Shown here one piece after another: positions 1 to 64,000 of a stretch of DNA of 64,000 bases. Position 1 is the stretch's first letter. Each line of letters begins with the position of its first letter. The stretch is from Candidatus Saccharimonadota bacterium (GTDB taxonomy: Bacteria; Patescibacteriota; Saccharimonadia; Saccharimonadales; UBA4665). The stretch is from positions 1-64,000 of the forward strand of contig DAHXLX010000001.1 in assembly GCA_027365775.1 (NCBI GenBank), given 5' to 3'. The notes beneath the pieces are model-generated. The model did no database searches, had not been told where the DNA came from, and saw nothing but the letters and a program-made list of their open reading frames with translations. Both the position numbers and the translations under genes were made by a program.

Positions 1-731
1 ACCTGAATAGTATCGCCCGGAACTAAGTTTTTAAGGCCATAAAACACCCCTTTTGATGTCCAGCTGGAGACATGGCCGTCGATTAATACGGCTCCTGGTT
101 GGCCGGGCTGGGCGGAACCGTCATACCAGGCGGTTTCATAGACGTTTGGCGGCGTACCAAGCGCACCATTGGACAGCAACCCAACCGTTAAGACATTTGC
201 TTTAATGCCCAATTTGGGAATCATAAGGTAGTGTGGAGCCGAAGCATTGCTTGCCGGATTAGCCACAACGCCGAACATTGCCGATGGGTTTAATACGGGT
301 TTCGGACTGTTAACGACCTTACTTAGCATAATTGCTTGCAAGCGGGCATTTTGATCAGCTTGCCAACCGTTATACATTAAGTAAATACCAAGCAGTAGCA
401 CGCCTAGCGAGGCCAATGAGATAATGATGCGGAAACCGAAAATATGACGTGATCGTTTTTTGGCTGGTCTGATTGATGTGGCCGGTGCACTATATATATC
501 CTGCACATGCGGGTCGGGGATCGGATGTTTTAACGGTGGATTGATATACAGCTGACGGCTAAGTTTGGGTCTGAGCGGCTTTAAAACGGGATCGTGCGCT
601 TTAACTATATCGACCGATAAATTACGGTTTTGGACTTGGTTGGCTACCCGTGGTCGCAATCTATTAGCGTAATCACGGCGTGTGACCCCCGCCAATCCAG
701 TCCGTTGTGACCCGGTTATAACTCCATCCAC
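1..731 (-). CDS. Sortase (class E/F-like), C-terminal part runs off window start
   Basis: Manual minus-strand translation from GTG at 731: N-terminal cytosolic segment, one TM (FGFRIIISLASLGVLLLGIYLMY), then IPKLGIKANV...ETAWYDGSAQPGQPGAVLIDGHVSSW, a sortase core with the catalytic-His GHV motif. Open at the window edge, so absent from the ORF track. Confidence 0.8.
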   Translation of the reverse strand, partial: MDGVITGSQRTGLAGVTRRDYANRLRPRVANQVQNRNLSVDIVKAHDPVLKPLRPKLSRQLYINPPLKHPIPDPHVQDIYSAPATSIRPAKKRSRHIFGFRIIISLASLGVLLLGIYLMYNGWQADQNARLQAIMLSKVVNSPKPVLNPSAMFGVVANPASNASAPHYLMIPKLGIKANVLTVGLLSNGALGTPPNVYETAWYDGSAQPGQPGAVLIDGHVSSWTSKGVFYGLKNLVPGDTIQ

Positions 732-752
732 TGTCGCAATCCTTAAGCGCAA

Positions 753-1439
753 TTACCGGGTAGTTGAAGAGCTCTGTCTCCTGGTCCGAATAGAAGTAAA
801 TAATGCATAAAGTCCGGCAGCGGCGGCAGCGGCACCCGCTAGAGTTACCCATGGATGCGTACTGACCAAGGCCGATCCGGTATTTGGCGTCTTGGGTGAC
901 GAAGTTGTAGTCGTAGTCGTAGCCGTACCGCTAATCGTGTAACTGGCAGTCGGCAGCACACCGTTCCAGACGCTGGTAAGTGAACTGTCTTGAATGTCCG
1001 TACCATTCGTCATTGCTACCGTTGCTGTTCCGGTGGACAAAACCTTAAAGACGATGTTGGCAACCTGTTGCGTACCGGTTTGAGCAGTAGATGATGCACA
1101 GGCTAAAGAAACCGTACCGCTACCACCGCTATTACTGGCACAGGTTGTAAACGGACCGGTCAGGGTGGTGCTGACGTACTGCAAAATGGTATCTGGATAT
1201 GAAAAGTCGGCCTGTACGCCATTTATATTCTCAGTCGGACCAGAAGTCACCGATACTCCAAGTGTAATCGTATTGCCGACCGCATACGTACCGCTCGCTG
1301 GATTAAGGGTGAAGAATGAGTTGCCCGCGGCGGCTGCCGGAGCAACCATAAGCACACTAACTGATAATGTCACCACCATAGCTAAAGCCAGCTTTATGCG
1401 GCGCAGCATGTGGTTATGCTCTAAAGCTTTGCCAAACAT
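753..1439 (-). CDS. Secreted cohesin-like-domain surface protein with C-terminal sortase signal (TPNTG + TM + basic tail)
   Basis: Signal peptide, cohesin-like beta-sandwich pattern (NINGVQADFSYPDTILQYVS), C-terminal KTPNTG-hydrophobic-RTRRQ tail; adjacent to the sortase. Confidence 0.7.
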   Translation of the reverse strand: MFGKALEHNHMLRRIKLALAMVVTLSVSVLMVAPAAAAGNSFFTLNPASGTYAVGNTITLGVSVTSGPTENINGVQADFSYPDTILQYVSTTLTGPFTTCASNSGGSGTVSLACASSTAQTGTQQVANIVFKVLSTGTATVAMTNGTDIQDSSLTSVWNGVLPTASYTISGTATTTTTTSSPKTPNTGSALVSTHPWVTLAGAAAAAAGLYALFTSIRTRRQSSSTTR

Positions 1440-1568
1440 CTTTTACTCTTTTCTTTTGGTTTATTTTTATTTGCAGGTTGCAAATTAGTTAATAGTATGC
1501 AGCATTGGTTATGCTTTGGCAAGATCATTTAGCCAATACTGGCAGCAATAAAGTATACTTATAGAAAT

Positions 1569-2408
1569 ATGTTATCTCTCGAGGCTAGTCTGGTTGAAAC
1601 TGACTGCGGTCAGTTGGGTGTTATCGGCGAATACAACGAGCTGGATGAGTCGGCATTGGTTATCGGCGGCTGGAAACAAAATCAGGCCCGGCGGCTAAAC
1701 GTCCAGAACTGTTTGTACGAATATGGCATCAGTTCGATAAGCGTCAGCCCTTTTGAAGACTCAATCAACCTGGAGACCATAACCGATTTACCTGAAGTAA
1801 GTGACCTGAAAACCATTCAGGCAAGCATTTTAAAGCGTTCGCTATGGTTAATACGCGATGCGGCACGGGATGTTCGAGAGGTTTTTGGCGGCATGCCCAA
1901 TCGTGTGCTCACCCATAGCGGAGGTGCTAATGTTTATTTGCTGGGTCTGCATAACTCATATTCCGATCCGGTTTTGCCTAACAGAGGTGTCTTGGCTGAG
2001 CCGATGATTGCCGAAGGCCTGACGCTAAGAGACTATACCCGACCGGCCAAAACACACCAAACCAAGTTCGAAAGCGGCGACTCCAGCAGGATCAATTTCC
2101 GGGCTTTGGCACCGGAAGGAGCAACACTGGATCAGAGTAAATCGATTGAGAATCTTACCAGTATCTTAAACAGTAAGGGTGCGACATTATTTGCCGAGGC
2201 AATAAAAAACGGGGCGCAACTAGCAATCATTTTAGGACAAGAAGATTTTGCCGCACCCGAAAGTACGCTGGTGTCTTCACTGGCAAGCCATCAGTTAGAC
2301 CCAGCCAAATACATACATCACTATGACAACAATGATGTTAAGCTCGGCCACGGTTATCTGCTGGACAGTCCGGCTAATGCGCTTAAGGATATTGTACCGC
2401 TGCTATAA
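1569..2408 (+). CDS. Hypothetical protein, possible alpha/beta-hydrolase-like (HSGGAN motif)
   Basis: 279 aa ORF; nucleophile-elbow-like THSGGANV; no firm family. Confidence 0.5.
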   Translation: MLSLEASLVETDCGQLGVIGEYNELDESALVIGGWKQNQARRLNVQNCLYEYGISSISVSPFEDSINLETITDLPEVSDLKTIQASILKRSLWLIRDAARDVREVFGGMPNRVLTHSGGANVYLLGLHNSYSDPVLPNRGVLAEPMIAEGLTLRDYTRPAKTHQTKFESGDSSRINFRALAPEGATLDQSKSIENLTSILNSKGATLFAEAIKNGAQLAIILGQEDFAAPESTLVSSLASHQLDPAKYIHHYDNNDVKLGHGYLLDSPANALKDIVPLL

Positions 2409-2409
2409 A

Positions 2410-4533
2410 TCAGCGTTCTTTTAAGCTGAACCGTTCGTGGAAAAACTTTAGCGGCTTAGGCAGCCACCAGTTATATTTGCCAAGCAATTTCATGCTGGCC
2501 GGCACCAGAAGCAGCCGGACAATAAAAACATCTATTGTTATCGCCACGATAAGCCCAATGGCCACTTCCTTCATACTGACCACCCTGCCGACTGCAAAAG
2601 CTGACACAACCGCAATAAGCAGCAAGGCGGCTGACGTTATAATCCGCCCGGTTTGTTGTACGCCCCAGATTATTGCTTTACTCATATCGGCATGCTCAAC
2701 GAAGTTTTCCTTTATCCGGCTGAACAGGAATGCTGCGTAATCCATAGACAGGCCGAATCCCAGAGCGAATATTATAACCAGCTGTGACGCGTCCAGGCCG
2801 TTTAAAGGCGTAATGCCAATCAGGTAATCCAGATGTCCTTCCTGGAATACCCATACCAGAAAACCAAAGGCTGCGGATAAAGACAATGCCGTCAGTATGA
2901 TTGTTTTTAGCGGTATTACAATGCTTCCCAGCAGCAAGTAAAATAACACCAGCATGGCCACAAATACTACGATAACCGCATAGATAGCGTAATGCGTTAT
3001 AAGATCAATAAAATCTACCAGATCCGCCGATTCCCCGCCAACAAGTCCATGTATTCCATCTACGGTTAATTTTCGGATTTGCCTGACTGTATTCTCATTT
3101 ACAACCGTTGAGCTGCCGCTATCGGGTAACAATCTGAGCAGTAAGAAGCCGTTACGTTCAGAATACGATTCTAACCCGGTAATGTCCGGTAGCGACACTA
3201 AACGACTGACATATGCGCGGATATTGGACGTGCGTTTGATTTGGCTCAGCGGCACCAGCACATCAATCGGCGACTGATTGCCATATTTAAACTGGTTGGT
3301 AAGCGTTCCGGCGACAATTCGAGCCGGCGCGCTTTTGGGTAGCACTTTATAGTCGCTGATGGAGTAATGTGCATTTAAGATTGGCGTTCCGGCCAGCAAC
3401 AAAACCGATAGGGTTGCGATGATGGTAATTATTGGGTAGCGGATAACAGCAGCAGCTATTCTTGCCCATACCGGGTTACTTTCGTCTTGCAAGCGCAACT
3501 TCTTTGGCAGTAAGCTACTAACTTTAAGCGCATTCACGTTATTACCCATCACCGCTAAAAGCGCCGGCAGGAAAAGCAACGATCCGACAACGGCAATCAT
3601 GACCGAGGCAGCGCCACCGACACCCATGCTGCGTAAATAATCCAACGGAAAAATTATCAGTCCGGCCACAGCTATCATAACCGTAAGGCCGCTGAAGATA
3701 ACCGTTTTACCAGCAGTAGCCATTGTGCGGCAAAGCGCTTCTTCTTCACCTGTTTGCCGCTTTAGTTCCTCCCTAAAACGGTTGACAATGAACAGACTGT
3801 AATCGATGCCCAGCCCCAGCCCCAGCAAACTTACAATATCCAGTACGTACACCGACACCGGCATGGCGATGGTTACCAGGCGGGCAATAAACAGCGCCCC
3901 GATTATCCCGTATAGTCCTAAGGCCAACGGTAGGGCTGCCGCAGCCAAGCTACCAAAGATAACGACCAACAGTATAGCCGTTAGCGGGAAGCTGATTTTG
4001 GCTGCCGTAGCCAGGTCCTGCTGGATATAGCCGGTAAGTTCGCTATCGGCAGCAGCGGTTCCGCCCAGCGTAATGCGCAAAGTATCGTTTTTGAGCATCG
4101 GTCGGATCGCAGCCACTTCACTAGCCTGTTGGTTGGCATTACCCCTAAGACCGATTAGGGCGTAGGTATAGTGCGGATTGTTAGATACAAATTGGCGTCC
4201 GCCGGTTGAGTAAAACGTGCTGGTTCCGCTGACATCCTTTAAGCGGGCAATCTTAGCAACAACTGATTGTACCGTCCGTCTGTATAGAGGATCGGTGTAT
4301 TTCAGCTTTGGCGATGAGAATAGTACGACCAGCGAATTAAGGTTACCGCCGAAGTCGTTGGTCACAATATTGTCGACGAACCTTGATTGTGAGTTAGGCG
4401 CATTAAAACCGGTTTGTTGCAAATCATTAAATATACCGGCGGCATAAACCGCGGCGGCGGCCATACAAAAAATGCCGAAAAGCAAAAAAAACACCCGAAA
4501 ACGATAGACCATCCGTCCATAGGCTCTAAGCAT
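2410..4533 (-). CDS. MMPL/RND-family membrane transporter
   Basis: 707 aa, two TM blocks, GLGLGIDYSLFIVNRFREEL and GFGLSMDYAAFLFSRIKE motifs. Confidence 0.9.
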   Translation of the reverse strand: MLRAYGRMVYRFRVFFLLFGIFCMAAAAVYAAGIFNDLQQTGFNAPNSQSRFVDNIVTNDFGGNLNSLVVLFSSPKLKYTDPLYRRTVQSVVAKIARLKDVSGTSTFYSTGGRQFVSNNPHYTYALIGLRGNANQQASEVAAIRPMLKNDTLRITLGGTAAADSELTGYIQQDLATAAKISFPLTAILLVVIFGSLAAAALPLALGLYGIIGALFIARLVTIAMPVSVYVLDIVSLLGLGLGIDYSLFIVNRFREELKRQTGEEEALCRTMATAGKTVIFSGLTVMIAVAGLIIFPLDYLRSMGVGGAASVMIAVVGSLLFLPALLAVMGNNVNALKVSSLLPKKLRLQDESNPVWARIAAAVIRYPIITIIATLSVLLLAGTPILNAHYSISDYKVLPKSAPARIVAGTLTNQFKYGNQSPIDVLVPLSQIKRTSNIRAYVSRLVSLPDITGLESYSERNGFLLLRLLPDSGSSTVVNENTVRQIRKLTVDGIHGLVGGESADLVDFIDLITHYAIYAVIVVFVAMLVLFYLLLGSIVIPLKTIILTALSLSAAFGFLVWVFQEGHLDYLIGITPLNGLDASQLVIIFALGFGLSMDYAAFLFSRIKENFVEHADMSKAIIWGVQQTGRIITSAALLLIAVVSAFAVGRVVSMKEVAIGLIVAITIDVFIVRLLLVPASMKLLGKYNWWLPKPLKFFHERFSLKER

Positions 4534-4714
4534 GTGTCATAGTCTAGAACAATCGAGCCGGTAAGGGTTGCGAAATATTAGACATGGGTAAGGTTAGCGT
4601 TAGTATAGTATGAATTTGTTGTAAGATTTTTGACAATTGTGCTTTTTTGTCCTGCGGTAATAATTCTAACTTACAGCTTGCTGCTTAATGGGTTAGTTTA
4701 AAGATAATCAATAC

Positions 4715-5128
4715 GTGCATGCAATCAGGAGGCAAGCCATGGGCAGAACATTAATGTTTTTGTCGTTTCTGAGCATAGTCATAACCGCTGTCGGAGCAGC
4801 TTTCTTTGGCGACAGCCCGCTGTTTTGGTTAGTAAACGATAGTAATGTTTATCAGGCGATACGCGGATTATTGGCATCTTTCATGTTTCTATTGCTGGTG
4901 ACACGCCCGCCGCGACATATAGTTTTTAGGGTCTTATCCGGTATGGTCGGCTTAGTTATTGTTGTCTGGGCGATAAAGTCAACGCTCACCAACGCAATGC
5001 CGATACTTGATAGCTTATGCATGCTTGCATCTGCCTTAGCTATATGGGTCGCAGCGCTTGAAGTGGACACCAATAAACTGCAGAACCAACACCCGTCCGG
5101 CAATTCCCACAGTCCGCTGATTGCCTAA
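4715..5128 (+). CDS. Small multi-TM membrane protein, unknown function
   Basis: 137 aa hydrophobic ORF in an otherwise empty interval; start could be the internal Met near 4739. Confidence 0.55.
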   Translation: MHAIRRQAMGRTLMFLSFLSIVITAVGAAFFGDSPLFWLVNDSNVYQAIRGLLASFMFLLLVTRPPRHIVFRVLSGMVGLVIVVWAIKSTLTNAMPILDSLCMLASALAIWVAALEVDTNKLQNQHPSGNSHSPLIA

Positions 5129-5132
5129 ACAG

Positions 5133-5636
5133 TTAGGTTTTCTCTTTAGCATGATGTTTTTTCTCACCGCCTTGTTTACGTAAATTCAGCCAGAAGAACA
5201 CCGCCGCAACCGTCGCACTTACACCGACGATGGTTGCTTGGTAACGGACCAGTTTAACCCAGTACGTGGTCGAAGTAATCGATTGATGAAGCGATGTCGG
5301 CAGTTCGGGCACGACTAATAGGGCAACGAATAGGCCGACGCCAAGTGCCGGTAAGATATTAAAATATTTCAATTTGCCGTGGAGCGAACCGATTTGAATA
5401 AACAAGGTTATCAGTGCCGGACCAAGCAACAATGCCAAATTAACGAAAATATTTGCCTGCTTCAGCTGAAACGGTACTTGACCGGTGGTAAGCGAGTAAG
5501 CATTTTGCTCATCAAACGCAAGCAGCACATAGCCAAGACATAACGCTAAAAATACCGCCGCCGCATTTACCTTTAACCAATACAGAACTACCAAAGGTAT
5601 CACAATTATTGCAACTAACCATACGGTAGCGACCAT
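5133..5636 (-). CDS. Multi-TM membrane protein, unknown function
   Basis: 167 aa hydrophobic ORF with basic C-terminus. Confidence 0.6.
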   Translation of the reverse strand: MVATVWLVAIIVIPLVVLYWLKVNAAAVFLALCLGYVLLAFDEQNAYSLTTGQVPFQLKQANIFVNLALLLGPALITLFIQIGSLHGKLKYFNILPALGVGLFVALLVVPELPTSLHQSITSTTYWVKLVRYQATIVGVSATVAAVFFWLNLRKQGGEKKHHAKEKT

Positions 5637-5667
5637 GCCTAACTAAGTACTATAGCATAGGCGTTAT

Positions 5668-6570
5668 TTAGGCTCCGACTTTGTCTTTTCGGCGTCCGGT
5701 TTTGGCCGACCGCTCAGTGTATTCAATGATGCTTGCGGCCACATTACGACCAGTTACTTTTTCAATTCCGAAACCCGGTGACGCGTTAACTTCCAAAACT
5801 AGTGGTCCGCGATCAGATCTGAGCATATCGACACCGGCAATGGTTAAGCCGATGGTTTTAGCTGCCTTTTGGGCGGTTCGACGTTCGACATCACTCAGTT
5901 TTACAATCCTGCCCTCACCGCCCTGGTGAAGGTTGGAACGGAAGTCGTCTTCGGAGCTCTTTCGCATCATACTGGCAACGACCTTACCGTTCACCACAAA
6001 TGCCCGGATGTCTTCACCGCGACTTTCAGCGATGTATTCCTGGACCAGAAAGTTTACCCCTTCGGCATTGAAAGCCTGCATTACTGCCAATGCCGCCTTT
6101 CTTGTCTCGGCCAAGACTACGCCGCGACCGTGAGTACCACGGGCGATTTTTATGATCACCGGTGCGCCACCAACCTGCTCCAGTACACCTTCATACTCGC
6201 CGGTTTCACGGGCAAACACGGTTTTCGGTATACCAACCCCCGATTTAGACAATAACTGCATGCTTCGTAGCTTATCCCGTGCCCTGACTATTGATATTGA
6301 GCTGGTGGTGGTAAATGCGTTTTGCATCTCAAACTGCCTGACAATTGACGAGCCATACATTGTCAGGTTTGAGGATATTCTCGGTATAACCGCATCTACA
6401 TTAGTAACAATCTCCCCTTTGTAATTAACAATCGGATTGTTCTGTTCGAGAGTTACGAAACACTTGGCATAATTAATCACTCTTACGTCATGGCCGCGTA
6501 GCTTCGCTTCTTCGACCAGTCGCTGAGTCGAGTAGTTTTTGGTCCCTTTGGATAATATTGCTATATTCAT
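5668..6570 (-). CDS. rimK: RimK-family ATP-grasp ligase (alpha-L-glutamate ligase type)
   Basis: 300 aa; IIKIARGTHGRGVVLAE, FLVQEYIAESRGEDIRAFVVNGKVVASMMR, LEVNASPGFGIE. Confidence 0.85.
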   Translation of the reverse strand: MNIAILSKGTKNYSTQRLVEEAKLRGHDVRVINYAKCFVTLEQNNPIVNYKGEIVTNVDAVIPRISSNLTMYGSSIVRQFEMQNAFTTTSSISIVRARDKLRSMQLLSKSGVGIPKTVFARETGEYEGVLEQVGGAPVIIKIARGTHGRGVVLAETRKAALAVMQAFNAEGVNFLVQEYIAESRGEDIRAFVVNGKVVASMMRKSSEDDFRSNLHQGGEGRIVKLSDVERRTAQKAAKTIGLTIAGVDMLRSDRGPLVLEVNASPGFGIEKVTGRNVAASIIEYTERSAKTGRRKDKVGA

Positions 6571-6601
6571 ATACTAAACCTACAAACTGATTAGATTAGT
6601 A

Positions 6602-7927
6602 TTAGTTAAACAGCCGCTGGCTAAGATACTTGGCAAGCGCGACCTGTTTTTCTTCAACAAATGCGCCAGAGTATATCTGTGGTGATTTGTTAACCTCCAG
6701 ACAATACCATAACTTTGTGTCTTTGTCTTGTATCAAATCAACACCGGCGATCTGAAGCTTTAGCAGCTTGACGGCCGCCGCCGCCGCATTGACTAATTTT
6801 GGCGGAATATCCGAAAGCTCAGACAACACGGCTTTACCGCCCGCCGACAGGTTATTAATATGGGTCTCGTCGCTGCCTCGCACTCTCTTGATCACTAGTG
6901 CCACCTGACCGCCCATAACCAGCAAGCGATAATCATGGTCATTGGCCACAAACTGCTGTGCCAGTGTCCAAACGCCCAGGTCATCAGCCTGCCTTAAGGC
7001 ACGGTCAAATTCGGCTTTGGACTTGATTAAATAATTATTTCGACCTTTGGACCCTTGTACATCCTTAAGTATGAACGGCAATCCTAATTCCGCCACCAAC
7101 CGCTCATATGAGTCAACCATTCTTCTGGGAAGCATGAACAATGTTTTCGGCACCGGTATTCCGCCGTCGGTAAGAGTAATATACTGGTAAAGCTTAGCCG
7201 TCTCCGGACTCTGGTTAACCAGATGATCAATATAGTCTACTTGCCGGTTCTCGAGGTATTGCGCAATTGTCGCCGCCACATAACGGTTCCCATAAAGCCG
7301 ACTGGTAGAAAACAATGCCAGCCCGAAATCGGCCAGGTCTTCCTTATCCTCTGCAATAACGATACTGTTCGTTCCGCCGGTCTTAAAAATTAAGTCTTCA
7401 TAGGCCACCAGGCGCATATCCACGCCTTCTTTATTAACAAAATCAACTAGCCGGGCATTGGCCTCGTTGTAACCGCCGACCAGATATATTACCTGTTGGT
7501 TGCCAATTAAGACGTTTTTCTTACCGGCATCAACCAAAAACTTACCCTTAAGCGTGCGTCGACCGATAAGTATTGGGAAACGATTACTGGAACGATTGGC
7601 CAAAGTAATCCGGGCATTTACTTTTTTGCCGGCAATCGCCAGTTTCATCGCAATTTTGTATCTGGCTTCCTTTTGTCCGAAAGAATTTTTTACTGTAACG
7701 TGCGAATATTTACGCGTACGGATTTCCTCACCGGTAAAACTTGGCGAAGTCGGTCCGAAAAGAGTAAATCTGAGCTCACCATCCTTTTCAAGTACATTGC
7801 TAGCCCAAATCGCTGAGCTGTCTGCACCGGTATCAACTTTAGCCAGCACACTTTCCAAGCCATAATCCGGTAAGCCAACCACTTCTGTCGTACCGATATG
7901 GACTAGTGGCTGGTTCATTGGCTCCAC
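6602..7927 (-). CDS. Fusion: RimB-like retropepsin-type protease domain (ATP-dependent zinc protease family) + ATP-grasp domain
   Basis: N-terminus KVDTGADSSAIWAS...RFPILIGRRTLKGKFLVD (DTGA retropepsin-like); C-terminus LPFILKDVQGSKGRNNYLI...LEVNKSPQIYSG (ATP-grasp). Confidence 0.8.
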   Translation of the reverse strand: MEPMNQPLVHIGTTEVVGLPDYGLESVLAKVDTGADSSAIWASNVLEKDGELRFTLFGPTSPSFTGEEIRTRKYSHVTVKNSFGQKEARYKIAMKLAIAGKKVNARITLANRSSNRFPILIGRRTLKGKFLVDAGKKNVLIGNQQVIYLVGGYNEANARLVDFVNKEGVDMRLVAYEDLIFKTGGTNSIVIAEDKEDLADFGLALFSTSRLYGNRYVAATIAQYLENRQVDYIDHLVNQSPETAKLYQYITLTDGGIPVPKTLFMLPRRMVDSYERLVAELGLPFILKDVQGSKGRNNYLIKSKAEFDRALRQADDLGVWTLAQQFVANDHDYRLLVMGGQVALVIKRVRGSDETHINNLSAGGKAVLSELSDIPPKLVNAAAAAVKLLKLQIAGVDLIQDKDTKLWYCLEVNKSPQIYSGAFVEEKQVALAKYLSQRLFN

Positions 7928-7931
7928 CGAC

Positions 7932-8048
7932 TCATCGCGACAGATGATGCACTCGCGTATAGGCCAAATAGATAATCGCGGCGACTACTATTAGAATAAA
8001 TATCAAGAGTGGTATGAATCCTTGTTCGTTGCCGGCAGTGCGTTTCAT
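7932..8048 (-). CDS. 38-aa single-TM small protein
   Basis: Manual translation MKRTAGNEQGFIPLLIFILIVVAAIIYLAYTRVHHLSR*, between dnaJ and the RimB-like fusion. Confidence 0.45.
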   Translation of the reverse strand: MKRTAGNEQGFIPLLIFILIVVAAIIYLAYTRVHHLSR

Positions 8049-8088
8049 TTATCATCATTAATAATCTTTATGCTCAAGTTTGGCAAGA

Positions 8089-9201
8089 CTAATGCCAAAA
8101 TCCTTTACGGTTTTTTTGCTCGTCCAAATCGGCGAACTGCCTTAGCAACTCCTGCTGCTCCCTGGAAATTTTCAATGGCGTATCGACGATAATTGTTACT
8201 ATATGGGGGCCCCTACCGGAACCGCGAAGATGCGGTACACCGTGACCGGACAATTTAAAATCGCTGTGGCTTTGGGTACCCGGAGATATCCTCATGGTGA
8301 CCGGACCATCGACGGTGTCGACTGACAAATCACCACCTAACGCCGCGGTAACCATATCGATATGCTCGTCACTAAGTATTAGATCGCCCTCGCGGGTAAA
8401 CTTTTTATGTGGTTTAACCCTGATGTTGACAAACAAATCACCCTTCTTGCCGCCGGCGGTAGCCTCACCATGTTCCCTTAACCGGATAGTGGCACCGTCA
8501 TCAATTCCTGCCGGCACTTTAAGACTGATTCTTTGCTGCTTGGCTTGCGTACCCTTGCCATGACAGACGCTGCATTCCTTTTCCGGAACCTTGCCGCTAC
8601 CATGACAGGTTGGACAAATGCTGGCTTGCTGTATGTTACCGAAAACAGTATGGGTAACCCTAACCACCTGGCCGCTGCCGCCACAGGTATCGCACCGTTT
8701 CAAACCATAACCGGGTTCCGCGGTTGTTCCTTTGCAATGACTGCAAACATCTTCAAGGTTTAGGCTCAGGTCAACATCGGTGCCGAAAACTGCTTGCTCA
8801 AAGCTGATTTCCACTCTGGTCTCGACATCCCTACCGCGATCCGGCCGACCGGCACGCCCGCTCGGTCCGCCGCCGAAGAAACTGTTGAATATGTCGCCAA
8901 GACCGAGATCACCGAAGTCAAAGTTTATATTCTGTGCGCCGCCGAAACCCTCAAATCCGCTAAATCCGCCGCTACCAGCACCACCTACGCCGGCGTGCCC
9001 AAATTGGTCATAACGTTGGCGTTTAGCCGGATCCTTTAGTACTTCATAGGCCTCGTTAACTTCTTTGAATTTGGCCTCATCCCCACCGCGGTCTGGATGA
9101 GATTCAATTGCCGCTCTACGGAAAGCTTTTTTTATCTCGTCAGCCGATGCGTTCCTCGGTACTCCTAGTATTTCGTAATAGTCACGTTGGGCCATGTACA
9201 C
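8089..9201 (-). CDS. dnaJ: Chaperone DnaJ
   Basis: J domain with HPD, G/F region, four CxxCxGxG zinc repeats, C-terminal domain. Confidence 0.98.
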
Positions 9202-9264
9202 TCACTTGTCCTTTAACGAATTGTCTAATTTTACCACCCAAGAAACGCCTGTTGGTTGAAACAA

Positions 9265-11160
9265 CTATTTATTGTCGACCACTTCACCTTCTATCGGGCC
9301 GTCTTCGCTTTTGGTTTCACTGGAGGGTTCTTCGTTTTTATTAGCCGACTGGCTCTCATATAGCTTAGCACCGATAGGCATGATCTTATCGGTTAACGTT
9401 TTAGCCGCGGTTTCCAGAACCTCTTTGCTGGCTTTGTCATCGGCAACCACTTTCTTGGCATCGTCGAGCGCTTCATTTAGCGTCTTCATATCTTCGTCAC
9501 CAAGCTTGTCTTTGTTATCTTTGGCGAGCTTTTCCGCTTGATAGACGGCACTGTCAAGCAAATTCCTTGCTTCAACCGTAGCCTTGCGCTCGCGATCTTC
9601 TTCGGCATGACTCTCAGCCTCTTTAGCCATCCGTTCAACTTCGGCTTTGTCAAGATTACCCGATCCGGAAATCGTAATACTCTGCTCCTTGCCTGTACCT
9701 TTGTCTTTGGCGGTCACGTTCAAGATACCGTTGGCATCGATATTAAAAGTTACCTCGATTTGCGGAACGCCGCGTGGTGCCGGCGGTATACCGTCCAATA
9801 TAAACCGGCCAAGGCTTTTGTTACCTTCGATCATTTCTCGCTCACCCTGGGCTACATGTATTTCGACTTGCGGCTGATTATCCGCAGCAGTTGAGAACAC
9901 TTCGCTCTTGGAAGTCGGGATGGTCGTATTCCGTTCGATAAGCTTAGTCATTACCCCGCCCATGGTTTCGATGCCCAAACTTAGCGGCGTCACATCTAAC
10001 AACAGCACATCTTTAACATCGCCCTGTAATACACCGCCTTGAATCGCCGCGCCGACCGCTACAACTTCGTCCGGATTTACACCCTTCATCGGCTCCTTGC
10101 CGAATATTTGTTTGACTTTCTCTTGCACCGCCGGCATCCTTGTCATGCCACCGACTAAAACTACAGCCTGGATGTCGCTAGCCTTTAATTTTGCATCCTT
10201 CAGGGCCTTTTCGCAGGGCAGCTGGGTCTTGTCAATTAGGTCAGACACCAGGCTTTCCAGCTTGGCACGGGTAAGTTTGTGCTCAAAGTGTTTCGGACCC
10301 TCAGCGTCGGCAGTCAAAAAAGGCAGATTAACAGTCACCTCCTGAGCAGTCGATAACTCAATCTTTGCTTTCTCAGCTTCGTCACGCAGACGCTGCATCG
10401 CCGCTTTGTCGTCACTGATATCGATGCCGCTTTCCTTCTTAAATTCTTCAATAAAGTAGTTGACAATCACCCGGTCAAAATCGGCCCCGCCAAGGTGGGT
10501 GTCACCGTTGGTGCTTTTAACTTCAAACACCCCCTCGCCAAGCTCCAGAATCGACACATCAAACGTTCCGCCACCCAAGTCATAAACGGCGATCTTCTCG
10601 TCGGCTTTGCCTTTCTTGTCCAGTCCGTAAGCCAGAGCGGCAGCGGTCGGTTCATTGATTATCCGCTTTACCTCAAGGCCGGCGATCTTACCGGCATCCT
10701 TAGTAGCTTGTCGCTGACTATCATCAAAATAAGCGGGTACCGTTATCACTGCCTCGGTAACCTTGTCGCCAAGGAATGCTTCAGCATCAGCCTTAAGTTT
10801 GGCCAAAATCATGGCGCTGATCTCTTCCGGGCTGTAATCCTTACCCGCCATAACGACTTTAACGCCGTTACCGCTTTTCTTGATTTCATAGCCCATTAGC
10901 TTAAGATCGCGTTGGACTTCCGGATCGTTATAATTACGCCCGATCAGACGCTTAACTTCATAAATTGTATTTTTTGGATTAGTCACTTGTTGACGGCGTG
11001 CAACCTGGCCCACCAGACGCTCACCGTTTTTGTTAACGGCTACGACTGACGGTGTTGTCCGGTTGCCTTCGCTATTGGCAATAATCTCCGGTTTGCCGGC
11101 TTGCATGACGGCCATTGCCGAGTTGGTGGTTCCTAAATCGATCCCAATAATTTTAGACAT
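9265..11160 (-). CDS. dnaK: Chaperone DnaK (Hsp70)
   Basis: [18 protein letters not shown]..., 631 aa full-length Hsp70. Confidence 0.99.
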
Positions 11161-11176
11161 AATTTATACCCTTTCG

Positions 11177-11203
11177 TTAGCAGCAATAACACATGAGTGC
11201 TAA
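11177..11203 (-). promoter_or_regulatory. Degenerate second CIRCE-like operator in the dnaK 5' region
   Basis: TTAGCAGCA-ATAACACAT-GAGTGCTAA: one perfect half-site, one 6/9 half-site, exact N9 spacer. Confidence 0.5.
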
Positions 11204-11213
11204 AGATACATCT

Positions 11214-11242
11214 ATCTTAGAAAACTAGCACTCCTATGTCAA
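11214..11242 (-). promoter_or_regulatory. dnaK promoter (TTGACA-N17-TAAGAT) overlapping CIRCE
   Basis: Minus strand TTGACA (11242-11237), 17-nt spacer, TAAGAT (11219-11214). Confidence 0.7.
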
Positions 11243-11251
11243 GAGTGCCAG
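11225..11251 (-). promoter_or_regulatory. CIRCE operator (HrcA binding site) upstream of dnaK
   Basis: CTAGCACTC-CTATGTCAA-GAGTGCCAG, inverted repeat with N9 spacer. Confidence 0.92.
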
Positions 11252-11301
11252 AAACTAATTGGTGTTCTTGGCGGCGGACAGCTGCCTTGGGTTAACAGCG
11301 G

Positions 11302-11820
11302 TTATTTGTCCAACCGGACGTTTACTACTGCGTGCCTGATAACTTCGTCGCCCAACTTATATCCCGACTGCAACTCTTCGCTAACGATCTCCCGGTTGCC
11401 GCCAGTCGTGTCATCCAGGTGTACCGCCTCATGGTACTTGGGGTCAAACGGATGGCCAACGGTACCAATGCGTTCTATGCCTAAATCGGTAAATATTTTA
11501 TCAAATTGTTTGACGACCGCTTGTACACCTTTAACATAGTCGTGGTCGGCCAGATCCGCCGGTACATGCTTGAGCGATCGCTCAAGGTTATCGATTGCCG
11601 GCAGAAGCTCACGGACTACCCGGGCAATGCTCAATTGCCGGATATTGGACAGTGCTGCCTCGTTTTGGCGCCGCATGTTAACGGAATCTGCCCGTTCACG
11701 CTGTAAAGCCTCGGTCAGTTCAGCAATTAACTTGTCTTTATCATCAGCTAAAGCATGCTGGATCGCGGCTTTGCCGCCGGCCACTCCGGCCTCGGTGGAA
11801 CGTTTATGCTTATCGGTCAT
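11302..11820 (-). CDS. grpE: Nucleotide exchange factor GrpE
   Basis: 172 aa; coiled-coil then DNLERSLKH...RIGTVGHPFDPKYHEAV...VIRHAVVNV. Confidence 0.95.
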   Translation of the reverse strand: MTDKHKRSTEAGVAGGKAAIQHALADDKDKLIAELTEALQRERADSVNMRRQNEAALSNIRQLSIARVVRELLPAIDNLERSLKHVPADLADHDYVKGVQAVVKQFDKIFTDLGIERIGTVGHPFDPKYHEAVHLDDTTGGNREIVSEELQSGYKLGDEVIRHAVVNVRLDK

Positions 11821-12520
11821 AAAGTACCTCCTCCAGTTCCTGTCCTGCCCGTCTGACCAGATGCATTACATCACGGTATTGTTGTCTGGTCGGCCCAAGA
11901 ACACCTATATAACTATGGTCACTGAACGAACTTCTGAACCGACTGATTATTAAACTGGCGCCGGCACTGCGCCCGACTGGATTCTCCCGGCCGATGTATA
12001 CGTTTAACGGCTGGTTGGGCGAAGTTTCCCGAAGCCAAGGTTCAAGGTTATCCAGCAACTGCGCCACCTGGCGCACCTGTTGACTACTGACAAATTCCGG
12101 TTGTCCGAACAAATTACTAAGACCGCTTATATACAATTGGTTACCGATAGTGCCCAATCCCAGATTGTGGGTCAGCTCTACCAAGGTATCGACGGCATTA
12201 CGGATAGTTCGTTCCGGCATACCCCCTTCTTGCACTCTAACCGCCAGCGCCCGTTCGCCACGGCGTTCGATTGTGTCGGCCAATTGGTTCTCATTTAGCT
12301 CATTAACATATAACCGGTAGCCTTTGTCCGTCGGAATCCGTCCGGCACTGGTATGCGGTTGCATGATATAGCCTAGCCGTTCAAGCTCAGCCATTTCCGC
12401 GCGAATAGTGGCTGATGATACGCGAAATACTTTTGCCAGTAAATTAGACCCTACCGGGCTGGCTACTTCGGCGTATTGTTCGATTATGGCTTTTAATATT
12501 TGGCTTTGTCGATCGGTCAT
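11810..12520 (-). CDS. hrcA: Heat-inducible transcription repressor HrcA
   Basis: N-terminal wHTH RQSQILKAIIEQYAEVASPVGSNLLAK...SSATIRAEMAELERLGYIMQPHTSAGRIPTDKGYRLYV; overlaps grpE. Confidence 0.95.
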   Translation of the reverse strand: MTDRQSQILKAIIEQYAEVASPVGSNLLAKVFRVSSATIRAEMAELERLGYIMQPHTSAGRIPTDKGYRLYVNELNENQLADTIERRGERALAVRVQEGGMPERTIRNAVDTLVELTHNLGLGTIGNQLYISGLSNLFGQPEFVSSQQVRQVAQLLDNLEPWLRETSPNQPLNVYIGRENPVGRSAGASLIISRFRSSFSDHSYIGVLGPTRQQYRDVMHLVRRAGQELEEVLYDR

Positions 12521-12558
12521 CGTTACTACACCTTAGAGTTCAATCAAAACTGCCCTAT

Positions 12559-12587
12559 ATTCTATCCGCTTGGCACTCAATAGTCAA
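12559..12587 (-). promoter_or_regulatory. hrcA promoter (TTGACT-N17-TAGAAT) overlapping CIRCE
   Basis: Minus strand TTGACT (12587-12582), 17-nt spacer, TAGAAT (12564-12559). Confidence 0.65.
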
Positions 12588-12596
12588 GAGTGCTAG
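12570..12596 (-). promoter_or_regulatory. CIRCE operator upstream of hrcA-grpE
   Basis: TTGGCACTC-AATAGTCAA-GAGTGCTAG, N9 spacer. Confidence 0.92.
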
Positions 12597-12601
12597 TTAT
12601 G

Positions 12602-13345
12602 TTACAGCTCAGATTGACCGTTTTTGCTCAAGTAGTCGCGGGTTGACTTAAGCAGATCGGCGGCAACCTGCAGTCCTTGGTTCATATTTGGCTCAAATTG
12701 TCCGTTAACCAGATCATCCACCTGTTTAACCGTATTGTCGAGGATATCGTTGACTATAATCCAGGATCCGGTATTCTTTAATACTTCGCTAAAAATACTA
12801 ATACCGGTATGCAGGCGGCTAGTTAGTTCATCTCTGTTCATTTGACCGCGGCCGTGAAGCCTGTTTAACCAGACACCAAAAGACGGTGGCAATACGAAAA
12901 TACCGACAGTGTCCGGTTTACGCTTCAAGATATTCTTAAAACCGCCGATATCGATATCGTCTACGGCAATTTTGGCCGCAGCCTGAGCTCGTTTAAGTTC
13001 ACGGACACTAATACCGGAAACTTGGCGGTTATGAATTATTTCCGCTTCCAGAAACTCCCCCCGTTTCAGGTCCCGCAGAAAGTCCGCTTCCGATCGGAAC
13101 CAGTAAACCTGACCGTCTATTTCTTGAACGCCATTATTTATACGCGGCCGTCTGGTCGTGTCTGAAACTATAAAGTGGTATCTGCCGGTTTGATTGAGCT
13201 TGCTGATGATCGTATTTCGGCCAACGGCGGAAGGACCGACTAACAACAGCAACCTGATCAATGCAAGCAGTTTAATTACATCCTTTGACGGCTGATAGTC
13301 TTTCAAGACAGCTTCAAACTCGTTTCGCAATTCCAGCGGATTCAT
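12602..13345 (-). CDS. Guanylate-kinase-like protein with divergent P-loop
   Basis: LLLVGPSAVGRNTIISKL...SDTTRRPRINNGVQEIDGQVYWF...FLEAEI; Gmk-like body with GPSAVGRNT instead of GPSGxGKxT. Confidence 0.75.
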   Translation of the reverse strand: MNPLELRNEFEAVLKDYQPSKDVIKLLALIRLLLLVGPSAVGRNTIISKLNQTGRYHFIVSDTTRRPRINNGVQEIDGQVYWFRSEADFLRDLKRGEFLEAEIIHNRQVSGISVRELKRAQAAAKIAVDDIDIGGFKNILKRKPDTVGIFVLPPSFGVWLNRLHGRGQMNRDELTSRLHTGISIFSEVLKNTGSWIIVNDILDNTVKQVDDLVNGQFEPNMNQGLQVAADLLKSTRDYLSKNGQSEL

Positions 13346-13384
13346 GGACTTATATTACCGATACGCTGCCTTAAATAGCAATCT

Positions 13385-15166
13385 TTAATCGTTTCGTCGC
13401 ATCATAACAAAAAATGCTTCCGCCGGTATATCCACTTTGCCGAATCGCTTAAGCCGTTTCTTGCCTCGTTTCTGTTTTTCCAGAACTTTACGTTTCCTGG
13501 TTACGTCACCACCGTATAACCCGATAGTGACGTCTTTCCGGTAAGCGCTTATGTCTTCTCTGGCAATGACTTTCCCGTTGATTGCAGCCTGCAGCGCTAC
13601 CTTAAAGTTCTGCCTGGGAATAATCTGTTTTAGCTTGGCCAGGGTAGCCCGGCCCAGAGCCTGAGCTTCACTTCGGTGTACCATCAGCGAAAGTGCATCC
13701 ACCGGCTCGTTAGCCACCAAAAAATCCAGTTTGACCAAATCCCCGGGACGATAGTCCGATAGCTCATAGTTAAATGAGCCGTAACCGCTGGTCAGGCTTT
13801 TCAGTTGATCATAAAAGTCGGTCAGCAGGTTTGCCAGCGGAGCTTCAAAACTTATCAACGCCTGTTCCTCAACATAGCTCAGGTTATTTTGCCGGCCACG
13901 TTTAGCCACGATTAGCTGCAGCACGGTACCGACATATTGTTTCGGTAAAACAATTTCTCCCTTGACCCAAGGTTCGTGAATTTCCCGTATCATGGTCGGA
14001 TCCGGCAATTCAGCTGCACTTTTTATGTCCAGCTCTTCGCCGTTATTCAAGACAATGTGGTAATCGGTAGAAGGATTGGTTACTACCAACTCCAAGCCAT
14101 ATTCGCGCTCCAGCCGTTCACGGATAATATCCAGATGCAACAAACCGAGAAAACCGACCCGGACCCCAAAACCCAGTACCGGAGAGTTCTCTGATGAGAA
14201 TTGAAGAGCCGAATCGTTAAGCGACAATTTGGCAATCGCCTCCTTCAGTTCCTGGTAATCCTCATTGCTTTCTGGAAAGAAACCGGCGTAGACAAACGGC
14301 TTTACCTCTTTATAGCCGGGCAGAGGGATGTGTGCTGGCTGGACGGTTGTAGTTACCGTATCGCCGACATGTGCTTCACGCGCAGTTTTTAAATTGGTAA
14401 CCACATAACCAATCTCACCGGCAACCAGCTGTGAACCCGGTGTAAGATTGGGGGTTAACGATCCGACCTCTAAAGCCAGCCCCTCTGCCGCTGACGCAAT
14501 CATTCGAATGCCATCGTTCTTTTTCAAACTTCCGTCGACCACTCGGACATAAAGGATTACGCCCCGGTAATCATCAAAATAGCTGTCAAAGATTAGTGCC
14601 CTTAAAGCTGGTTCGGCCGACTCTCGGGGAGGCGGTATGTCGCTGATTATTTTATCCAGTAGCGCATCTACGCCCTGACCGGTCTTAGCCGATATCCGCA
14701 GTATGTCTTCAGCTTTACAACCTAACAAACTGACTATTTCGGCGCTGACCCGGTTGATATCTGCCGCCGGCAGATCGATTTTATTTACTACCGGGATAAT
14801 ATTCAGGTCGGCAGCGATTGCCAGGTAAACATTGGCCAGTGTTTGTGCCTGGATTCCCTGGGTGGCATCGACTACCAGCAGGGCACCTTCGCAAGCCGCC
14901 AGACTGCGCGATACCTCATAGCTGAAATCGACATGGCCAGGAGTATCGATCAGGTTCAGCTCGTAATTCTGATAGTTCATTCTTACCGGCGCCAATTTGA
15001 TTGTGATGCCTTTCTCACGCTCCAGATCCATCTTATCGAGCAGCTGTTCTTTCATTTCGCGGCGCGAAACGGTTCCGGTTAACTCCAGCAAACGATCAGC
15101 AAGAGTCGATTTGCCATGATCAATATGGGCAATGATGCAAAAATTTCTAATCCTTGATCGGTCCAT
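13385..15166 (-). CDS. lepA: Elongation factor 4 / LepA
   Basis: 593 aa; IAHIDHGKSTLADRLLELTGTVSRREMKEQLLDKMDLEREKGITIK, EF4 C-terminal domain. Confidence 0.98.
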   Translation of the reverse strand: MDRSRIRNFCIIAHIDHGKSTLADRLLELTGTVSRREMKEQLLDKMDLEREKGITIKLAPVRMNYQNYELNLIDTPGHVDFSYEVSRSLAACEGALLVVDATQGIQAQTLANVYLAIAADLNIIPVVNKIDLPAADINRVSAEIVSLLGCKAEDILRISAKTGQGVDALLDKIISDIPPPRESAEPALRALIFDSYFDDYRGVILYVRVVDGSLKKNDGIRMIASAAEGLALEVGSLTPNLTPGSQLVAGEIGYVVTNLKTAREAHVGDTVTTTVQPAHIPLPGYKEVKPFVYAGFFPESNEDYQELKEAIAKLSLNDSALQFSSENSPVLGFGVRVGFLGLLHLDIIRERLEREYGLELVVTNPSTDYHIVLNNGEELDIKSAAELPDPTMIREIHEPWVKGEIVLPKQYVGTVLQLIVAKRGRQNNLSYVEEQALISFEAPLANLLTDFYDQLKSLTSGYGSFNYELSDYRPGDLVKLDFLVANEPVDALSLMVHRSEAQALGRATLAKLKQIIPRQNFKVALQAAINGKVIAREDISAYRKDVTIGLYGGDVTRKRKVLEKQKRGKKRLKRFGKVDIPAEAFFVMMRRND

Positions 15167-15193
15167 GACTTATGTCATTATATCTTAGACTGC

Positions 15194-16786
15194 TCAGGTG
15201 AGATCGACTTTGATCGGCTTCAGTGCAACGCGGCGCACAAACGCAAAGATTGGTTTCGTTTCTTCCAGATCAAACAAAGCCGATACGGTAATATGAACCA
15301 GCATTGGCACGGCGGTAATAATCAACAACTTACTGCCAAGGGTCACGAAACCACGGTCCATCAGTTCCAGGGGCATAAGCGAAATCATAATGTATCCGGC
15401 CAAAACGGTGAAACCGGTAACCGATCCGATTTTGAACACCCCGTTCCAGAATTCGGCATTCAGCAGTTTGCGGTCGCGGTAAATCATAACCACAACCAGG
15501 ATTAACACCTCAACTCCGGCAACAATCGACTGAGCAATAGCCAATCCGGCGACCCCGTAAGCATTGGGCCGGGCCAACGTTATAGCCAGGAATATGTTAA
15601 AGGCGATGGTAAAGATCGAAACGTACATCGGGGTTTTGGTATCTTTGTGCGAGTAATACCAGCGCGAGATAATCGCATACAATATCCTGAAGAATATCGC
15701 AACAGTCAAGAATCCGAAAATAACGGATATCTGAGCATTACCGCGCGAAAATATCAGGCGGGCAAGGTATCCGCGGCAGAAGTAACTCAGGACTACCACC
15801 GGTGCCGACAACCAGATCATTGCTCTGACAATTTTCAGAAAATCGCGGCGATATAGATCAGGGCGCCCCTGGCTAAGCCGGGCGTTTAACTTGGGAAAGG
15901 CAGCCGTAGCAATACTGGTACCAAGTAGTAAAATCGGCGCAGTACTCAATGTATAAGCATAGTTATAGTCAGATATGTTGCCGCTGCCCAAACCGCTGGC
16001 GATGTGCGTCTCGACAATATCTTCGATCTGATCCATACCCTGATCCAAAGACCTGGGCGGTAAGTTTCTTAACACGCCACGAAAATCTGGGTTGTGCCAG
16101 TGAATACGCGGTCGCCAGGAGAAGTTCAAGTTGATTAAACCGAAAACCACCACCAGGAGCTGTAAAACCGCGCCGATCAACGCCCCGATACCCAAGCCAA
16201 CCAAACCGATGTTGTTATAAAAGATAAAAATACTGGCGATAATGGCAGTGTTATAGAAAATCGGGGCAACAGCGAAAAAAAAGAACCGACCTAGCGTCTG
16301 TTGGACGCTAGTCAGCACACCGGAAAGGGTAAACAACAGCGGATTGAAGGCCATCAACCGCATAATATCGGTAGCATTATTCAGTTGTTGCGGCGTCAAA
16401 CCCGGTGCGACGATGTCATGAACCAGTGGTCTGGCAAATATAAGGATAATGATCGCGACAAAGATCATAATTAATGCTAATAAGTTCAAGAAGCTGGTAG
16501 TCAGTTCCCAGATTGCTTTTCGGCCGTGTTTATGTAAGTAGTCGCTTAAAACCGGCATAAACGCGACGCCGAGCGCTCCGGCCGAAATCGTATAGTAAAA
16601 CAGGTCGGGAATCGTAAAGGCGGCAAAGTAAGCATCGGTACTGCCCGGTCCAACAAGCGGGAAGTGCGAACTTACCAGCTTGGTTCTTAAAAAACCGAGT
16701 ATTTGGCCAAAGATTGTCGTGGCAATAAGCAACGTAGCAACATTGAATATTGTCTGCTTCTTCTTGGGTGCGGCATTTTGATCCAT
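15194..16786 (-). CDS. murJ: Lipid II flippase MurJ/MviN
   Basis: 530 aa polytopic MviN-type sequence (GFLRTKLVSSHF...GSTDAYFAAFTIPDLFY). Confidence 0.95.
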   Translation of the reverse strand: MDQNAAPKKKQTIFNVATLLIATTIFGQILGFLRTKLVSSHFPLVGPGSTDAYFAAFTIPDLFYYTISAGALGVAFMPVLSDYLHKHGRKAIWELTTSFLNLLALIMIFVAIIILIFARPLVHDIVAPGLTPQQLNNATDIMRLMAFNPLLFTLSGVLTSVQQTLGRFFFFAVAPIFYNTAIIASIFIFYNNIGLVGLGIGALIGAVLQLLVVVFGLINLNFSWRPRIHWHNPDFRGVLRNLPPRSLDQGMDQIEDIVETHIASGLGSGNISDYNYAYTLSTAPILLLGTSIATAAFPKLNARLSQGRPDLYRRDFLKIVRAMIWLSAPVVVLSYFCRGYLARLIFSRGNAQISVIFGFLTVAIFFRILYAIISRWYYSHKDTKTPMYVSIFTIAFNIFLAITLARPNAYGVAGLAIAQSIVAGVEVLILVVVMIYRDRKLLNAEFWNGVFKIGSVTGFTVLAGYIMISLMPLELMDRGFVTLGSKLLIITAVPMLVHITVSALFDLEETKPIFAFVRRVALKPIKVDLT

Positions 16787-16883
16787 TCGCTAAAACTGTT
16801 CTTTAAAGAGTTGTTAGTTGCTTACTAAAGTATAGACTAGACCCCACCTACCATAAAGCACTAATGCTAAAGTTTTTTATTAT

Positions 16884-18746
16884 TCAATACAGCGCAGCGG
16901 CTTTGGGCATGTGTGCACCCTTTAGAATTTCCGACACTTCTTTAGCATCGACAGTTTCCTTCTCGATCAACTTGTTCTTTAATACTTCCAGCTTATCCCG
17001 GTTGGCCTTGATCACCATGCGTGCACGGTTAGCGGCCTCGGTTATTAGACTCTCTACCTCCTGATCAATAATTTTGGCGGTGTCGTCGGAATACTCCCGC
17101 TCATGCACCAGACGATCAAGCATCATGCCATCGTCAGTCTTGAACACTTGGTCGCGTAATTTTTCACCCATTCCCTGGTTGACCACCATGTCCCTGGCGA
17201 CTTCAGCAGCTTGCTGCAGGTCGCTGCCGGCACCGGTGGTTATATGATCGGCACCGAGTATAACTTCTTCGGCAATCCGACCACCCATGCCGCGCGCCAG
17301 TATATCCTTAAACTGAACCAGAGATACATAAACCCGGTCTTCTGGCGGGATAAACCAGGTAACACCACCGGTTCCTCCACGCGGAATTATCGTAACCTTA
17401 TGTACCGGGTCGCTGTCCGGCAACACATGACCGACCAGCGCGTGTCCCGCTTCATGATAGGCAGTAGTTAATTTGTCGACTTCGGTCATAACTTTGCTCT
17501 TCCGCTCCGGACCGATGGCCACACGTTCAAACGCCTCAGTCACATCATCCTGAGTGATCTCGCTGTGATTGTTGCGGGCGGCAATGATTGCCGATTCGTT
17601 AGCGATATTAGCCAGATCTGCCCCAGAACTGCCGGCGCTTTTGGCTGCTAAGGCATCCAAATCCACATCTTTGGCCAAAGGCTTTTTATTAAAATGAACC
17701 TTAAGAATCGCTTCTCTTTCTCTGCGATCAGGCAACCCGATATTCACACGCCGGTCAAACCGGCCGGGACGTAACAACGCCGGGTCCAGCACATCGGCCC
17801 GGTTGGTGGCGGCGAGCACAATTACGTTTTGTCCTTGCTCGAAACCATCCATCTCGACCAGTATCTGATTCAGGGTCTGTTCGCGTTCATCATGACCGCC
17901 ACCCATGCCGGATCCGCGCCGCCGGCCGACCGCGTCAATTTCATCGATAAAAATGATGCATGGGGCGTTTTTCTTGGCTTTGGCAAATAAATCCCGTACT
18001 CGACTGGCACCTACACCAACAAACATTTCAACAAACTCTGATCCGGAGATGCTGAAAAATGGCACATTGGCTTCACCGGCAACCGCCCGAGACAGCATTG
18101 TCTTGCCGGTGCCGGGAGGTCCGACCAGGAGCACCCCTTTTGGAATCCTTGCACCCAACGCCGCGAATTTCTTCGGATACTTTAAGAATTCAACCACCTC
18201 AGACAAATCTTGTTTGGCCTCATCCGATCCGGCAATATCGGCAAAAGTTGCCTTGTCTTTTTCGTTACCATAAAGCCGGGCACGGCTCTTGCCGAAGCTA
18301 AGCGCCTGATTGCCCTGGACTTGAGCGCTGCGTAACATAAAGAATAATAGTCCGCCGATCAGCAGCACCGTTAAGACCGACTCGCCAACAGATATCCAAG
18401 CGGAGGTTGACGACGATTGAGGCTTGAAGGTAATCGATACTTTACTAAAGTTGAAGCCTTCAGCCTTAAGACTTGAATTTGGATCGGTATAGGTTTTAAG
18501 TGAGGGTGAACTCTGCCCTTTTTGAGTAATCTCCAGTTCGTTACCGTTAACCAGAATCGACGAATATTTACCTTCATTCGACTGTTTGATCGCTTGTGTC
18601 AAAGGTATGCTCTTCAAGTTAGACGGCTGGTTATACGCTGCAAAGATTATCAAGGCCAGCAAAATTAATATTGCGGCAAACCCCAGGTTCTTAATTCCCC
18701 GTCGATTATTCTGATTCCGATTAGGTCGCACAGTTCTCTTGTCCAT
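16884..18746 (-). CDS. ftsH: ATP-dependent zinc metalloprotease FtsH
   Basis: AAA domain [26 protein letters not shown] zinc motif. Confidence 0.98.
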
Positions 18747-18783
18747 GTTGTTCCCTAATTATATATGGCATGCAAGGCTTTTG

Positions 18784-19671
18784 CTAGCGCTCTATGGTAT
18801 TGAGTGCCAAATAATCCTTTCCTATGGTCATTTGGAGGGCGCCGATAACATTAATCCGAGTGCCTGACCGTTTAGTTTTGGCTGTCACTACTAGCCGCTC
18901 AATCGTCTTACGGTCAAAGTTAATCAGATTATTAGCTCTAAGCCAAGAGGCAATCAGCTCCTTGCTCTCGTTATATCCTAGCTTAGTTAGTGTGCGTCGA
19001 TCCAATTGTTTATTATCCGAAGTCACCAATAACTGCTTAAGACTCTCGTCAATTTGTTCGTTTAGTCGTTGTTGCCGGTTACTTAAGTCAATCAGTCTTT
19101 CTCTGTCAGTATCGGTTAATCTGGGTACTATGTGCAAACGAATATAATTTCTAAGGTAGCGATCGTCGTAATTAGTACTGTCCTCTCTCCAGCTTAAATT
19201 ATGCTGAATAACATAACGTCTGATCGTAGCCTTACTGACATTTATTAACGGTCGCTTGATCAGGTCCGAATCATTAAGCGAACTTAATCCTTTGCGGCCG
19301 GTGCCACGAATAAGATTGATGATTATTGTTTCCAGTCGGTCATCCAAATGGTGGGCGGTAATGATCGCAGTGGAATTGCTGTCGTATGCTACCTGCTTCA
19401 AGAACCGGTAGCGAGCTTCTCTGGCAATAGCTTCGCTGGTTCCTGGACCCAGATGTCCGGCGGCAGATTTAAAGCAAAGGTTGTATCGACCGGCAAGCTC
19501 AGCCACGAATTGCCGGTCGTCACCACTATTGGATCTTATCCCATGATCATAGTGTGCCACTATCAGTTGGTAATCCGGTAGCTGCGCCATGATGTTAAGC
19601 AGGCAGACGGAGTCAATGCCGCCACTTACGGCAATAACGTATGCACCGGGTTTTGGCAGTTGCAGCTTCAT
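18784..19671 (-). CDS. tilS: tRNA(Ile)-lysidine synthase TilS
   Basis: AVSGGIDSVCLL PP-loop, AHYDHGIRSNS, TAHHLDDRLETIIINLIRGTG. Confidence 0.93.
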   Translation of the reverse strand: MKLQLPKPGAYVIAVSGGIDSVCLLNIMAQLPDYQLIVAHYDHGIRSNSGDDRQFVAELAGRYNLCFKSAAGHLGPGTSEAIAREARYRFLKQVAYDSNSTAIITAHHLDDRLETIIINLIRGTGRKGLSSLNDSDLIKRPLINVSKATIRRYVIQHNLSWREDSTNYDDRYLRNYIRLHIVPRLTDTDRERLIDLSNRQQRLNEQIDESLKQLLVTSDNKQLDRRTLTKLGYNESKELIASWLRANNLINFDRKTIERLVVTAKTKRSGTRINVIGALQMTIGKDYLALNTIER

Positions 19672-19703
19672 CCGCTATCATTCTACTAAGGAACAGCTAT
19701 ACT

Positions 19704-20216
19704 ATGAAACATCTATACTTTATGCGTCACGGATTAAGTGTGATGAATAAACAGGGAGTCTTTTCCGGACTCAACGACACCCCCTTGGCCGAAGAAGGAC
19801 TTGACCAATGCCGCCAAGCGGCAATCGCTCTTAAACCGTTGAAAATTGATGTGATAGTATCTTCGCCAATGAAACGCGCACTTGATTCGGCAAGAATAAT
19901 CGCCCGTGGAATAGGCTATCCCGAAGATCAAATAATTGTCAGCGAGCTTTTCGTTGAACGTAGTTTCGGTCCACTCGAAGGTGCCAAGTATACAAAAACA
20001 CATAATCTCGATAATACCGACGGAGTTGAGCATAGCTCTGCTTTAATCGACCGGGCAAAAGCTGGCTTGTCGTTCGTCGAGAGCCTGGAGGCAAACAACG
20101 TCTTATTGGTCAGTCATGGAGCAATCGGCCGGGCAATCAAGAAAGTTCTCAACCCGCATCTTGACTACCATGAAGTTGAGGGGTTTAATAACGCCGAGAT
20201 CGTTAAACTGATTTAA
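19704..20216 (+). CDS. Histidine phosphatase (phosphoglycerate mutase-like)
   Basis: MKHLYFMRHGLSVMNKQGVFSG, SSPMKRALDSARIIA, LLVSHGAIGRAI; start at internal Met of listed ORF. Confidence 0.88.
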   Translation: MKHLYFMRHGLSVMNKQGVFSGLNDTPLAEEGLDQCRQAAIALKPLKIDVIVSSPMKRALDSARIIARGIGYPEDQIIVSELFVERSFGPLEGAKYTKTHNLDNTDGVEHSSALIDRAKAGLSFVESLEANNVLLVSHGAIGRAIKKVLNPHLDYHEVEGFNNAEIVKLI

Positions 20217-20243
20217 CGGTATAATAAAAAATAAATATGTTAT

Positions 20244-20320
20244 GGCGGCGTAGCTCAGCCGGTTAGAGCACAGGACTCATAAGCCTGGGGTCAGTGGTTC
20301 AAGTCCACTCGCCGCTACCA
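20244..20320 (+). tRNA. tRNA-Met(CAT), elongator type
   Basis: GGCGGCGTAGCTCAGCCGGTTAGAGCACAGGACTCATAAGCCTGGGGTCAGTGGTTCAAGTCCACTCGCCGCTACCA; D arm, anticodon CAT (20278-20280), T arm, acceptor stem, encoded CCA. Confidence 0.93.
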
Positions 20321-21819
20321 AAGCACTTTTTTCATCATTATTTTTACTTATTTCTTCCAATAATAGATAAGAGTCTATCTGCTTAGTGGTTCCAAATCCA
20401 GTTTCAAAGTCATAGGTGATTCCAGACGGGAAGAGTAGCTTCTGAATTGCTTGTCTACTTCTTGTGTTAGCTTGGTTCCAAAAGATGTCAGGTGTCTTAA
20501 TAAAGGTCATGGAGTCATCTACAATCTGTTCTTTTTCTTTAACGTAGCTGTCCATTTCAACTTTCTCTTGCTCCAATATTTCAATCTTCTCATCTATACG
20601 TTTAAGTTGCTCGTCTCTATCCTTATCTGTAATCTTGTCCGCTATGAACTTCTCGTTAGTAGAAAATCGTAGTTCTTTGTGTAGTTCAATATCATGGTTA
20701 ATCTGTCTCGCATTTTTTAGTGCCTCTCCGTACTCATCATTCCAAGCCCTTAGAACAAGGTTCTTGTATAGCCTTGTGATTCCAGCATTTAGTGGGCGTT
20801 TAGCTTCAAGTAGTTCCCTAAACTCTTTATGAATTACATCAACATCTCCACTAACCACTTTTCTACCAGTAACTTTCTGCGTACAGGTTGAACGACTACA
20901 ATGATATTTTTGATAATGACCACCGTTACCGTGAGGTGTACTGGCGCTTCGATATTGGTGACAATTTGTGCAAAGTAAAGTACCACGCAAAGAATATAAA
21001 TCGTCTCCCGTTATTACAATGACTTTTTTATTTTTATTGATAATTTCTATGTTTTTATAGATTATCTCCTCGTCAACAAGCGGTGTGTGCCTACCCTTTA
21101 TTATCTTGTCGCTCAACTTATTTTTGGTATAACCAGCATAGAACAGGTTTTTTAGGATTTTCTTCATGGCTTCACTGGACTTTGGTTTACCAGATTTAGT
21201 TTTAATGCCTTTTTCAAAAGTTAAACGAGACATGGCTGCAACGGTATATATGCCAGTTGAAAACTCAGTAAGTAAGAAACGAATAGTATCAGCGTACTTA
21301 ATCATCAATCACAACTGACTTGTTGACCTTCGTATAGCCGATTGTAGCGCTGTGAGGCCACTCACCTTTCCACTCTCATTCTCATGCCAGTAAGGCTTCT
21401 AATGGCTCTAATTTCATTATCAAACTGTGCTGCTGCTGCCAAAATTGCTTCTAAGAAACGTCCCCCTGGGTCATCATCAATAGGCTCAGTAACAGAAATA
21501 ATTTTAACTCCATACTTAGCTAGAGCCACTTTAATCCCGTAGTAGTCACCAAGATTCCTAGCTAGTCTGTCAATCACCCAGATATAAAGAAATCAATTTT
21601 GCCCTTGTTATCTTGAACAAACTTGAGCATTCTTTGTAGCGCTGGACGGTCTAAAAACTTTGCGAACTCACCTTCATCTCTGAAAATATTTGCTTCTGGT
21701 ACGATTATTCCTTGCTCACCTTTGCGGGCAAACGCCTTACATTCCCTTTCTTGGTTTGGAAGCTCAACCCTTGTTTGTTCTTTAGAAGACACACGGATAT
21801 AGATAATTCCATTGTTCAT
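20277..21819 (-). pseudogene. Large serine recombinase/integrase, split into three ORFs
   Basis: 21574-21819 IYIRVSSKEQT...; 21362-21577 IDRLARNLGDYYG...GGRFLEAILAAAAQFDNE; 20277-21308 recombinase/zinc-ribbon/coiled-coil. Reading frame broken between parts. Confidence 0.85.
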
Positions 21820-21855
21820 GGAACCATTATGCTTCTATGTTAGATATTTTTGTAT

Positions 21856-22023
21856 CTATATTTTAGTTATTTTGGAACCCTTTGACTGAACAGCTTCAGT
21901 CGCAACAACATTCAGAAGAACAACTATCTGCTCAACCTCACTATCGCTAAAAGTTCTGTAGGATTTACCAAGAAGTTTTCTAGCTTCTTTCACGCTAATA
22001 ACAGGAGTGGGAGTCATTATCAT
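21856..22023 (-). CDS. 55-aa integrase-associated small protein
   Basis: Manual translation MIMTPTPVISVKEARKLLGKSYRTFSDSEVEQIVVLLNVVATEAVQSKGSKITKI*, immediately upstream of the integrase. Confidence 0.5.
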   Translation of the reverse strand: MIMTPTPVISVKEARKLLGKSYRTFSDSEVEQIVVLLNVVATEAVQSKGSKITKI

Positions 22024-22129
22024 AAGACCCTAACTAACCGACTTAACCCTTTGCGACACAGTAGAACGACACTGTCATTAACAGAGGAGTTTGTAATAAG
22101 TTCAGTTAGGTCGGGTTATCGCTCCCGTC

Positions 22130-22300
22130 TGCTTGGTATGATGAAAACATACCCATGCAGTGCAACAACACACCTTGTGAAGCCCTCAAGAGGCTTTAGA
22201 GAGCCGTAAGTGCAACAGCTAACCCTAGACAGAGACTACGGCATACTATCTTGGTTAGAGTGTTAGTAGGCAGTAGTAGAGATATAGTTAGTGAGCTTGA
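22130..22300 (+). ncRNA. Candidate structured RNA with group I intron-like P7 motifs
   Basis: Hairpins GGTATG/CATACC and AAGCC/GGCTT, GCCGTA...TACGGC pairing, AGACAGAGACTA followed about 45 nt later by AGAGATATAGTT, resembling R and S conserved elements of group I introns; no good ORF. Confidence 0.35.
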
Positions 22301-22405
22301 CTCATCTATTAACCACTAGCATATCAAAAGACATGGAGGCTATCAATAAAATATTGTTGTATTATAATCATACTTGTTGTTTAGCTTCCGCTGGATAGTG
22401 TATTC

Positions 22406-23433
22406 TCTACCCAACCTCCTGGACACTTTTGAGTGCGGTTTTTAATGCTTGTGCTGACGTGTGGTTAGCCAGCTTTTCTTCCAAATATTGGCCAGGGGTT
22501 TTGCCCCCTAGGCTCATGTGTGGTCTGTCATAGTTATACTCCTTTTCCCATGACTTTAATAACTTCATGTAGTGTTGAATGGATACAAGGCGGTTAATGC
22601 TGTAGAATTCCTCGCCGTCGGTTCTATGGTTACGCTCGACCTTACCGTTATCCTCGGGATGCCTAACCTTGGTATGGCGATGCTCAATACCTAAGTCTTC
22701 CAGATGCCAGCTGAATCCTTCAGAGAACTCGCTGCCGTTGTCGGTCTGTATCTGCTGGATGGCAAATGGCAGAGCCTGCTTGACTTGGTTTACAAAGTCG
22801 GTGGAGCTCTTGACGCTGTTATGGTCGTAGATCCTCAATACCCGGTAGCGCGTACAGTCGTCAATAGCCGTAAACTGGTAGTAGCGCTTACCGGCAAAGC
22901 GAGACTTGTCAATGAACTTTACATCGATCTGTACCCGTTCGCCCGGGTAAGATTTAGCATAGCGTTGCGGTTAGCGCTCCATTTCTTCTTGTATCTCAGT
23001 CTGTTTAAGCCGTACTCCTTGTACAGCCGCCAGATGGTGTTCTTGGATACATACCAGTTGTATTTCTGCCGTAGATACCAGCACATACGATCAGGCCCAT
23101 ACTTACGTTTGAGTCGCAGTTCGATGATGGTGTCACAGATATCTTTTGGCAACCAACGTTGGATCTTATGTGGCCTAGAGGACTTACTCTTTAGGCCTTC
23201 AAGGCCTAAGCTAAGATAGCGATGATACCAAGTGTAGAAGGTTTGCCGGCTAATCCCAAAGTAGCGGCATGTGGGTGAAACCTTGTGCGTGACTTGTTCG
23301 TAATGCTGTATCCAGCGAAGCGGTAACCGAGCTCGTGAATCTAAATTAATTGTTTGTTACATATACTCCTCTTTATTACTTAGACCATATTATTTTACTT
23401 GGTCAAAGTGTAAAGAAGGTGGTGGGAGAATAG
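22406..23433 (-). mobile_element. IS481-type insertion sequence, copy 1 (frameshifted transposase)
   Basis: HTH part (PKDICDTIIELRLKRKYGPDRM) and DDE part (VQIDVKF...TDNGSEF...NGKVERNHRTDGEEF) in different frames; ends match copy at 35.9-36.9 kb. Confidence 0.85.
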
Positions 23434-23526
23434 ACTTACCTTTAATTCTTTGGCAATCTTAGCATAGCTAACGTTTTCAACTCGTAGCTCTATGAACTTC
23501 TGAAATTGCTTAAACTCTGTTGCCAC
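23434..23526 (-). pseudogene. 5' fragment of HTH-type gene interrupted by IS copy 1
   Basis: From GTG at 23526: MATEFKQFQKFIELRVENVSYAKIAKELK..., cut off at the IS end. Confidence 0.5.
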
Positions 23527-23564
23527 TTGTAAGATATCCTCGTTTATATTATAATAGTAACAAT

Positions 23565-24536
23565 ATGTCTATACCAGATACTGCTGTGGGTCGCTTTTGT
23601 GCCTATTCGGCTGAGTTAATAGCCGATAGAAACCAATATCAAGATACTTTATTAAGTGTCTCTGAAGATGTTGCAACCCAAAGCTACCTATTAGGACAGT
23701 CCAAGACCCGTATAGCAGCTATGGGGCTACTAGTAAAACAGGTTTACGATATGGCTCATATTGAAGACCCTGACTACGGTGAAGGCAGAGAAAATGCTGC
23801 AAGTTTAGGTGGTTTAGCACTTCTGCTCACCGATATTGTTGATGACCAAGTTGATATTCCTGATATGCCACTTGAAGAAAAGTTCCGATACTTAGACCAA
23901 GGTATGAGTAGCCTTTTATATGGTGAAGCTGCCCCACCAGAAACAGCCTACGCAGCAAACGGTGATGTACAGGCTATGAGAGCTTCTTTTGACCTTGCAA
24001 CTTACTTACATCAAAGACTATCAAGTTTAGGTGGTATAGATTCGTTGAGCGCTGCTATAGAGCCATTAGTAGACGACATTAAAGAACAATTTACTAGCAG
24101 AGACCTAGCAAGGCAACTGACCCTAACAAGAGCAATCGGTGCAAACTGTGGTGTTATTGCAGCAGTAGTAACCGAGTCAGTTGACAACGCTAAATATCCT
24201 AGTCTTGTTGAGGCAGCTAGAGGCATTGGGGGTTATGCCCAGTGTCTTGATAATGCCTATGAGATTAAAAAAGATATTGCAGAAGGTTCAGTTTCTTATG
24301 CAACTCTAATACTAGACCAACAAGGTAATACTGCTAAGAATCGTAGAGCTGCTAGAAATGTATTAACTAAAGAGGCTCAACTATCATACGAAGAAGGTGG
24401 AGTATCATTAACTCATAGTCAATCAGTTATTTATAGTGCTGCTAAAAGGTTGATTGAAGTGAAGTATAAAATATATTGTCGCTTAACAGACTATCAACCG
24501 AGACTTAGTTTACCTGCAATAGTTGGTTTAGAATGA
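23565..24536 (+). CDS. Class I isoprenoid/terpene synthase-like protein
   Basis: Helical protein with LLTDIVDDQVD (DDxxD-like) and GGYAQCLDNAYEIKKDIAEGS (second Asp-rich-like motif); start at MSIPDTAVGRF. Confidence 0.55.
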   Translation: MSIPDTAVGRFCAYSAELIADRNQYQDTLLSVSEDVATQSYLLGQSKTRIAAMGLLVKQVYDMAHIEDPDYGEGRENAASLGGLALLLTDIVDDQVDIPDMPLEEKFRYLDQGMSSLLYGEAAPPETAYAANGDVQAMRASFDLATYLHQRLSSLGGIDSLSAAIEPLVDDIKEQFTSRDLARQLTLTRAIGANCGVIAAVVTESVDNAKYPSLVEAARGIGGYAQCLDNAYEIKKDIAEGSVSYATLILDQQGNTAKNRRAARNVLTKEAQLSYEEGGVSLTHSQSVIYSAAKRLIEVKYKIYCRLTDYQPRLSLPAIVGLE

Positions 24537-24543
24537 GCCACTA

Positions 24544-25179
24544 ATGCCACAAGTACAAACTAACGAGTGGGTTCATAGTGGCTTACGCCGTAAACGAGAT
24601 GTGCTTCTTGCTGCTTCAGTACTTCCATTAGCAGCCCCACTAGGTTCTACGGGGCTTTTATTAAGTCGCCTGGTTGATGGACCTAACCCACTATTTGGTC
24701 AAGAGCGTGTAGGTAAGCATGGCGAATTATTCACAATCCATAAAATTAGAACAATGCCGAACTGCTCAGAAGACACCCCTAGCGTAGGAGCTTTAGACAA
24801 TAGAGCAAGCAAGCTAGGTAGGTTACTACGACTTGCTGCCATTGATGAAATACCCCAAATCTATAATATATTTTCTGGCGACCTTTCTTTAATCGGTCCA
24901 CGAGCATTGATAGAAGATGAAATCAAAGATATGCAAAAGGTACTAGAGCCAGAGTTGTTTAACCCTTGGTATGACGTTTATACGACAGCAGGACCAGGCT
25001 GTATATCTAGTTTTGGACACGATTCACACGCTTCAGAACGTGAGCTTGTAGCGTCCTATCGTAGGAGAGCTGAATCAGATATTGTGGACTATCAAAATGC
25101 TAGTCCCCTAAATGATATGAGGCTTTTAATGAGAGTAGGACAAACTGCTGCTAAAGTGGCTATGGGAGCTACTGGATAA
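24544..25179 (+). CDS. Monotopic polyprenyl-phosphate sugar phosphotransferase (bacterial sugar transferase family)
   Basis: RRKRDVLLAASVLPLAAPL...DGPNPLFGQERVGKHGELFTIHKIRTM...AAIDEIPQIYNIFSGDLSLIGPRAL. Confidence 0.85.
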   Translation: MPQVQTNEWVHSGLRRKRDVLLAASVLPLAAPLGSTGLLLSRLVDGPNPLFGQERVGKHGELFTIHKIRTMPNCSEDTPSVGALDNRASKLGRLLRLAAIDEIPQIYNIFSGDLSLIGPRALIEDEIKDMQKVLEPELFNPWYDVYTTAGPGCISSFGHDSHASERELVASYRRRAESDIVDYQNASPLNDMRLLMRVGQTAAKVAMGATG

Positions 25180-25523
25180 TTGCTCTTGGTACGGCTATCC
25201 TACTAAGATAACTCATTTTATATCTTAATTGGCGTAGGCATTTCTAGCTTTAATTACATAATAATATTATTTAGAAGTTATATGATTATTAGTGTTTGAA
25301 CTTAATATAATTTAATTATCATACATGATGTAAATAGTGAATTTGGGGTCTTTAGCTAGACTTCTAAAGTTCAACCTTCTCCTTCTCCTACACTAGCTGG
25401 GTTTAAGAACACCCGCTTAGACTGCAACAGAGGTTTCTTCTCTCACCCGTTTAACTATCTTCCACATGGTTATCAGTTCTCGTTTAATTTGGTTCCAGCT
25501 CGTTCCCAACACGCCTACCAGTT

Positions 25524-25680
25524 TTAGTATTTTTCAAGGGATATAACGGTTATTGCTTGTGTTTTGCCTTGATGCTTGGGATTATTTGTAATAAGTTTAG
25601 CTTCTTGGTGTTTAGCTAAATCAATAAAACAAGTGTCATATTATGTAATACCTAGATCTTTGGCTACCCTGAATGTTTAC
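25524..25680 (-). pseudogene. PIN-domain (VapC-like) toxin relic
   Basis: Manual translation ...TFRVAKDLGIT*YDTCFIDLAKHQEAKLITNNPKHQGKTQAITVISLEKY*: PIN C-terminal pattern with internal stop. Confidence 0.5.
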
Positions 25681-25739
25681 TTAGATAGTTTTTCAGATAA
25701 ATATACGAACTCTATTAGCATTAAGTTCAGAAACATATT

Positions 25740-25775
25740 GAACTCTGACTAACTAAAGTCAGGAGTTCTTTTTAA
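25740..25775 (+). terminator. Rho-independent terminator
   Basis: GAACTCTGACT-AACTAA-AGTCAGGAGTTC followed by TTTTTAATAAG. Confidence 0.65.
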
Positions 25776-26160
25776 TAAGTCATGAAGGGGTAAGTTGGGT
25801 ACTATCAACATCTAGTGTGTAATTTACCTTGCTGGGTAGTTAGTGTTCAGATATGTGAAGTATACCTTCATGGTACTCCTTGCTGACTCAAAATTGTTAA
25901 AGCTATGGTGTTAACTTTGGTTTTGTCTCCCGACTTCTCTGAATTCTCTTTCTAGGAAATTAGTGAAACCCCAAGCTTTAACTACCAACTGATGGAGTGG
26001 ATATTGTAGCATAACGTATAAATTCTTCATCACACCCTGAAACTTAAACGCCCTATGCGAGCTTTATTGGGCTCGCTAAATTACCGCTAACAGAGTCCAA
26101 TATGTTATAAACCACTACAGGGTGTTGTAAGAGCAGTACATCTAGCCTAGAATAACCCCT

Positions 26161-27450
26161 ATGAAGCCTGGTGAAAAACAAAACCCAACAGCTGAACCAA
26201 ACCCAAATATCGTAACAGGAAAACAAGAGGCTCCTACACCATCCACAACACAACCCACAGTTAATACGCCTACACCAACCGATAAATCCCACAAAAGGGG
26301 CGCAATAATCGCTGTGGTAATTTTAGTTTTGATATTAGTAGCAAGTGGTGCTTTCGCCCTTTATCGCCATAACCACAAGGCTAAATCAGTTGTAGCTTCA
26401 TCTACTGCCAAAACATTAATTACAAGCCCCACAAGTCCAGCTACAAGTAATGCTGTTAATATAGATTACATTACTATCCCAACGGGCGTTAACGAAAGCC
26501 AGAACTACCCAATGGACTCAGCTCAAACGGCTTTAGGCCATTACGTTTATATTGACACTAGTGGCTCACTAAATAAGTCTACTACCGAATTAGGCGGTAA
26601 ACTAATCTATGATGGTCAAACTGTATACAGCGGAAGTGATTTAGCTACGGGTGGTGATAGCTATGTTATAAGCCAAAATGGACTTCACTACGCCTACATG
26701 AAGTACGACAATAGTACGGCTAACATTTACGTTGACAATAAGCTGGTACAGTCAGTGCCGAATCAATCACCTTCATATGCCGTAAGCCTGTACGCTGTTT
26801 CTAATAACGGTCAGGAATATGCGTATGGTTACTCGCCAGGCTTTCAAGACACTGCTATATATAAAGATGGCTCAGTCTTATATAAAAATACCAGCTCCAT
26901 ATTTTCAGCAGCTTTCAGTGATAACCTTTCACACTACGTTGCAATCGTCCAAATACCAACTGGCCCTAATGGTAATGTTACAGAAGACATTATTAAAGAT
27001 GGCGCTAACGTGGGTGCCGGAGATCAGGCTTTCATTAGTCCAAACGGTTCACATTATATTGCACTCGGTAATGGAACAAATACTTCTACCGCTGTTGTGG
27101 TTGACGGTAAGACCGTCGGGACAGCTGGCGTTACTAGCGGAGTAGGCAACTCTACGATAGTCAATGATAATGGCAGCTATGCTTTTACTGACTTTACTAA
27201 CCACTTAGTCAATATCAACGGTACGGTCCACGCTATACCCACCACACTGCCAGACAATTGTGGGCAGGGCTGTGTTAATTTATTTGCTGTTAACCAGACT
27301 GATACTCACTACATTGTAGGTGACTATAAGCCTGTAGGTGGCAATGGAGCTGTCTGGTACATGGACGGTAAAAGCATAAAGCTAAATGGCGATATTGAAG
27401 GTCTAGAGTTTAACGGCAACACTCTGTATGTTTACAAATGGTCAAACTAG
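26161..27450 (+). CDS. Single-TM anchored extracellular beta-propeller-like protein
   Basis: Pro/Thr-rich N-terminus, TM (GAIIAVVILVLILVASGAFALY), repeated S-x-N-G-x-x-Y-A-Y blade-like segments. Confidence 0.6.
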   Translation: MKPGEKQNPTAEPNPNIVTGKQEAPTPSTTQPTVNTPTPTDKSHKRGAIIAVVILVLILVASGAFALYRHNHKAKSVVASSTAKTLITSPTSPATSNAVNIDYITIPTGVNESQNYPMDSAQTALGHYVYIDTSGSLNKSTTELGGKLIYDGQTVYSGSDLATGGDSYVISQNGLHYAYMKYDNSTANIYVDNKLVQSVPNQSPSYAVSLYAVSNNGQEYAYGYSPGFQDTAIYKDGSVLYKNTSSIFSAAFSDNLSHYVAIVQIPTGPNGNVTEDIIKDGANVGAGDQAFISPNGSHYIALGNGTNTSTAVVVDGKTVGTAGVTSGVGNSTIVNDNGSYAFTDFTNHLVNINGTVHAIPTTLPDNCGQGCVNLFAVNQTDTHYIVGDYKPVGGNGAVWYMDGKSIKLNGDIEGLEFNGNTLYVYKWSN

Positions 27451-27696
27451 TCCTTAGTCATATAACTGGCCATGCGTAGCCCTATGTCAAAAATAGCTTC
27501 ATTATCCTGTTGCAACCATAAATCTCGTACATCACCAGTAATATAAATTCTACGATAGTCTTTATATTTGCCTTTAGGGGCATGATTACGCGGTATAGGG
27601 TCTAGGGGGTTCTTAGTGAGTAGCCTTATGTCAGCCAGGCGATCTTTATGTTTTAGGCAGTCCTGTAAACTAAAGCAGCCGTGATTAATCTTTATC
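27447..27696 (-). pseudogene. RelE/YafQ-like toxin relic without start codon
   Basis: Manual translation INHGCFSLQDCLKHKDRLADIRLLTKNPLDPIPRNHAPKGKYKDYRRIYITGDVRDLWLQQDNEAIFDIGLRMASYMTKD*; preceded in frame by a stop with no usual start. Confidence 0.5.
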
Positions 27697-28381
27697 GAAC
27701 ATCACGATATGAATGACCAATGCCCAGTTTGTCCAAACTGGCTTCGATTAAACTGTCAAACTGTCTTATAATCTGTTCGTCAGCTACTTTCCAGTCAAGT
27801 TCGAGATAGTCGGTAATTGGCGGATCACGTCGATGGTTGTTATCGTCTAATGCATGGCTAAAGTAACGGATAATTTCCGCCCCTCTATCTCGATGAATAA
27901 AACCAAACTGTGCGCTATGTTTAGCCACTAGCGGATTTGACAAACTATCGTCTATACAGAGTGAGGTGACGTCAAATGACTCGGCGGTTTCGATGCTTGA
28001 AAACAACTTGTCCGGTTCATCTGGCTGAATCAGATGGAACACTGCCGTGCGACCGATATTGTGCCAATTTCTTTTGAATTTGGCGTCGGCTTCGATCACG
28101 AAATAACTGCCGAAGCTCTTGCTAAGATAATCTGACCAGATTGAAATCCGCCATTTGTCAAAAGCGCTTTTATCGGTACCGCCCATATACGAGTCAACAC
28201 CCAAAGTATGCCAGCCGAAGTCATTTAATGTCGTTTCGGCGTACCCGAGCATTCTTCTTTGAACTTGCTTCAGTGGCAGTGCGACGTCCTTGATAGTCTC
28301 AATCATAGTTAACGTAATAATACTGCGCATTACAGGATTAACAAAGACCCGTTCGCAACTGATCATATTATTAATATTCAC
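27692..28381 (-). CDS. Hypothetical protein
   Basis: 229 aa ORF in operon-like array; start may be internal (MIETIKDV...). Confidence 0.55.
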   Translation of the reverse strand: MNINNMISCERVFVNPVMRSIITLTMIETIKDVALPLKQVQRRMLGYAETTLNDFGWHTLGVDSYMGGTDKSAFDKWRISIWSDYLSKSFGSYFVIEADAKFKRNWHNIGRTAVFHLIQPDEPDKLFSSIETAESFDVTSLCIDDSLSNPLVAKHSAQFGFIHRDRGAEIIRYFSHALDDNNHRRDPPITDYLELDWKVADEQIIRQFDSLIEASLDKLGIGHSYRDVR

Positions 28382-28485
28382 TATGGTTATGCTCGAACCG
28401 GAATTAAAGAATAAGCCGGCGATAAACAGTAAAGCCTATCATAACCAGAAGGGTGAACGGCATTTTGACAAATCAAAAAGTTTGT

Positions 28486-28980
28486 CTAATGTGCCCTATC
28501 TGTCAGTGTTTTTAGTTTTTTTGCAATCATCAGCATGTCCGCCGATGCATTATTTTCATTCAAATCCTCTAGCTTAACCCAGCGGGCATCGGTAATCTCC
28601 AAGCCACGAATGACAAAATGATCAATCTGGGCAGTGGTTACAAAGACCGAATAATAAAAGTTATAGCCATGCGTTTGCCATTTACCGTTTAGAAGGAGCC
28701 GTAAATCATTTTTGGTCAAGCGCAGATTAAGCTCTTCTTCTACTTCTCTAAGTACCGCAGCTTCAGCCGACTCCAGCTTGCTTAAGCCGCCACCCGGTAA
28801 CGCCCACTTGCCATCACTAAGCCAGTTCTTAAGCAGTAATACATCCTTGTCTTTAAGCACTACCAAATAGGCACGTTTTGTCCGTCGAAAATAAATGCGC
28901 AACAGTGGCCTTGTCACGAAGTCAAGCAGCCTGCCGACAAACCCATAAGCAACATGCAATTTATTGCGGATTGGTTTCAC
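28486..28980 (-). CDS. NUDIX hydrolase
   Basis: Intact Nudix box GGGLSKLESAEAAVLREVEEELNL. Confidence 0.9.
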   Translation of the reverse strand: MKPIRNKLHVAYGFVGRLLDFVTRPLLRIYFRRTKRAYLVVLKDKDVLLLKNWLSDGKWALPGGGLSKLESAEAAVLREVEEELNLRLTKNDLRLLLNGKWQTHGYNFYYSVFVTTAQIDHFVIRGLEITDARWVKLEDLNENNASADMLMIAKKLKTLTDRAH

Positions 28981-28993
28981 CTAGTTAAGTATA

Positions 28994-29425
28994 CTAATCA
29001 GTGAAACTGGTATTGACCAATATAACGGCAGCATCCTGATCTTTAAGATATCTAAGCAATACAATGTAGCCTTCTTTTATTTGACTGGCTGTAGCCGGAC
29101 TCCCATCAAGACTGATCAGAGTTTTTGGCGTAATCTTAAATTGTTGGTCGGTGCCTGTACGTTCGTTATCTACGGTTATTGAGCTGCTGCTAATGTAAAC
29201 TACCATGCCTATGGCAAAGTGCCTATTGACCGTCGAATCCTGTGTTGCTCTGGAAAATTTAACCTTGGTATGCTCAAATATCGTGCCCGCATAAAAGCTG
29301 GCGGCAATCAGCACTATCAGCAATACACCCATTAACAGGGTGCTGATCTTAACACTGACACTACGTGTCAGGCGCGAAGAGCTGACCGATACCGGCACCG
29401 GTTTATCATTCTTAATTGCAGACAT
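28994..29425 (-). CDS. Single-TM exported protein, unknown
   Basis: 143 aa; N-terminal TM, beta-rich domain. Confidence 0.6.
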   Translation of the reverse strand: MSAIKNDKPVPVSVSSSRLTRSVSVKISTLLMGVLLIVLIAASFYAGTIFEHTKVKFSRATQDSTVNRHFAIGMVVYISSSSITVDNERTGTDQQFKITPKTLISLDGSPATASQIKEGYIVLLRYLKDQDAAVILVNTSFTD

Positions 29426-29465
29426 TGTTTAACTCCACATTATAACTTCTAACACAGTTCAAAGC

Positions 29466-30137
29466 TCATTTATCAGTAATTCTACCATCCACCAGCTTGA
29501 ATGACCGGTCGGTCTTGCCAGCGATTTCCAAGTCATGAGTGACAGTTATGATAGTTGTCTTTTCCTTTTTTGACAGGTCATGCAACAGCCTAAAGATCAG
29601 CCTGCCGGTTTCGCTGTCAAGATTTCCGGTTGGCTCATCAGCGAGAATGTATTTCGGTTTGTTTGCTAAAGCCCGGGCAATCGCAACCCGTTGCTGCTGA
29701 CCACCGCTTAGCCGTCCAGGTTTGCGTTTTGCCTGATCATCACTTAAGCCGACTTCTTCCAGCAATAATTTTGCCCGTTTTAGCCTGTCTGATTTTGGTA
29801 GACCGATAAATTCCATCGGCAGCATGACATTCTCAATCGCATTTAGATTAGGCACGAGATTATAGTTTTGGAACACGAAACCAATCGTTCTAGCCCGGTA
29901 GTCGTTAAGCTGGACATCGTTGATTGCAGTTATGTCTTGTCCGTCAACAATTATTTTGCCGGAAGACGGACGGTCCAGCGCACCGAGCAGACTGAGCAAT
30001 GAGGTCTTACCGCTACCGCTCTTACCGATTATAGATACGAACTGGCCGTCAGGTACGGTCATGCTCACCCCGTCAACGGCGGTCACGATTGTGTCGCCGG
30101 ATTTAAATTGCCGTTTCAAGTTCACTACTTTCAGCAT
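29466..30137 (-). CDS. ABC transporter ATP-binding protein (MacB/LolD type)
   Basis: [50 protein letters not shown]. Confidence 0.95.
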
Positions 30138-31537
30138 TATTCGGCTCTTATGACCTCCGAGGGCCTAATTTTAGTAATTATAAACGCCGTCAAGGCGCTA
30201 CCAACTAGCGCTATAACAACCGCCGCCGCCAACCCGTATCCGATTAGATTAAAACCAACCACCGCGTGTATATTAGATATGCCCCGGTGCAAGCCGCCTA
30301 AAACTCCGCCGCCAAAATGTCTGGTAATAACCGGTCCGGCGCCAAATCGATTGCCGATGCTAGTCTGGTTAGTGGTGGCGTTACTGACAAGCATATCTGT
30401 TAGAGGCGTACTGGCTACGGCCCCAATAATTATGCCTATAATCGCCGCTGAAACGGTCAGGGTCAAAGCTTCGACCATAAATTGAGCGGCTATACGTAAA
30501 TTGCCTGAACCAATGGCCTTAATCACACCAATTTCCTTACGCCGTTCACGTACGATCATGACCATGACCATGAGAATGATTATGCTGGCAGCAACAATCG
30601 CTCCGATAAGACTGTATAGAGCAACTTTGCTGACACTGTTAAGTGGCTGAATAGCCAGGTTTGCCGCATCGGTTGAGCTGGTAACGTTTGCCGAGGAACC
30701 AAGTGCTTTCTGAATGGCGGCAGTTGTACTGCTTAAGTTGTCGATCGAATCGACTTTGGCTACCGCCAATGTGACATCGCCGGCCTGACCGCTTAATCTT
30801 TGTTCGGTTGGCAGACTGACCACCACGACGTTATTGGTGCCACCACTACTACTGGCAAATATACCGACGACGGTTAGTTGTGTGCTATAGGCCGTAAACG
30901 TCGATCCAAGCTTGAGGTTATTGACTTGAGCCATTTTTTGACTAACCATCGCATCGTTGTTATCGCTGTTGCCGTTTAAGAACTTGCCGCTTACCAGCGT
31001 GGCAACGTTGCCGTTAGCGGTATTAAGTTGAACCGGATCGTTGGTGCCGACGATTACAATCGGCAAGCTGAAGTTAGGCGGTAGCTGGAAACCGGACCCG
31101 CCCGAAACGAATAGGCGATTACCGCCGCGGTTCAATCGTCTGGATAACTTGACCGGGGATTTTAAACTTGTCTGGTTGGTGTTTGTCGAGTTTGATTGCC
31201 CAATAAAATTACGGGGCGAGGATACGGTGCCGATTGTCGTTAACCGGTCGGTCAGCGTTTCGATTAATCCGGTAACATGGGGCAACTTACTGACTACGTT
31301 TAGCTGACTAGTGGTCAACGAGTTGTTGGCGGCACTGAAGCTGTTGAAACCAGCCGGTTGAATAGTCACCGTATTACCAATCGAGGCTTTGGTTGTTTGA
31401 ATTTTATCCTGAACCGTTTGGCGGGCGATAAGCATAACCATACACAGACCAATGCTCAAACCAAGAATTACAATAATCGCCACTGTCCTGGTGACATTGC
31501 GGAAGGCGTTGCGGACTCCACGGCTAAACCAGTTCAA
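30137..31537 (-). CDS. ABC transporter permease (FtsX/MacB type)
   Basis: 466 aa; N-terminal TM, periplasmic-core-like region, three C-terminal TMs with VRERRKEIGVIKAIG. Confidence 0.92.
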   Translation of the reverse strand: MNWFSRGVRNAFRNVTRTVAIIVILGLSIGLCMVMLIARQTVQDKIQTTKASIGNTVTIQPAGFNSFSAANNSLTTSQLNVVSKLPHVTGLIETLTDRLTTIGTVSSPRNFIGQSNSTNTNQTSLKSPVKLSRRLNRGGNRLFVSGGSGFQLPPNFSLPIVIVGTNDPVQLNTANGNVATLVSGKFLNGNSDNNDAMVSQKMAQVNNLKLGSTFTAYSTQLTVVGIFASSSGGTNNVVVVSLPTEQRLSGQAGDVTLAVAKVDSIDNLSSTTAAIQKALGSSANVTSSTDAANLAIQPLNSVSKVALYSLIGAIVAASIIILMVMVMIVRERRKEIGVIKAIGSGNLRIAAQFMVEALTLTVSAAIIGIIIGAVASTPLTDMLVSNATTNQTSIGNRFGAGPVITRHFGGGVLGGLHRGISNIHAVVGFNLIGYGLAAAVVIALVGSALTAFIITKIRPSEVIRAE

Positions 31538-31598
31538 AAATGTATCCTCGTTACGGGTTAACTATTGGGAATCTAGCACAGTATTACTTAGAGTCTGC

Positions 31599-32360
31599 TT
31601 AAGCTGGTTTATATATTGGAACGGAGATGGTAAAAACCGTTCCTCGACCGTAAACCGATCTGGCACTGACAGTGCCATCAAAATTTTCTTCTATGTTCTG
31701 TTTTACCACCGACAACCCGATACCGATGCCCCGATCAACCCGGCTCTTAGTACTATAAAACGGTTTAAATATGTGCTCCAGATCTGACTTGGCTATCCCT
31801 TTCCCGTTATCGATAACTGAAATTACCGCATCATTGGCTTGCTGGTCGACGATTATCCGAACTATTTTTGATGCCGTAGCCGTAGAGTCATATGCCTCAA
31901 TCGCATTACTGACCAGATTTGCCAATGCCTGCTGAAATTTAACATAATCGCCGTACAGCCGGATTCTACCGATTGTATTGACGAGCAATTTGACACCGGC
32001 CCGTTCAGCGCGTCCGTTAAGCAAGTCCTTGACTTCATGAATGGCCACCGTCAACGAGAAGTCAGCTTTGGGCTGTTCGCCCTTAAGTTGATTCCGGGCA
32101 ACGGCAACATATTTCTCCAGCTGGCGGACGTTCCGACGAGCCTGCTGTAACAGTTCGTTGCCATGATAATCACTTTCCATTTCATCAAGTATGATTGCCG
32201 CTGATGTCAGCGGTGTGCTTATCTCGTGGATTAAGCCGGCACTCACCCGGCCGAATTCGGCAAACCGTTGCAATTCCAGCTCCTGTTTGCGCCGAACCCG
32301 TATTAATAACACCGTCCGACGCAATGTTTCCTCTTTTAGCCAGTCGGTGAACATAATCAT
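31599..32360 (-). CDS. Soluble sensor histidine kinase
   Basis: H-box SAGLIHEISTPLT, N box LVSNAIEAYD, G boxes DNGKGIAKSDL, GIGIGLSVVKQNIEE; no TM. Confidence 0.9.
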   Translation of the reverse strand: MIMFTDWLKEETLRRTVLLIRVRRKQELELQRFAEFGRVSAGLIHEISTPLTSAAIILDEMESDYHGNELLQQARRNVRQLEKYVAVARNQLKGEQPKADFSLTVAIHEVKDLLNGRAERAGVKLLVNTIGRIRLYGDYVKFQQALANLVSNAIEAYDSTATASKIVRIIVDQQANDAVISVIDNGKGIAKSDLEHIFKPFYSTKSRVDRGIGIGLSVVKQNIEENFDGTVSARSVYGRGTVFTISVPIYKPA

Positions 32361-32374
32361 CGCCGGCTAGCCCT

Positions 32375-33076
32375 CTAATCCACCCTTACCCTTGGCTTGG
32401 CTACATCCAGAACATATCCCAGGCCATGCACTGTCCGGATAAGTTGCCGTTTTTGTCCTCGGTCGATTTTGTCCCTCAGGCTTTTGATGTGCACATCGAT
32501 AGCATTGGTCCGTAACCGGGTGTCCCGACCCCAAACGGTATCCATTAGGTAAGTTCTAGTGAGTACCGTACCGGCATTACAGAGAAGGCATTCAAGCAAA
32601 GCAAACTCTTTTCTCCTTAGATCGATCGCCACACCGTCCCTTATAACCTGTCTGGTGCGAGGTTCAAGCACCAAATCATCAACAACCAATGCCGAGCGTA
32701 TCGGATATACCGTTTGCCTGAGCAACACCGTAATCCTGGCCTTTAGTTCTGCCAGGCTGAACGGCTTGGTTACATAATCGTTAGCCCCGTTCTCAAAAGC
32801 GTCGATCTTGCAGGCTAAACTCGACTCACCGCTAAGTACCAGGATTGGCGTATTGGCGCCGTTGTCTCTTAGTCGACGCATAACTTTAATCCCCGGATGA
32901 TCAGGTAAATTGAGATCTAGGATTATCAGGTTAATAGGCAAGGATTCGGCTTTTTTGATTCCGGATACGGCGGTCTTGGCAGTATCGACTTTATAGGTAT
33001 GGCTGAGCGCACGGTACAAGGCCAGGGTCAAACTGAGGTCGTCTTCTATAACCAACAGCCGTTTCATTTGTGCCAT
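32375..33076 (-). CDS. OmpR-family response regulator
   Basis: LLVIEDDLSL, LIILDLNLPDHPG, C-terminal winged helix. Confidence 0.95.
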   Translation of the reverse strand: MAQMKRLLVIEDDLSLTLALYRALSHTYKVDTAKTAVSGIKKAESLPINLIILDLNLPDHPGIKVMRRLRDNGANTPILVLSGESSLACKIDAFENGANDYVTKPFSLAELKARITVLLRQTVYPIRSALVVDDLVLEPRTRQVIRDGVAIDLRRKEFALLECLLCNAGTVLTRTYLMDTVWGRDTRLRTNAIDVHIKSLRDKIDRGQKRQLIRTVHGLGYVLDVAKPRVRVD

Positions 33077-33336
33077 AGCTACCTACCCACAGGCATTTAT
33101 TCGGATATGCCCTTATCCCGCCACCCGTTGAGCGAGAGAGTACAATAATGTTTATTATATTGCAAGTACTTTTTATAGTAGTTTTATTCAGACGACTCGG
33201 CTTTGCAAGCAATAACTACACCGCCTTTGGAGATATCTGAACAGAGGTCAACCGCTTAGCCCAGGCACTGCCGTAGTGATCTTAAAACCCATGATTTACA
33301 GCTTAAATTTTTATTAACTACTTCAGTTTTCTTTCC

Positions 33337-33366
33337 CTGGCCGATAGGCCAGTTTATAAAACGTTT
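33337..33366 (+). terminator. Terminator-like hairpin
   Basis: CTGGCC-GATA-GGCCAG followed by TTTATAAAACGTTTTTTT. Confidence 0.45.
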
Positions 33367-33615
33367 TTTTAAGTTATTGGTTTTACGGGCAACTGAAACT
33401 AATCGCATCCTAATCGAGTGTGCTCAATTTAATTACTGACAAGGACAAAAACAGCACCATGATCGACGGCCCACCCGATAACAATTGACAATCGGATTAA
33501 GTAGAAAAATCGGCCTTATGGCAGAAGGCCGGCAGCGGTTTCGACACCTAAGTCGACTGACTGTGCCACCCGATTTACATACTGCGTCAATCTGACAATA
33601 AGATATAATTTAGCT

Positions 33616-34290
33616 ATGGCCAAAGAGACTTATGTGCCACCAACTCTGACCGTAGATAGTGTCATTTTCCAGTTAACAAATGACAAATTGATGGTACTGT
33701 TAATCAAACGGGCCAACGAACCGTTCAAGAATAGTTGGGCTCTCCCCGGGGGATATATCGCCGCCGGTGAAACTACCACCGAAGCTATGGATCGCGTCCT
33801 TAAAAACAAAGCCGGCCTGAATAGCAAAAACTTGGGACTAATTGAGCAGCTGTACACTTTTGACACTATAGCTAGAGATCCGAGAGGACCCGCTGTCGCT
33901 GTAACTTATATGGGGCTCGGCCGGAATTTAGCCGAATCAGACGACAAGACTCAGCATCCGACGTTCTTTCCGGTTACTGACCTGCCTAAACTGGCTTATG
34001 ATCACAAGGATATAATTGCTTATGCACACGAACGATTAAAGTCCAAGCTAACATACACCAACGCAATTTTTGCCTTGCTTGAACTAAAGTTTTCTTTGTC
34101 AGAATTACAAACCGCATACGAAGCGGTGCTTGACCGGTCGTTAGATAAACGCAATTTCCGTAAAAAGTTTTTATCTCTGGGGTTAATACAGCCAACCAAC
34201 GAATATCGTCAAGACGGAGCCCATCGTCCGGCACGACTATATCGGTTTCACCACCCGGGGCTGCAAACCCTTACCAGAAGTTTTGATTAA
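33616..34290 (+). CDS. NrtR-like regulator (degenerate NUDIX domain + winged helix)
   Basis: LPGGYIAAGETTTEAMDRVLKNKAGL (catalytic Glu residues missing) plus C-terminal winged-helix-like region. Confidence 0.75.
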   Translation: MAKETYVPPTLTVDSVIFQLTNDKLMVLLIKRANEPFKNSWALPGGYIAAGETTTEAMDRVLKNKAGLNSKNLGLIEQLYTFDTIARDPRGPAVAVTYMGLGRNLAESDDKTQHPTFFPVTDLPKLAYDHKDIIAYAHERLKSKLTYTNAIFALLELKFSLSELQTAYEAVLDRSLDKRNFRKKFLSLGLIQPTNEYRQDGAHRPARLYRFHHPGLQTLTRSFD

Positions 34291-34680
34291 CAGCTAATAT
34301 TTATTAACTAAACAGCGGTTGGGTTTTGAGCTACACCAATAAAAGCCGCCTATCGCAACCTAAGATTGCGGAAGGCTGATTGTAATAAAACACCCTCGGG
34401 CATAATGGATAAACTAGGCAGCTGTTATAGCGACGAGTGAAATTCTAATACTTAACTGACCCGGATTTGGCGAACTACCGGTTCAATAACAGTAGGCAGG
34501 CGTTCCGGTTACCGAACTACCAGTTACAGCGTTTACCGGTTTTTATGACTTAAATATGGGTATCTTAAAAACTGCCGATTGCAATTGTGGCGGGGCCACT
34601 GAATGGCCGGATCGGCTCTAGCCTAGTTTCTTATCCGCAACCACAGCAAGCTGATTATATAAAAGGTTTGGATTACACTG

Positions 34681-35016
34681 TTGCTCGCTAAACACTTGCC
34701 CAAATTCCAGGACAAGGATTATTATCTAATCATAACCATGTTGTTGATCACCCATATAGTTCTCGCCTTATCAAGCCTCCCGCTAATGTTGGCAGCCGCC
34801 GCCAATGAGTATTTTTCTTTTACCAAAAATAAAATTCTTTTACCGGTTGCTTCGATTGTCGCATTTGTCGGCATGGTATCCACCGGAACTATTCTGGTTA
34901 TTTCGACCCACCAGGGTTTGACCGGCCCGTGCATAGAAGGCTTGGCTTACTTAAGTGCCATAGCTGTGGTATACGGTAGTGCCAGATTGATTGCTAAACA
35001 TTCATCAAGAGCCTAA
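34681..35016 (+). CDS. Small multi-TM protein (TTG start)
   Basis: 111 aa hydrophobic ORF. Confidence 0.5.
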   Translation: MLAKHLPKFQDKDYYLIITMLLITHIVLALSSLPLMLAAAANEYFSFTKNKILLPVASIVAFVGMVSTGTILVISTHQGLTGPCIEGLAYLSAIAVVYGSARLIAKHSSRA

Positions 35017-35222
35017 GCTTTAATCTGTTTTAGAATAAAGTTATAGTTTATTAATCCCACGCCGGAAGTAACGTGGTTTTAAGCAAAAATTTGGTATTTT
35101 TTATGCAGCGAATGAATAGGCTCGCATGCCGGATCAAGGTTAATCGGTGCCAGCCCCGGTGATATAGTTTAGAGAAACTTCATTTGGAGGTAACGCCGCA
35201 ACCGGCAACTTATCGCTAAATC

Positions 35223-35574
35223 CTAGAACTTGACACCGTTGACAGAAGTAGTAAGCACTATATGGCTGCCCTCTAATCCGCCAGAACGAGCAATTAGTTC
35301 TGCTGTAGAGCCTTGATGATTGGGCGACTCGGCATATAACTGGACTACCACCTGCTCATAGCCGCCGGTACATACTTTGCCATATAGCGCATAACTACTG
35401 TGTTCAACTAGCGGCCCTTTGTCTTGTCCTCCCGATTCACCCGAAGACTCAAGTAGCTCATAACGGGAATTACACAAACTACCTAAAAAATATTTGCAAG
35501 CCTCGCCGAGACATGAAGCAGGCTTATAAATTGGCACTCTTTCGCCTAAGTCTTTTGCTTTCGCTCTACCAAAC
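35223..35574 (-). CDS. Hypothetical protein
   Basis: ORF with probable start MFGRAKAKDL. Confidence 0.4.
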
Positions 35575-35891
35575 ATAGCAATCTCCTTTAATAAATTAAT
35601 AGCTACCTTAAACATGCCGAATTGTTATTACAATTACGAATAACAATGTTCAGGACATACTGGAATCATATAGCTTCTTAGTCATTGTGGCCAACAACAA
35701 ACTTCCGCCGGGCTAATACGAACAACAATGTTATGGCTGGGCGTACTGATCTAAAAGTTGCCGGTCTTGATTCGATATCTTTTCAGATTCATCTAACGCA
35801 TTAAAATATGTCTGCTCGGTAATATAGCTTAATTTAGGAGCAGACAGACAAACAAGCTTATAGGATATACTTAGCCAATGAAACTGTGTGA

Positions 35892-36907
35892 TGTCTACCC
35901 AACCTCCTGGACACTTTTGAGCGGCACTGTTAAGGCACTAGCAGACACGTTGTTTTGTAGTTTTTCTGCTAGATAATCGCCCGGGGTTTTGCCCCCTAGA
36001 CTAATGTGTGGCCTGTCATGGTTATACTTCTTTCCCCATGCTTTTAGTAGCTGCATGCAGTGTTTAATTGACACGAATCGGTTAATGCCATAGAACTCTT
36101 CGTTATCTGTCCTATGACTTCGTTCGACCTTACCATTCTCCTCAGGATGCCTGACTTTGGTTTTGCGATGTTCAATGCCTAAGCCTTCCAGATGCCAACT
36201 AAAGGCTTCGCTAAACTCACTACCGTTGTCGGTCTGTATCTGATTTATGGCGAATCGTAAAAGCCTGCTTGACCTGGTTAACGAAGTCAGCAGCGTTAGT
36301 GACATTGTTATGGTCGTAGATACGTAAAACTCGGTACCTGGTGCAGTCGTCAATGGCCGTAAATTGGTAGTAACGTTTACCGGCAAAACTGGCTTTATCT
36401 AAGAACTTAACATTGACCTGAACCAGTTCGCCAGGATAGGCCTTGTCATAGCGCTGAGGATAACGCTGCCACTTGGTCTTGTACTTTAGTTTGTTTAAGT
36501 CGTACTCCTTGTATAGACGTCAGATGGTGTTTTTGGAAACGAACCAGCCATACTTCTGCCTGATGTACCAGGACATTCGAGCTGGGCCATAGTGACGTTT
36601 TAAGCGTAGCTCGATGATGGTGTCGCAGATATCTTTGGGCAGCCATCTTTGTATCTTATGCGGCCTTGAAGACTTACTTTTTAAGCCCTCAAGACCAAGA
36701 CTTAAGTAGCAGTTATACCACATGTAAAAGGTAGTTCGACTAATGCCGAAGTACCGGCAGGTTGGCGCTACTTTATTAGTTACTTGTTCGTAGTGCTGAA
36801 TCCAACGGAGCCTTAACCTAGCTTGTGAATCCAGCTTAATTGTCTGTTCCATATGCTCCTTTCTTTACTGCTATTTTGCCACAGCAAAGTGTAAAGGAGG
36901 TCGTGGG
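35892..36907 (-). mobile_element. IS481-type insertion sequence, copy 2 (degenerate)
   Basis: Same architecture and ends as copy 1 (TCTACCCAACCTCCTGGACACTTTTGAG; AAAGTGTAAAGGAGGTCGTGGGA); premature TGA near 36520 and frameshift near 36255. Confidence 0.85.
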
Positions 36908-37077
36908 ATTGTATACACACTTAAGTTTGCAGTACAGAACACCACAAGAAATGTTGCAAAGCTCCTGAGTTCTATACGAAGGATAGACCTACTTGATCTA
37001 CTGTGTGTTAATTATGATAACGACCACACAGCCGGTATGACTAATTAACGCCTTTGGAAATTTTAGAAAATTATCAT

Positions 37078-37099
37078 CCTCTGTTAAATATAACAGAGG
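37078..37099. repeat. Perfect 9-bp inverted repeat beside att-like repeat
   Basis: CCTCTGTTA-AATA-TAACAGAGG. Confidence 0.7.
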
Positions 37100-37110
37100 T
37101 AGATGTACTA

Positions 37111-37135
37111 TGGTTGCGGGGGCAGGATTCGGTCC
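37111..37135. repeat. Partial duplicate of tRNA-fMet 3' end (att-like direct repeat)
   Basis: TGGTTGCGGGGGCAGGATTCGGTCC vs TGGTTGCGGGGGCAGGACTCGAACC region at 40238-40262. Confidence 0.8.
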
Positions 37136-37194
37136 AGGCGATACTACCACCTAAATTTTAGGCATGCCTCACTTTAGCTTAACTTTGTAGAATA

Positions 37195-37752
37195 TCAAAA
37201 TGTTTCTATGCTATCACGAATAATGCTTATTCGTTCATCCACGGGTACAGCTGGCAAACGTACAACGGGTATGCCGAACTCTTCGTAAGCCTGAGCCAAG
37301 AAACCGTGTGTTCGCCTTGCTTCTTCTGCTGTCTCGCGGCGAATATCGGTAGGCGTATATGCGCCAACTGGCTCGCAAAAAAGCGCAAAGGCGTAATGAG
37401 CGATTCTTGCTCGACGTTGAACTTCTGGTACAAACGAATTAAATCCGTTCAATAGCGCATAGCCAATCGTATCGATGAGGCACCTGTCCTGGAAGACTAT
37501 GTCAACACCAGACGGTATTGCTGCTTCAAGTACTTCGGATTCGTCTGCAACGGCAGGACCAAACTTGGTGTAGTCAATCCACGGAACAACAGGCGTATAG
37601 GTTGGATCTCCGGCTACTTTAGAGAGCTCGCGCGTTATAACAGTTTCGGCTGGCTCTGGTACAAAATATGCACCGGGGAATTCAGTTTTGAGAGCTTCGA
37701 GAAGAGTGGTTTTTCCGGAGTGAGGACCTCCGGATATGGGTATTTTCCGCAT
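37195..37752 (-). CDS. AAA_28-like P-loop ATPase/kinase
   Basis: MRKIPISGGPHSGKTTLLEALKTEFPGAYFVPEPAETV...DIVFQDRCLIDTIGYA. Confidence 0.75.
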   Translation of the reverse strand: MRKIPISGGPHSGKTTLLEALKTEFPGAYFVPEPAETVITRELSKVAGDPTYTPVVPWIDYTKFGPAVADESEVLEAAIPSGVDIVFQDRCLIDTIGYALLNGFNSFVPEVQRRARIAHYAFALFCEPVGAYTPTDIRRETAEEARRTHGFLAQAYEEFGIPVVRLPAVPVDERISIIRDSIETF

Positions 37753-37755
37753 TAA

Positions 37756-39930
37756 TTACCTGCCATAAAGTCTTACCAAAGGTTCAAGATTCTGCCAGTG
37801 ATATGTTGGCCTTGGACCGTACCTATCAAGGGGCTTGTCATTAATGAGTGCAGTTTTCATACCAAGCGCAGAGCCAGCACCAATGTCATCAACCTGCAAA
37901 TCACCGACATATAAACTACGCCTAGGTTCTACGCCTAGTTGCTCCAAAGCAATTGCAATGGGCTGCGGATGCGGTTTGCGGAGTTCAGCATCACCGCGCC
38001 CGACAATAACATCAAACAGTCCATCTAAACCATGATGTGCCAAAAGTCGATCTCTAGATTTATTGCCTCGAGTTGTCACTAAACCAGTAGATTTACCGCT
38101 ATTTCGTAAAGCTTGGATGGAAGAAACAGCTCCTGTTGCTGTATAGAACATATGGTCGAGCGTTCCTGATACAGTATCGTTAGCCGCTTGAAATTGTTCT
38201 TCAGTAATTTGATTCTGCGGAAATCGACGGTTGTGTTCAGCTACCATAAGCGAGCGCATTTCGATATAGTCACTACGATTACCAAAATCCTTAATTTCTT
38301 CATCGCTAAATCCTGAACCAAGCTCTACTGCCACTGCAGATAGTCGTGCGAAAAGTTCATCTTTATCGCCAAAATGTAGGGTACCGTCGAGATCAAAGAG
38401 CACAGCATCAATGCTTGTGGACTCATCTAAGATGCCACGCCGTAAAATCTGTTTCGCTGCATGCCAGCCCAATACGCTTTTACGGGCTTCTTCTCCTGCT
38501 ATGCCAACATATCTGTCCGGTGTTATTTGCATTACTCGATCTTTTAGTTCTCCGTCGGGTAATGCCTCGTCGGTAACAGTTTTAAATCCTTCAATATCTA
38601 GTCTCTTGCCTTGAGTTAGCGCAACTACTTTGTCATAGGCTTCAGCATCGCCCGACACCCTACCAGCGGTTTGCAGTAACTCGCTTAACACTTCAGCCGA
38701 GCTATTGAGTATTGCGCAAGCACTTTCTTCGTCCACGGCCAGACGATCTAGCTGAACGGAAAAGTAATTATATGCAGCAACCACTCGGCCAATCATGTCC
38801 CCATAAGCACGTTGCCAGCCATGATCCGACAAGTCGCGTTCATGGCGACTAGCAACTAAACCCTCCGGCGCTCTGCCCATAAGAGCTATAGCCTGTTCAA
38901 ATAATGCTTCTGCGTTTTCTAAGCGCCAGGGATTTATTTTGTGCGACATAGTAGATGACCCCTTTTCGCCAGCAACTAGCCGCTGCGTAAGTTTGTTGCC
39001 AAGAATTTGTAGCCACACATTATCCGTTGCATCCTTGCCAACAACTGCTAAGCGTTCCACTGTGCCGAGAAAATTAGTTACTGCTAGATGGTCATTGCGC
39101 TGGTTTTCGATAGGTGCATACGTAAATCCAAAACTTTCCACGAAGTCTTCAGCATAAGAGTCGTAGTCAAAGTCAGGGAATAATACAGTCATTGGGTTGT
39201 GATTGCCTACGGCACCGCTAAACTTGCCACTAAAACGCATACCGTCAAATTCCGAAGCAACTTTTGTTATATCTGATAGTAAGTAGCCAAATTGCTTGCC
39301 TACGGTTGTTGGCGATGCTTTTTGAGCGTGGGTTATGCCTAGTGTTGGTGTGTCAGCGTAAATTGCAGCCAAATGCGCCAATCTATCGGCAACCCTACCA
39401 ACAGACGGAACAAGAACCTTATTGGCAGCATCGCGTAGCATTAGGTTGAAAGCTAAGTTATTGGTATCTTCTGATGTCATACCAAAGTGAACCCATTCTT
39501 TTAGGTGACCAAGGCCGTAAGCATCCAGTTGATCGCCCAAATAAACTTCAACTGCTTTCACATCATGTTCAAGTGGCGGTCGGCCGTTATAACCTAAATG
39601 GTCAAGTCTAATAACTACACCGGGGTTAAAGTGCTCTTTATCGTAAAGGCTACGTAAAGTTAGTTTATCGGCGCTACTAATTGGTATGTTTACAGGACCG
39701 CGTTCGGCTAAGTTTATGAGAGCTTCAACCTCAACCTGAGCTCGATAACGGTGAAGCGCACTTTCTGAAGTAATGTCATCTAGTTCCCAAATAAATGGCT
39801 TTTCTCGACCGGCCAGCAAAGTTCCCTGACTCAAGCTATCTATAATCATTTGATCAGGGTCAGGGTGACCGGCCAGTGCATCATAGACTTCTGGTGGTTG
39901 CTGGTACTGGTCAAGAATTTCAGCTAACAT
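37756..39930 (-). CDS. Fusion: adenylosuccinate lyase-like (PurB) + HAD-superfamily phosphatase
   Basis: WVHFGMTSEDTNNLAFNLML, GSSTMSHKINPWRLENAE lyase signature; C-terminus VLFDLDGTLHFGD...LVTTRGNKSRD...KPHPQPIAIALEQLG...YVGDLQVDDIGAG. Confidence 0.9.
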   Translation of the reverse strand: MLAEILDQYQQPPEVYDALAGHPDPDQMIIDSLSQGTLLAGREKPFIWELDDITSESALHRYRAQVEVEALINLAERGPVNIPISSADKLTLRSLYDKEHFNPGVVIRLDHLGYNGRPPLEHDVKAVEVYLGDQLDAYGLGHLKEWVHFGMTSEDTNNLAFNLMLRDAANKVLVPSVGRVADRLAHLAAIYADTPTLGITHAQKASPTTVGKQFGYLLSDITKVASEFDGMRFSGKFSGAVGNHNPMTVLFPDFDYDSYAEDFVESFGFTYAPIENQRNDHLAVTNFLGTVERLAVVGKDATDNVWLQILGNKLTQRLVAGEKGSSTMSHKINPWRLENAEALFEQAIALMGRAPEGLVASRHERDLSDHGWQRAYGDMIGRVVAAYNYFSVQLDRLAVDEESACAILNSSAEVLSELLQTAGRVSGDAEAYDKVVALTQGKRLDIEGFKTVTDEALPDGELKDRVMQITPDRYVGIAGEEARKSVLGWHAAKQILRRGILDESTSIDAVLFDLDGTLHFGDKDELFARLSAVAVELGSGFSDEEIKDFGNRSDYIEMRSLMVAEHNRRFPQNQITEEQFQAANDTVSGTLDHMFYTATGAVSSIQALRNSGKSTGLVTTRGNKSRDRLLAHHGLDGLFDVIVGRGDAELRKPHPQPIAIALEQLGVEPRRSLYVGDLQVDDIGAGSALGMKTALINDKPLDRYGPRPTYHWQNLEPLVRLYGR

Positions 39931-40193
39931 TTTGCTCCTTTTTAAGAATTATGATCTTATTAGGGCATAAACTCAAGCATAAGCCAAAAGTTTTGACTCG
40001 CATTGATCTAGGAACCCGGTCAGCTTTACGGGTGTCCAACCCTCATATAGAAGAACGACCAGTTCTGGAACCTATGTAAGGAGTTGGTCTGAGTAATAAC
40101 AGGTACTTTGTTGGTTCGATACTTAAATAGCTGCTTTAGGGAATGTTTGAAAATATAAACCAAAATACATGATTTAACAGGGGTAAATGAATA

Positions 40194-40218
40194 GAGACCG
40201 GTCATGGAAAACGGTCTC
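40194..40218 (-). terminator. Terminator-like hairpin downstream of tRNA-fMet
   Basis: GAGACCG-loop-CGGTCTC followed on minus strand by TATTCATTT. Confidence 0.5.
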
Positions 40219-40237
40219 GTATTTTGGGTGCATGATT

Positions 40238-40312
40238 TGGTTGCGGGGGCAGGACTCGAACCTGCGACCTCGTGGTTATGAGCCACGCGAGCTGCCGCTG
40301 CTCCACCCCGCG
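40238..40312 (-). tRNA. Initiator tRNA-fMet(CAT)
   Basis: CGCGGGGTGGAGCAGCGGCAGCTCGCGTGGCTCATAACCACGAGGTCGCAGGTTCGAGTCCTGCCCCCGCAACCA; C1-A72 mismatch and 5' CGCGGGGTGGAGCAG typical of bacterial initiators. Confidence 0.95.
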
Positions 40313-40391
40313 CTATATAAAATACGGCCCTGCCGTGATTAGTTATTGATTATCTTACCAAACAGAGGTGGAATAGTCAACGAGTATGGCG

Positions 40392-40835
40392 TCAGTTTCT
40401 GTGCAGGAAAAAGTCGATCCAAGTTTGAATATTCTTTTGCGGTGCAGGTTCGGAAACTTTAACCGGTTGCTGGGTAGGCAAACTTATTTTTGGGGCATAC
40501 GACAACGCAACATTTCGTGGTACCAAGATCTCCTGTTCGCCCGGTTCGGCCAAACCAAAATTCTGACGTGCCTGTAGTTCCAGATATTGTTTTGAATTAT
40601 AGTATTCATTCTGCAACTTCAGATCATTGTTCTCTAAACGCTGCACATCGTTTTCCTGTTTTGCGGTAGCTATCTGTTTTTCAAGACCGTAGTTCATTTG
40701 GATAGCCTTAACACCGCTCCAGCTAATTAGCAAAACAATCACCACAAATAACACTTGCCCGGCAAAGCGTATATCCCGTAGTCTATATACGAAGTCGGTT
40801 ATTACGGCTCGAACGAAAACTATTTTATTTTTCAT
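40392..40835 (-). CDS. Septum formation initiator family (FtsB/DivIC-like)
   Basis: One TM then coiled coil; NYGLEKQIATAKQENDVQRLENNDLKLQNEYYNSKQYLELQARQNFGLAEPGEQEI. Confidence 0.8.
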   Translation of the reverse strand: MKNKIVFVRAVITDFVYRLRDIRFAGQVLFVVIVLLISWSGVKAIQMNYGLEKQIATAKQENDVQRLENNDLKLQNEYYNSKQYLELQARQNFGLAEPGEQEILVPRNVALSYAPKISLPTQQPVKVSEPAPQKNIQTWIDFFLHRN

Positions 40836-40901
40836 GCCACACGGCAATTATATAACCTTTGCCATATCTGGTATACTCCGTTAACAGACATGGAACCACA
40901 T

Positions 40902-40977
40902 GGGGATGTAGCTCAGTGGTTAGAGCAGTCGGCTCATAACCGATTGGTCGCTGGTTCAAGTCCAGCCATCCCCACCA
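40902..40977 (+). tRNA. tRNA(CAT), best read as tRNA-Ile2 (lysidine-modified), alternatively Met
   Basis: GGGGATGTAGCTCAGTGGTTAGAGCAGTCGGCTCATAACCGATTGGTCGCTGGTTCAAGTCCAGCCATCCCCACCA; D arm, variable region and T arm match the known E. coli tRNA-Ile2 pattern. Confidence 0.85.
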
Positions 40978-41013
40978 CCAACTTTTACCCTTATTTGTTG
41001 TACAATGCTTTAT

Positions 41014-41460
41014 ATGCAAACTAAATCAACAGATAACGGTTTCTCATTAATTGAGCTAATGTTAATCGTAGTAATATTCATGATAATAGGTGTTTTGGGC
41101 TACCTTGTCGCCAATCATATAGGCCATCCGAAAGCATCCGGCACAAATGCCTCTTTCAGCAAGTCCCCTAAGACCGATAATGAGACAACCTTTAGTGGCA
41201 CGGTTACAAGTGATAAATGCGTGAAATCAACTATTCCAATCGGTGATGTCGGCTGCAGTATTACTGTTAACGATAACACCGTCATCGAGGTGGTGCCAGG
41301 TAATGCGGTACGAAGCCAACCGTGGGGAAAGTTCGAGGTAGCTAACGTCGGCTCCAATAATATTGCCGGACGAAAGGTAGTCGTATTCGCTCACAAAATC
41401 AACAGTACTTTATATACGCTTGAGGGCTCAGCCAGCTATTACGTCAAGCTATACGAGTAG
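41014..41460 (+). CDS. Type IV pilin-like protein
   Basis: MQTKSTDNGFSLIELMLIVVIFMIIGVLGYLV prepilin N-terminus. Confidence 0.8.
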   Translation: MQTKSTDNGFSLIELMLIVVIFMIIGVLGYLVANHIGHPKASGTNASFSKSPKTDNETTFSGTVTSDKCVKSTIPIGDVGCSITVNDNTVIEVVPGNAVRSQPWGKFEVANVGSNNIAGRKVVVFAHKINSTLYTLEGSASYYVKLYE

Positions 41461-41712
41461 CGGCCGTAACTTGTCTAAACCCCAGCAAAATTAAGCTTGT
41501 CTGGCGCTGAATCGTGCTGTAGCTGTCGATAACACTACGCTTAGCCCTAAATTTTACAATGGAAAAAATTTTAAACTACGCTTAAGCTATAGTTATTGAA
41601 CCAAGGCAGGAGGTGGATGTGGGATTGAAATAAAAAGTCAATAAAAAAGCGTTCGCAAAAGATCATCAGCATTAAATAACCCACCTCAACAATCTCGAAA
41701 ATATATTTTGCA

Positions 41713-42696
41713 TCAGGCAGCCGTAAAAGCACTAAGTGCTGCCTGCATTTGCCGGACAGATCTAGCAACGGCAATTTTCTCTCTGAGTTCTTTGGCGCCG
41801 TTAAAACCGTTAAGATAAATCTTAGCGTATTTATTGAGCCTTAACACAGCTTTGTCCGGGTTGTCCGACCAATCGGCAAACAGAGCCAGATGTTTGGCGA
41901 ACAGTTTTATTTTGTCGTTGGCAGAGACATGTTCCCAGGGACTGTTAGCGGCAAAGACAAAAGGATCATGAAACACGCCCCGGCCGATCATCACCCCGTC
42001 AAGCCCGTATCGCGCTGCTAAATTTTTACCCTGAGCATGGGTCAATATATCACCATTGGCCATCAGCAGAGTTGTCGGTGCCAAGCTGTCACGTTCGTGC
42101 TTAATCCGGGTTAGCTCTTCATAATGGGCTGGTACGCGGCTCATCTCTTTAGTGGTTCGCAAGTGGATTGTCAGCAATGCCAGATCCCGGCCTAATAAGA
42201 ACTTTGACCAATCCGGATCGATCCGGTTAAAGCCGAGCCTGGTTTTAACGCTGACAGGCAATCTGCCGGCAGCACCGCGCTTGGTTGACTCGATAATATC
42301 CTGTGCCAGCTGGAGGTTGTTCATAAGCGCCGAACATGCGCCCATTTTCACCACCTGTTTAACCGGGCAGCCCATGTTAATGTCGATTCCGGCAAAGTTT
42401 TTAGTCAGACCCAGCTCATCAGCCAATTCGCCAGATGCTATCTGATTAGCAACCGCATAAAAGTTATCGGGGTCGAGTCCCCAGATATGGGCAATCAAAG
42501 GCGGTTCGTCGCTGCTATAGTCAAGTTTCTTAAGCAGTCTCTTCCGCCCTGGGCTCATCAAGCCGTCGACATTGACGAATTCAGTGAAGCATAAGTCGGG
42601 TGCTGCACAACTGCTGATTAGGCGTCGGAAAACCGTGTCGGTCACATCATCCATCGGTGCCATGGCAAAGAAGGGCTTAGGTAACTGGTTGAGCAT
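41713..42696 (-). CDS. dus: tRNA-dihydrouridine synthase
   Basis: FFAMAPMDDVTDTVFRRL, GIDINMGCPVKQVVKMGACSALM, VSVKTRLG. Confidence 0.93.
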   Translation of the reverse strand: MLNQLPKPFFAMAPMDDVTDTVFRRLISSCAAPDLCFTEFVNVDGLMSPGRKRLLKKLDYSSDEPPLIAHIWGLDPDNFYAVANQIASGELADELGLTKNFAGIDINMGCPVKQVVKMGACSALMNNLQLAQDIIESTKRGAAGRLPVSVKTRLGFNRIDPDWSKFLLGRDLALLTIHLRTTKEMSRVPAHYEELTRIKHERDSLAPTTLLMANGDILTHAQGKNLAARYGLDGVMIGRGVFHDPFVFAANSPWEHVSANDKIKLFAKHLALFADWSDNPDKAVLRLNKYAKIYLNGFNGAKELREKIAVARSVRQMQAALSAFTAA

Positions 42697-42717
42697 GGAT
42701 TTATTAGTATATAGCTT

Positions 42718-42936
42718 CTAGATTGTACTGTCTTTGGTTGCTAACCCAAGCGCCACTCGAGCACAGTTAATCCAGGCAAGCGCATTATCCTGTGGGGGCA
42801 CCAGATTCATTTCTTCTCGCCACCGATCGGCGGTTCTAGTATCATATTCAACCCGCCTGGCATTTGCCGCAATTTGCTCGGCCGTATTATCAAGGTCCAC
42901 AACTTCCGCTGGAAGCAAACTTAACTGTTCGATCAT
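42718..42936 (-). CDS. Hypothetical small protein
   Basis: 72 aa ORF upstream of dus. Confidence 0.45.
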   Translation of the reverse strand: MIEQLSLLPAEVVDLDNTAEQIAANARRVEYDTRTADRWREEMNLVPPQDNALAWINCARVALGLATKDSTI

Positions 42937-42973
42937 AATTTACACATATATTAACACAATTGTTTACCCTTGT

Positions 42974-44080
42974 CTACTCCCACTTGAAGACCCTGAATGC
43001 GATCAGATAGATGACAATTATCCAGCCTCCGAGCAAGGCAATTTGTGGCCAGACTTGCAGCAAGCTGTAGCCTTCGGTAGTGATCAGCCGGGCACCATCA
43101 ATCACCGGAGTCAGCGGCAAATAAGTCGACACCGTCTGTAACCAGTGAGGCATCAGATAGCGCGGGAAGAATGTACCGGATAGAAACAGCATTGGGAATA
43201 CCACGATATTCGATAATGGCGCCGCCTGACGCTCGTTTTTAGCCCATCCGCCAATCGCTAAACCGATACCCAAAATGGCGATTATCGAATAGGCCATAAA
43301 CAAAGCGATTGACAGGTAGTTCCCTGTAACCCGGAGATGGAAGACGACGATTGCAACAACAAACATGACCATCAGCGACACCAGGCCGGTTATCGCCTGG
43401 GCTATCATCGTCGCGGTAAAGTACTGCCATACCTTAAGCGGCGTGGTGTGCAGCCGCCGTAGTATGCCCTGTTTCTTAAGTTCAGGGAATACGTTAACCG
43501 GGCCGAATATACCGATACCGGCGATTGAAAAACCCAACAGGCCGGCGAATGTATAATCAAATGGTGTCAGACTTTTTCTGGAAGTCGAATGACCACTCAC
43601 GGCTAACGGGCCGCTGTAGTTGACGTAGTGTTTGTTGACGGCGTTAAAATCTGCGGTCAGTACAGCAGTTAGTGTCTGTCCGGCCTGGATATTGTTGACG
43701 GTGTAGTATACCTGGGCCGTACCGATCGGATGACCACCGACACTTTTACCGAATGCCGGCGGCAATACAATAATTCCGTCGAGCTGGTTTTGATCGAGCT
43801 TCTTTTGGGCTTTGGCAAAAGTGGTGACACTACTGTCAATCTTAAACGTCTTATTATGTTCGATTAACTTTTCAGCCTGGGCAGACAAAGCGGTGTGAGC
43901 GTTATTGATCAGCGCGACGTTAAAAGTCGACTTATTACCGGAGTTGCTGCTTAAACTGCCGAACACCACTAAAAAAATAACCGGAAACAATATACCAAAG
44001 AACAACGCCAACCGGTCACGGAAAAACCGCTTGGTGGCTAAACCGGCGAACACGTATATGGTAAACAGTTTTTTCTTCAA
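42974..44080 (-). CDS. ABC-2 type transporter permease
   Basis: 368 aa; N-terminal TM, extracytoplasmic domain, five C-terminal TMs. Confidence 0.9.
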   Translation of the reverse strand: MKKKLFTIYVFAGLATKRFFRDRLALFFGILFPVIFLVVFGSLSSNSGNKSTFNVALINNAHTALSAQAEKLIEHNKTFKIDSSVTTFAKAQKKLDQNQLDGIIVLPPAFGKSVGGHPIGTAQVYYTVNNIQAGQTLTAVLTADFNAVNKHYVNYSGPLAVSGHSTSRKSLTPFDYTFAGLLGFSIAGIGIFGPVNVFPELKKQGILRRLHTTPLKVWQYFTATMIAQAITGLVSLMVMFVVAIVVFHLRVTGNYLSIALFMAYSIIAILGIGLAIGGWAKNERQAAPLSNIVVFPMLFLSGTFFPRYLMPHWLQTVSTYLPLTPVIDGARLITTEGYSLLQVWPQIALLGGWIIVIYLIAFRVFKWE

Positions 44081-44082
44081 TC

Positions 44083-44841
44083 CTACTCCCTTAATGCTTT
44101 TCCGGTCAGTTCAATGAAGACGTCTTCAAGATTGGCCTGTTCAACGTGCTGCTCTTTTTTAAAACCTTTAGCCAACAACTTTTTGATCAGATTGTGCGGT
44201 GTATCCAGGGCGATTATTTTACCTTTATCCATGATCGCAACCCGGTCGCAAAGCAGTTCTGCCTCGTCCATGTAGTGCGTAGTCAGGATAACGGTCACAC
44301 CTTTCGCCTGAACCATACGGGTCAGATCCCATAAGTTGCGTCTGGCTTGCGGATCAAGTCCGGTGGTCGGCTCATCCATAAAAAATACTTTCGGATTATG
44401 GACCAGAGCGGCGGCAATACTAAGTCTTTGCCGCTGACCACCGCTTAACTGTTCGGCGTAAGAATTCGTTTTGGTGGCTAAATCAACTTCTTCCAACAAT
44501 CGTTTAGGATCAGCCCGTTCACCGTACGCGGCGGCGAACATAGTGATTATTTCCGACAGTTTTTGCTTGTCCTGGAAGGCCGCCGTTTGCGGTTGCACCC
44601 CGATAATACGTTTAACCGCTTCCGGATCTTCGGCCACATTGATGCCATCGATGATTATTTTTCCGCCGTCAATCGGACGGAGCGATTCCATCATCTCCAG
44701 GGTCGTGGTCTTACCGGCGCCGTTGGGCCCAAGGATACCAAAAACTTCGCCTTTATCTACGGTGAAAGATATATCATCAACTACAGCCTTATCGTCATAC
44801 AACTTGCGTAATCCGCTAACTTCAACCAATGTTTTCGACAC
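44083..44841 (-). CDS. ABC-2 transporter ATP-binding protein
   Basis: GILGPNGAGKTTTLEMM, LSGGQRQRLSIAAALVHNPKVFFMDEPTTGLDPQ. Confidence 0.95.
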   Translation of the reverse strand: MSKTLVEVSGLRKLYDDKAVVDDISFTVDKGEVFGILGPNGAGKTTTLEMMESLRPIDGGKIIIDGINVAEDPEAVKRIIGVQPQTAAFQDKQKLSEIITMFAAAYGERADPKRLLEEVDLATKTNSYAEQLSGGQRQRLSIAAALVHNPKVFFMDEPTTGLDPQARRNLWDLTRMVQAKGVTVILTTHYMDEAELLCDRVAIMDKGKIIALDTPHNLIKKLLAKGFKKEQHVEQANLEDVFIELTGKALRE

Positions 44842-44870
44842 AGGCGAAGTATATCAGGAATCATGATAAA

Positions 44871-44900
44871 TAAAACACCGGCCAGAATTAACCGGCCGGT
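44871..44900 (-). terminator. Rho-independent terminator
   Basis: Minus strand ACCGGCC-GGTTAATTCT-GGCCGGT-GTTTTATTT. Confidence 0.7.
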
Positions 44901-44923
44901 ATGATTGCGGTCCTTATCCGGGA

Positions 44924-45118
44924 CTACTTACGCTTTACGGTAAGAAAACCGTTGCGTGGGTTCTCGTTCACTTCACGGTCAGATGGCAGATCAGTTGCTT
45001 CCGGCCGCTTATCCTTGCTGAAGTAGTAAATTGTCTGCTCTTTACCGCCCCGCAGAGTGACCTTCTTCGAGTTTAAGTAATATGTTACGCCCTTTGAGTT
45101 TGTGTGCTGATATGCCAT
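44924..45118 (-). CDS. Small conserved-looking protein
   Basis: MAYQHTNSKGVTYYLNSKKVTLRGGKEQTIYYFSKDKRPEATDLP...; RBS-like GGGAGAGG upstream and terminator downstream. Confidence 0.65.
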   Translation of the reverse strand: MAYQHTNSKGVTYYLNSKKVTLRGGKEQTIYYFSKDKRPEATDLPSDREVNENPRNGFLTVKRK

Positions 45119-45289
45119 GCGATACCTCTCCCTCTTATAAGTTGTTGGTAACCCTAACATACTCTGAGGTGATTTTATTTGTCAACATTTTTTTGTTTAG
45201 ATAGGGCAAGGAGTTGCATAGTACAGGTAGCTGTATTAAACTAACTTGGTAACCATAATCATTAAAATAAGGGTGGAGATAAGACACAT

Positions 45290-45916
45290 ATGGACTTCTC
45301 AAACCGTGGTCCTCAACCACAGACCACAAACCACGACCCACTGTTAGGCGCAACCCCACCGGTAGGCGCGAAACGGGTCGGCAGAACTAAAAATAAAAAA
45401 TCGTTATACCAATGGATTAGCGGTGGATTAATAGTAGTAATAGTGGCTTTGTTTGTTGCAGTAGTTTTTGCAATAAGCTTTGATGCGCCCAAATCGGAGA
45501 GCGCTTATGTATATGGCGATAAACTCCAGGCGGTATTCCTAAACACCGGCCAGGTTTATTTCGGTAACATTAAGAGAATTAACCCGCAGTATTTGGTGCT
45601 GACCAACATATTCTATCTACAGACCAATAACAGTTCGGGCAGTACCACCGCCAGCACCAGCAATAACAATGTATCGCTGGTTAAGCTTGGCTGCGAGTTA
45701 CACGCACCATACGATGAAATGGTCATTAACATGAACCAGGTCACTTTCTGGGAGAACCTGCAAAGCTCCGGTCAGGTAGCGAAAGCCGTAGCCCAGTACC
45801 AGAAACAATACCCGAACGGGCAGAAGTGTAGCACCCAAAGCACTACCACTGCTCCGCCTACTACCAGCGTCCAGAACGCTCCGACTAGCCCGGCTGCTTT
45901 ACCCAAGAAACCATAG
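45290..45916 (+). CDS. Single-TM protein with low-complexity C-terminus
   Basis: 208 aa; TM GGLIVVIVALFVAVVFAISF, T/P-rich tail. Confidence 0.65.
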   Translation: MDFSNRGPQPQTTNHDPLLGATPPVGAKRVGRTKNKKSLYQWISGGLIVVIVALFVAVVFAISFDAPKSESAYVYGDKLQAVFLNTGQVYFGNIKRINPQYLVLTNIFYLQTNNSSGSTTASTSNNNVSLVKLGCELHAPYDEMVINMNQVTFWENLQSSGQVAKAVAQYQKQYPNGQKCSTQSTTTAPPTTSVQNAPTSPAALPKKP

Positions 45917-45946
45917 TAAGGCTTAGCGTCGCCAGACAAGAGCTGG

Positions 45947-45984
45947 TTAAATACACCCCCGACCATTTAAGGGGGTGTATTTAA
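45947..45984. terminator. Bidirectional terminator between convergent genes
   Basis: TTAAATACACCCCC-GACCATTTAA-GGGGGTGTATTTAA, perfect 14-bp stem. Confidence 0.85.
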
Positions 45985-46595
45985 TTCTCCACTAAATATT
46001 TGCGTACAAATTGCAAACTAAACAGGAAAGCAGTTATCGCCAGGCTCAGCACCGTAGCCAGCAGCGTCCAGCCGGCAAGATCGGGACTCCAACTAGGTGA
46101 AACAAAATCGAACTCATAAAGCGAACGGGGAATTTTCTTTAAGCTGACACCGTGACTGGTGACATATTGCTCGATACACGGTACCCGGTTATGACCGGAG
46201 AAGTCGGTCGGATCCTGTTTTTGACAGTATTGTTGCGCAGCCGTATACAATCCGGCGTTGGCATTAAACGCCGCTGAGTCTTCTGCATCATTAAAGCGAT
46301 TATATGTGTACTCAAGCTGGATAGGCGGATAGACCGATCCATTACCGGTATCCAGATTGGTGTTCATGTGTGAGGTAACATAGGCTTGCAGGTTATCCAG
46401 TGCCTGCTGAACGTTGCCGTTGTTTTTATCAGCTTGGAAGACGTCCTGTTTCAATTGTTCCATATGCTGGTTATTGGACCTTAGAGCAAACACGCAAATA
46501 ATGCCTAGCACGACCGTTATAACCAGAAAATAAAACGGTTTAAGATGAGAAAACCAATGCCAGAAATGCTTGAGCCGTTGTTTATACTTAGGCAT
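45981..46595 (-). CDS. Two-TM membrane protein, unknown
   Basis: 204 aa; N- and C-terminal TMs. Confidence 0.6.
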   Translation of the reverse strand: MPKYKQRLKHFWHWFSHLKPFYFLVITVVLGIICVFALRSNNQHMEQLKQDVFQADKNNGNVQQALDNLQAYVTSHMNTNLDTGNGSVYPPIQLEYTYNRFNDAEDSAAFNANAGLYTAAQQYCQKQDPTDFSGHNRVPCIEQYVTSHGVSLKKIPRSLYEFDFVSPSWSPDLAGWTLLATVLSLAITAFLFSLQFVRKYLVEN

Positions 46596-46649
46596 ATTTA
46601 CATTCTAACCCAGGCCTTGCCTATTTCGCCTCCGTGATAGACTGAAATC

Positions 46650-47951
46650 ATGCATATCTACTTTTCCGGCATTGGCGGAGCAGGCATCGGACCGTTAGCC
46701 GAGGTAGCCAGGCAGGCAGGCTACGAGGTGTCCGGTTCCGATAAACAACCCTCAAGTTATATAGGAGCCTTGAAAAAATCAGGCATCAAGGACATCTATA
46801 TTGATCAGAGCTACGAACAAATTGCCGCAGTTCATGCCCGCCATCCGATTGACTGGCTGGTCTACAGCTCGGCGTTGATTTTCGAGCAACCCGATGCTCC
46901 GGAAATCAGATTCGCTCGAGATAAACACATCCGAACGTCCAAAAGAGACGAATTGATTAACGAGCTGGCCGCCAGCAAAGGCCTGTCGCTTATTGCGGTG
47001 GCCGGAACCCACGGTAAAACCACCACTACAGCCATGATTGTCTGGCTCTGCAAACAGTTGGATATCCCGATAAGTTATCTGTTGCCGGCTAAAACCAGTT
47101 TTGGGACTATGGGCACTTTCCTAAACAGCAGCCGCTATTTCGTGATCGAGGCCGATGAGTTTGACCGTAATTTCCTGCACTTCAACCCCTGGCTCAGTGT
47201 TATAACCGGTGTATCGTGGGATCACCACGAGATATTTCCGACCAGAGAAAATTATCAGGCGGCGTTCCTGGACTTTATAAAGCAGAGCCGCAACACTTTG
47301 ATCTGGCAGGATGATGCCGTTTATCTGGGGCTGGACATAACCGGTACCGACACGATCGACGTTTTTGACCCGACCGCAAAGGATATTCAATCAATCCAGC
47401 TTAAAGGCTTCTATAACCGCCTGGACGGCTGGTTGGCTATTCAAGCCGTAGCGCGACTTATTAAAGCCGATGCCAAGCAGCTTATCGGAGCACTGAACTT
47501 GTTTCCCGGTTTGTCCAGGCGGATGGAACAATTATTACCCAACCTATACTCCGATTACGCTCACACGCCGGACAAAATCCGAGGGGTCATGAGCGTGGCC
47601 AAGGAAATGACTCAAGCCACCCATCAGCACATCGTCGTAGTCTATGAACCACTGACCGATCGCCGTCAGCACTATATGATCAATGATTACGGTGATTGTT
47701 TTAAAGAAGCCAGTCAAGTCTACTGGCTGCCCAGCTACCTGGCGAGGGAAGACCCGAACACCCGTATCCTGCCACCGTCAGAGCTGATCGCCCATCTGTC
47801 CGACCCGACGATTGCCCAGCCGGCGGCGCTTGATGAAGGTCTTAAGCGGACGATTGAGGCTCATTTGGACAAAGGTGATATGGTAATCTGTATTGCCGGC
47901 GGTGGCGGCGGCAGTCTTGACGACTGGGTCAGGAGTAACTTTCTTATCTAA
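46650..47951 (+). CDS. UDP-N-acetylmuramate ligase (MurC/Mpl-like)
   Basis: MHIYFSGIGGAGIGPLAEVARQAGYEVSGSD, VAGTHGKTTTTAM, EADEFDRNFLHF. Confidence 0.88.
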   Translation: MHIYFSGIGGAGIGPLAEVARQAGYEVSGSDKQPSSYIGALKKSGIKDIYIDQSYEQIAAVHARHPIDWLVYSSALIFEQPDAPEIRFARDKHIRTSKRDELINELAASKGLSLIAVAGTHGKTTTTAMIVWLCKQLDIPISYLLPAKTSFGTMGTFLNSSRYFVIEADEFDRNFLHFNPWLSVITGVSWDHHEIFPTRENYQAAFLDFIKQSRNTLIWQDDAVYLGLDITGTDTIDVFDPTAKDIQSIQLKGFYNRLDGWLAIQAVARLIKADAKQLIGALNLFPGLSRRMEQLLPNLYSDYAHTPDKIRGVMSVAKEMTQATHQHIVVVYEPLTDRRQHYMINDYGDCFKEASQVYWLPSYLAREDPNTRILPPSELIAHLSDPTIAQPAALDEGLKRTIEAHLDKGDMVICIAGGGGGSLDDWVRSNFLI

Positions 47952-49168
47952 GTGTTCGGCCGGTCTAAGTTAGTGCCATAACTGAAATCGGCGGTATCGA
48001 CGAAGGTGTCCTTGTCCCGGATGATCGCCTGCGGCGGCAACTGTTCAGAACGTGTATTGATGCCTTGAACCCGTTTAACGGCCGTACCGATCGCCAGGAA
48101 CTCAATAACACCGCTGCCAACGTTATAGATATAGGTCTTGATGCCCAGAACATCATCGGCGCCGATTTCGGCTGCCTGCTGCTGAACTTTCTTAAGTGAC
48201 TGCTCGCGGGCACCGTAAATAAGTTCGCTTAAAACTTTGACTTCCCCTTTCACCATATTACGAAAGCTGGCCTTGATCCCCCCTGCGAGTCCGAGTGAAT
48301 AGACCGACGTTCCGAGTACCAGTTTAAGCGGTGCGTAACCCATCTTGGTAACATTCCACATTTCCTCGGCGGTTAAGTCGCTGGTAACTACACCACCGAC
48401 TGTCGAGGCAATATTGTTTACGCTTTCGTTATATGAGGCCGTTCCGATCATAACCATTTCCTGGACGCTTCTGGACCCGACCGGCAAAATAGTCGTGCGT
48501 ATGCCAACGACACTGTTGGCGTTATGGCTTTTGGCCTCGTTAATCAGACGCTCGATAGCCAGGTTTCTGGTTGTGTTAAAAATATTGCTGAACTGAGTAA
48601 CCTCGCCGCGCACCATTTCTTTGAATCCACCAATTAGACCGCGGGCAATGCCGATAGAATATGCGACATTACCGAATACAAAATCTAGCGGCAAATAATT
48701 GGCATCGACTTGGCAAAACAGTTCCTGCCCGTCGCTAGATGATGTGAACTGACCGGTTTGATCCGGATTCAACGGGTGGATTGCCGAACCGACCGACAGA
48801 AATTCGACATTACCGGGATGGAATACTAATTCCGAGGTCACGCCGGTCGCTGCCGGAGCGTTGCTTTGGCCGAGCTCCTGCTTGAAGCGCTCCAGACTCA
48901 GACGCCGACCTTCGGCTATCATGTTGGTTAGTTGGCTGATTTCCCCGCCGACTGCGGTACGGATAGTCGATCCGACACCGCCCAAAAAACCAAGTGCAAA
49001 CACGCTGTTACCAACCAGCAGATTGCCCGGACGATAGCCAACCATCTTTACGCAATAAAGCTCATTGCCGGATAATCCGCTGAACACCGGGCCCGGTCCG
49101 TCGATCACACCCTGCGCTTCTCCCGGCTGGATGGTAGGGTCGGGTTGATCTTGATGAAAAAGTGACAT
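47948..49168 (-). CDS. Protein with three tandem YbjQ-like (UPF0145) domains
   Basis: Three internal repeats of the type Y.P..LV.G..VYSLG..GG....V.GE...........L.A.....A..V.GI.........E....GTA. Confidence 0.75.
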   Translation of the reverse strand: MSLFHQDQPDPTIQPGEAQGVIDGPGPVFSGLSGNELYCVKMVGYRPGNLLVGNSVFALGFLGGVGSTIRTAVGGEISQLTNMIAEGRRLSLERFKQELGQSNAPAATGVTSELVFHPGNVEFLSVGSAIHPLNPDQTGQFTSSSDGQELFCQVDANYLPLDFVFGNVAYSIGIARGLIGGFKEMVRGEVTQFSNIFNTTRNLAIERLINEAKSHNANSVVGIRTTILPVGSRSVQEMVMIGTASYNESVNNIASTVGGVVTSDLTAEEMWNVTKMGYAPLKLVLGTSVYSLGLAGGIKASFRNMVKGEVKVLSELIYGAREQSLKKVQQQAAEIGADDVLGIKTYIYNVGSGVIEFLAIGTAVKRVQGINTRSEQLPPQAIIRDKDTFVDTADFSYGTNLDRPNT

Positions 49169-49243
49169 ATTTTTTCTCCTTATTTTTGTATTTGCAACAG
49201 TTATCTGAATTGTAACGTTATACTGGCATTTTGGACAAGACCT

Positions 49244-49816
49244 TCACCTGTCGTCGATTACCACGCCGCCTTGCCTGAGCACTTCTATGGCATCATCAAC
49301 GACACGGATCACGGTACTCGGTGCTCGTCCCGCAAGATTACCAGCGTCAAAATAGGCATCGACCCGGTTGCCGAAATAATCGTAGGCCTGCTGGATCGTT
49401 TCAGCCGGTTTTTCCCCGGGAAGATTGGCACTGGAAGACATTAATGGTCCGCTCGATCTTAAAATCGATAGTACGAACTGATTATCCGGTATCCTAACCG
49501 CTAGGTCTGGCAAGCCTTGGGTTAAATAAAACAGTGCAGGGTTTCCTGCCGGTATAACAACACTGACCGCACCCGGCCAGAATTGCTCAACCGCCCTAAG
49601 ATAACGTCGCTTTAAACCAAGCTGCACCAGCTGATCGATATTGGCCGCCAAAAGCGTACCCGGTTTAGCCCGACGGTTTTTGAGTGAATAAAGCCGGTTG
49701 ACGGCATCATTGTCCACGGCGCGAGCCACCAATCCATAAACCGTATCCGTGCCGATGACAATAACGCTACCCGGCCGGCTCAATGCCGACACTATCTGCT
49801 CAACCACCGCCTTCAT
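49244..49816 (-). CDS. Sua5/YciO/YrdC family threonylcarbamoyl-AMP synthase
   Basis: IGTDTVYGLVARA, SSSANLPGEKPA, APSTVIRVVDD. Confidence 0.9.
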   Translation of the reverse strand: MKAVVEQIVSALSRPGSVIVIGTDTVYGLVARAVDNDAVNRLYSLKNRRAKPGTLLAANIDQLVQLGLKRRYLRAVEQFWPGAVSVVIPAGNPALFYLTQGLPDLAVRIPDNQFVLSILRSSGPLMSSSANLPGEKPAETIQQAYDYFGNRVDAYFDAGNLAGRAPSTVIRVVDDAIEVLRQGGVVIDDR

Positions 49817-49825
49817 CGATTGAAT

Positions 49826-50131
49826 CTATTTAGCGTTAAAATAGGCATAAACCACTAAAGCCGCCAATACCAAAGTGAATACGACCGCACCGACAATCGC
49901 CGGCATGACACTGTTTTCTTTCGGCGCTTTAACCGGTTTTACCGGCTCGGGTTGTTGATCTGGCTTATCCGCTTTGACTGTAGAAGTCTCTTCGAGCACC
50001 GGCTCCGGCTTGGTAGGAGGCTTAGTGTTATCAACTGGGGGAGCGGCTGGTTGTGGCTCGGGTTGCGGCGCGGGCGGTATTGCTACCGGTACCGTGGCTT
50101 GGTTGTCAGGCTGATTATCTGTTTCGTCCAT
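49826..50131 (-). CDS. Pro-rich C-terminally TM-anchored small protein
   Basis: 101 aa; P/Q/E-rich with C-terminal TM. Confidence 0.55.
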   Translation of the reverse strand: MDETDNQPDNQATVPVAIPPAPQPEPQPAAPPVDNTKPPTKPEPVLEETSTVKADKPDQQPEPVKPVKAPKENSVMPAIVGAVVFTLVLAALVVYAYFNAK

Positions 50132-50157
50132 GATTCTCCTCGATTTATTATACTTAA

Positions 50158-50790
50158 TTAAAGGTGTGAGCTAATTGAGCTCCAGTGAAAATGACGGAAT
50201 GGATTGTGGATCGACGGATCAAGCAGATATACCGCCAAGGCAATGGCAATAAGACAGAGTATGACGATCAATGTCCAGAATACAGGATGACCATGACTTT
50301 TACCGGCAGAAGCAATCGGTCGTTGATTAGCCAGCTTGTAGTCCTCAACTTGAAGCACGGTATCGCCTTCATGGGCGACAATATCGTCAATCGCTTGAGC
50401 GATATTGGGGTCATCAAAATTATCTGGCGACGGATTCGTCGGCTCCGGCACATTATCCTCGTTGGTAGGATCATCCTCGGTAGCCACGCTGTCGGGAAGC
50501 GGGATCGGTTCAGCTTTAGGTTTAGCAATTATATCATTTACAATTTTCGGCTTGGCTTTAGTCTTGGTTAACAGCGGCGCTCCCTTGGTATCGGCGAATA
50601 TGTCCAACGGCGGCAGATTTGGTACGCGGCTTATTTTAGGTACGTCATCGTCAGTCGCTTCACTGGGCTCAACCGGCGACTCAACAGCTTTCACCGCCGG
50701 CAAATCCGGATCCATCATTTCATCAACTTTGGCAACCAGACCGGGGTCTTCGCCGCTGTCACTATCATCTTTAACGGTAACTTTAACCAT
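50158..50790 (-). CDS. Acidic/Pro-rich protein with C-terminal TM
   Basis: 210 aa ORF. Confidence 0.55.
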   Translation of the reverse strand: MVKVTVKDDSDSGEDPGLVAKVDEMMDPDLPAVKAVESPVEPSEATDDDVPKISRVPNLPPLDIFADTKGAPLLTKTKAKPKIVNDIIAKPKAEPIPLPDSVATEDDPTNEDNVPEPTNPSPDNFDDPNIAQAIDDIVAHEGDTVLQVEDYKLANQRPIASAGKSHGHPVFWTLIVILCLIAIALAVYLLDPSIHNPFRHFHWSSISSHL

Positions 50791-50836
50791 AATTCAAGTA
50801 ATGACCTTATGGTTATTATCCTGCTCAGCTGCCGGT

Positions 50837-51673
50837 TTAGTCAAAGGAAAATGATTTGACCATGGTAAGTATCGGTCCGGAAAAATCCGAAATGCGCCAG
50901 CCTGCAGCCGCGACAGTCAGGGACTGCCGAGTCTGCAGCGGACAGGCCGACGAGGCGCAAGCATAGAAATTAAAGTATATTAACGGATTGATGCTGGTTA
51001 CATTGCTGGCCGGGATATCCTGGTCTTTCTGATAGCCATAGTTGCCGGTTACATATATACCGTCAAGCCCGCCCTTGGTATTGGTTGACGGATACTGCAC
51101 GAAACTCAGATAAGTGGCGGCCGCCTGAGAGGTTGACGGGTTCGAGTAATTTACTTTCTGCGATAACAATACTGCCACCGAGGTGGTGGTAAAGCCTGCC
51201 GGCAGACTGCCCTGCTTGAGGATGTTCATCGAAATCTGACCGAGCTGAGGCTGCCCGTCGGCCGCCGTTAGTGTCATAACCGGAGAGGTAACACTGACAC
51301 CAGCACTACCGCTATCGACAACTTTCCAGCTGGTCGGATAATTAAAACTCATGCCGAAAGTAGAAGTCGAATATGGAGTAGTGGGAATAGACGGCGCCGG
51401 CGGTGTTTGTTTAGCCGGCGGACTGGTGGATGCTACCGGCTTGGGGTTGGTATGGGCGGACGGTTTGGCTTTGTTGCCTAAGTAAACCGCGGCTGTGACA
51501 AAAGCCACGCCAATTACCAAGACCACAATTAGCCAGACCCACCATATTGAACTTTTAGCCCTTGACTTACCGGCATACTGCGGCGGTGGTGGAGGCGGCA
51601 AATCAGACAAGTTATCATCGGTCAAACGAACATCCTGATTGGCAAATGTGCGTTTGTACCTTGAAGGATCCAT
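50837..51673 (-). CDS. Single-TM exported protein with PsbP-like domain
   Basis: TM then SPPAKQTPPAPS linker and STFGMSFNYPTSWKVVD...FDG-like pattern. Confidence 0.6.
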   Translation of the reverse strand: MDPSRYKRTFANQDVRLTDDNLSDLPPPPPPQYAGKSRAKSSIWWVWLIVVLVIGVAFVTAAVYLGNKAKPSAHTNPKPVASTSPPAKQTPPAPSIPTTPYSTSTFGMSFNYPTSWKVVDSGSAGVSVTSPVMTLTAADGQPQLGQISMNILKQGSLPAGFTTTSVAVLLSQKVNYSNPSTSQAAATYLSFVQYPSTNTKGGLDGIYVTGNYGYQKDQDIPASNVTSINPLIYFNFYACASSACPLQTRQSLTVAAAGWRISDFSGPILTMVKSFSFD

Positions 51674-51714
51674 AACTCTATTTTAAACCCGTGCGCCTGA
51701 CAAATTACTAAAAT

Positions 51715-53022
51715 CTATGGCCATAGCCGGTTAATGTCCCGTGGAAACAGTACCGCTTCTTTAATATTGCCCAGCCCGATCATTTTCTCGACCAGTCGAT
51801 CGATACCGAAGCCGCAACCGCCATGCGGCGGCAGGCCATGCTTGAACGCCTGAAGGTAAAACCGGAAGCTTTCGTCTTTGTCTGGGTCGATGCCGGCAGC
51901 CTTTATCTGACTGATCAAATTTTCGTAGCGATGCTCGCGCTGGGGCACAGTCGCCAGTTCCAGTCCGCGGAACAATAAATCGGCACTTAGCGCCGCATCG
52001 TCATTTTTGGCCATATGGTAGAACTTCATTTTAGCATTGGGCAGATCGGTGGCGAAAACCGCCTCGCAGCCATCATGGTCTTTGGCGTACTCGCAAATCC
52101 AACGCTCTTCATCCGGCGTCAAATCGATTTCTGCTGACATATCCAACTTATTAGCTTCCTGGTACATCTGGTGAATCTGTTTCATTGAATAGCGCGGAAA
52201 TTCGGGCTTCAGTACCGGCTCAGGTGCCTTCAGATCGCCTAGTTCATGACCGAATTGCTCCCAGGCCTTGGTGACCACGAAAAACAACAAATCCTGAACC
52301 ATATTTAACACTTCACCATGGTCGCGGATAAAGCCCATTTCGATGTCCAACATCGTTACTTCTGATAGATGGCGAGTGGTGGCGCTCGGTTCAGCCCTAA
52401 ATGCCGGCCCGATTTCGAATACTCGCTCAAATACGCCGACCATCACCTGTTTATATAATTGCGGGCTTTGCGCCAGACTGGCCGGTTTACCGAAATAATC
52501 GAGCTTAAACACTTCCGCACCGCCCTCGGCGGCATTGGCAACCAGTTTCGGCGTCTGGATCTCGACGAAATCATGTTCGTACAAAAACTGCCTGATCAAT
52601 CTGAGCAATCCGGAACGGATATAGAAAATCTTGGCCTCGTTAAGGTTCCGAAGCCCGATGGCACGGTGCTCGAACAGGGTGTCGAGATTTTCCGGTTTAT
52701 GACTTAGGGGTTTATCGATTTCAATTGGCGGCTCCTGTGTCACCGGCACACTGATCTCAAGCTTGACTTCGTGCAACTCCACCCCGCCCGGGGCCCGTGG
52801 CTCCTCGGCTACGAAGCCATCAATCGTCATTACCGTACCAATTTGCATGCCCTTAAGCTTATCAACTTCTTCCTTGTCCTTGATCACCGCCTGGACGATG
52901 CCTTTTCGATCGCGGAGGTTGATAAATGTCAGCCCGCCCAGCAGACGCTTTTTATGCAACCATCCTTCCAGGTGAACGGTTTGGTTTAAATGTTGTTTCA
53001 GTTCGTTACTGAGTACTCTCAT
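51715..53022 (-). CDS. aspS: Aspartyl-tRNA synthetase, archaeal/eukaryal type (no GAD domain)
   Basis: 435 aa; OB domain, FVEIQTPKLVANAAEGGAEVF, FEIGPAFRAEPSATTRHLSEVTMLDIEM, HGLPPHGGCGFGIDRLVEKMIGL. Confidence 0.92.
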   Translation of the reverse strand: MRVLSNELKQHLNQTVHLEGWLHKKRLLGGLTFINLRDRKGIVQAVIKDKEEVDKLKGMQIGTVMTIDGFVAEEPRAPGGVELHEVKLEISVPVTQEPPIEIDKPLSHKPENLDTLFEHRAIGLRNLNEAKIFYIRSGLLRLIRQFLYEHDFVEIQTPKLVANAAEGGAEVFKLDYFGKPASLAQSPQLYKQVMVGVFERVFEIGPAFRAEPSATTRHLSEVTMLDIEMGFIRDHGEVLNMVQDLLFFVVTKAWEQFGHELGDLKAPEPVLKPEFPRYSMKQIHQMYQEANKLDMSAEIDLTPDEERWICEYAKDHDGCEAVFATDLPNAKMKFYHMAKNDDAALSADLLFRGLELATVPQREHRYENLISQIKAAGIDPDKDESFRFYLQAFKHGLPPHGGCGFGIDRLVEKMIGLGNIKEAVLFPRDINRLWP

Positions 53023-54025
53023 TGTCTTCTCCTGATTGTAAATCTAATCTATTCACTGCCTGGCGTTTAGCGGCTGTCGTGTCGTCGTCATTATGTCTGA
53101 CCACCGGAGTCAGTAACGATCCAAGCGCATCCTTAAGCGTCAAGACGCCGACAATTTCCTCCTCACGGTTAACGACAATGATCAGCGGTAGTCCGCTTAA
53201 GGCGAACATCGCCAACGCACTTTCGATCGTTTCGTTTTTATTAATGCGCCGTATCATGGTATGCATGTGATCGACAATCTTGCCCTCGCTTTTCAAGCCA
53301 ACGTCGTCCTTATTCAGAATCCCGACGATAGTCTTGGTCGATCCAGCTTTCATTACCGGGAAAGAAGCTTGCCTTGACCGGTGCAACTCGTCGAGCAGTT
53401 TAGGGCCGATATTGTCTTCGCTGGACAACTTAAAAACGTCGTCCCAATCGGTCAGGTAATCGGATACTTTTGCCGATTCGAAGGCCAGTATCCGTTTCAA
53501 CCGGCCGATTTGCCGGGCGCTGATCCGGTTATCCGCTTGTGCCTCTTGTCTGAGCAACATTCTATGTAAGTCATCATTTTCATATATACCGGTATGTTCG
53601 TCACGGTAATAGTGGTCGAGCTTAGCCAAATAATTGATCACCGGATAAGTCCAGCGTAAAACCAGTTCAAGCGGCGCCACTGTTAACCTTGCTAAATCGC
53701 GATTGAATTTGGAGAAACCGGCATTCGGCAGCCAGGAGAAAACCAGCCAAAGTAGAATTGCCACCAGGATGATACCAAACCAAACCGGAGCGATCCGGGC
53801 AAAAAGTACCAACGATGCCGCCGTGAATACGGCCAGGAGCAGCCATAACAGCAGCCGGAAGGCCGATCCGTAGGCGACTAACGGGTAAATACGTTTGGCG
53901 TAGACATCATTTGCGGCGGCCCGGCGTTTCAATTCGAAAATCGGCACACTAAAGTATGCTTTTCTCAGCATCAAGACCACTAACGCCAGTACCAGACAAA
54001 TCACGGCAATAATGAAATCAGTCAT
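53006..54025 (-). CDS. CBS-domain CNNM/hemolysin-like membrane protein
   Basis: N-terminal TMs, CBS pair (ASFPVMKAGSTKTIVGILNKDDV..., LPLIIVVNREEEIVGVLTLKDAL). Confidence 0.8.
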   Translation of the reverse strand: MTDFIIAVICLVLALVVLMLRKAYFSVPIFELKRRAAANDVYAKRIYPLVAYGSAFRLLLWLLLAVFTAASLVLFARIAPVWFGIILVAILLWLVFSWLPNAGFSKFNRDLARLTVAPLELVLRWTYPVINYLAKLDHYYRDEHTGIYENDDLHRMLLRQEAQADNRISARQIGRLKRILAFESAKVSDYLTDWDDVFKLSSEDNIGPKLLDELHRSRQASFPVMKAGSTKTIVGILNKDDVGLKSEGKIVDHMHTMIRRINKNETIESALAMFALSGLPLIIVVNREEEIVGVLTLKDALGSLLTPVVRHNDDDTTAAKRQAVNRLDLQSGEDNESTQ

Positions 54026-54101
54026 TTTATAAATCTTATCATCTTTAGTTTATGATTGTTTTGCTATACTTATAATTAATTAGCTTATTTATAGGAGATA
54101 T

Positions 54102-54785
54102 ATGACTAAAACCTTCTGGGGCGTACTGGCAGCTATCGTTATTGTCTTTGGCGCCATCTTTTTTGTCACCCATCATAACAGTCCGAGTGCAGCCGGTAGT
54201 ACCGCTTCGCAACCGACCCAACACATCGAGGGTGGTGGTTCCTCCGGAGTCAAACTGGTCGAGTACGGTGATTACGAATGTCCTTATTGCGAGGAGTATT
54301 ACCCGATCGTCAAACAAGTCGTAAGCGACGAATTTACCAAAATCACTTTCCAGTTCCGCAATTTCCCGTTAACATCGATCCACCCGAACGCCTTTGCCGG
54401 CGCCAGGGCGGCAGAAGCCGCCGGATTAATGGGCAAATTCTGGCAAATGCATGATACGCTTTACAATTCAAGCAACTGGAGCCAATGGAGCACCTCATCC
54501 AATCCGGTACCATACTTCAACCAGTACGCGAAACAGTTGGGATTAAACCTGGCAACCTTCGAGAAAGATTACGCGTCCAGCCAGGTCGATAATCTGATAA
54601 CGGCAGATATGAACGCGGGCAACAAACTTAACATTCAGGGTACGCCGACCTTCTTCCTGGATGGTAAACAAATTAGTGTCGCCCCATCGGTCAGCGCGTT
54701 TGAAAAACTGATCAACCAGGCGATCGCCAACAAGGGTAAAGTTACCAAAACTTCAAGCGGCGCCACCGCTCAGACTAAGAAGTAA
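54102..54785 (+). CDS. DsbA-family thiol oxidoreductase (membrane-anchored)
   Basis: TM, VEYGDYECPYCEEYYPIVKQ, GTPTFFLDGK. Confidence 0.93.
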   Translation: MTKTFWGVLAAIVIVFGAIFFVTHHNSPSAAGSTASQPTQHIEGGGSSGVKLVEYGDYECPYCEEYYPIVKQVVSDEFTKITFQFRNFPLTSIHPNAFAGARAAEAAGLMGKFWQMHDTLYNSSNWSQWSTSSNPVPYFNQYAKQLGLNLATFEKDYASSQVDNLITADMNAGNKLNIQGTPTFFLDGKQISVAPSVSAFEKLINQAIANKGKVTKTSSGATAQTKK

Positions 54786-54788
54786 GTT

Positions 54789-54881
54789 TTAGTAATAGAT
54801 AAACTGTTGCCAGCTGGGACGGCGGACTCGCACTAATACCGTCTGCTCTTCGGTGCCAGCGTTTTTTATGATGATTGACAT
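54789..54881 (-). CDS. Candidate 30-aa small protein
   Basis: Manual translation MSIIIKNAGTEEQTVLVRVRRPSWQQFIYY*, RBS AAGGAAGGAA upstream, strong promoter further upstream. Confidence 0.4.
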   Translation of the reverse strand: MSIIIKNAGTEEQTVLVRVRRPSWQQFIYY

Positions 54882-55021
54882 TTTAAAAGGTTCCTTCCTT
54901 GGCCCTTCTTAGCCGCAAAGGTAAAGCCTTATAACCTTTGAGCTATTAATGATGTAAATTATTTTTGTTTTGTTTTTGTCTTTGATCTGAACCCCGAGAG
55001 GATTCATTAAAGAATGAGCAA

Positions 55022-55051
55022 ATTGTAACGGTGGCGAAACCACTTTGTCAA
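55022..55051 (-). promoter_or_regulatory. Sigma70-type promoter TTGACA-N18-TACAAT
   Basis: Minus strand TTGACAAAGTGGTTTCGCCACCGTTACAAT. Confidence 0.6.
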
Positions 55052-55225
55052 GGAGTTAATTTAGGTGTTCAAGCTCCGCCTATGGGTTCAATCGGTTAAC
55101 CCTGTAAAGCCAATGTCAAAAGTTTTTAATTTAGGGCTGAACAATTTTTTTCCAGTTAGCCGACAGAGTTGTATATCTAAGCTTAAGCTGTATAATAATT
55201 GATATAACAACCTAAAAATAAACAT

Positions 55226-55885
55226 ATGGATCAAAATCTTCACCAATTAGACAACGATAATAACAAACCGGACGATGTCCAGCACCAACCGACGACCTCC
55301 GAACAGGCCACAAACTATCAGCCGCCGGTTGAGCCAAGTTCAGCGCAACCGATACAAAACTTTGTCCAGCCGCCAATCAGCACTCCGCCGCCGGCGATTA
55401 CACCGCCAAGCCCGCCGCCAGCGGAAAGTATTTTTCCCCAACCGGTGGTTAAGGTGCTGTCCCCGCGTGGCGTAGAATATGTTTTCCTGATCATTGCCCT
55501 GTTCACCAGCGCGATAGCTTTGGCCATCCTGTTGATATCGATCATCAATTCAGCCTACAGGTTCAGCAGCATGTCCTATCCGATTGCCGGTTTAGTCATC
55601 GGTTTGGCGGTATTCTCATTGATGTTTTTAAGACTTAAGAAAGCTGAATTGAACAACCCGCTGTTAAAAACCGACGCCTCCAAACGCCGCAGCACCCAAT
55701 TCACTCAGATAGTAGCCTTTCTGGTATCTTTTTTCACGCTGATCGGTTTCGTTAGTGTCATCATCAATAAGCTGGGCAATAACTTTAACGGATCGCTGTT
55801 TAAGATATTCCTGGACGTGCTGGTAATTGAAGTAATTGCCGGTGGAATCTTATGCTACTACTGGCGGGACGAACATCGTAGGTAA
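55226..55885 (+). CDS. Pro-rich N-terminus, four-TM membrane protein
   Basis: 219 aa ORF. Confidence 0.65.
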   Translation: MDQNLHQLDNDNNKPDDVQHQPTTSEQATNYQPPVEPSSAQPIQNFVQPPISTPPPAITPPSPPPAESIFPQPVVKVLSPRGVEYVFLIIALFTSAIALAILLISIINSAYRFSSMSYPIAGLVIGLAVFSLMFLRLKKAELNNPLLKTDASKRRSTQFTQIVAFLVSFFTLIGFVSVIINKLGNNFNGSLFKIFLDVLVIEVIAGGILCYYWRDEHRR

Positions 55886-55890
55886 CATCG

Positions 55891-56475
55891 GTGAAGCCAA
55901 AACTGCTTCCGTATATATTAGGCCTCAGCGTCTTGGGCATTCTTACACTTATCTTGCTGGTAATGGTGATTGTCAAGGCCGGCGATTATAAATACGACCA
56001 GAAGCTTTTCGATCAGGCCAATGCCATCGCCAGCAAAATCAACAACTATGTCGACAAGAACAGCTCTAGGCCAACCAACTTGCGCCAGGCAGGCGTCAGT
56101 AACGTACCGTCGGGTATCAGCTACGCCATATTGCCTAGCGGTAAATATCGGTTTTGCGTTGACTACCGGGGCAGTTACAGCAGTTTAACCGCTACGCTTG
56201 AGCAACAGCTTTTTAACGTTATCTATGGCCCAAGCCAAGGCAATGGCGGCACCGGCAATTATCCAACCAACAGTTACTTATTGATCATCAATCCTTATTA
56301 TCATAAAGGCGAGAATTGCCAGACGATCACTCCGATGGTCGTTACGCCTTTCGGCAGCAGCGGCAGCAACCCGTTTGACCAGTGCAACGCCGTACCCCCA
56401 AATGACAGCACGGCTTATAGCGCCTGCATCAGCCAGGTGAACAGCCAATTAAACAATCAAACCTCAGGCACTTAG
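55891..56475 (+). CDS. Single-TM pseudopilin-like exported protein
   Basis: TM then DQANAIASKINNYVDKNSSRPTNLRQAGVSN...YRFCVDYRGSY. Confidence 0.6.
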   Translation: MKPKLLPYILGLSVLGILTLILLVMVIVKAGDYKYDQKLFDQANAIASKINNYVDKNSSRPTNLRQAGVSNVPSGISYAILPSGKYRFCVDYRGSYSSLTATLEQQLFNVIYGPSQGNGGTGNYPTNSYLLIINPYYHKGENCQTITPMVVTPFGSSGSNPFDQCNAVPPNDSTAYSACISQVNSQLNNQTSGT

Positions 56476-57059
56476 ACCAGGGAAATGTATAACCAGTTAC
56501 GGTCGCTATAGCGTTGGACGCTGGCCAGGACACCTTCGGCGGGCCGGCGGCAACGCAATGCTTCACGGATTTTGGTAGACGATACGCTTGGCGCGTAGCT
56601 ATTGATAACTGTAACCGCTTTTGGCTTGGCTGGCAGATCCCCCAGTCGTTCAGGGACAGACTTCTCGTCGCCGGTCCTGACACCGACCACCAGTTCAGTG
56701 GATTGCAGCAACAGCTCGGCATGCGGCCAATCGCCAATGCGGTTTAACAAGTCCGATCCGACTAAAACTACCAGCGTCGAACCGGGAAACCGCTGTTTAA
56801 GCATCGGCAGGGTTCGTTCGGCTGAGTGGTTTATCTCATTGGTTTCCAGCAGGCTTAATTGGCTATGCGGCTTGATGGCCTGTTTAATCATCGCCACGCG
56901 ATGCGCGAAATGGGCAAGATCGGTCTTTTGCCGGCGGTAGCGTTCGGGCATCAGAAAAACCTGATCCAAATCGGCCGCCTTAATCGCCTGCAGCGCAAAA
57001 CTGATATGACCGGCATGGACCGGATTGAAGCTGCCGCTATAAATACCGATGCGTTTCAT
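56472..57059 (-). CDS. nadD: Nicotinate-nucleotide adenylyltransferase family
   Basis: IGIYSGSFNPVHAGHISFALQAI, SSTKIREALR. Confidence 0.88.
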   Translation of the reverse strand: MKRIGIYSGSFNPVHAGHISFALQAIKAADLDQVFLMPERYRRQKTDLAHFAHRVAMIKQAIKPHSQLSLLETNEINHSAERTLPMLKQRFPGSTLVVLVGSDLLNRIGDWPHAELLLQSTELVVGVRTGDEKSVPERLGDLPAKPKAVTVINSYAPSVSSTKIREALRCRRPAEGVLASVQRYSDRNWLYISLV

Positions 57060-57233
57060 TCAGGCCGGCGCTCCTTCGCAACATGAAGTCTGCATCTTGC
57101 ATACACTACAGACATAATGCCCATGCACCGGCTGCAACGGGAAAGCGCCACAATTGTCACAAATCAGATATACTGGGCACTGCTTTGGTGCCGGAGCACT
57201 CTCGGTTTTATCGCTCGGATCGCTATCTGCCAT
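57060..57233 (-). CDS. 57-aa zinc-ribbon-like small protein
   Basis: Manual translation MADSDPSDKTESAPAPKQCPVYLICDNCGAFPLQPVHGHYVCSVCKMQTSCCEGAPA* with CxxC pairs. Confidence 0.55.
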   Translation of the reverse strand: MADSDPSDKTESAPAPKQCPVYLICDNCGAFPLQPVHGHYVCSVCKMQTSCCEGAPA

Positions 57234-57352
57234 AGACATATTTTACTACCCCACCGCCCACCAAATCGAACTAGCAACCGATTTTTAATCCATCACCCTG
57301 TTTGGTTAAATAGCTGCTCTAGCATAAATTTAACGGCATGGACCGAGCCATA

Positions 57353-58576
57353 TTACAGCTCATAGGTTAGTGACTTGTGACACTTGGAACAGGTTATAAC
57401 TTTTTTGTTGGCGGCGTATGTAATTGTCCCGTCGGCGCCTTTTTGATGACAGATCGGACAGGTCACGCATTTCATAACGGTCGGACTAGATTCGTTACCG
57501 CCGAATATGGCAGACAGAACGTCATCACTATCAGCACCGAGTATCGCCTGCTCACCTTTGAGAATGGCTATTTCACCACCGCAACCGACGAGTACCCGGC
57601 CCTGTTTAACAAACTCGCTATACGCCCGGTTGACCTCTTGCCGCAACCATATGCGCCTAGCCATCACATCCATACGGGTAACGCCTAACCGGTCGACTGC
57701 CCGCCAGGATTGACCGCTTAGCCTTTTGGCAAACAACGCCCAGGTGCCGTAGATGTGTTGTTTGGTCGCCGCTGCCAGTTGGTCTTCGTCCAGCGATGAA
57801 CCGGCCAAGCTGATCAAGCCGTCGACCAAATAGCCGATTAGATCATCATGGTTAAGAACCTCTGTCCAGGCATTATCGTAGCCGGTTATGCCGCGGCGGC
57901 CGGCGTGGAAGCTGCCACCGTATTTAGCGTTCATAAACCGGTCATAGACATCAACCAGCTGGCTCATGTTCATTGCCGGGTCGCTTGATGCAGCGGTTAA
58001 AACAGCACTGAACGCGGTATCGTCGCTGTTATCGATAGTCTGGGATTCTAGCACGATCGATCCGTCGGCTAAACACTTTGCCTGATAAATAAAACCCAAT
58101 TTACGGTCCGGATTTAAGCCGCATTGTTTAATTAGCTCCTTACCGTATCGGGTTTCAACATCGTGCGGATACGGCGATACCCATGTCCGTTGCTCGCCCG
58201 GTTTAAGCCGTTTATTTTGCTCGTGCTGGTAATGGTCGTTGTCCGCCCGCTCAACCAGAAACTGCCGCCTTGGATCAATCGCGGCATCATAGACGGCCGC
58301 CGTCTTACCGGCATCAAGCATCTCCTGATAAGGGTGCCAACCGCCTTTGTAAAAGTACACCAGATCGTCTCCGCGGCGTTGAAAAACGAAGCTGGTCTTA
58401 GCCGATCGATCAATTCCCTCGGTTATATAGCTCAGGCCTTCGTTTAACACCTGCTCCCTGGTTTGGGGCAGTACGTAACCGGAATACTCCAGGTCATGCT
58501 TGATTGCGTTAACTCCGGCCAAAATGTCGAAACTTTGATATTTTTCCTGATGGTTTGGTTTTAACAGGGCTTCCAT
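57353..58576 (-). CDS. Uncharacterised 407-aa protein with C-terminal zinc ribbon
   Basis: C-terminus CPICHQKGADGTITYAANKKVITCSKCHKSL; preceded by riboswitch. Confidence 0.75.
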   Translation of the reverse strand: MEALLKPNHQEKYQSFDILAGVNAIKHDLEYSGYVLPQTREQVLNEGLSYITEGIDRSAKTSFVFQRRGDDLVYFYKGGWHPYQEMLDAGKTAAVYDAAIDPRRQFLVERADNDHYQHEQNKRLKPGEQRTWVSPYPHDVETRYGKELIKQCGLNPDRKLGFIYQAKCLADGSIVLESQTIDNSDDTAFSAVLTAASSDPAMNMSQLVDVYDRFMNAKYGGSFHAGRRGITGYDNAWTEVLNHDDLIGYLVDGLISLAGSSLDEDQLAAATKQHIYGTWALFAKRLSGQSWRAVDRLGVTRMDVMARRIWLRQEVNRAYSEFVKQGRVLVGCGGEIAILKGEQAILGADSDDVLSAIFGGNESSPTVMKCVTCPICHQKGADGTITYAANKKVITCSKCHKSLTYEL

Positions 58577-58583
58577 TAAAAAT

Positions 58584-58606
58584 CCCTTGCTTTAAACGAG
58601 CAAGGG
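58584..58606 (-). terminator. Regulatory terminator of riboswitch expression platform
   Basis: Minus strand CCCTTGCTCGTTTAAAGCAAGGG-ATTTTT, immediately before the ATG. Confidence 0.75.
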
Positions 58607-58639
58607 CTATATCTGCACATAATTGGCTCTTGCTCGAGA

Positions 58640-58775
58640 GACTGGTGTTGACTAATTTCCGTGTCTGGCTTACCAGTTAGTGGTTTACAGTTGCGGCACA
58701 GCTCAGGATTTACACCTGATTCCGGTAATAAATTGTTAACTTAATCCAGTGTAGCATTACCTATTAACGCTACAT
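58640..58775 (-). ncRNA. Cobalamin riboswitch (compact, class II-like)
   Basis: Minus strand TTACCGGAATCAGGTGTAAATCCTGAGCTGTGCCGCAACTGTAAACCACTAACTGGTAAGCCAGACAC: B12-box core GGAAxxxGGUGxAAAUCCxxxxCUGxxCCGCAACUGUAA and AGCCAGACAC box. Confidence 0.85.
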
Positions 58776-59129
58776 ATAGTATTTATTACCGCACAATGAA
58801 CACTAATACGACAAGCCAAAGACTGAAACTGCCTAAGTGGCAAAAGGTAAGGCCAGACAGACAATCACAATCGTGATCGCCGGTACGCTAAACAACTTTA
58901 ACAGCATTAGTGCACCGACCACGGCCAGAACCGGGTCGGTGACGGTTAAGGCCCAACCTAGCAACTAACCGGGTAAGATCCTGCCGCAACTTTGCCCGGC
59001 CGGCACGCCGGCGGATCGGATACTCAGGATCACCGCCAAAGCTTCCGCCATTACAGCTACCGGCAACAACGCTATCCTCGGGTTTTTTGTATTTAGAACA
59101 GCGTACGATTTGTGTTGGTTGCTGCCCAA

Positions 59130-59630
59130 TCAAACGTCCCTTAACTGTTTATACCGGGGCATGAAACTTTGACTTGCCCCCTCCAGTCCCAAAATCCTTA
59201 ACGCCTCGATTAATACCCGCAGGTTATCCAGTTCCGGCTCGCCGTATTGCGCCGACTTCTCAACTCCCCGGAAGGCATGCTCAACTTTTTCAACCAGCCA
59301 CCGTTCCTGGTCGGGCGTAATTTGATTGGTGGTGATTGATTGGATTTCCCCATCACCGACTACTTCAAGCGAACGGGCGGAATGGTCACGCTTGCGTAAG
59401 TGGCCCCGTTTTATCAGGCTGTTGACATGCAAGGCTACCGTGGCAACCGAAGTATAGCTAAGACCGCTCATGATCTCCCGGTAGCTCGGGCTGTAACCGT
59501 GCTTGGCGATGAAATCGCTGATATATTCCAGCAGCTCGCGTTGTTTCTTGGTCGGTCTGATGGTTTGATTTGTGTCTTTGTTTGTCTGGTTCATCGTCTT
59601 GCCGTTAGTGGTTGTTGTCGATGGCTTCAA
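59130..59630 (-). CDS. LexA-type wHTH regulator without S24 protease domain
   Basis: TKKQRELLEYISDFIAKHGYSPSYREIMSGLSYTSVATVALHVNSLIKRGHLRKRDHSARSLEV; C-terminus unrelated to S24. Confidence 0.75.
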   Translation of the reverse strand: MKPSTTTTNGKTMNQTNKDTNQTIRPTKKQRELLEYISDFIAKHGYSPSYREIMSGLSYTSVATVALHVNSLIKRGHLRKRDHSARSLEVVGDGEIQSITTNQITPDQERWLVEKVEHAFRGVEKSAQYGEPELDNLRVLIEALRILGLEGASQSFMPRYKQLRDV

Positions 59631-59859
59631 TTAACCTAGCATTATCAAAGCTTTCACTGTTGAGCGTTTTAAGATCCCGGGCATCTTGTGCGGTCGGGTC
59701 GTACCGGTTGATAAAACTGTCATTGATGACAACGTAGGCTGACGCAGTAGGAACGCAGGGATAGTATTTATAAGTGTTGAATGCCTCGACCGCAAACCGA
59801 CCAAGACCGCGAAGAACTCTCGTGATGTTCGATTCCGGCTTAGGATTTGGTTTTTCCAT
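59605..59859 (-). CDS. Hypothetical 84-aa protein
   Basis: ORF overlapping lexA-like start. Confidence 0.5.
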   Translation of the reverse strand: MEKPNPKPESNITRVLRGLGRFAVEAFNTYKYYPCVPTASAYVVINDSFINRYDPTAQDARDLKTLNSESFDNARLIEAIDNNH

Positions 59860-61213
59860 AATTACGCCTGTCCTTGTTATTAGCTTTAGCTGGCTGATTG
59901 TTAGTCGGCAGTGTCATCGCCGCTCCGGCCAGACCCCACCAAATATATGATAACGTATCATCGGTCCAGGCCAATAGCAGCAGGTTAACGAACGTGATGC
60001 CGATCAATGCTGCCAGCATGGTCATAGCGAATGCCGAGTCCCGGCGACGCCATAACTCATAGCCTACAATAACATTTATTGCCACGAATAGCAACATACC
60101 TAAGATCCCCGATTCTTCGCCGACTTCGAGGAAGTAGTTTTCCGGTATGTTTGCCGAACCATAGTGATTATATAAACTTGCCGGGCCGGACGTGCCCGGG
60201 CCATTGCCGAACGGCTGATCAACGACCGTTTTAACACCGCCGGCCAAGGCTTTTAAATGCGCCTGGTCAGAACTAATTGGCGAGGAGGAATGGCTTTGGT
60301 AATGGAAGATTATGTTCTGAAAGCGGCTGCTGGCACCAAACGCATAAGCGCTTACACCGATCAGCACCACCGCTGCCATCGCCGCAACTGACAAATGCAG
60401 TTTATAGCGCCTGACAAAATCACGCTTAAACAAGCTCAGGCCTATAAACACACAACCCAGGAATGCACCGATCCAGGCACTACGGGAGTAGCTGCCAAAC
60501 AGCACCGCCAACGATCCAATCAGCAACAAGATTTTAGCCCATGTCCGGCTTTTCGGATACCTGACCAGTAAGACGATTAGCGCACTAATCGGCAGAATCA
60601 GATAGGCGCCCAACGGATCGGCGCCGCGGAGAGTCGATAGTATTCTAATGTAGCGGATATTGTTGTTGATCGTCTGATACGGCGGAATAGTAGTAGCGCC
60701 GTAGCCGAAATGACTCAGGAAGTCAGCCGGCAGCACGCTCATCTGCAGCAGCCCGAACCCGACCACAATCACGGCCGGCCAGATAATCAACTTCTGCCAA
60801 CGCTTGGCGAACCGATCGGTCTTAATTGCTATTGCCCAACAAATAACAAAGAAAATCAAAAACCTCAGGTCGTCAAGCAGTCCGTATGCCATTGCCTTGG
60901 TGCTGACTTTGTGTTGGGAGTAAGCAACGCCGGCAATGATAAAATCGACCAACGCATAGGCAATGATCACCCAAACAAGCTTAGTTTTAAAAATCCGGGA
61001 TCGCAGTCGGCTGTCGGAAATCAGTAACCAGATAACCGCCAGACCCAAAGCCAGGACCAGATACTCCTTCCACAACCGCAACAACGTGTAGTGGCCGAGA
61101 ACCGATGCCGCCCAAACCGTCATCAACGCGTGAAACGGCAGCAGCAAGATAATCAGACAGGCAACCCCCAGCAGTAAGCTGATCAGGCGATATTTAAAGG
61201 CCAGGTCTCTCAT
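59840..61213 (-). CDS. O-antigen ligase/polymerase family (Wzy/WaaL-like)
   Basis: Polytopic; large loop, YSRSAWIGAFLG; likely start MRDLAFKYRL. Confidence 0.8.
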   Translation of the reverse strand: MRDLAFKYRLISLLLGVACLIILLLPFHALMTVWAASVLGHYTLLRLWKEYLVLALGLAVIWLLISDSRLRSRIFKTKLVWVIIAYALVDFIIAGVAYSQHKVSTKAMAYGLLDDLRFLIFFVICWAIAIKTDRFAKRWQKLIIWPAVIVVGFGLLQMSVLPADFLSHFGYGATTIPPYQTINNNIRYIRILSTLRGADPLGAYLILPISALIVLLVRYPKSRTWAKILLLIGSLAVLFGSYSRSAWIGAFLGCVFIGLSLFKRDFVRRYKLHLSVAAMAAVVLIGVSAYAFGASSRFQNIIFHYQSHSSSPISSDQAHLKALAGGVKTVVDQPFGNGPGTSGPASLYNHYGSANIPENYFLEVGEESGILGMLLFVAINVIVGYELWRRRDSAFAMTMLAALIGITFVNLLLLAWTDDTLSYIWWGLAGAAMTLPTNNQPAKANNKDRRNYGKTKS

Positions 61214-61305
61214 AATGTTACAATCAGTATAGCTGGCGCCAATAAAAGACGAAATGCCATGGCGGTAATTCCTTCCGGCTCCAGTCGGGACACCCATAAC
61301 AGATC

Positions 61306-62742
61306 ATGAAGAACAACGCCTCACTAGTCTATAACGTGTTCCTGGTAGTAGGAGACTTCTTGGCCTTAGTGGGAGCTTTCTCGGTCGCCTACATTCTTCG
61401 GGTTAGCATCTCGCATCGACGGATCTCGACACCGATACACGCGATTACTTACCTGGATACGTTTTTATTCCTGTTGCCCTTCTTTATTCTGTTGTTCGCC
61501 TTAATCGGACTGTATACGCGCGAGATTTACGAGCAACGGTTTAAAGAATTCGGCCGTTTGGTCGTTGGCTGCTTCATCGGCATACTGTTCGTCATCAGCT
61601 ACGGCTACATCGTTAACGTACCGATTTTCCCGGCCCGGCTGGTAACGTTATACGGTTTTATCTTAGCGTTGTTTTTCACTGTCCTGTTCAGAAACGTAAT
61701 GCGCGGTTTAAGGCGACTGCTGTTCAGGTTCGGTAAGGGCATCAATAACGTGCTGATTGTCGGCGACACCAAAGTCAGCCGTCAGCTGATCAAATCACTC
61801 ATTCCGTCAACCAAGACCGGATACCGGGTGATGGGCGTGGTCGGGGGTATCCGCCACCCGCTGAAGAGCGAAGCAACATATGCCCTGTTCGCCGACTTCG
61901 ATCAGGCAGTTGCCAAACTTGGTAACACTATCCACACCATCATCCAGACCGAGCTATATAGTGACCGGGCAAAAAACAGCCAGGTGCTGACATACGCCCA
62001 GGAAAATCACGTGTCTTACCAGTTCGTCCCGGGTAACAGCGAACTGTTTGTCGGCAACCTGGAAGTCGAAGTCTTCAAGGGTTACCCGCTGATCGACGTG
62101 CACCAAACGGCGATTGTCGGATGGGGGCGAATTGTCAAGCGTACAACTGATTTGGTTATCGGCACCATGTTGCTGTTGATTGCGACACCGTTCATGCTGC
62201 TGATCGCAATTCTAATCAAGCTGACCGATGGCGGGCCGGTGTTTTTCCGCCAGACCCGTCTAACCCGTTACGACCAGCCGTTCCAAGTCTATAAGTTTAG
62301 GACCTTTAACATGGAATATAACGGACTGACGCCGGAGTTGGCGTTTGCAAAAATGAACCAACCGGAACTGGCCAAAACCTACCGCCAGAACGGTGACTTT
62401 ATCAATGACGATCCCCGGATTAGCCCGATTGGCCGAATCTTGAGAAAGACCTCGCTGGACGAACTGCCGCAGCTAATCAACGTGCTCAAGGGGGATTTAA
62501 GCCTGGTTGGGCCGAGAGCGCTCATACCCGAAGAACTGGCCCTATATACCAAACGTCATGCCATATTAAGCGTCCGCAGCGGACTGACTGGTCTGGCGCA
62601 GGTATCCGGCAGGCGTGATATTTCTTTTGATGAGCGCCGCCAATTGGATCTGTATTATGTCCAGCATTGGAGCATATGGAACGATCTGATAATCTTAGCC
62701 AGAACCTTCTGGGTGGTTATCCGGCACAAAGGAGCCGGCTAA
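61306..62742 (+). CDS. Exopolysaccharide polyprenyl glycosylphosphotransferase (WbaP/WcaJ type)
   Basis: Polytopic N-terminus, CoA-binding-like domain, KRTTDLVIGTMLLLIATPFMLL...TSLDELPQLINVLKGDLSLVGPRAL. Confidence 0.93.
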   Translation: MKNNASLVYNVFLVVGDFLALVGAFSVAYILRVSISHRRISTPIHAITYLDTFLFLLPFFILLFALIGLYTREIYEQRFKEFGRLVVGCFIGILFVISYGYIVNVPIFPARLVTLYGFILALFFTVLFRNVMRGLRRLLFRFGKGINNVLIVGDTKVSRQLIKSLIPSTKTGYRVMGVVGGIRHPLKSEATYALFADFDQAVAKLGNTIHTIIQTELYSDRAKNSQVLTYAQENHVSYQFVPGNSELFVGNLEVEVFKGYPLIDVHQTAIVGWGRIVKRTTDLVIGTMLLLIATPFMLLIAILIKLTDGGPVFFRQTRLTRYDQPFQVYKFRTFNMEYNGLTPELAFAKMNQPELAKTYRQNGDFINDDPRISPIGRILRKTSLDELPQLINVLKGDLSLVGPRALIPEELALYTKRHAILSVRSGLTGLAQVSGRRDISFDERRQLDLYYVQHWSIWNDLIILARTFWVVIRHKGAG

Positions 62743-62745
62743 TAT

Positions 62746-63897
62746 ATGGCGGACAAGCTAAAGGTGGCGATCGTCTGCGATTGGTTGACCAATATGGGCG
62801 GCGCGGAGCGGGTAGTCTTTGAACTGCATAAGCTATACCCTGACGCCCCGATCTATACCTCTCAGTATGATCCCGATCTGAAAGTTTGGTACGGCTGGAA
62901 TCAACTCAGCGACGCCGACATCCGTACTAGCTGGTTGCAGCGATTGCCCAAAAGCCTGAAAAAGTTCCTGCCGGTACTGAGAGCGATTACTTTCCCGCGG
63001 ATAGATTTGAGCGGTTATGATTTGGTCATTTCCTCGTCAGGCGCCGAGGCAAAGTCAATCAAAACCGGACCGCAGACGTTACACATTTGCTACTGCCATT
63101 CACCGACCCATTATTACTGGAAGCGTTACGACGAATACTTAAAGCGTCCCGGCTTTCCTAAAGGCACCAATTGGCTGGCCCGGTTGAGTCTCAAACTGTT
63201 GGTCGCTCCTTTAAGACGCTGGGACCGGGTTGCCGCCCAGCGACCGGATATCTTAATCGCCAACTCAACTCACACCCAGGAAATGATCAAGAAGTATTAC
63301 AAACGTGATTCGGTCGTTATTTTCCCGCCGGTAGACATAGACCGGTTCAGAGTTAAAGGGGAGCCGGAGGTTAGACGCGGCTTTGTTACCGCCGGACGCC
63401 AAACGCCCTACAAACGGATCGACCTGGCGGTGAGTGCCTGTACAGAACTCAAACTGCCGCTGGTGGTCATTGGCAACGGGCCGGAGCACGCTAAGCTGGT
63501 CAAGCTGGCCGGCCGCAACGTAACGTTCTTAACCGCAGTCAGCGAAGAGGATATCGCCAAGCACTTCCAGTCATCATTAGCTTTCATTTTCCCGACCAAT
63601 GTTGAGGATTTCGGGGTCACGGCCATCGAAGCGATGGCCGCCGGCACCCCGGTGATTGCTTACCGCAAAGGCGGCCCCGAGGACTACATCATCCCGAACA
63701 AAACCGGTCTGTTTTTTGATAGACAGACGCTAAGCAGCCTTAAACAAACGCTCGAGAACTTCAATCCCAACCGGTTCGACGCCAAGGAAATTGCCCGATT
63801 CAGCGAAAACTTTTCCAGAGATCAGTTTGCCAAACGGATCAGGCAATTGATTGATCAATCACTCAAAGACTTCAGGCGGTCACCCAAAAACCAATGA
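62746..63897 (+). CDS. GT4-family glycosyltransferase
   Basis: DWLTNMGGAERVVFELHKLYP..., FPTNVEDFGVTAIEAMAAGTPVIAYRKGGPEDYI. Confidence 0.93.
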   Translation: MADKLKVAIVCDWLTNMGGAERVVFELHKLYPDAPIYTSQYDPDLKVWYGWNQLSDADIRTSWLQRLPKSLKKFLPVLRAITFPRIDLSGYDLVISSSGAEAKSIKTGPQTLHICYCHSPTHYYWKRYDEYLKRPGFPKGTNWLARLSLKLLVAPLRRWDRVAAQRPDILIANSTHTQEMIKKYYKRDSVVIFPPVDIDRFRVKGEPEVRRGFVTAGRQTPYKRIDLAVSACTELKLPLVVIGNGPEHAKLVKLAGRNVTFLTAVSEEDIAKHFQSSLAFIFPTNVEDFGVTAIEAMAAGTPVIAYRKGGPEDYIIPNKTGLFFDRQTLSSLKQTLENFNPNRFDAKEIARFSENFSRDQFAKRIRQLIDQSLKDFRRSPKNQ

Positions 63898-64000
63898 GCC
63901 AGCCCCGTGTCGTACTTATTGGTGGCGGTACCGGCAGTTTTACTTTACTTCAGGGGTTAAAACAGTGGACGGAGAATATTACGGCAATCGTTAACATGAG
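63894..64000 (+). CDS. YvcK/CofD-like protein, 5' part only
   Basis: MSQPRVVLIGGGTGSFTLLQGLKQWTENITAIVNM..., ATG overlaps preceding TGA; runs off window end. Confidence 0.75.
   Translation, partial: MSQPRVVLIGGGTGSFTLLQGLKQWTENITAIVNM

Follow-up and report, generated by a model that had tools for sequence, protein, structure and literature searches.

A cobalamin riboswitch precedes ZnR, a zinc-ribbon protein family of one Saccharibacteria order that may serve cobalamin handling

The 407-aa protein encoded behind a cobalamin riboswitch in the window, the 64,000-nucleotide stretch of Candidatus Saccharimonadota bacterium DNA analysed here, belongs to a new riboswitch-controlled zinc-ribbon family, which we named ZnR. 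It is ZnR that is the new element, the riboswitch itself being of the ordinary cobalamin type. We give about an even chance to the proposal that a repressing riboswitch turns on ZnR at low cobalamin and that the soluble protein aids cobalamin acquisition or handling for the class II ribonucleotide reductase NrdJ. The observations below, from the aptamer, the kissing-loop complementarity and the alternative helices to the protein family, its co-occurrence and its operons, were made computationally.

Results

A cobalamin riboswitch with a group-specific L5-L13 pair

The leader of the 407-aa gene had been read from the sequence alone as a B12 aptamer, and the covariance model bears this out: cmscan matched Rfam family RF00174 above its gathering threshold (Table 1; E-value 3.7e-5 for the window and 9.9e-8 for the genome), an assignment that rests on the reporting of the best family per clan (CL00101). 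The sequences quoted in that sequence-only reading sit exactly where it placed them on the minus strand, all coordinates being exact, and the long P6 arm, for want of which the leader had been likened to compact class II forms, is absent as claimed, P6 having shrunk to a 4-bp hairpin. The match is the sole one to a cobalamin riboswitch in the scanned source genome (715 kb in 20 contigs, 70% complete), and RF00174 matches were present in 68 of the 93 genomes of the window's family.

Comparison of 107 riboswitch loci from the window's family and other families of the class revealed that L5 reads UGCCG in 106 of them, in contrast to the usual UCCCG (PMC10653944), and that a four-pair P13 hairpin with the loop CG-N(1-2)-GCA is kept in 94, only the extra base N differing. 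The P13 stems (CTCT/AGAG, CTCC/GGAG, CTTC/GAAG and TTCC/GGAA) vary in a compensatory fashion, and the closing pair is exchanged between C-G and U-A, with six rows of each in alignment A5. UGCCG is exactly complementary to CG..GCA once N bulges out, and the two loops therefore correspond to the L5-L13 kissing loop of cobalamin riboswitches, here coupled to the expression platform, the evidence being complementarity of loops kept in 94/107 loci; bulged kissing loops have been described in other cases (PMC10653944). The recognition of the CGAGCA hairpin as P13/L13, with a matching L5, goes beyond the sequence-only reading. An L13 that lacks a partner in L5 and pairs with the terminator only was also considered: a search for contiguous pairing was blank, and a bulge-tolerant search showed the L5-L13 match.

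The aptamer core, the above-gathering score and the kissing-loop architecture ally the window leader with RF00174, from which it differs in the UGCCG of L5, the bulged L13 that matches it and the very short P6. It is a real cobalamin riboswitch of the ordinary kind with a group-specific L5/L13 pair, and its ligand is presumably cobalamin. Another B12 riboswitch preceding a gene of uncertain function is that of M. tuberculosis ppe2 (PMC11260477), although gene and organism are unrelated to ZnR and the window. Just past the ZnR start codon, a number of loci (L012, L016, L075, L098, L141, L144 and others), whose members have AEQ-type N-termini, carry another hairpin with a CGAGCA-like loop; it may be a codon coincidence or a switch component.

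A predicted repressing expression platform

The terminator that had been proposed just ahead of the ATG corresponds to a stem at 58606-58584, followed by ATTTTTA and the ATG at 58576. By itself this hairpin is not above chance (1 found against 0.7 expected in shuffles), and the support for it is comparative. The proposed antiterminator pairs CGAGCAAG at 58636-58629(-) with CTTGCTCG at 58604-58597(-), the latter within the terminator 5' arm, and the predicted leader fold indeed joins them exactly over 8 bp. The pairing stands, both in this fold and in its enrichment among relatives; the notion of an independent upstream strand does not, as CGAGCAAG consists of L13 and the 3' side of P13. Across 86 loci, Watson-Crick pairing of the 8-nt segment with the downstream platform reached at least 6 bp in 18 (1.9 expected) and at least 7 bp in 13 (0.3 expected). 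Given the 6-bp count, the antiterminator is real without being universal; a universal form was unsupported, the pairing being strong in a subset of loci only. The alternative leader folds are near-equal in predicted energy, with -16.6 kcal/mol for the antiterminator and -15.9 kcal/mol for P13 plus terminator, a gap of 0.7 kcal/mol.

Pairing between the P13 3' side and the terminator 5' arm excludes P13 plus terminator, as in repressing transcriptional switches of the metE type. In the P. megaterium metE corrinoid riboswitch, for which the repressing model was established by mutation (PMC10653944), the 3' side of P13 likewise serves as antiterminator for the terminator 5' arm, and P13 is stabilised by L5-L13. 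The window departs from it in that L13 itself lies within the antiterminator strand, a Shine-Dalgarno sequence lies in the terminator 3' arm, and the controlled gene, in place of metE, encodes an unknown protein. The repressing platform of the leader is complete, and the sequence-only reading had recognised part of it; among the elements that it passed over is the Shine-Dalgarno sequence. As AAGGG is part of the 3' arm, 7 nt ahead of the ATG, an effect of the hairpin on transcription, translation or both is conceivable.

By analogy with P. megaterium metE, B12 would turn the ZnR gene off. When B12 is bound, L5 (UGCCG) would kiss L13 (CG-A-GCA) and P13 would be locked, so that the downstream hairpin would form, transcription would stop in the T run and the Shine-Dalgarno sequence would be buried. 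When B12 is absent, the strand of L13 and the P13 3' side would pair with the 5' arm of the hairpin, and ZnR would be expressed.

Table 1 Features of the riboswitch-ZnR locus in the window
Feature	Position	Strand	Basis or remark
LexA-like gene, upstream	59130..59594	-	PF01726, 52 bits; same neighbour in L160, L161 and L163
Cobalamin riboswitch aptamer (RF00174), short P6	58644..58758	-	cmscan 34.8 bits, gathering threshold 31.5
L5 loop UGCCG, pairs with L13	58694..58698	-	Conserved among loci; paired in 12/12 rows of alignment A5
P13 hairpin CTCT-CGAGCA-AGAG	58627..58640	-	L13 at 58636-58631; hairpin and loop type conserved among loci
Antiterminator 5' strand (CGAGCAAG), overlaps L13/P13	58629..58636	-	Predicted pairing with 58604-58597; pairing enriched against shuffles
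Antiterminator 3' strand (CTTGCTCG), overlaps terminator 5' arm	58597..58604	-	Predicted pairing; enrichment against shuffles
Terminator-like hairpin, 8-bp stem	58584..58606	-	Sequence; hairpin search
Shine-Dalgarno AAGGG in terminator 3' arm	58588-58584	-	Sequence; 7 nt before ATG
T run past hairpin	58578..58582	-	Sequence
ZnR, 407 aa, riboswitch-controlled zinc-ribbon family	57353..58576	-	ORF; Glu53, Cys332; zinc ribbon C373, C376, C396, C399; AlphaFold pLDDT 88.5, pTM 0.78
59-aa cysteine-rich ORF (CDNC...CSVC...CCEG) between ZnR and nadD-like gene	57060..57239	-	Sequence; possibly co-transcribed
nadD-like gene, begins directly where small ORF ends	56472..57059	-	PF01467; TIGR00482 103.5 bits, below cut-off 112.45

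ZnR is a candidate new fold confined to one order

In most family loci, the first gene past the riboswitch encodes a protein of about 370-570 aa. An iterative ZnR profile gathered 97 ORFs at 96 of the 107 riboswitch loci and left out the 103 further ORFs of these loci, nadD, nrdA and DUF6580 among them; the E-values of later iterations are circular, new members having passed the threshold before inclusion in each round. In alignment A3 of 92 members, Glu53 is found in 88/88 and Cys332 in 91/91 aligned rows, and the C-terminus carries a CxxC...CxxC zinc ribbon. The window protein shares all of these features, matches the profile and is preceded by the riboswitch. Identity to it spans 9-49% across the family, and ZnR is a fast-evolving family of the window's order, within which alone it was found in a phylum survey; candidate members beyond the order were discarded as zinc-ribbon matches only, at E ~1e-3. 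Hydropathy exceeded a simple membrane-segment threshold in only 2 of 92 members, both at the extreme N-terminus, where the choice of start codon is in doubt, and ZnR is predicted to be soluble, with no clear transmembrane segment.

No family-level relatives were found in Pfam, NCBIfam, PHROG, PADLOC or PDB sequences, and the weak local matches obtained in the Pfam, NCBIfam, PHROG and PDB comparisons fell mostly on the zinc ribbon. No sequence match tied ZnR to known families of B12 transport, B12 enzymes or adenosyltransferases, in agreement with the earlier remark that the 407-aa protein resembles no known B12 transporter or enzyme. AlphaFold gave confident models of the window protein (Table 1) and of a second member (pLDDT 91.3, pTM 0.85); neither had a Foldseek match in the PDB at E <= 1e-3, nor did the first model match viral protein models. 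By comparison with the PDB, ZnR is thus a candidate new fold, and since neither model matches a solved fold, no activity can be transferred to it. Hints of LuxR- or longin-like folds were set aside (TM-scores <=0.33, poor superposition, not recurring in the second model), as were a viral or plasmid origin, for which there were no matches, and a defence function, for which PADLOC gave none. Among 88 complete ZnR proteins, 17 have AA as their last residues, against a background of 1.1%, and six of the 17 have LAA; these ends (L070, L079, L083, L097, L123, L145 and others) resemble the ssrA degradation tag, and the window protein does not have one.

ZnR co-occurs with NrdJ and the riboswitch

ZnR and the riboswitch were searched independently in 295 genomes of the class. 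ZnR occurred in 87, of which 66 had a scored riboswitch. Inspection of 13 ZnR loci that had none (L161-L173) showed the core motif CCGCAAC[GT]GT upstream in 11, with only the P13 hairpin in L166 and neither core nor hairpin in L173, suggesting that the coupling of riboswitch and ZnR is closer than the strict scan implies. Class II NrdJ exceeded the cut-off in 117 of the 295 genomes, two borderline NrdA-like matches being left out, and was found in 81 of the 87 genomes with ZnR versus 36 of the 208 others (Fisher p 3e-36, shared ancestry ignored). In family f2, NrdJ is present in 13 of 14 ZnR genomes, though absent from most genomes of the family; the exception, G247, has an NrdA-like reductase and a ZnR locus (L173) devoid of the riboswitch core.

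NrdJ requires AdoCbl. A BtuR/CobA-type adenosyltransferase is encoded in 56 of 59 genomes of the window's family and the PduO type (PF01923) in none of the 59, and on account of BtuR these organisms look able to supply NrdJ with AdoCbl made from imported cobalamin. A check of the source genome for B12 enzymes and transporters returned none of NrdJ, BtuR, DUF6580 and the B12-binding domain PF02310, while relatives carry NrdJ and BtuR. Since almost every genome of the genus encodes NrdJ, the absence of NrdJ, BtuR and DUF6580 from this 70% complete assembly is probably due to incompleteness.

ZnR alternates with a probable B12 uptake pair

The window carries the order lexA-riboswitch-ZnR-nadD, and both neighbours recur in relatives, the LexA-like gene marking a conserved locus and nadD adjoining ZnR in many families of the order. 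The 59-aa ORF has no NCBIfam match; visual inspection showed similar cysteine-rich small ORFs in L097 and L102. Elsewhere in the window, all three of its tRNA genes, at 20244-20317(+), 40241-40312(-) and 40902-40974(+), apparently bear a CAU anticodon, as judged from alignments.

Several relatives carry, past the riboswitch, genes for a DUF4430 protein and a DUF6580 membrane protein, as in G028, which reads lexA-riboswitch core-DUF4430-DUF6580-nadD. ZnR is the third gene of a riboswitch-DUF4430-DUF6580-ZnR operon in G008 (L009), G029 (L097), G030 (L091) and G065 (L076), and G275 (L157) shows the order ZnR-DUF4430-DUF6580-nadD. DUF4430 and/or DUF6580 also lie beside nrdJ and btuR in L154, L155, L156, L158 and L159. 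DUF4430 is the type of C-terminal domain found in transcobalamins (PMC4350170). The operons with ZnR and the nrdJ/btuR neighbourhoods support DUF4430-DUF6580 as a probable B12 uptake pair serving NrdJ.

Among the 117 NrdJ genomes, 76 have ZnR only, 16 DUF6580 only, 5 both and 20 neither, an alternation with Fisher p 2.6e-6, or 5e-4 within the window's family, shared ancestry being ignored in both. ZnR and DUF4430-DUF6580 mostly replace each other and sometimes share an operon. The two have in common the riboswitch type, the lexA-nadD locus and at times a single operon; however, DUF4430 and DUF6580 (PF14478, PF20221) are secreted-type and membrane proteins, whereas ZnR is predicted to be soluble and is unrelated in sequence. 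In the stretch that separates riboswitch and ZnR in G012 (L029, oriented 1612-1854), an ORF of 80 aa resembles a DUF4430 start joined to a DUF6580 end, probably a scar left by deletion of the uptake genes.

Class I nrdAB genes are a classic kind of target for cobalamin riboswitches. The riboswitch precedes nrdAB in G024 and G079 of the window's family and in G305, each of which retains ZnR with its own riboswitch. Like ZnR, these genes stand under a cobalamin riboswitch in genomes of this group that also encode NrdJ, but they encode a known B12-independent isozyme of ribonucleotide reductase, and ZnR resembles no isozyme.

Discussion

The riboswitch, its terminator and antiterminator, a protein unlike known B12 transporters or enzymes and the setting in a reduced genome all survive from the sequence-only reading, with the correction that the antiterminator strand is part of P13/L13. 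Co-occurrence with NrdJ, operons with DUF4430-DUF6580 and riboswitch-controlled nrdAB in relatives strengthen the link between ZnR and B12. It is hardly credible that the leader is vestigial or a chance match and the downstream protein unrelated to B12: 34.8 bits barely exceeds the gathering score and the terminator by itself stays at chance level, but aptamer, L5, L13 and P13 are conserved across 107 loci of many families, in constant coupling with ZnR. A function for ZnR in the AdoCbl pathway, as corrinoid adenosyltransferase or as a different enzyme, is in our view very unlikely. NrdJ needs AdoCbl and the PduO type is missing from 59/59 genomes, yet the presence of BtuR in 56 of them means that the step is already covered, ruling out ZnR as the missing adenosyltransferase, and there is no fold similarity to any solved adenosyltransferase. 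Saccharibacteria are epibiotic, and a fast-evolving host-interaction factor made at B12 scarcity, for example for obtaining B12 from the actinobacterial host, would suit this lifestyle as well as the order-restricted distribution of ZnR and its wide sequence divergence, with members 9-49% identical to the window protein. However, almost all members have no clear transmembrane segment and no evident signal sequence, and Glu53, Cys332 and the zinc ribbon are strictly conserved, as suits a preserved activity inside the cell. We consider such a factor a decidedly improbable explanation.

The main rival is a B12-sparing role, in which ZnR would replace or protect a B12-dependent function at low B12, such as dNTP supply while NrdJ is idle. 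The control of B12-independent nrdAB by the same riboswitch type in three genomes and the predicted solubility of ZnR are in keeping with it, and the ssrA-like LAA/AA ends of some members (17/88 AA versus 1.1%) could remove the protein once synthesis stops. Where nrdAB is so controlled, however, ZnR persists with its own riboswitch, and the genes with which ZnR alternates are uptake-like, not isozyme-like; we regard sparing as unlikely, albeit the strongest competitor. What favours a role in cobalamin acquisition or handling is the way ZnR is regulated, that it co-occurs with NrdJ and that it alternates with the probable uptake pair, beside which, and in most lineages instead of which, ZnR would act. 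Against this role count the want of a clear transmembrane segment in a protein proposed to replace a membrane uptake pair, the lack of a match to known B12-binding families, the 20 NrdJ genomes with neither ZnR nor DUF6580, the source genome without NrdJ, BtuR or DUF6580, and a platform whose terminator alone is at chance level and whose antiterminator is clear in part of the loci.

Any B12-related activity of ZnR is something that we infer, and in its likeliest concrete form ZnR would, at a guess, bind cobalamin as a trap, chaperone or recycling protein by means of Cys332 and Glu53. The fuller proposal, that ZnR is a fold unrepresented in the PDB and restricted to one Saccharibacteria order, which acquires, traps or recycles cobalamin for NrdJ and has replaced DUF4430-DUF6580 in most lineages, we place somewhat short of even.

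A literature search, with most subscription journals outside its reach, returned no paper joining Saccharibacteria with a cobalamin riboswitch, none that links ribonucleotide reductase and either vitamin B12 or cobalamin to Saccharibacteria or Patescibacteria, and no mention of DUF6580; the papers searched held no description of B12 acquisition or management by host-dependent Patescibacteria. A 2024 review (PMC11665869) noted that inducible expression for Patescibacteria is yet to be developed and that riboswitches are promising candidates; the window riboswitch is a predicted native ligand-responsive switch of a Patescibacteria group. The present analysis outlines a small B12 economy of BtuR, NrdJ, DUF4430-DUF6580, ZnR and nrdAB, several parts of which stand under one riboswitch type, and singles out one protein family, ZnR, as a test candidate for B12 management in host-dependent Patescibacteria.
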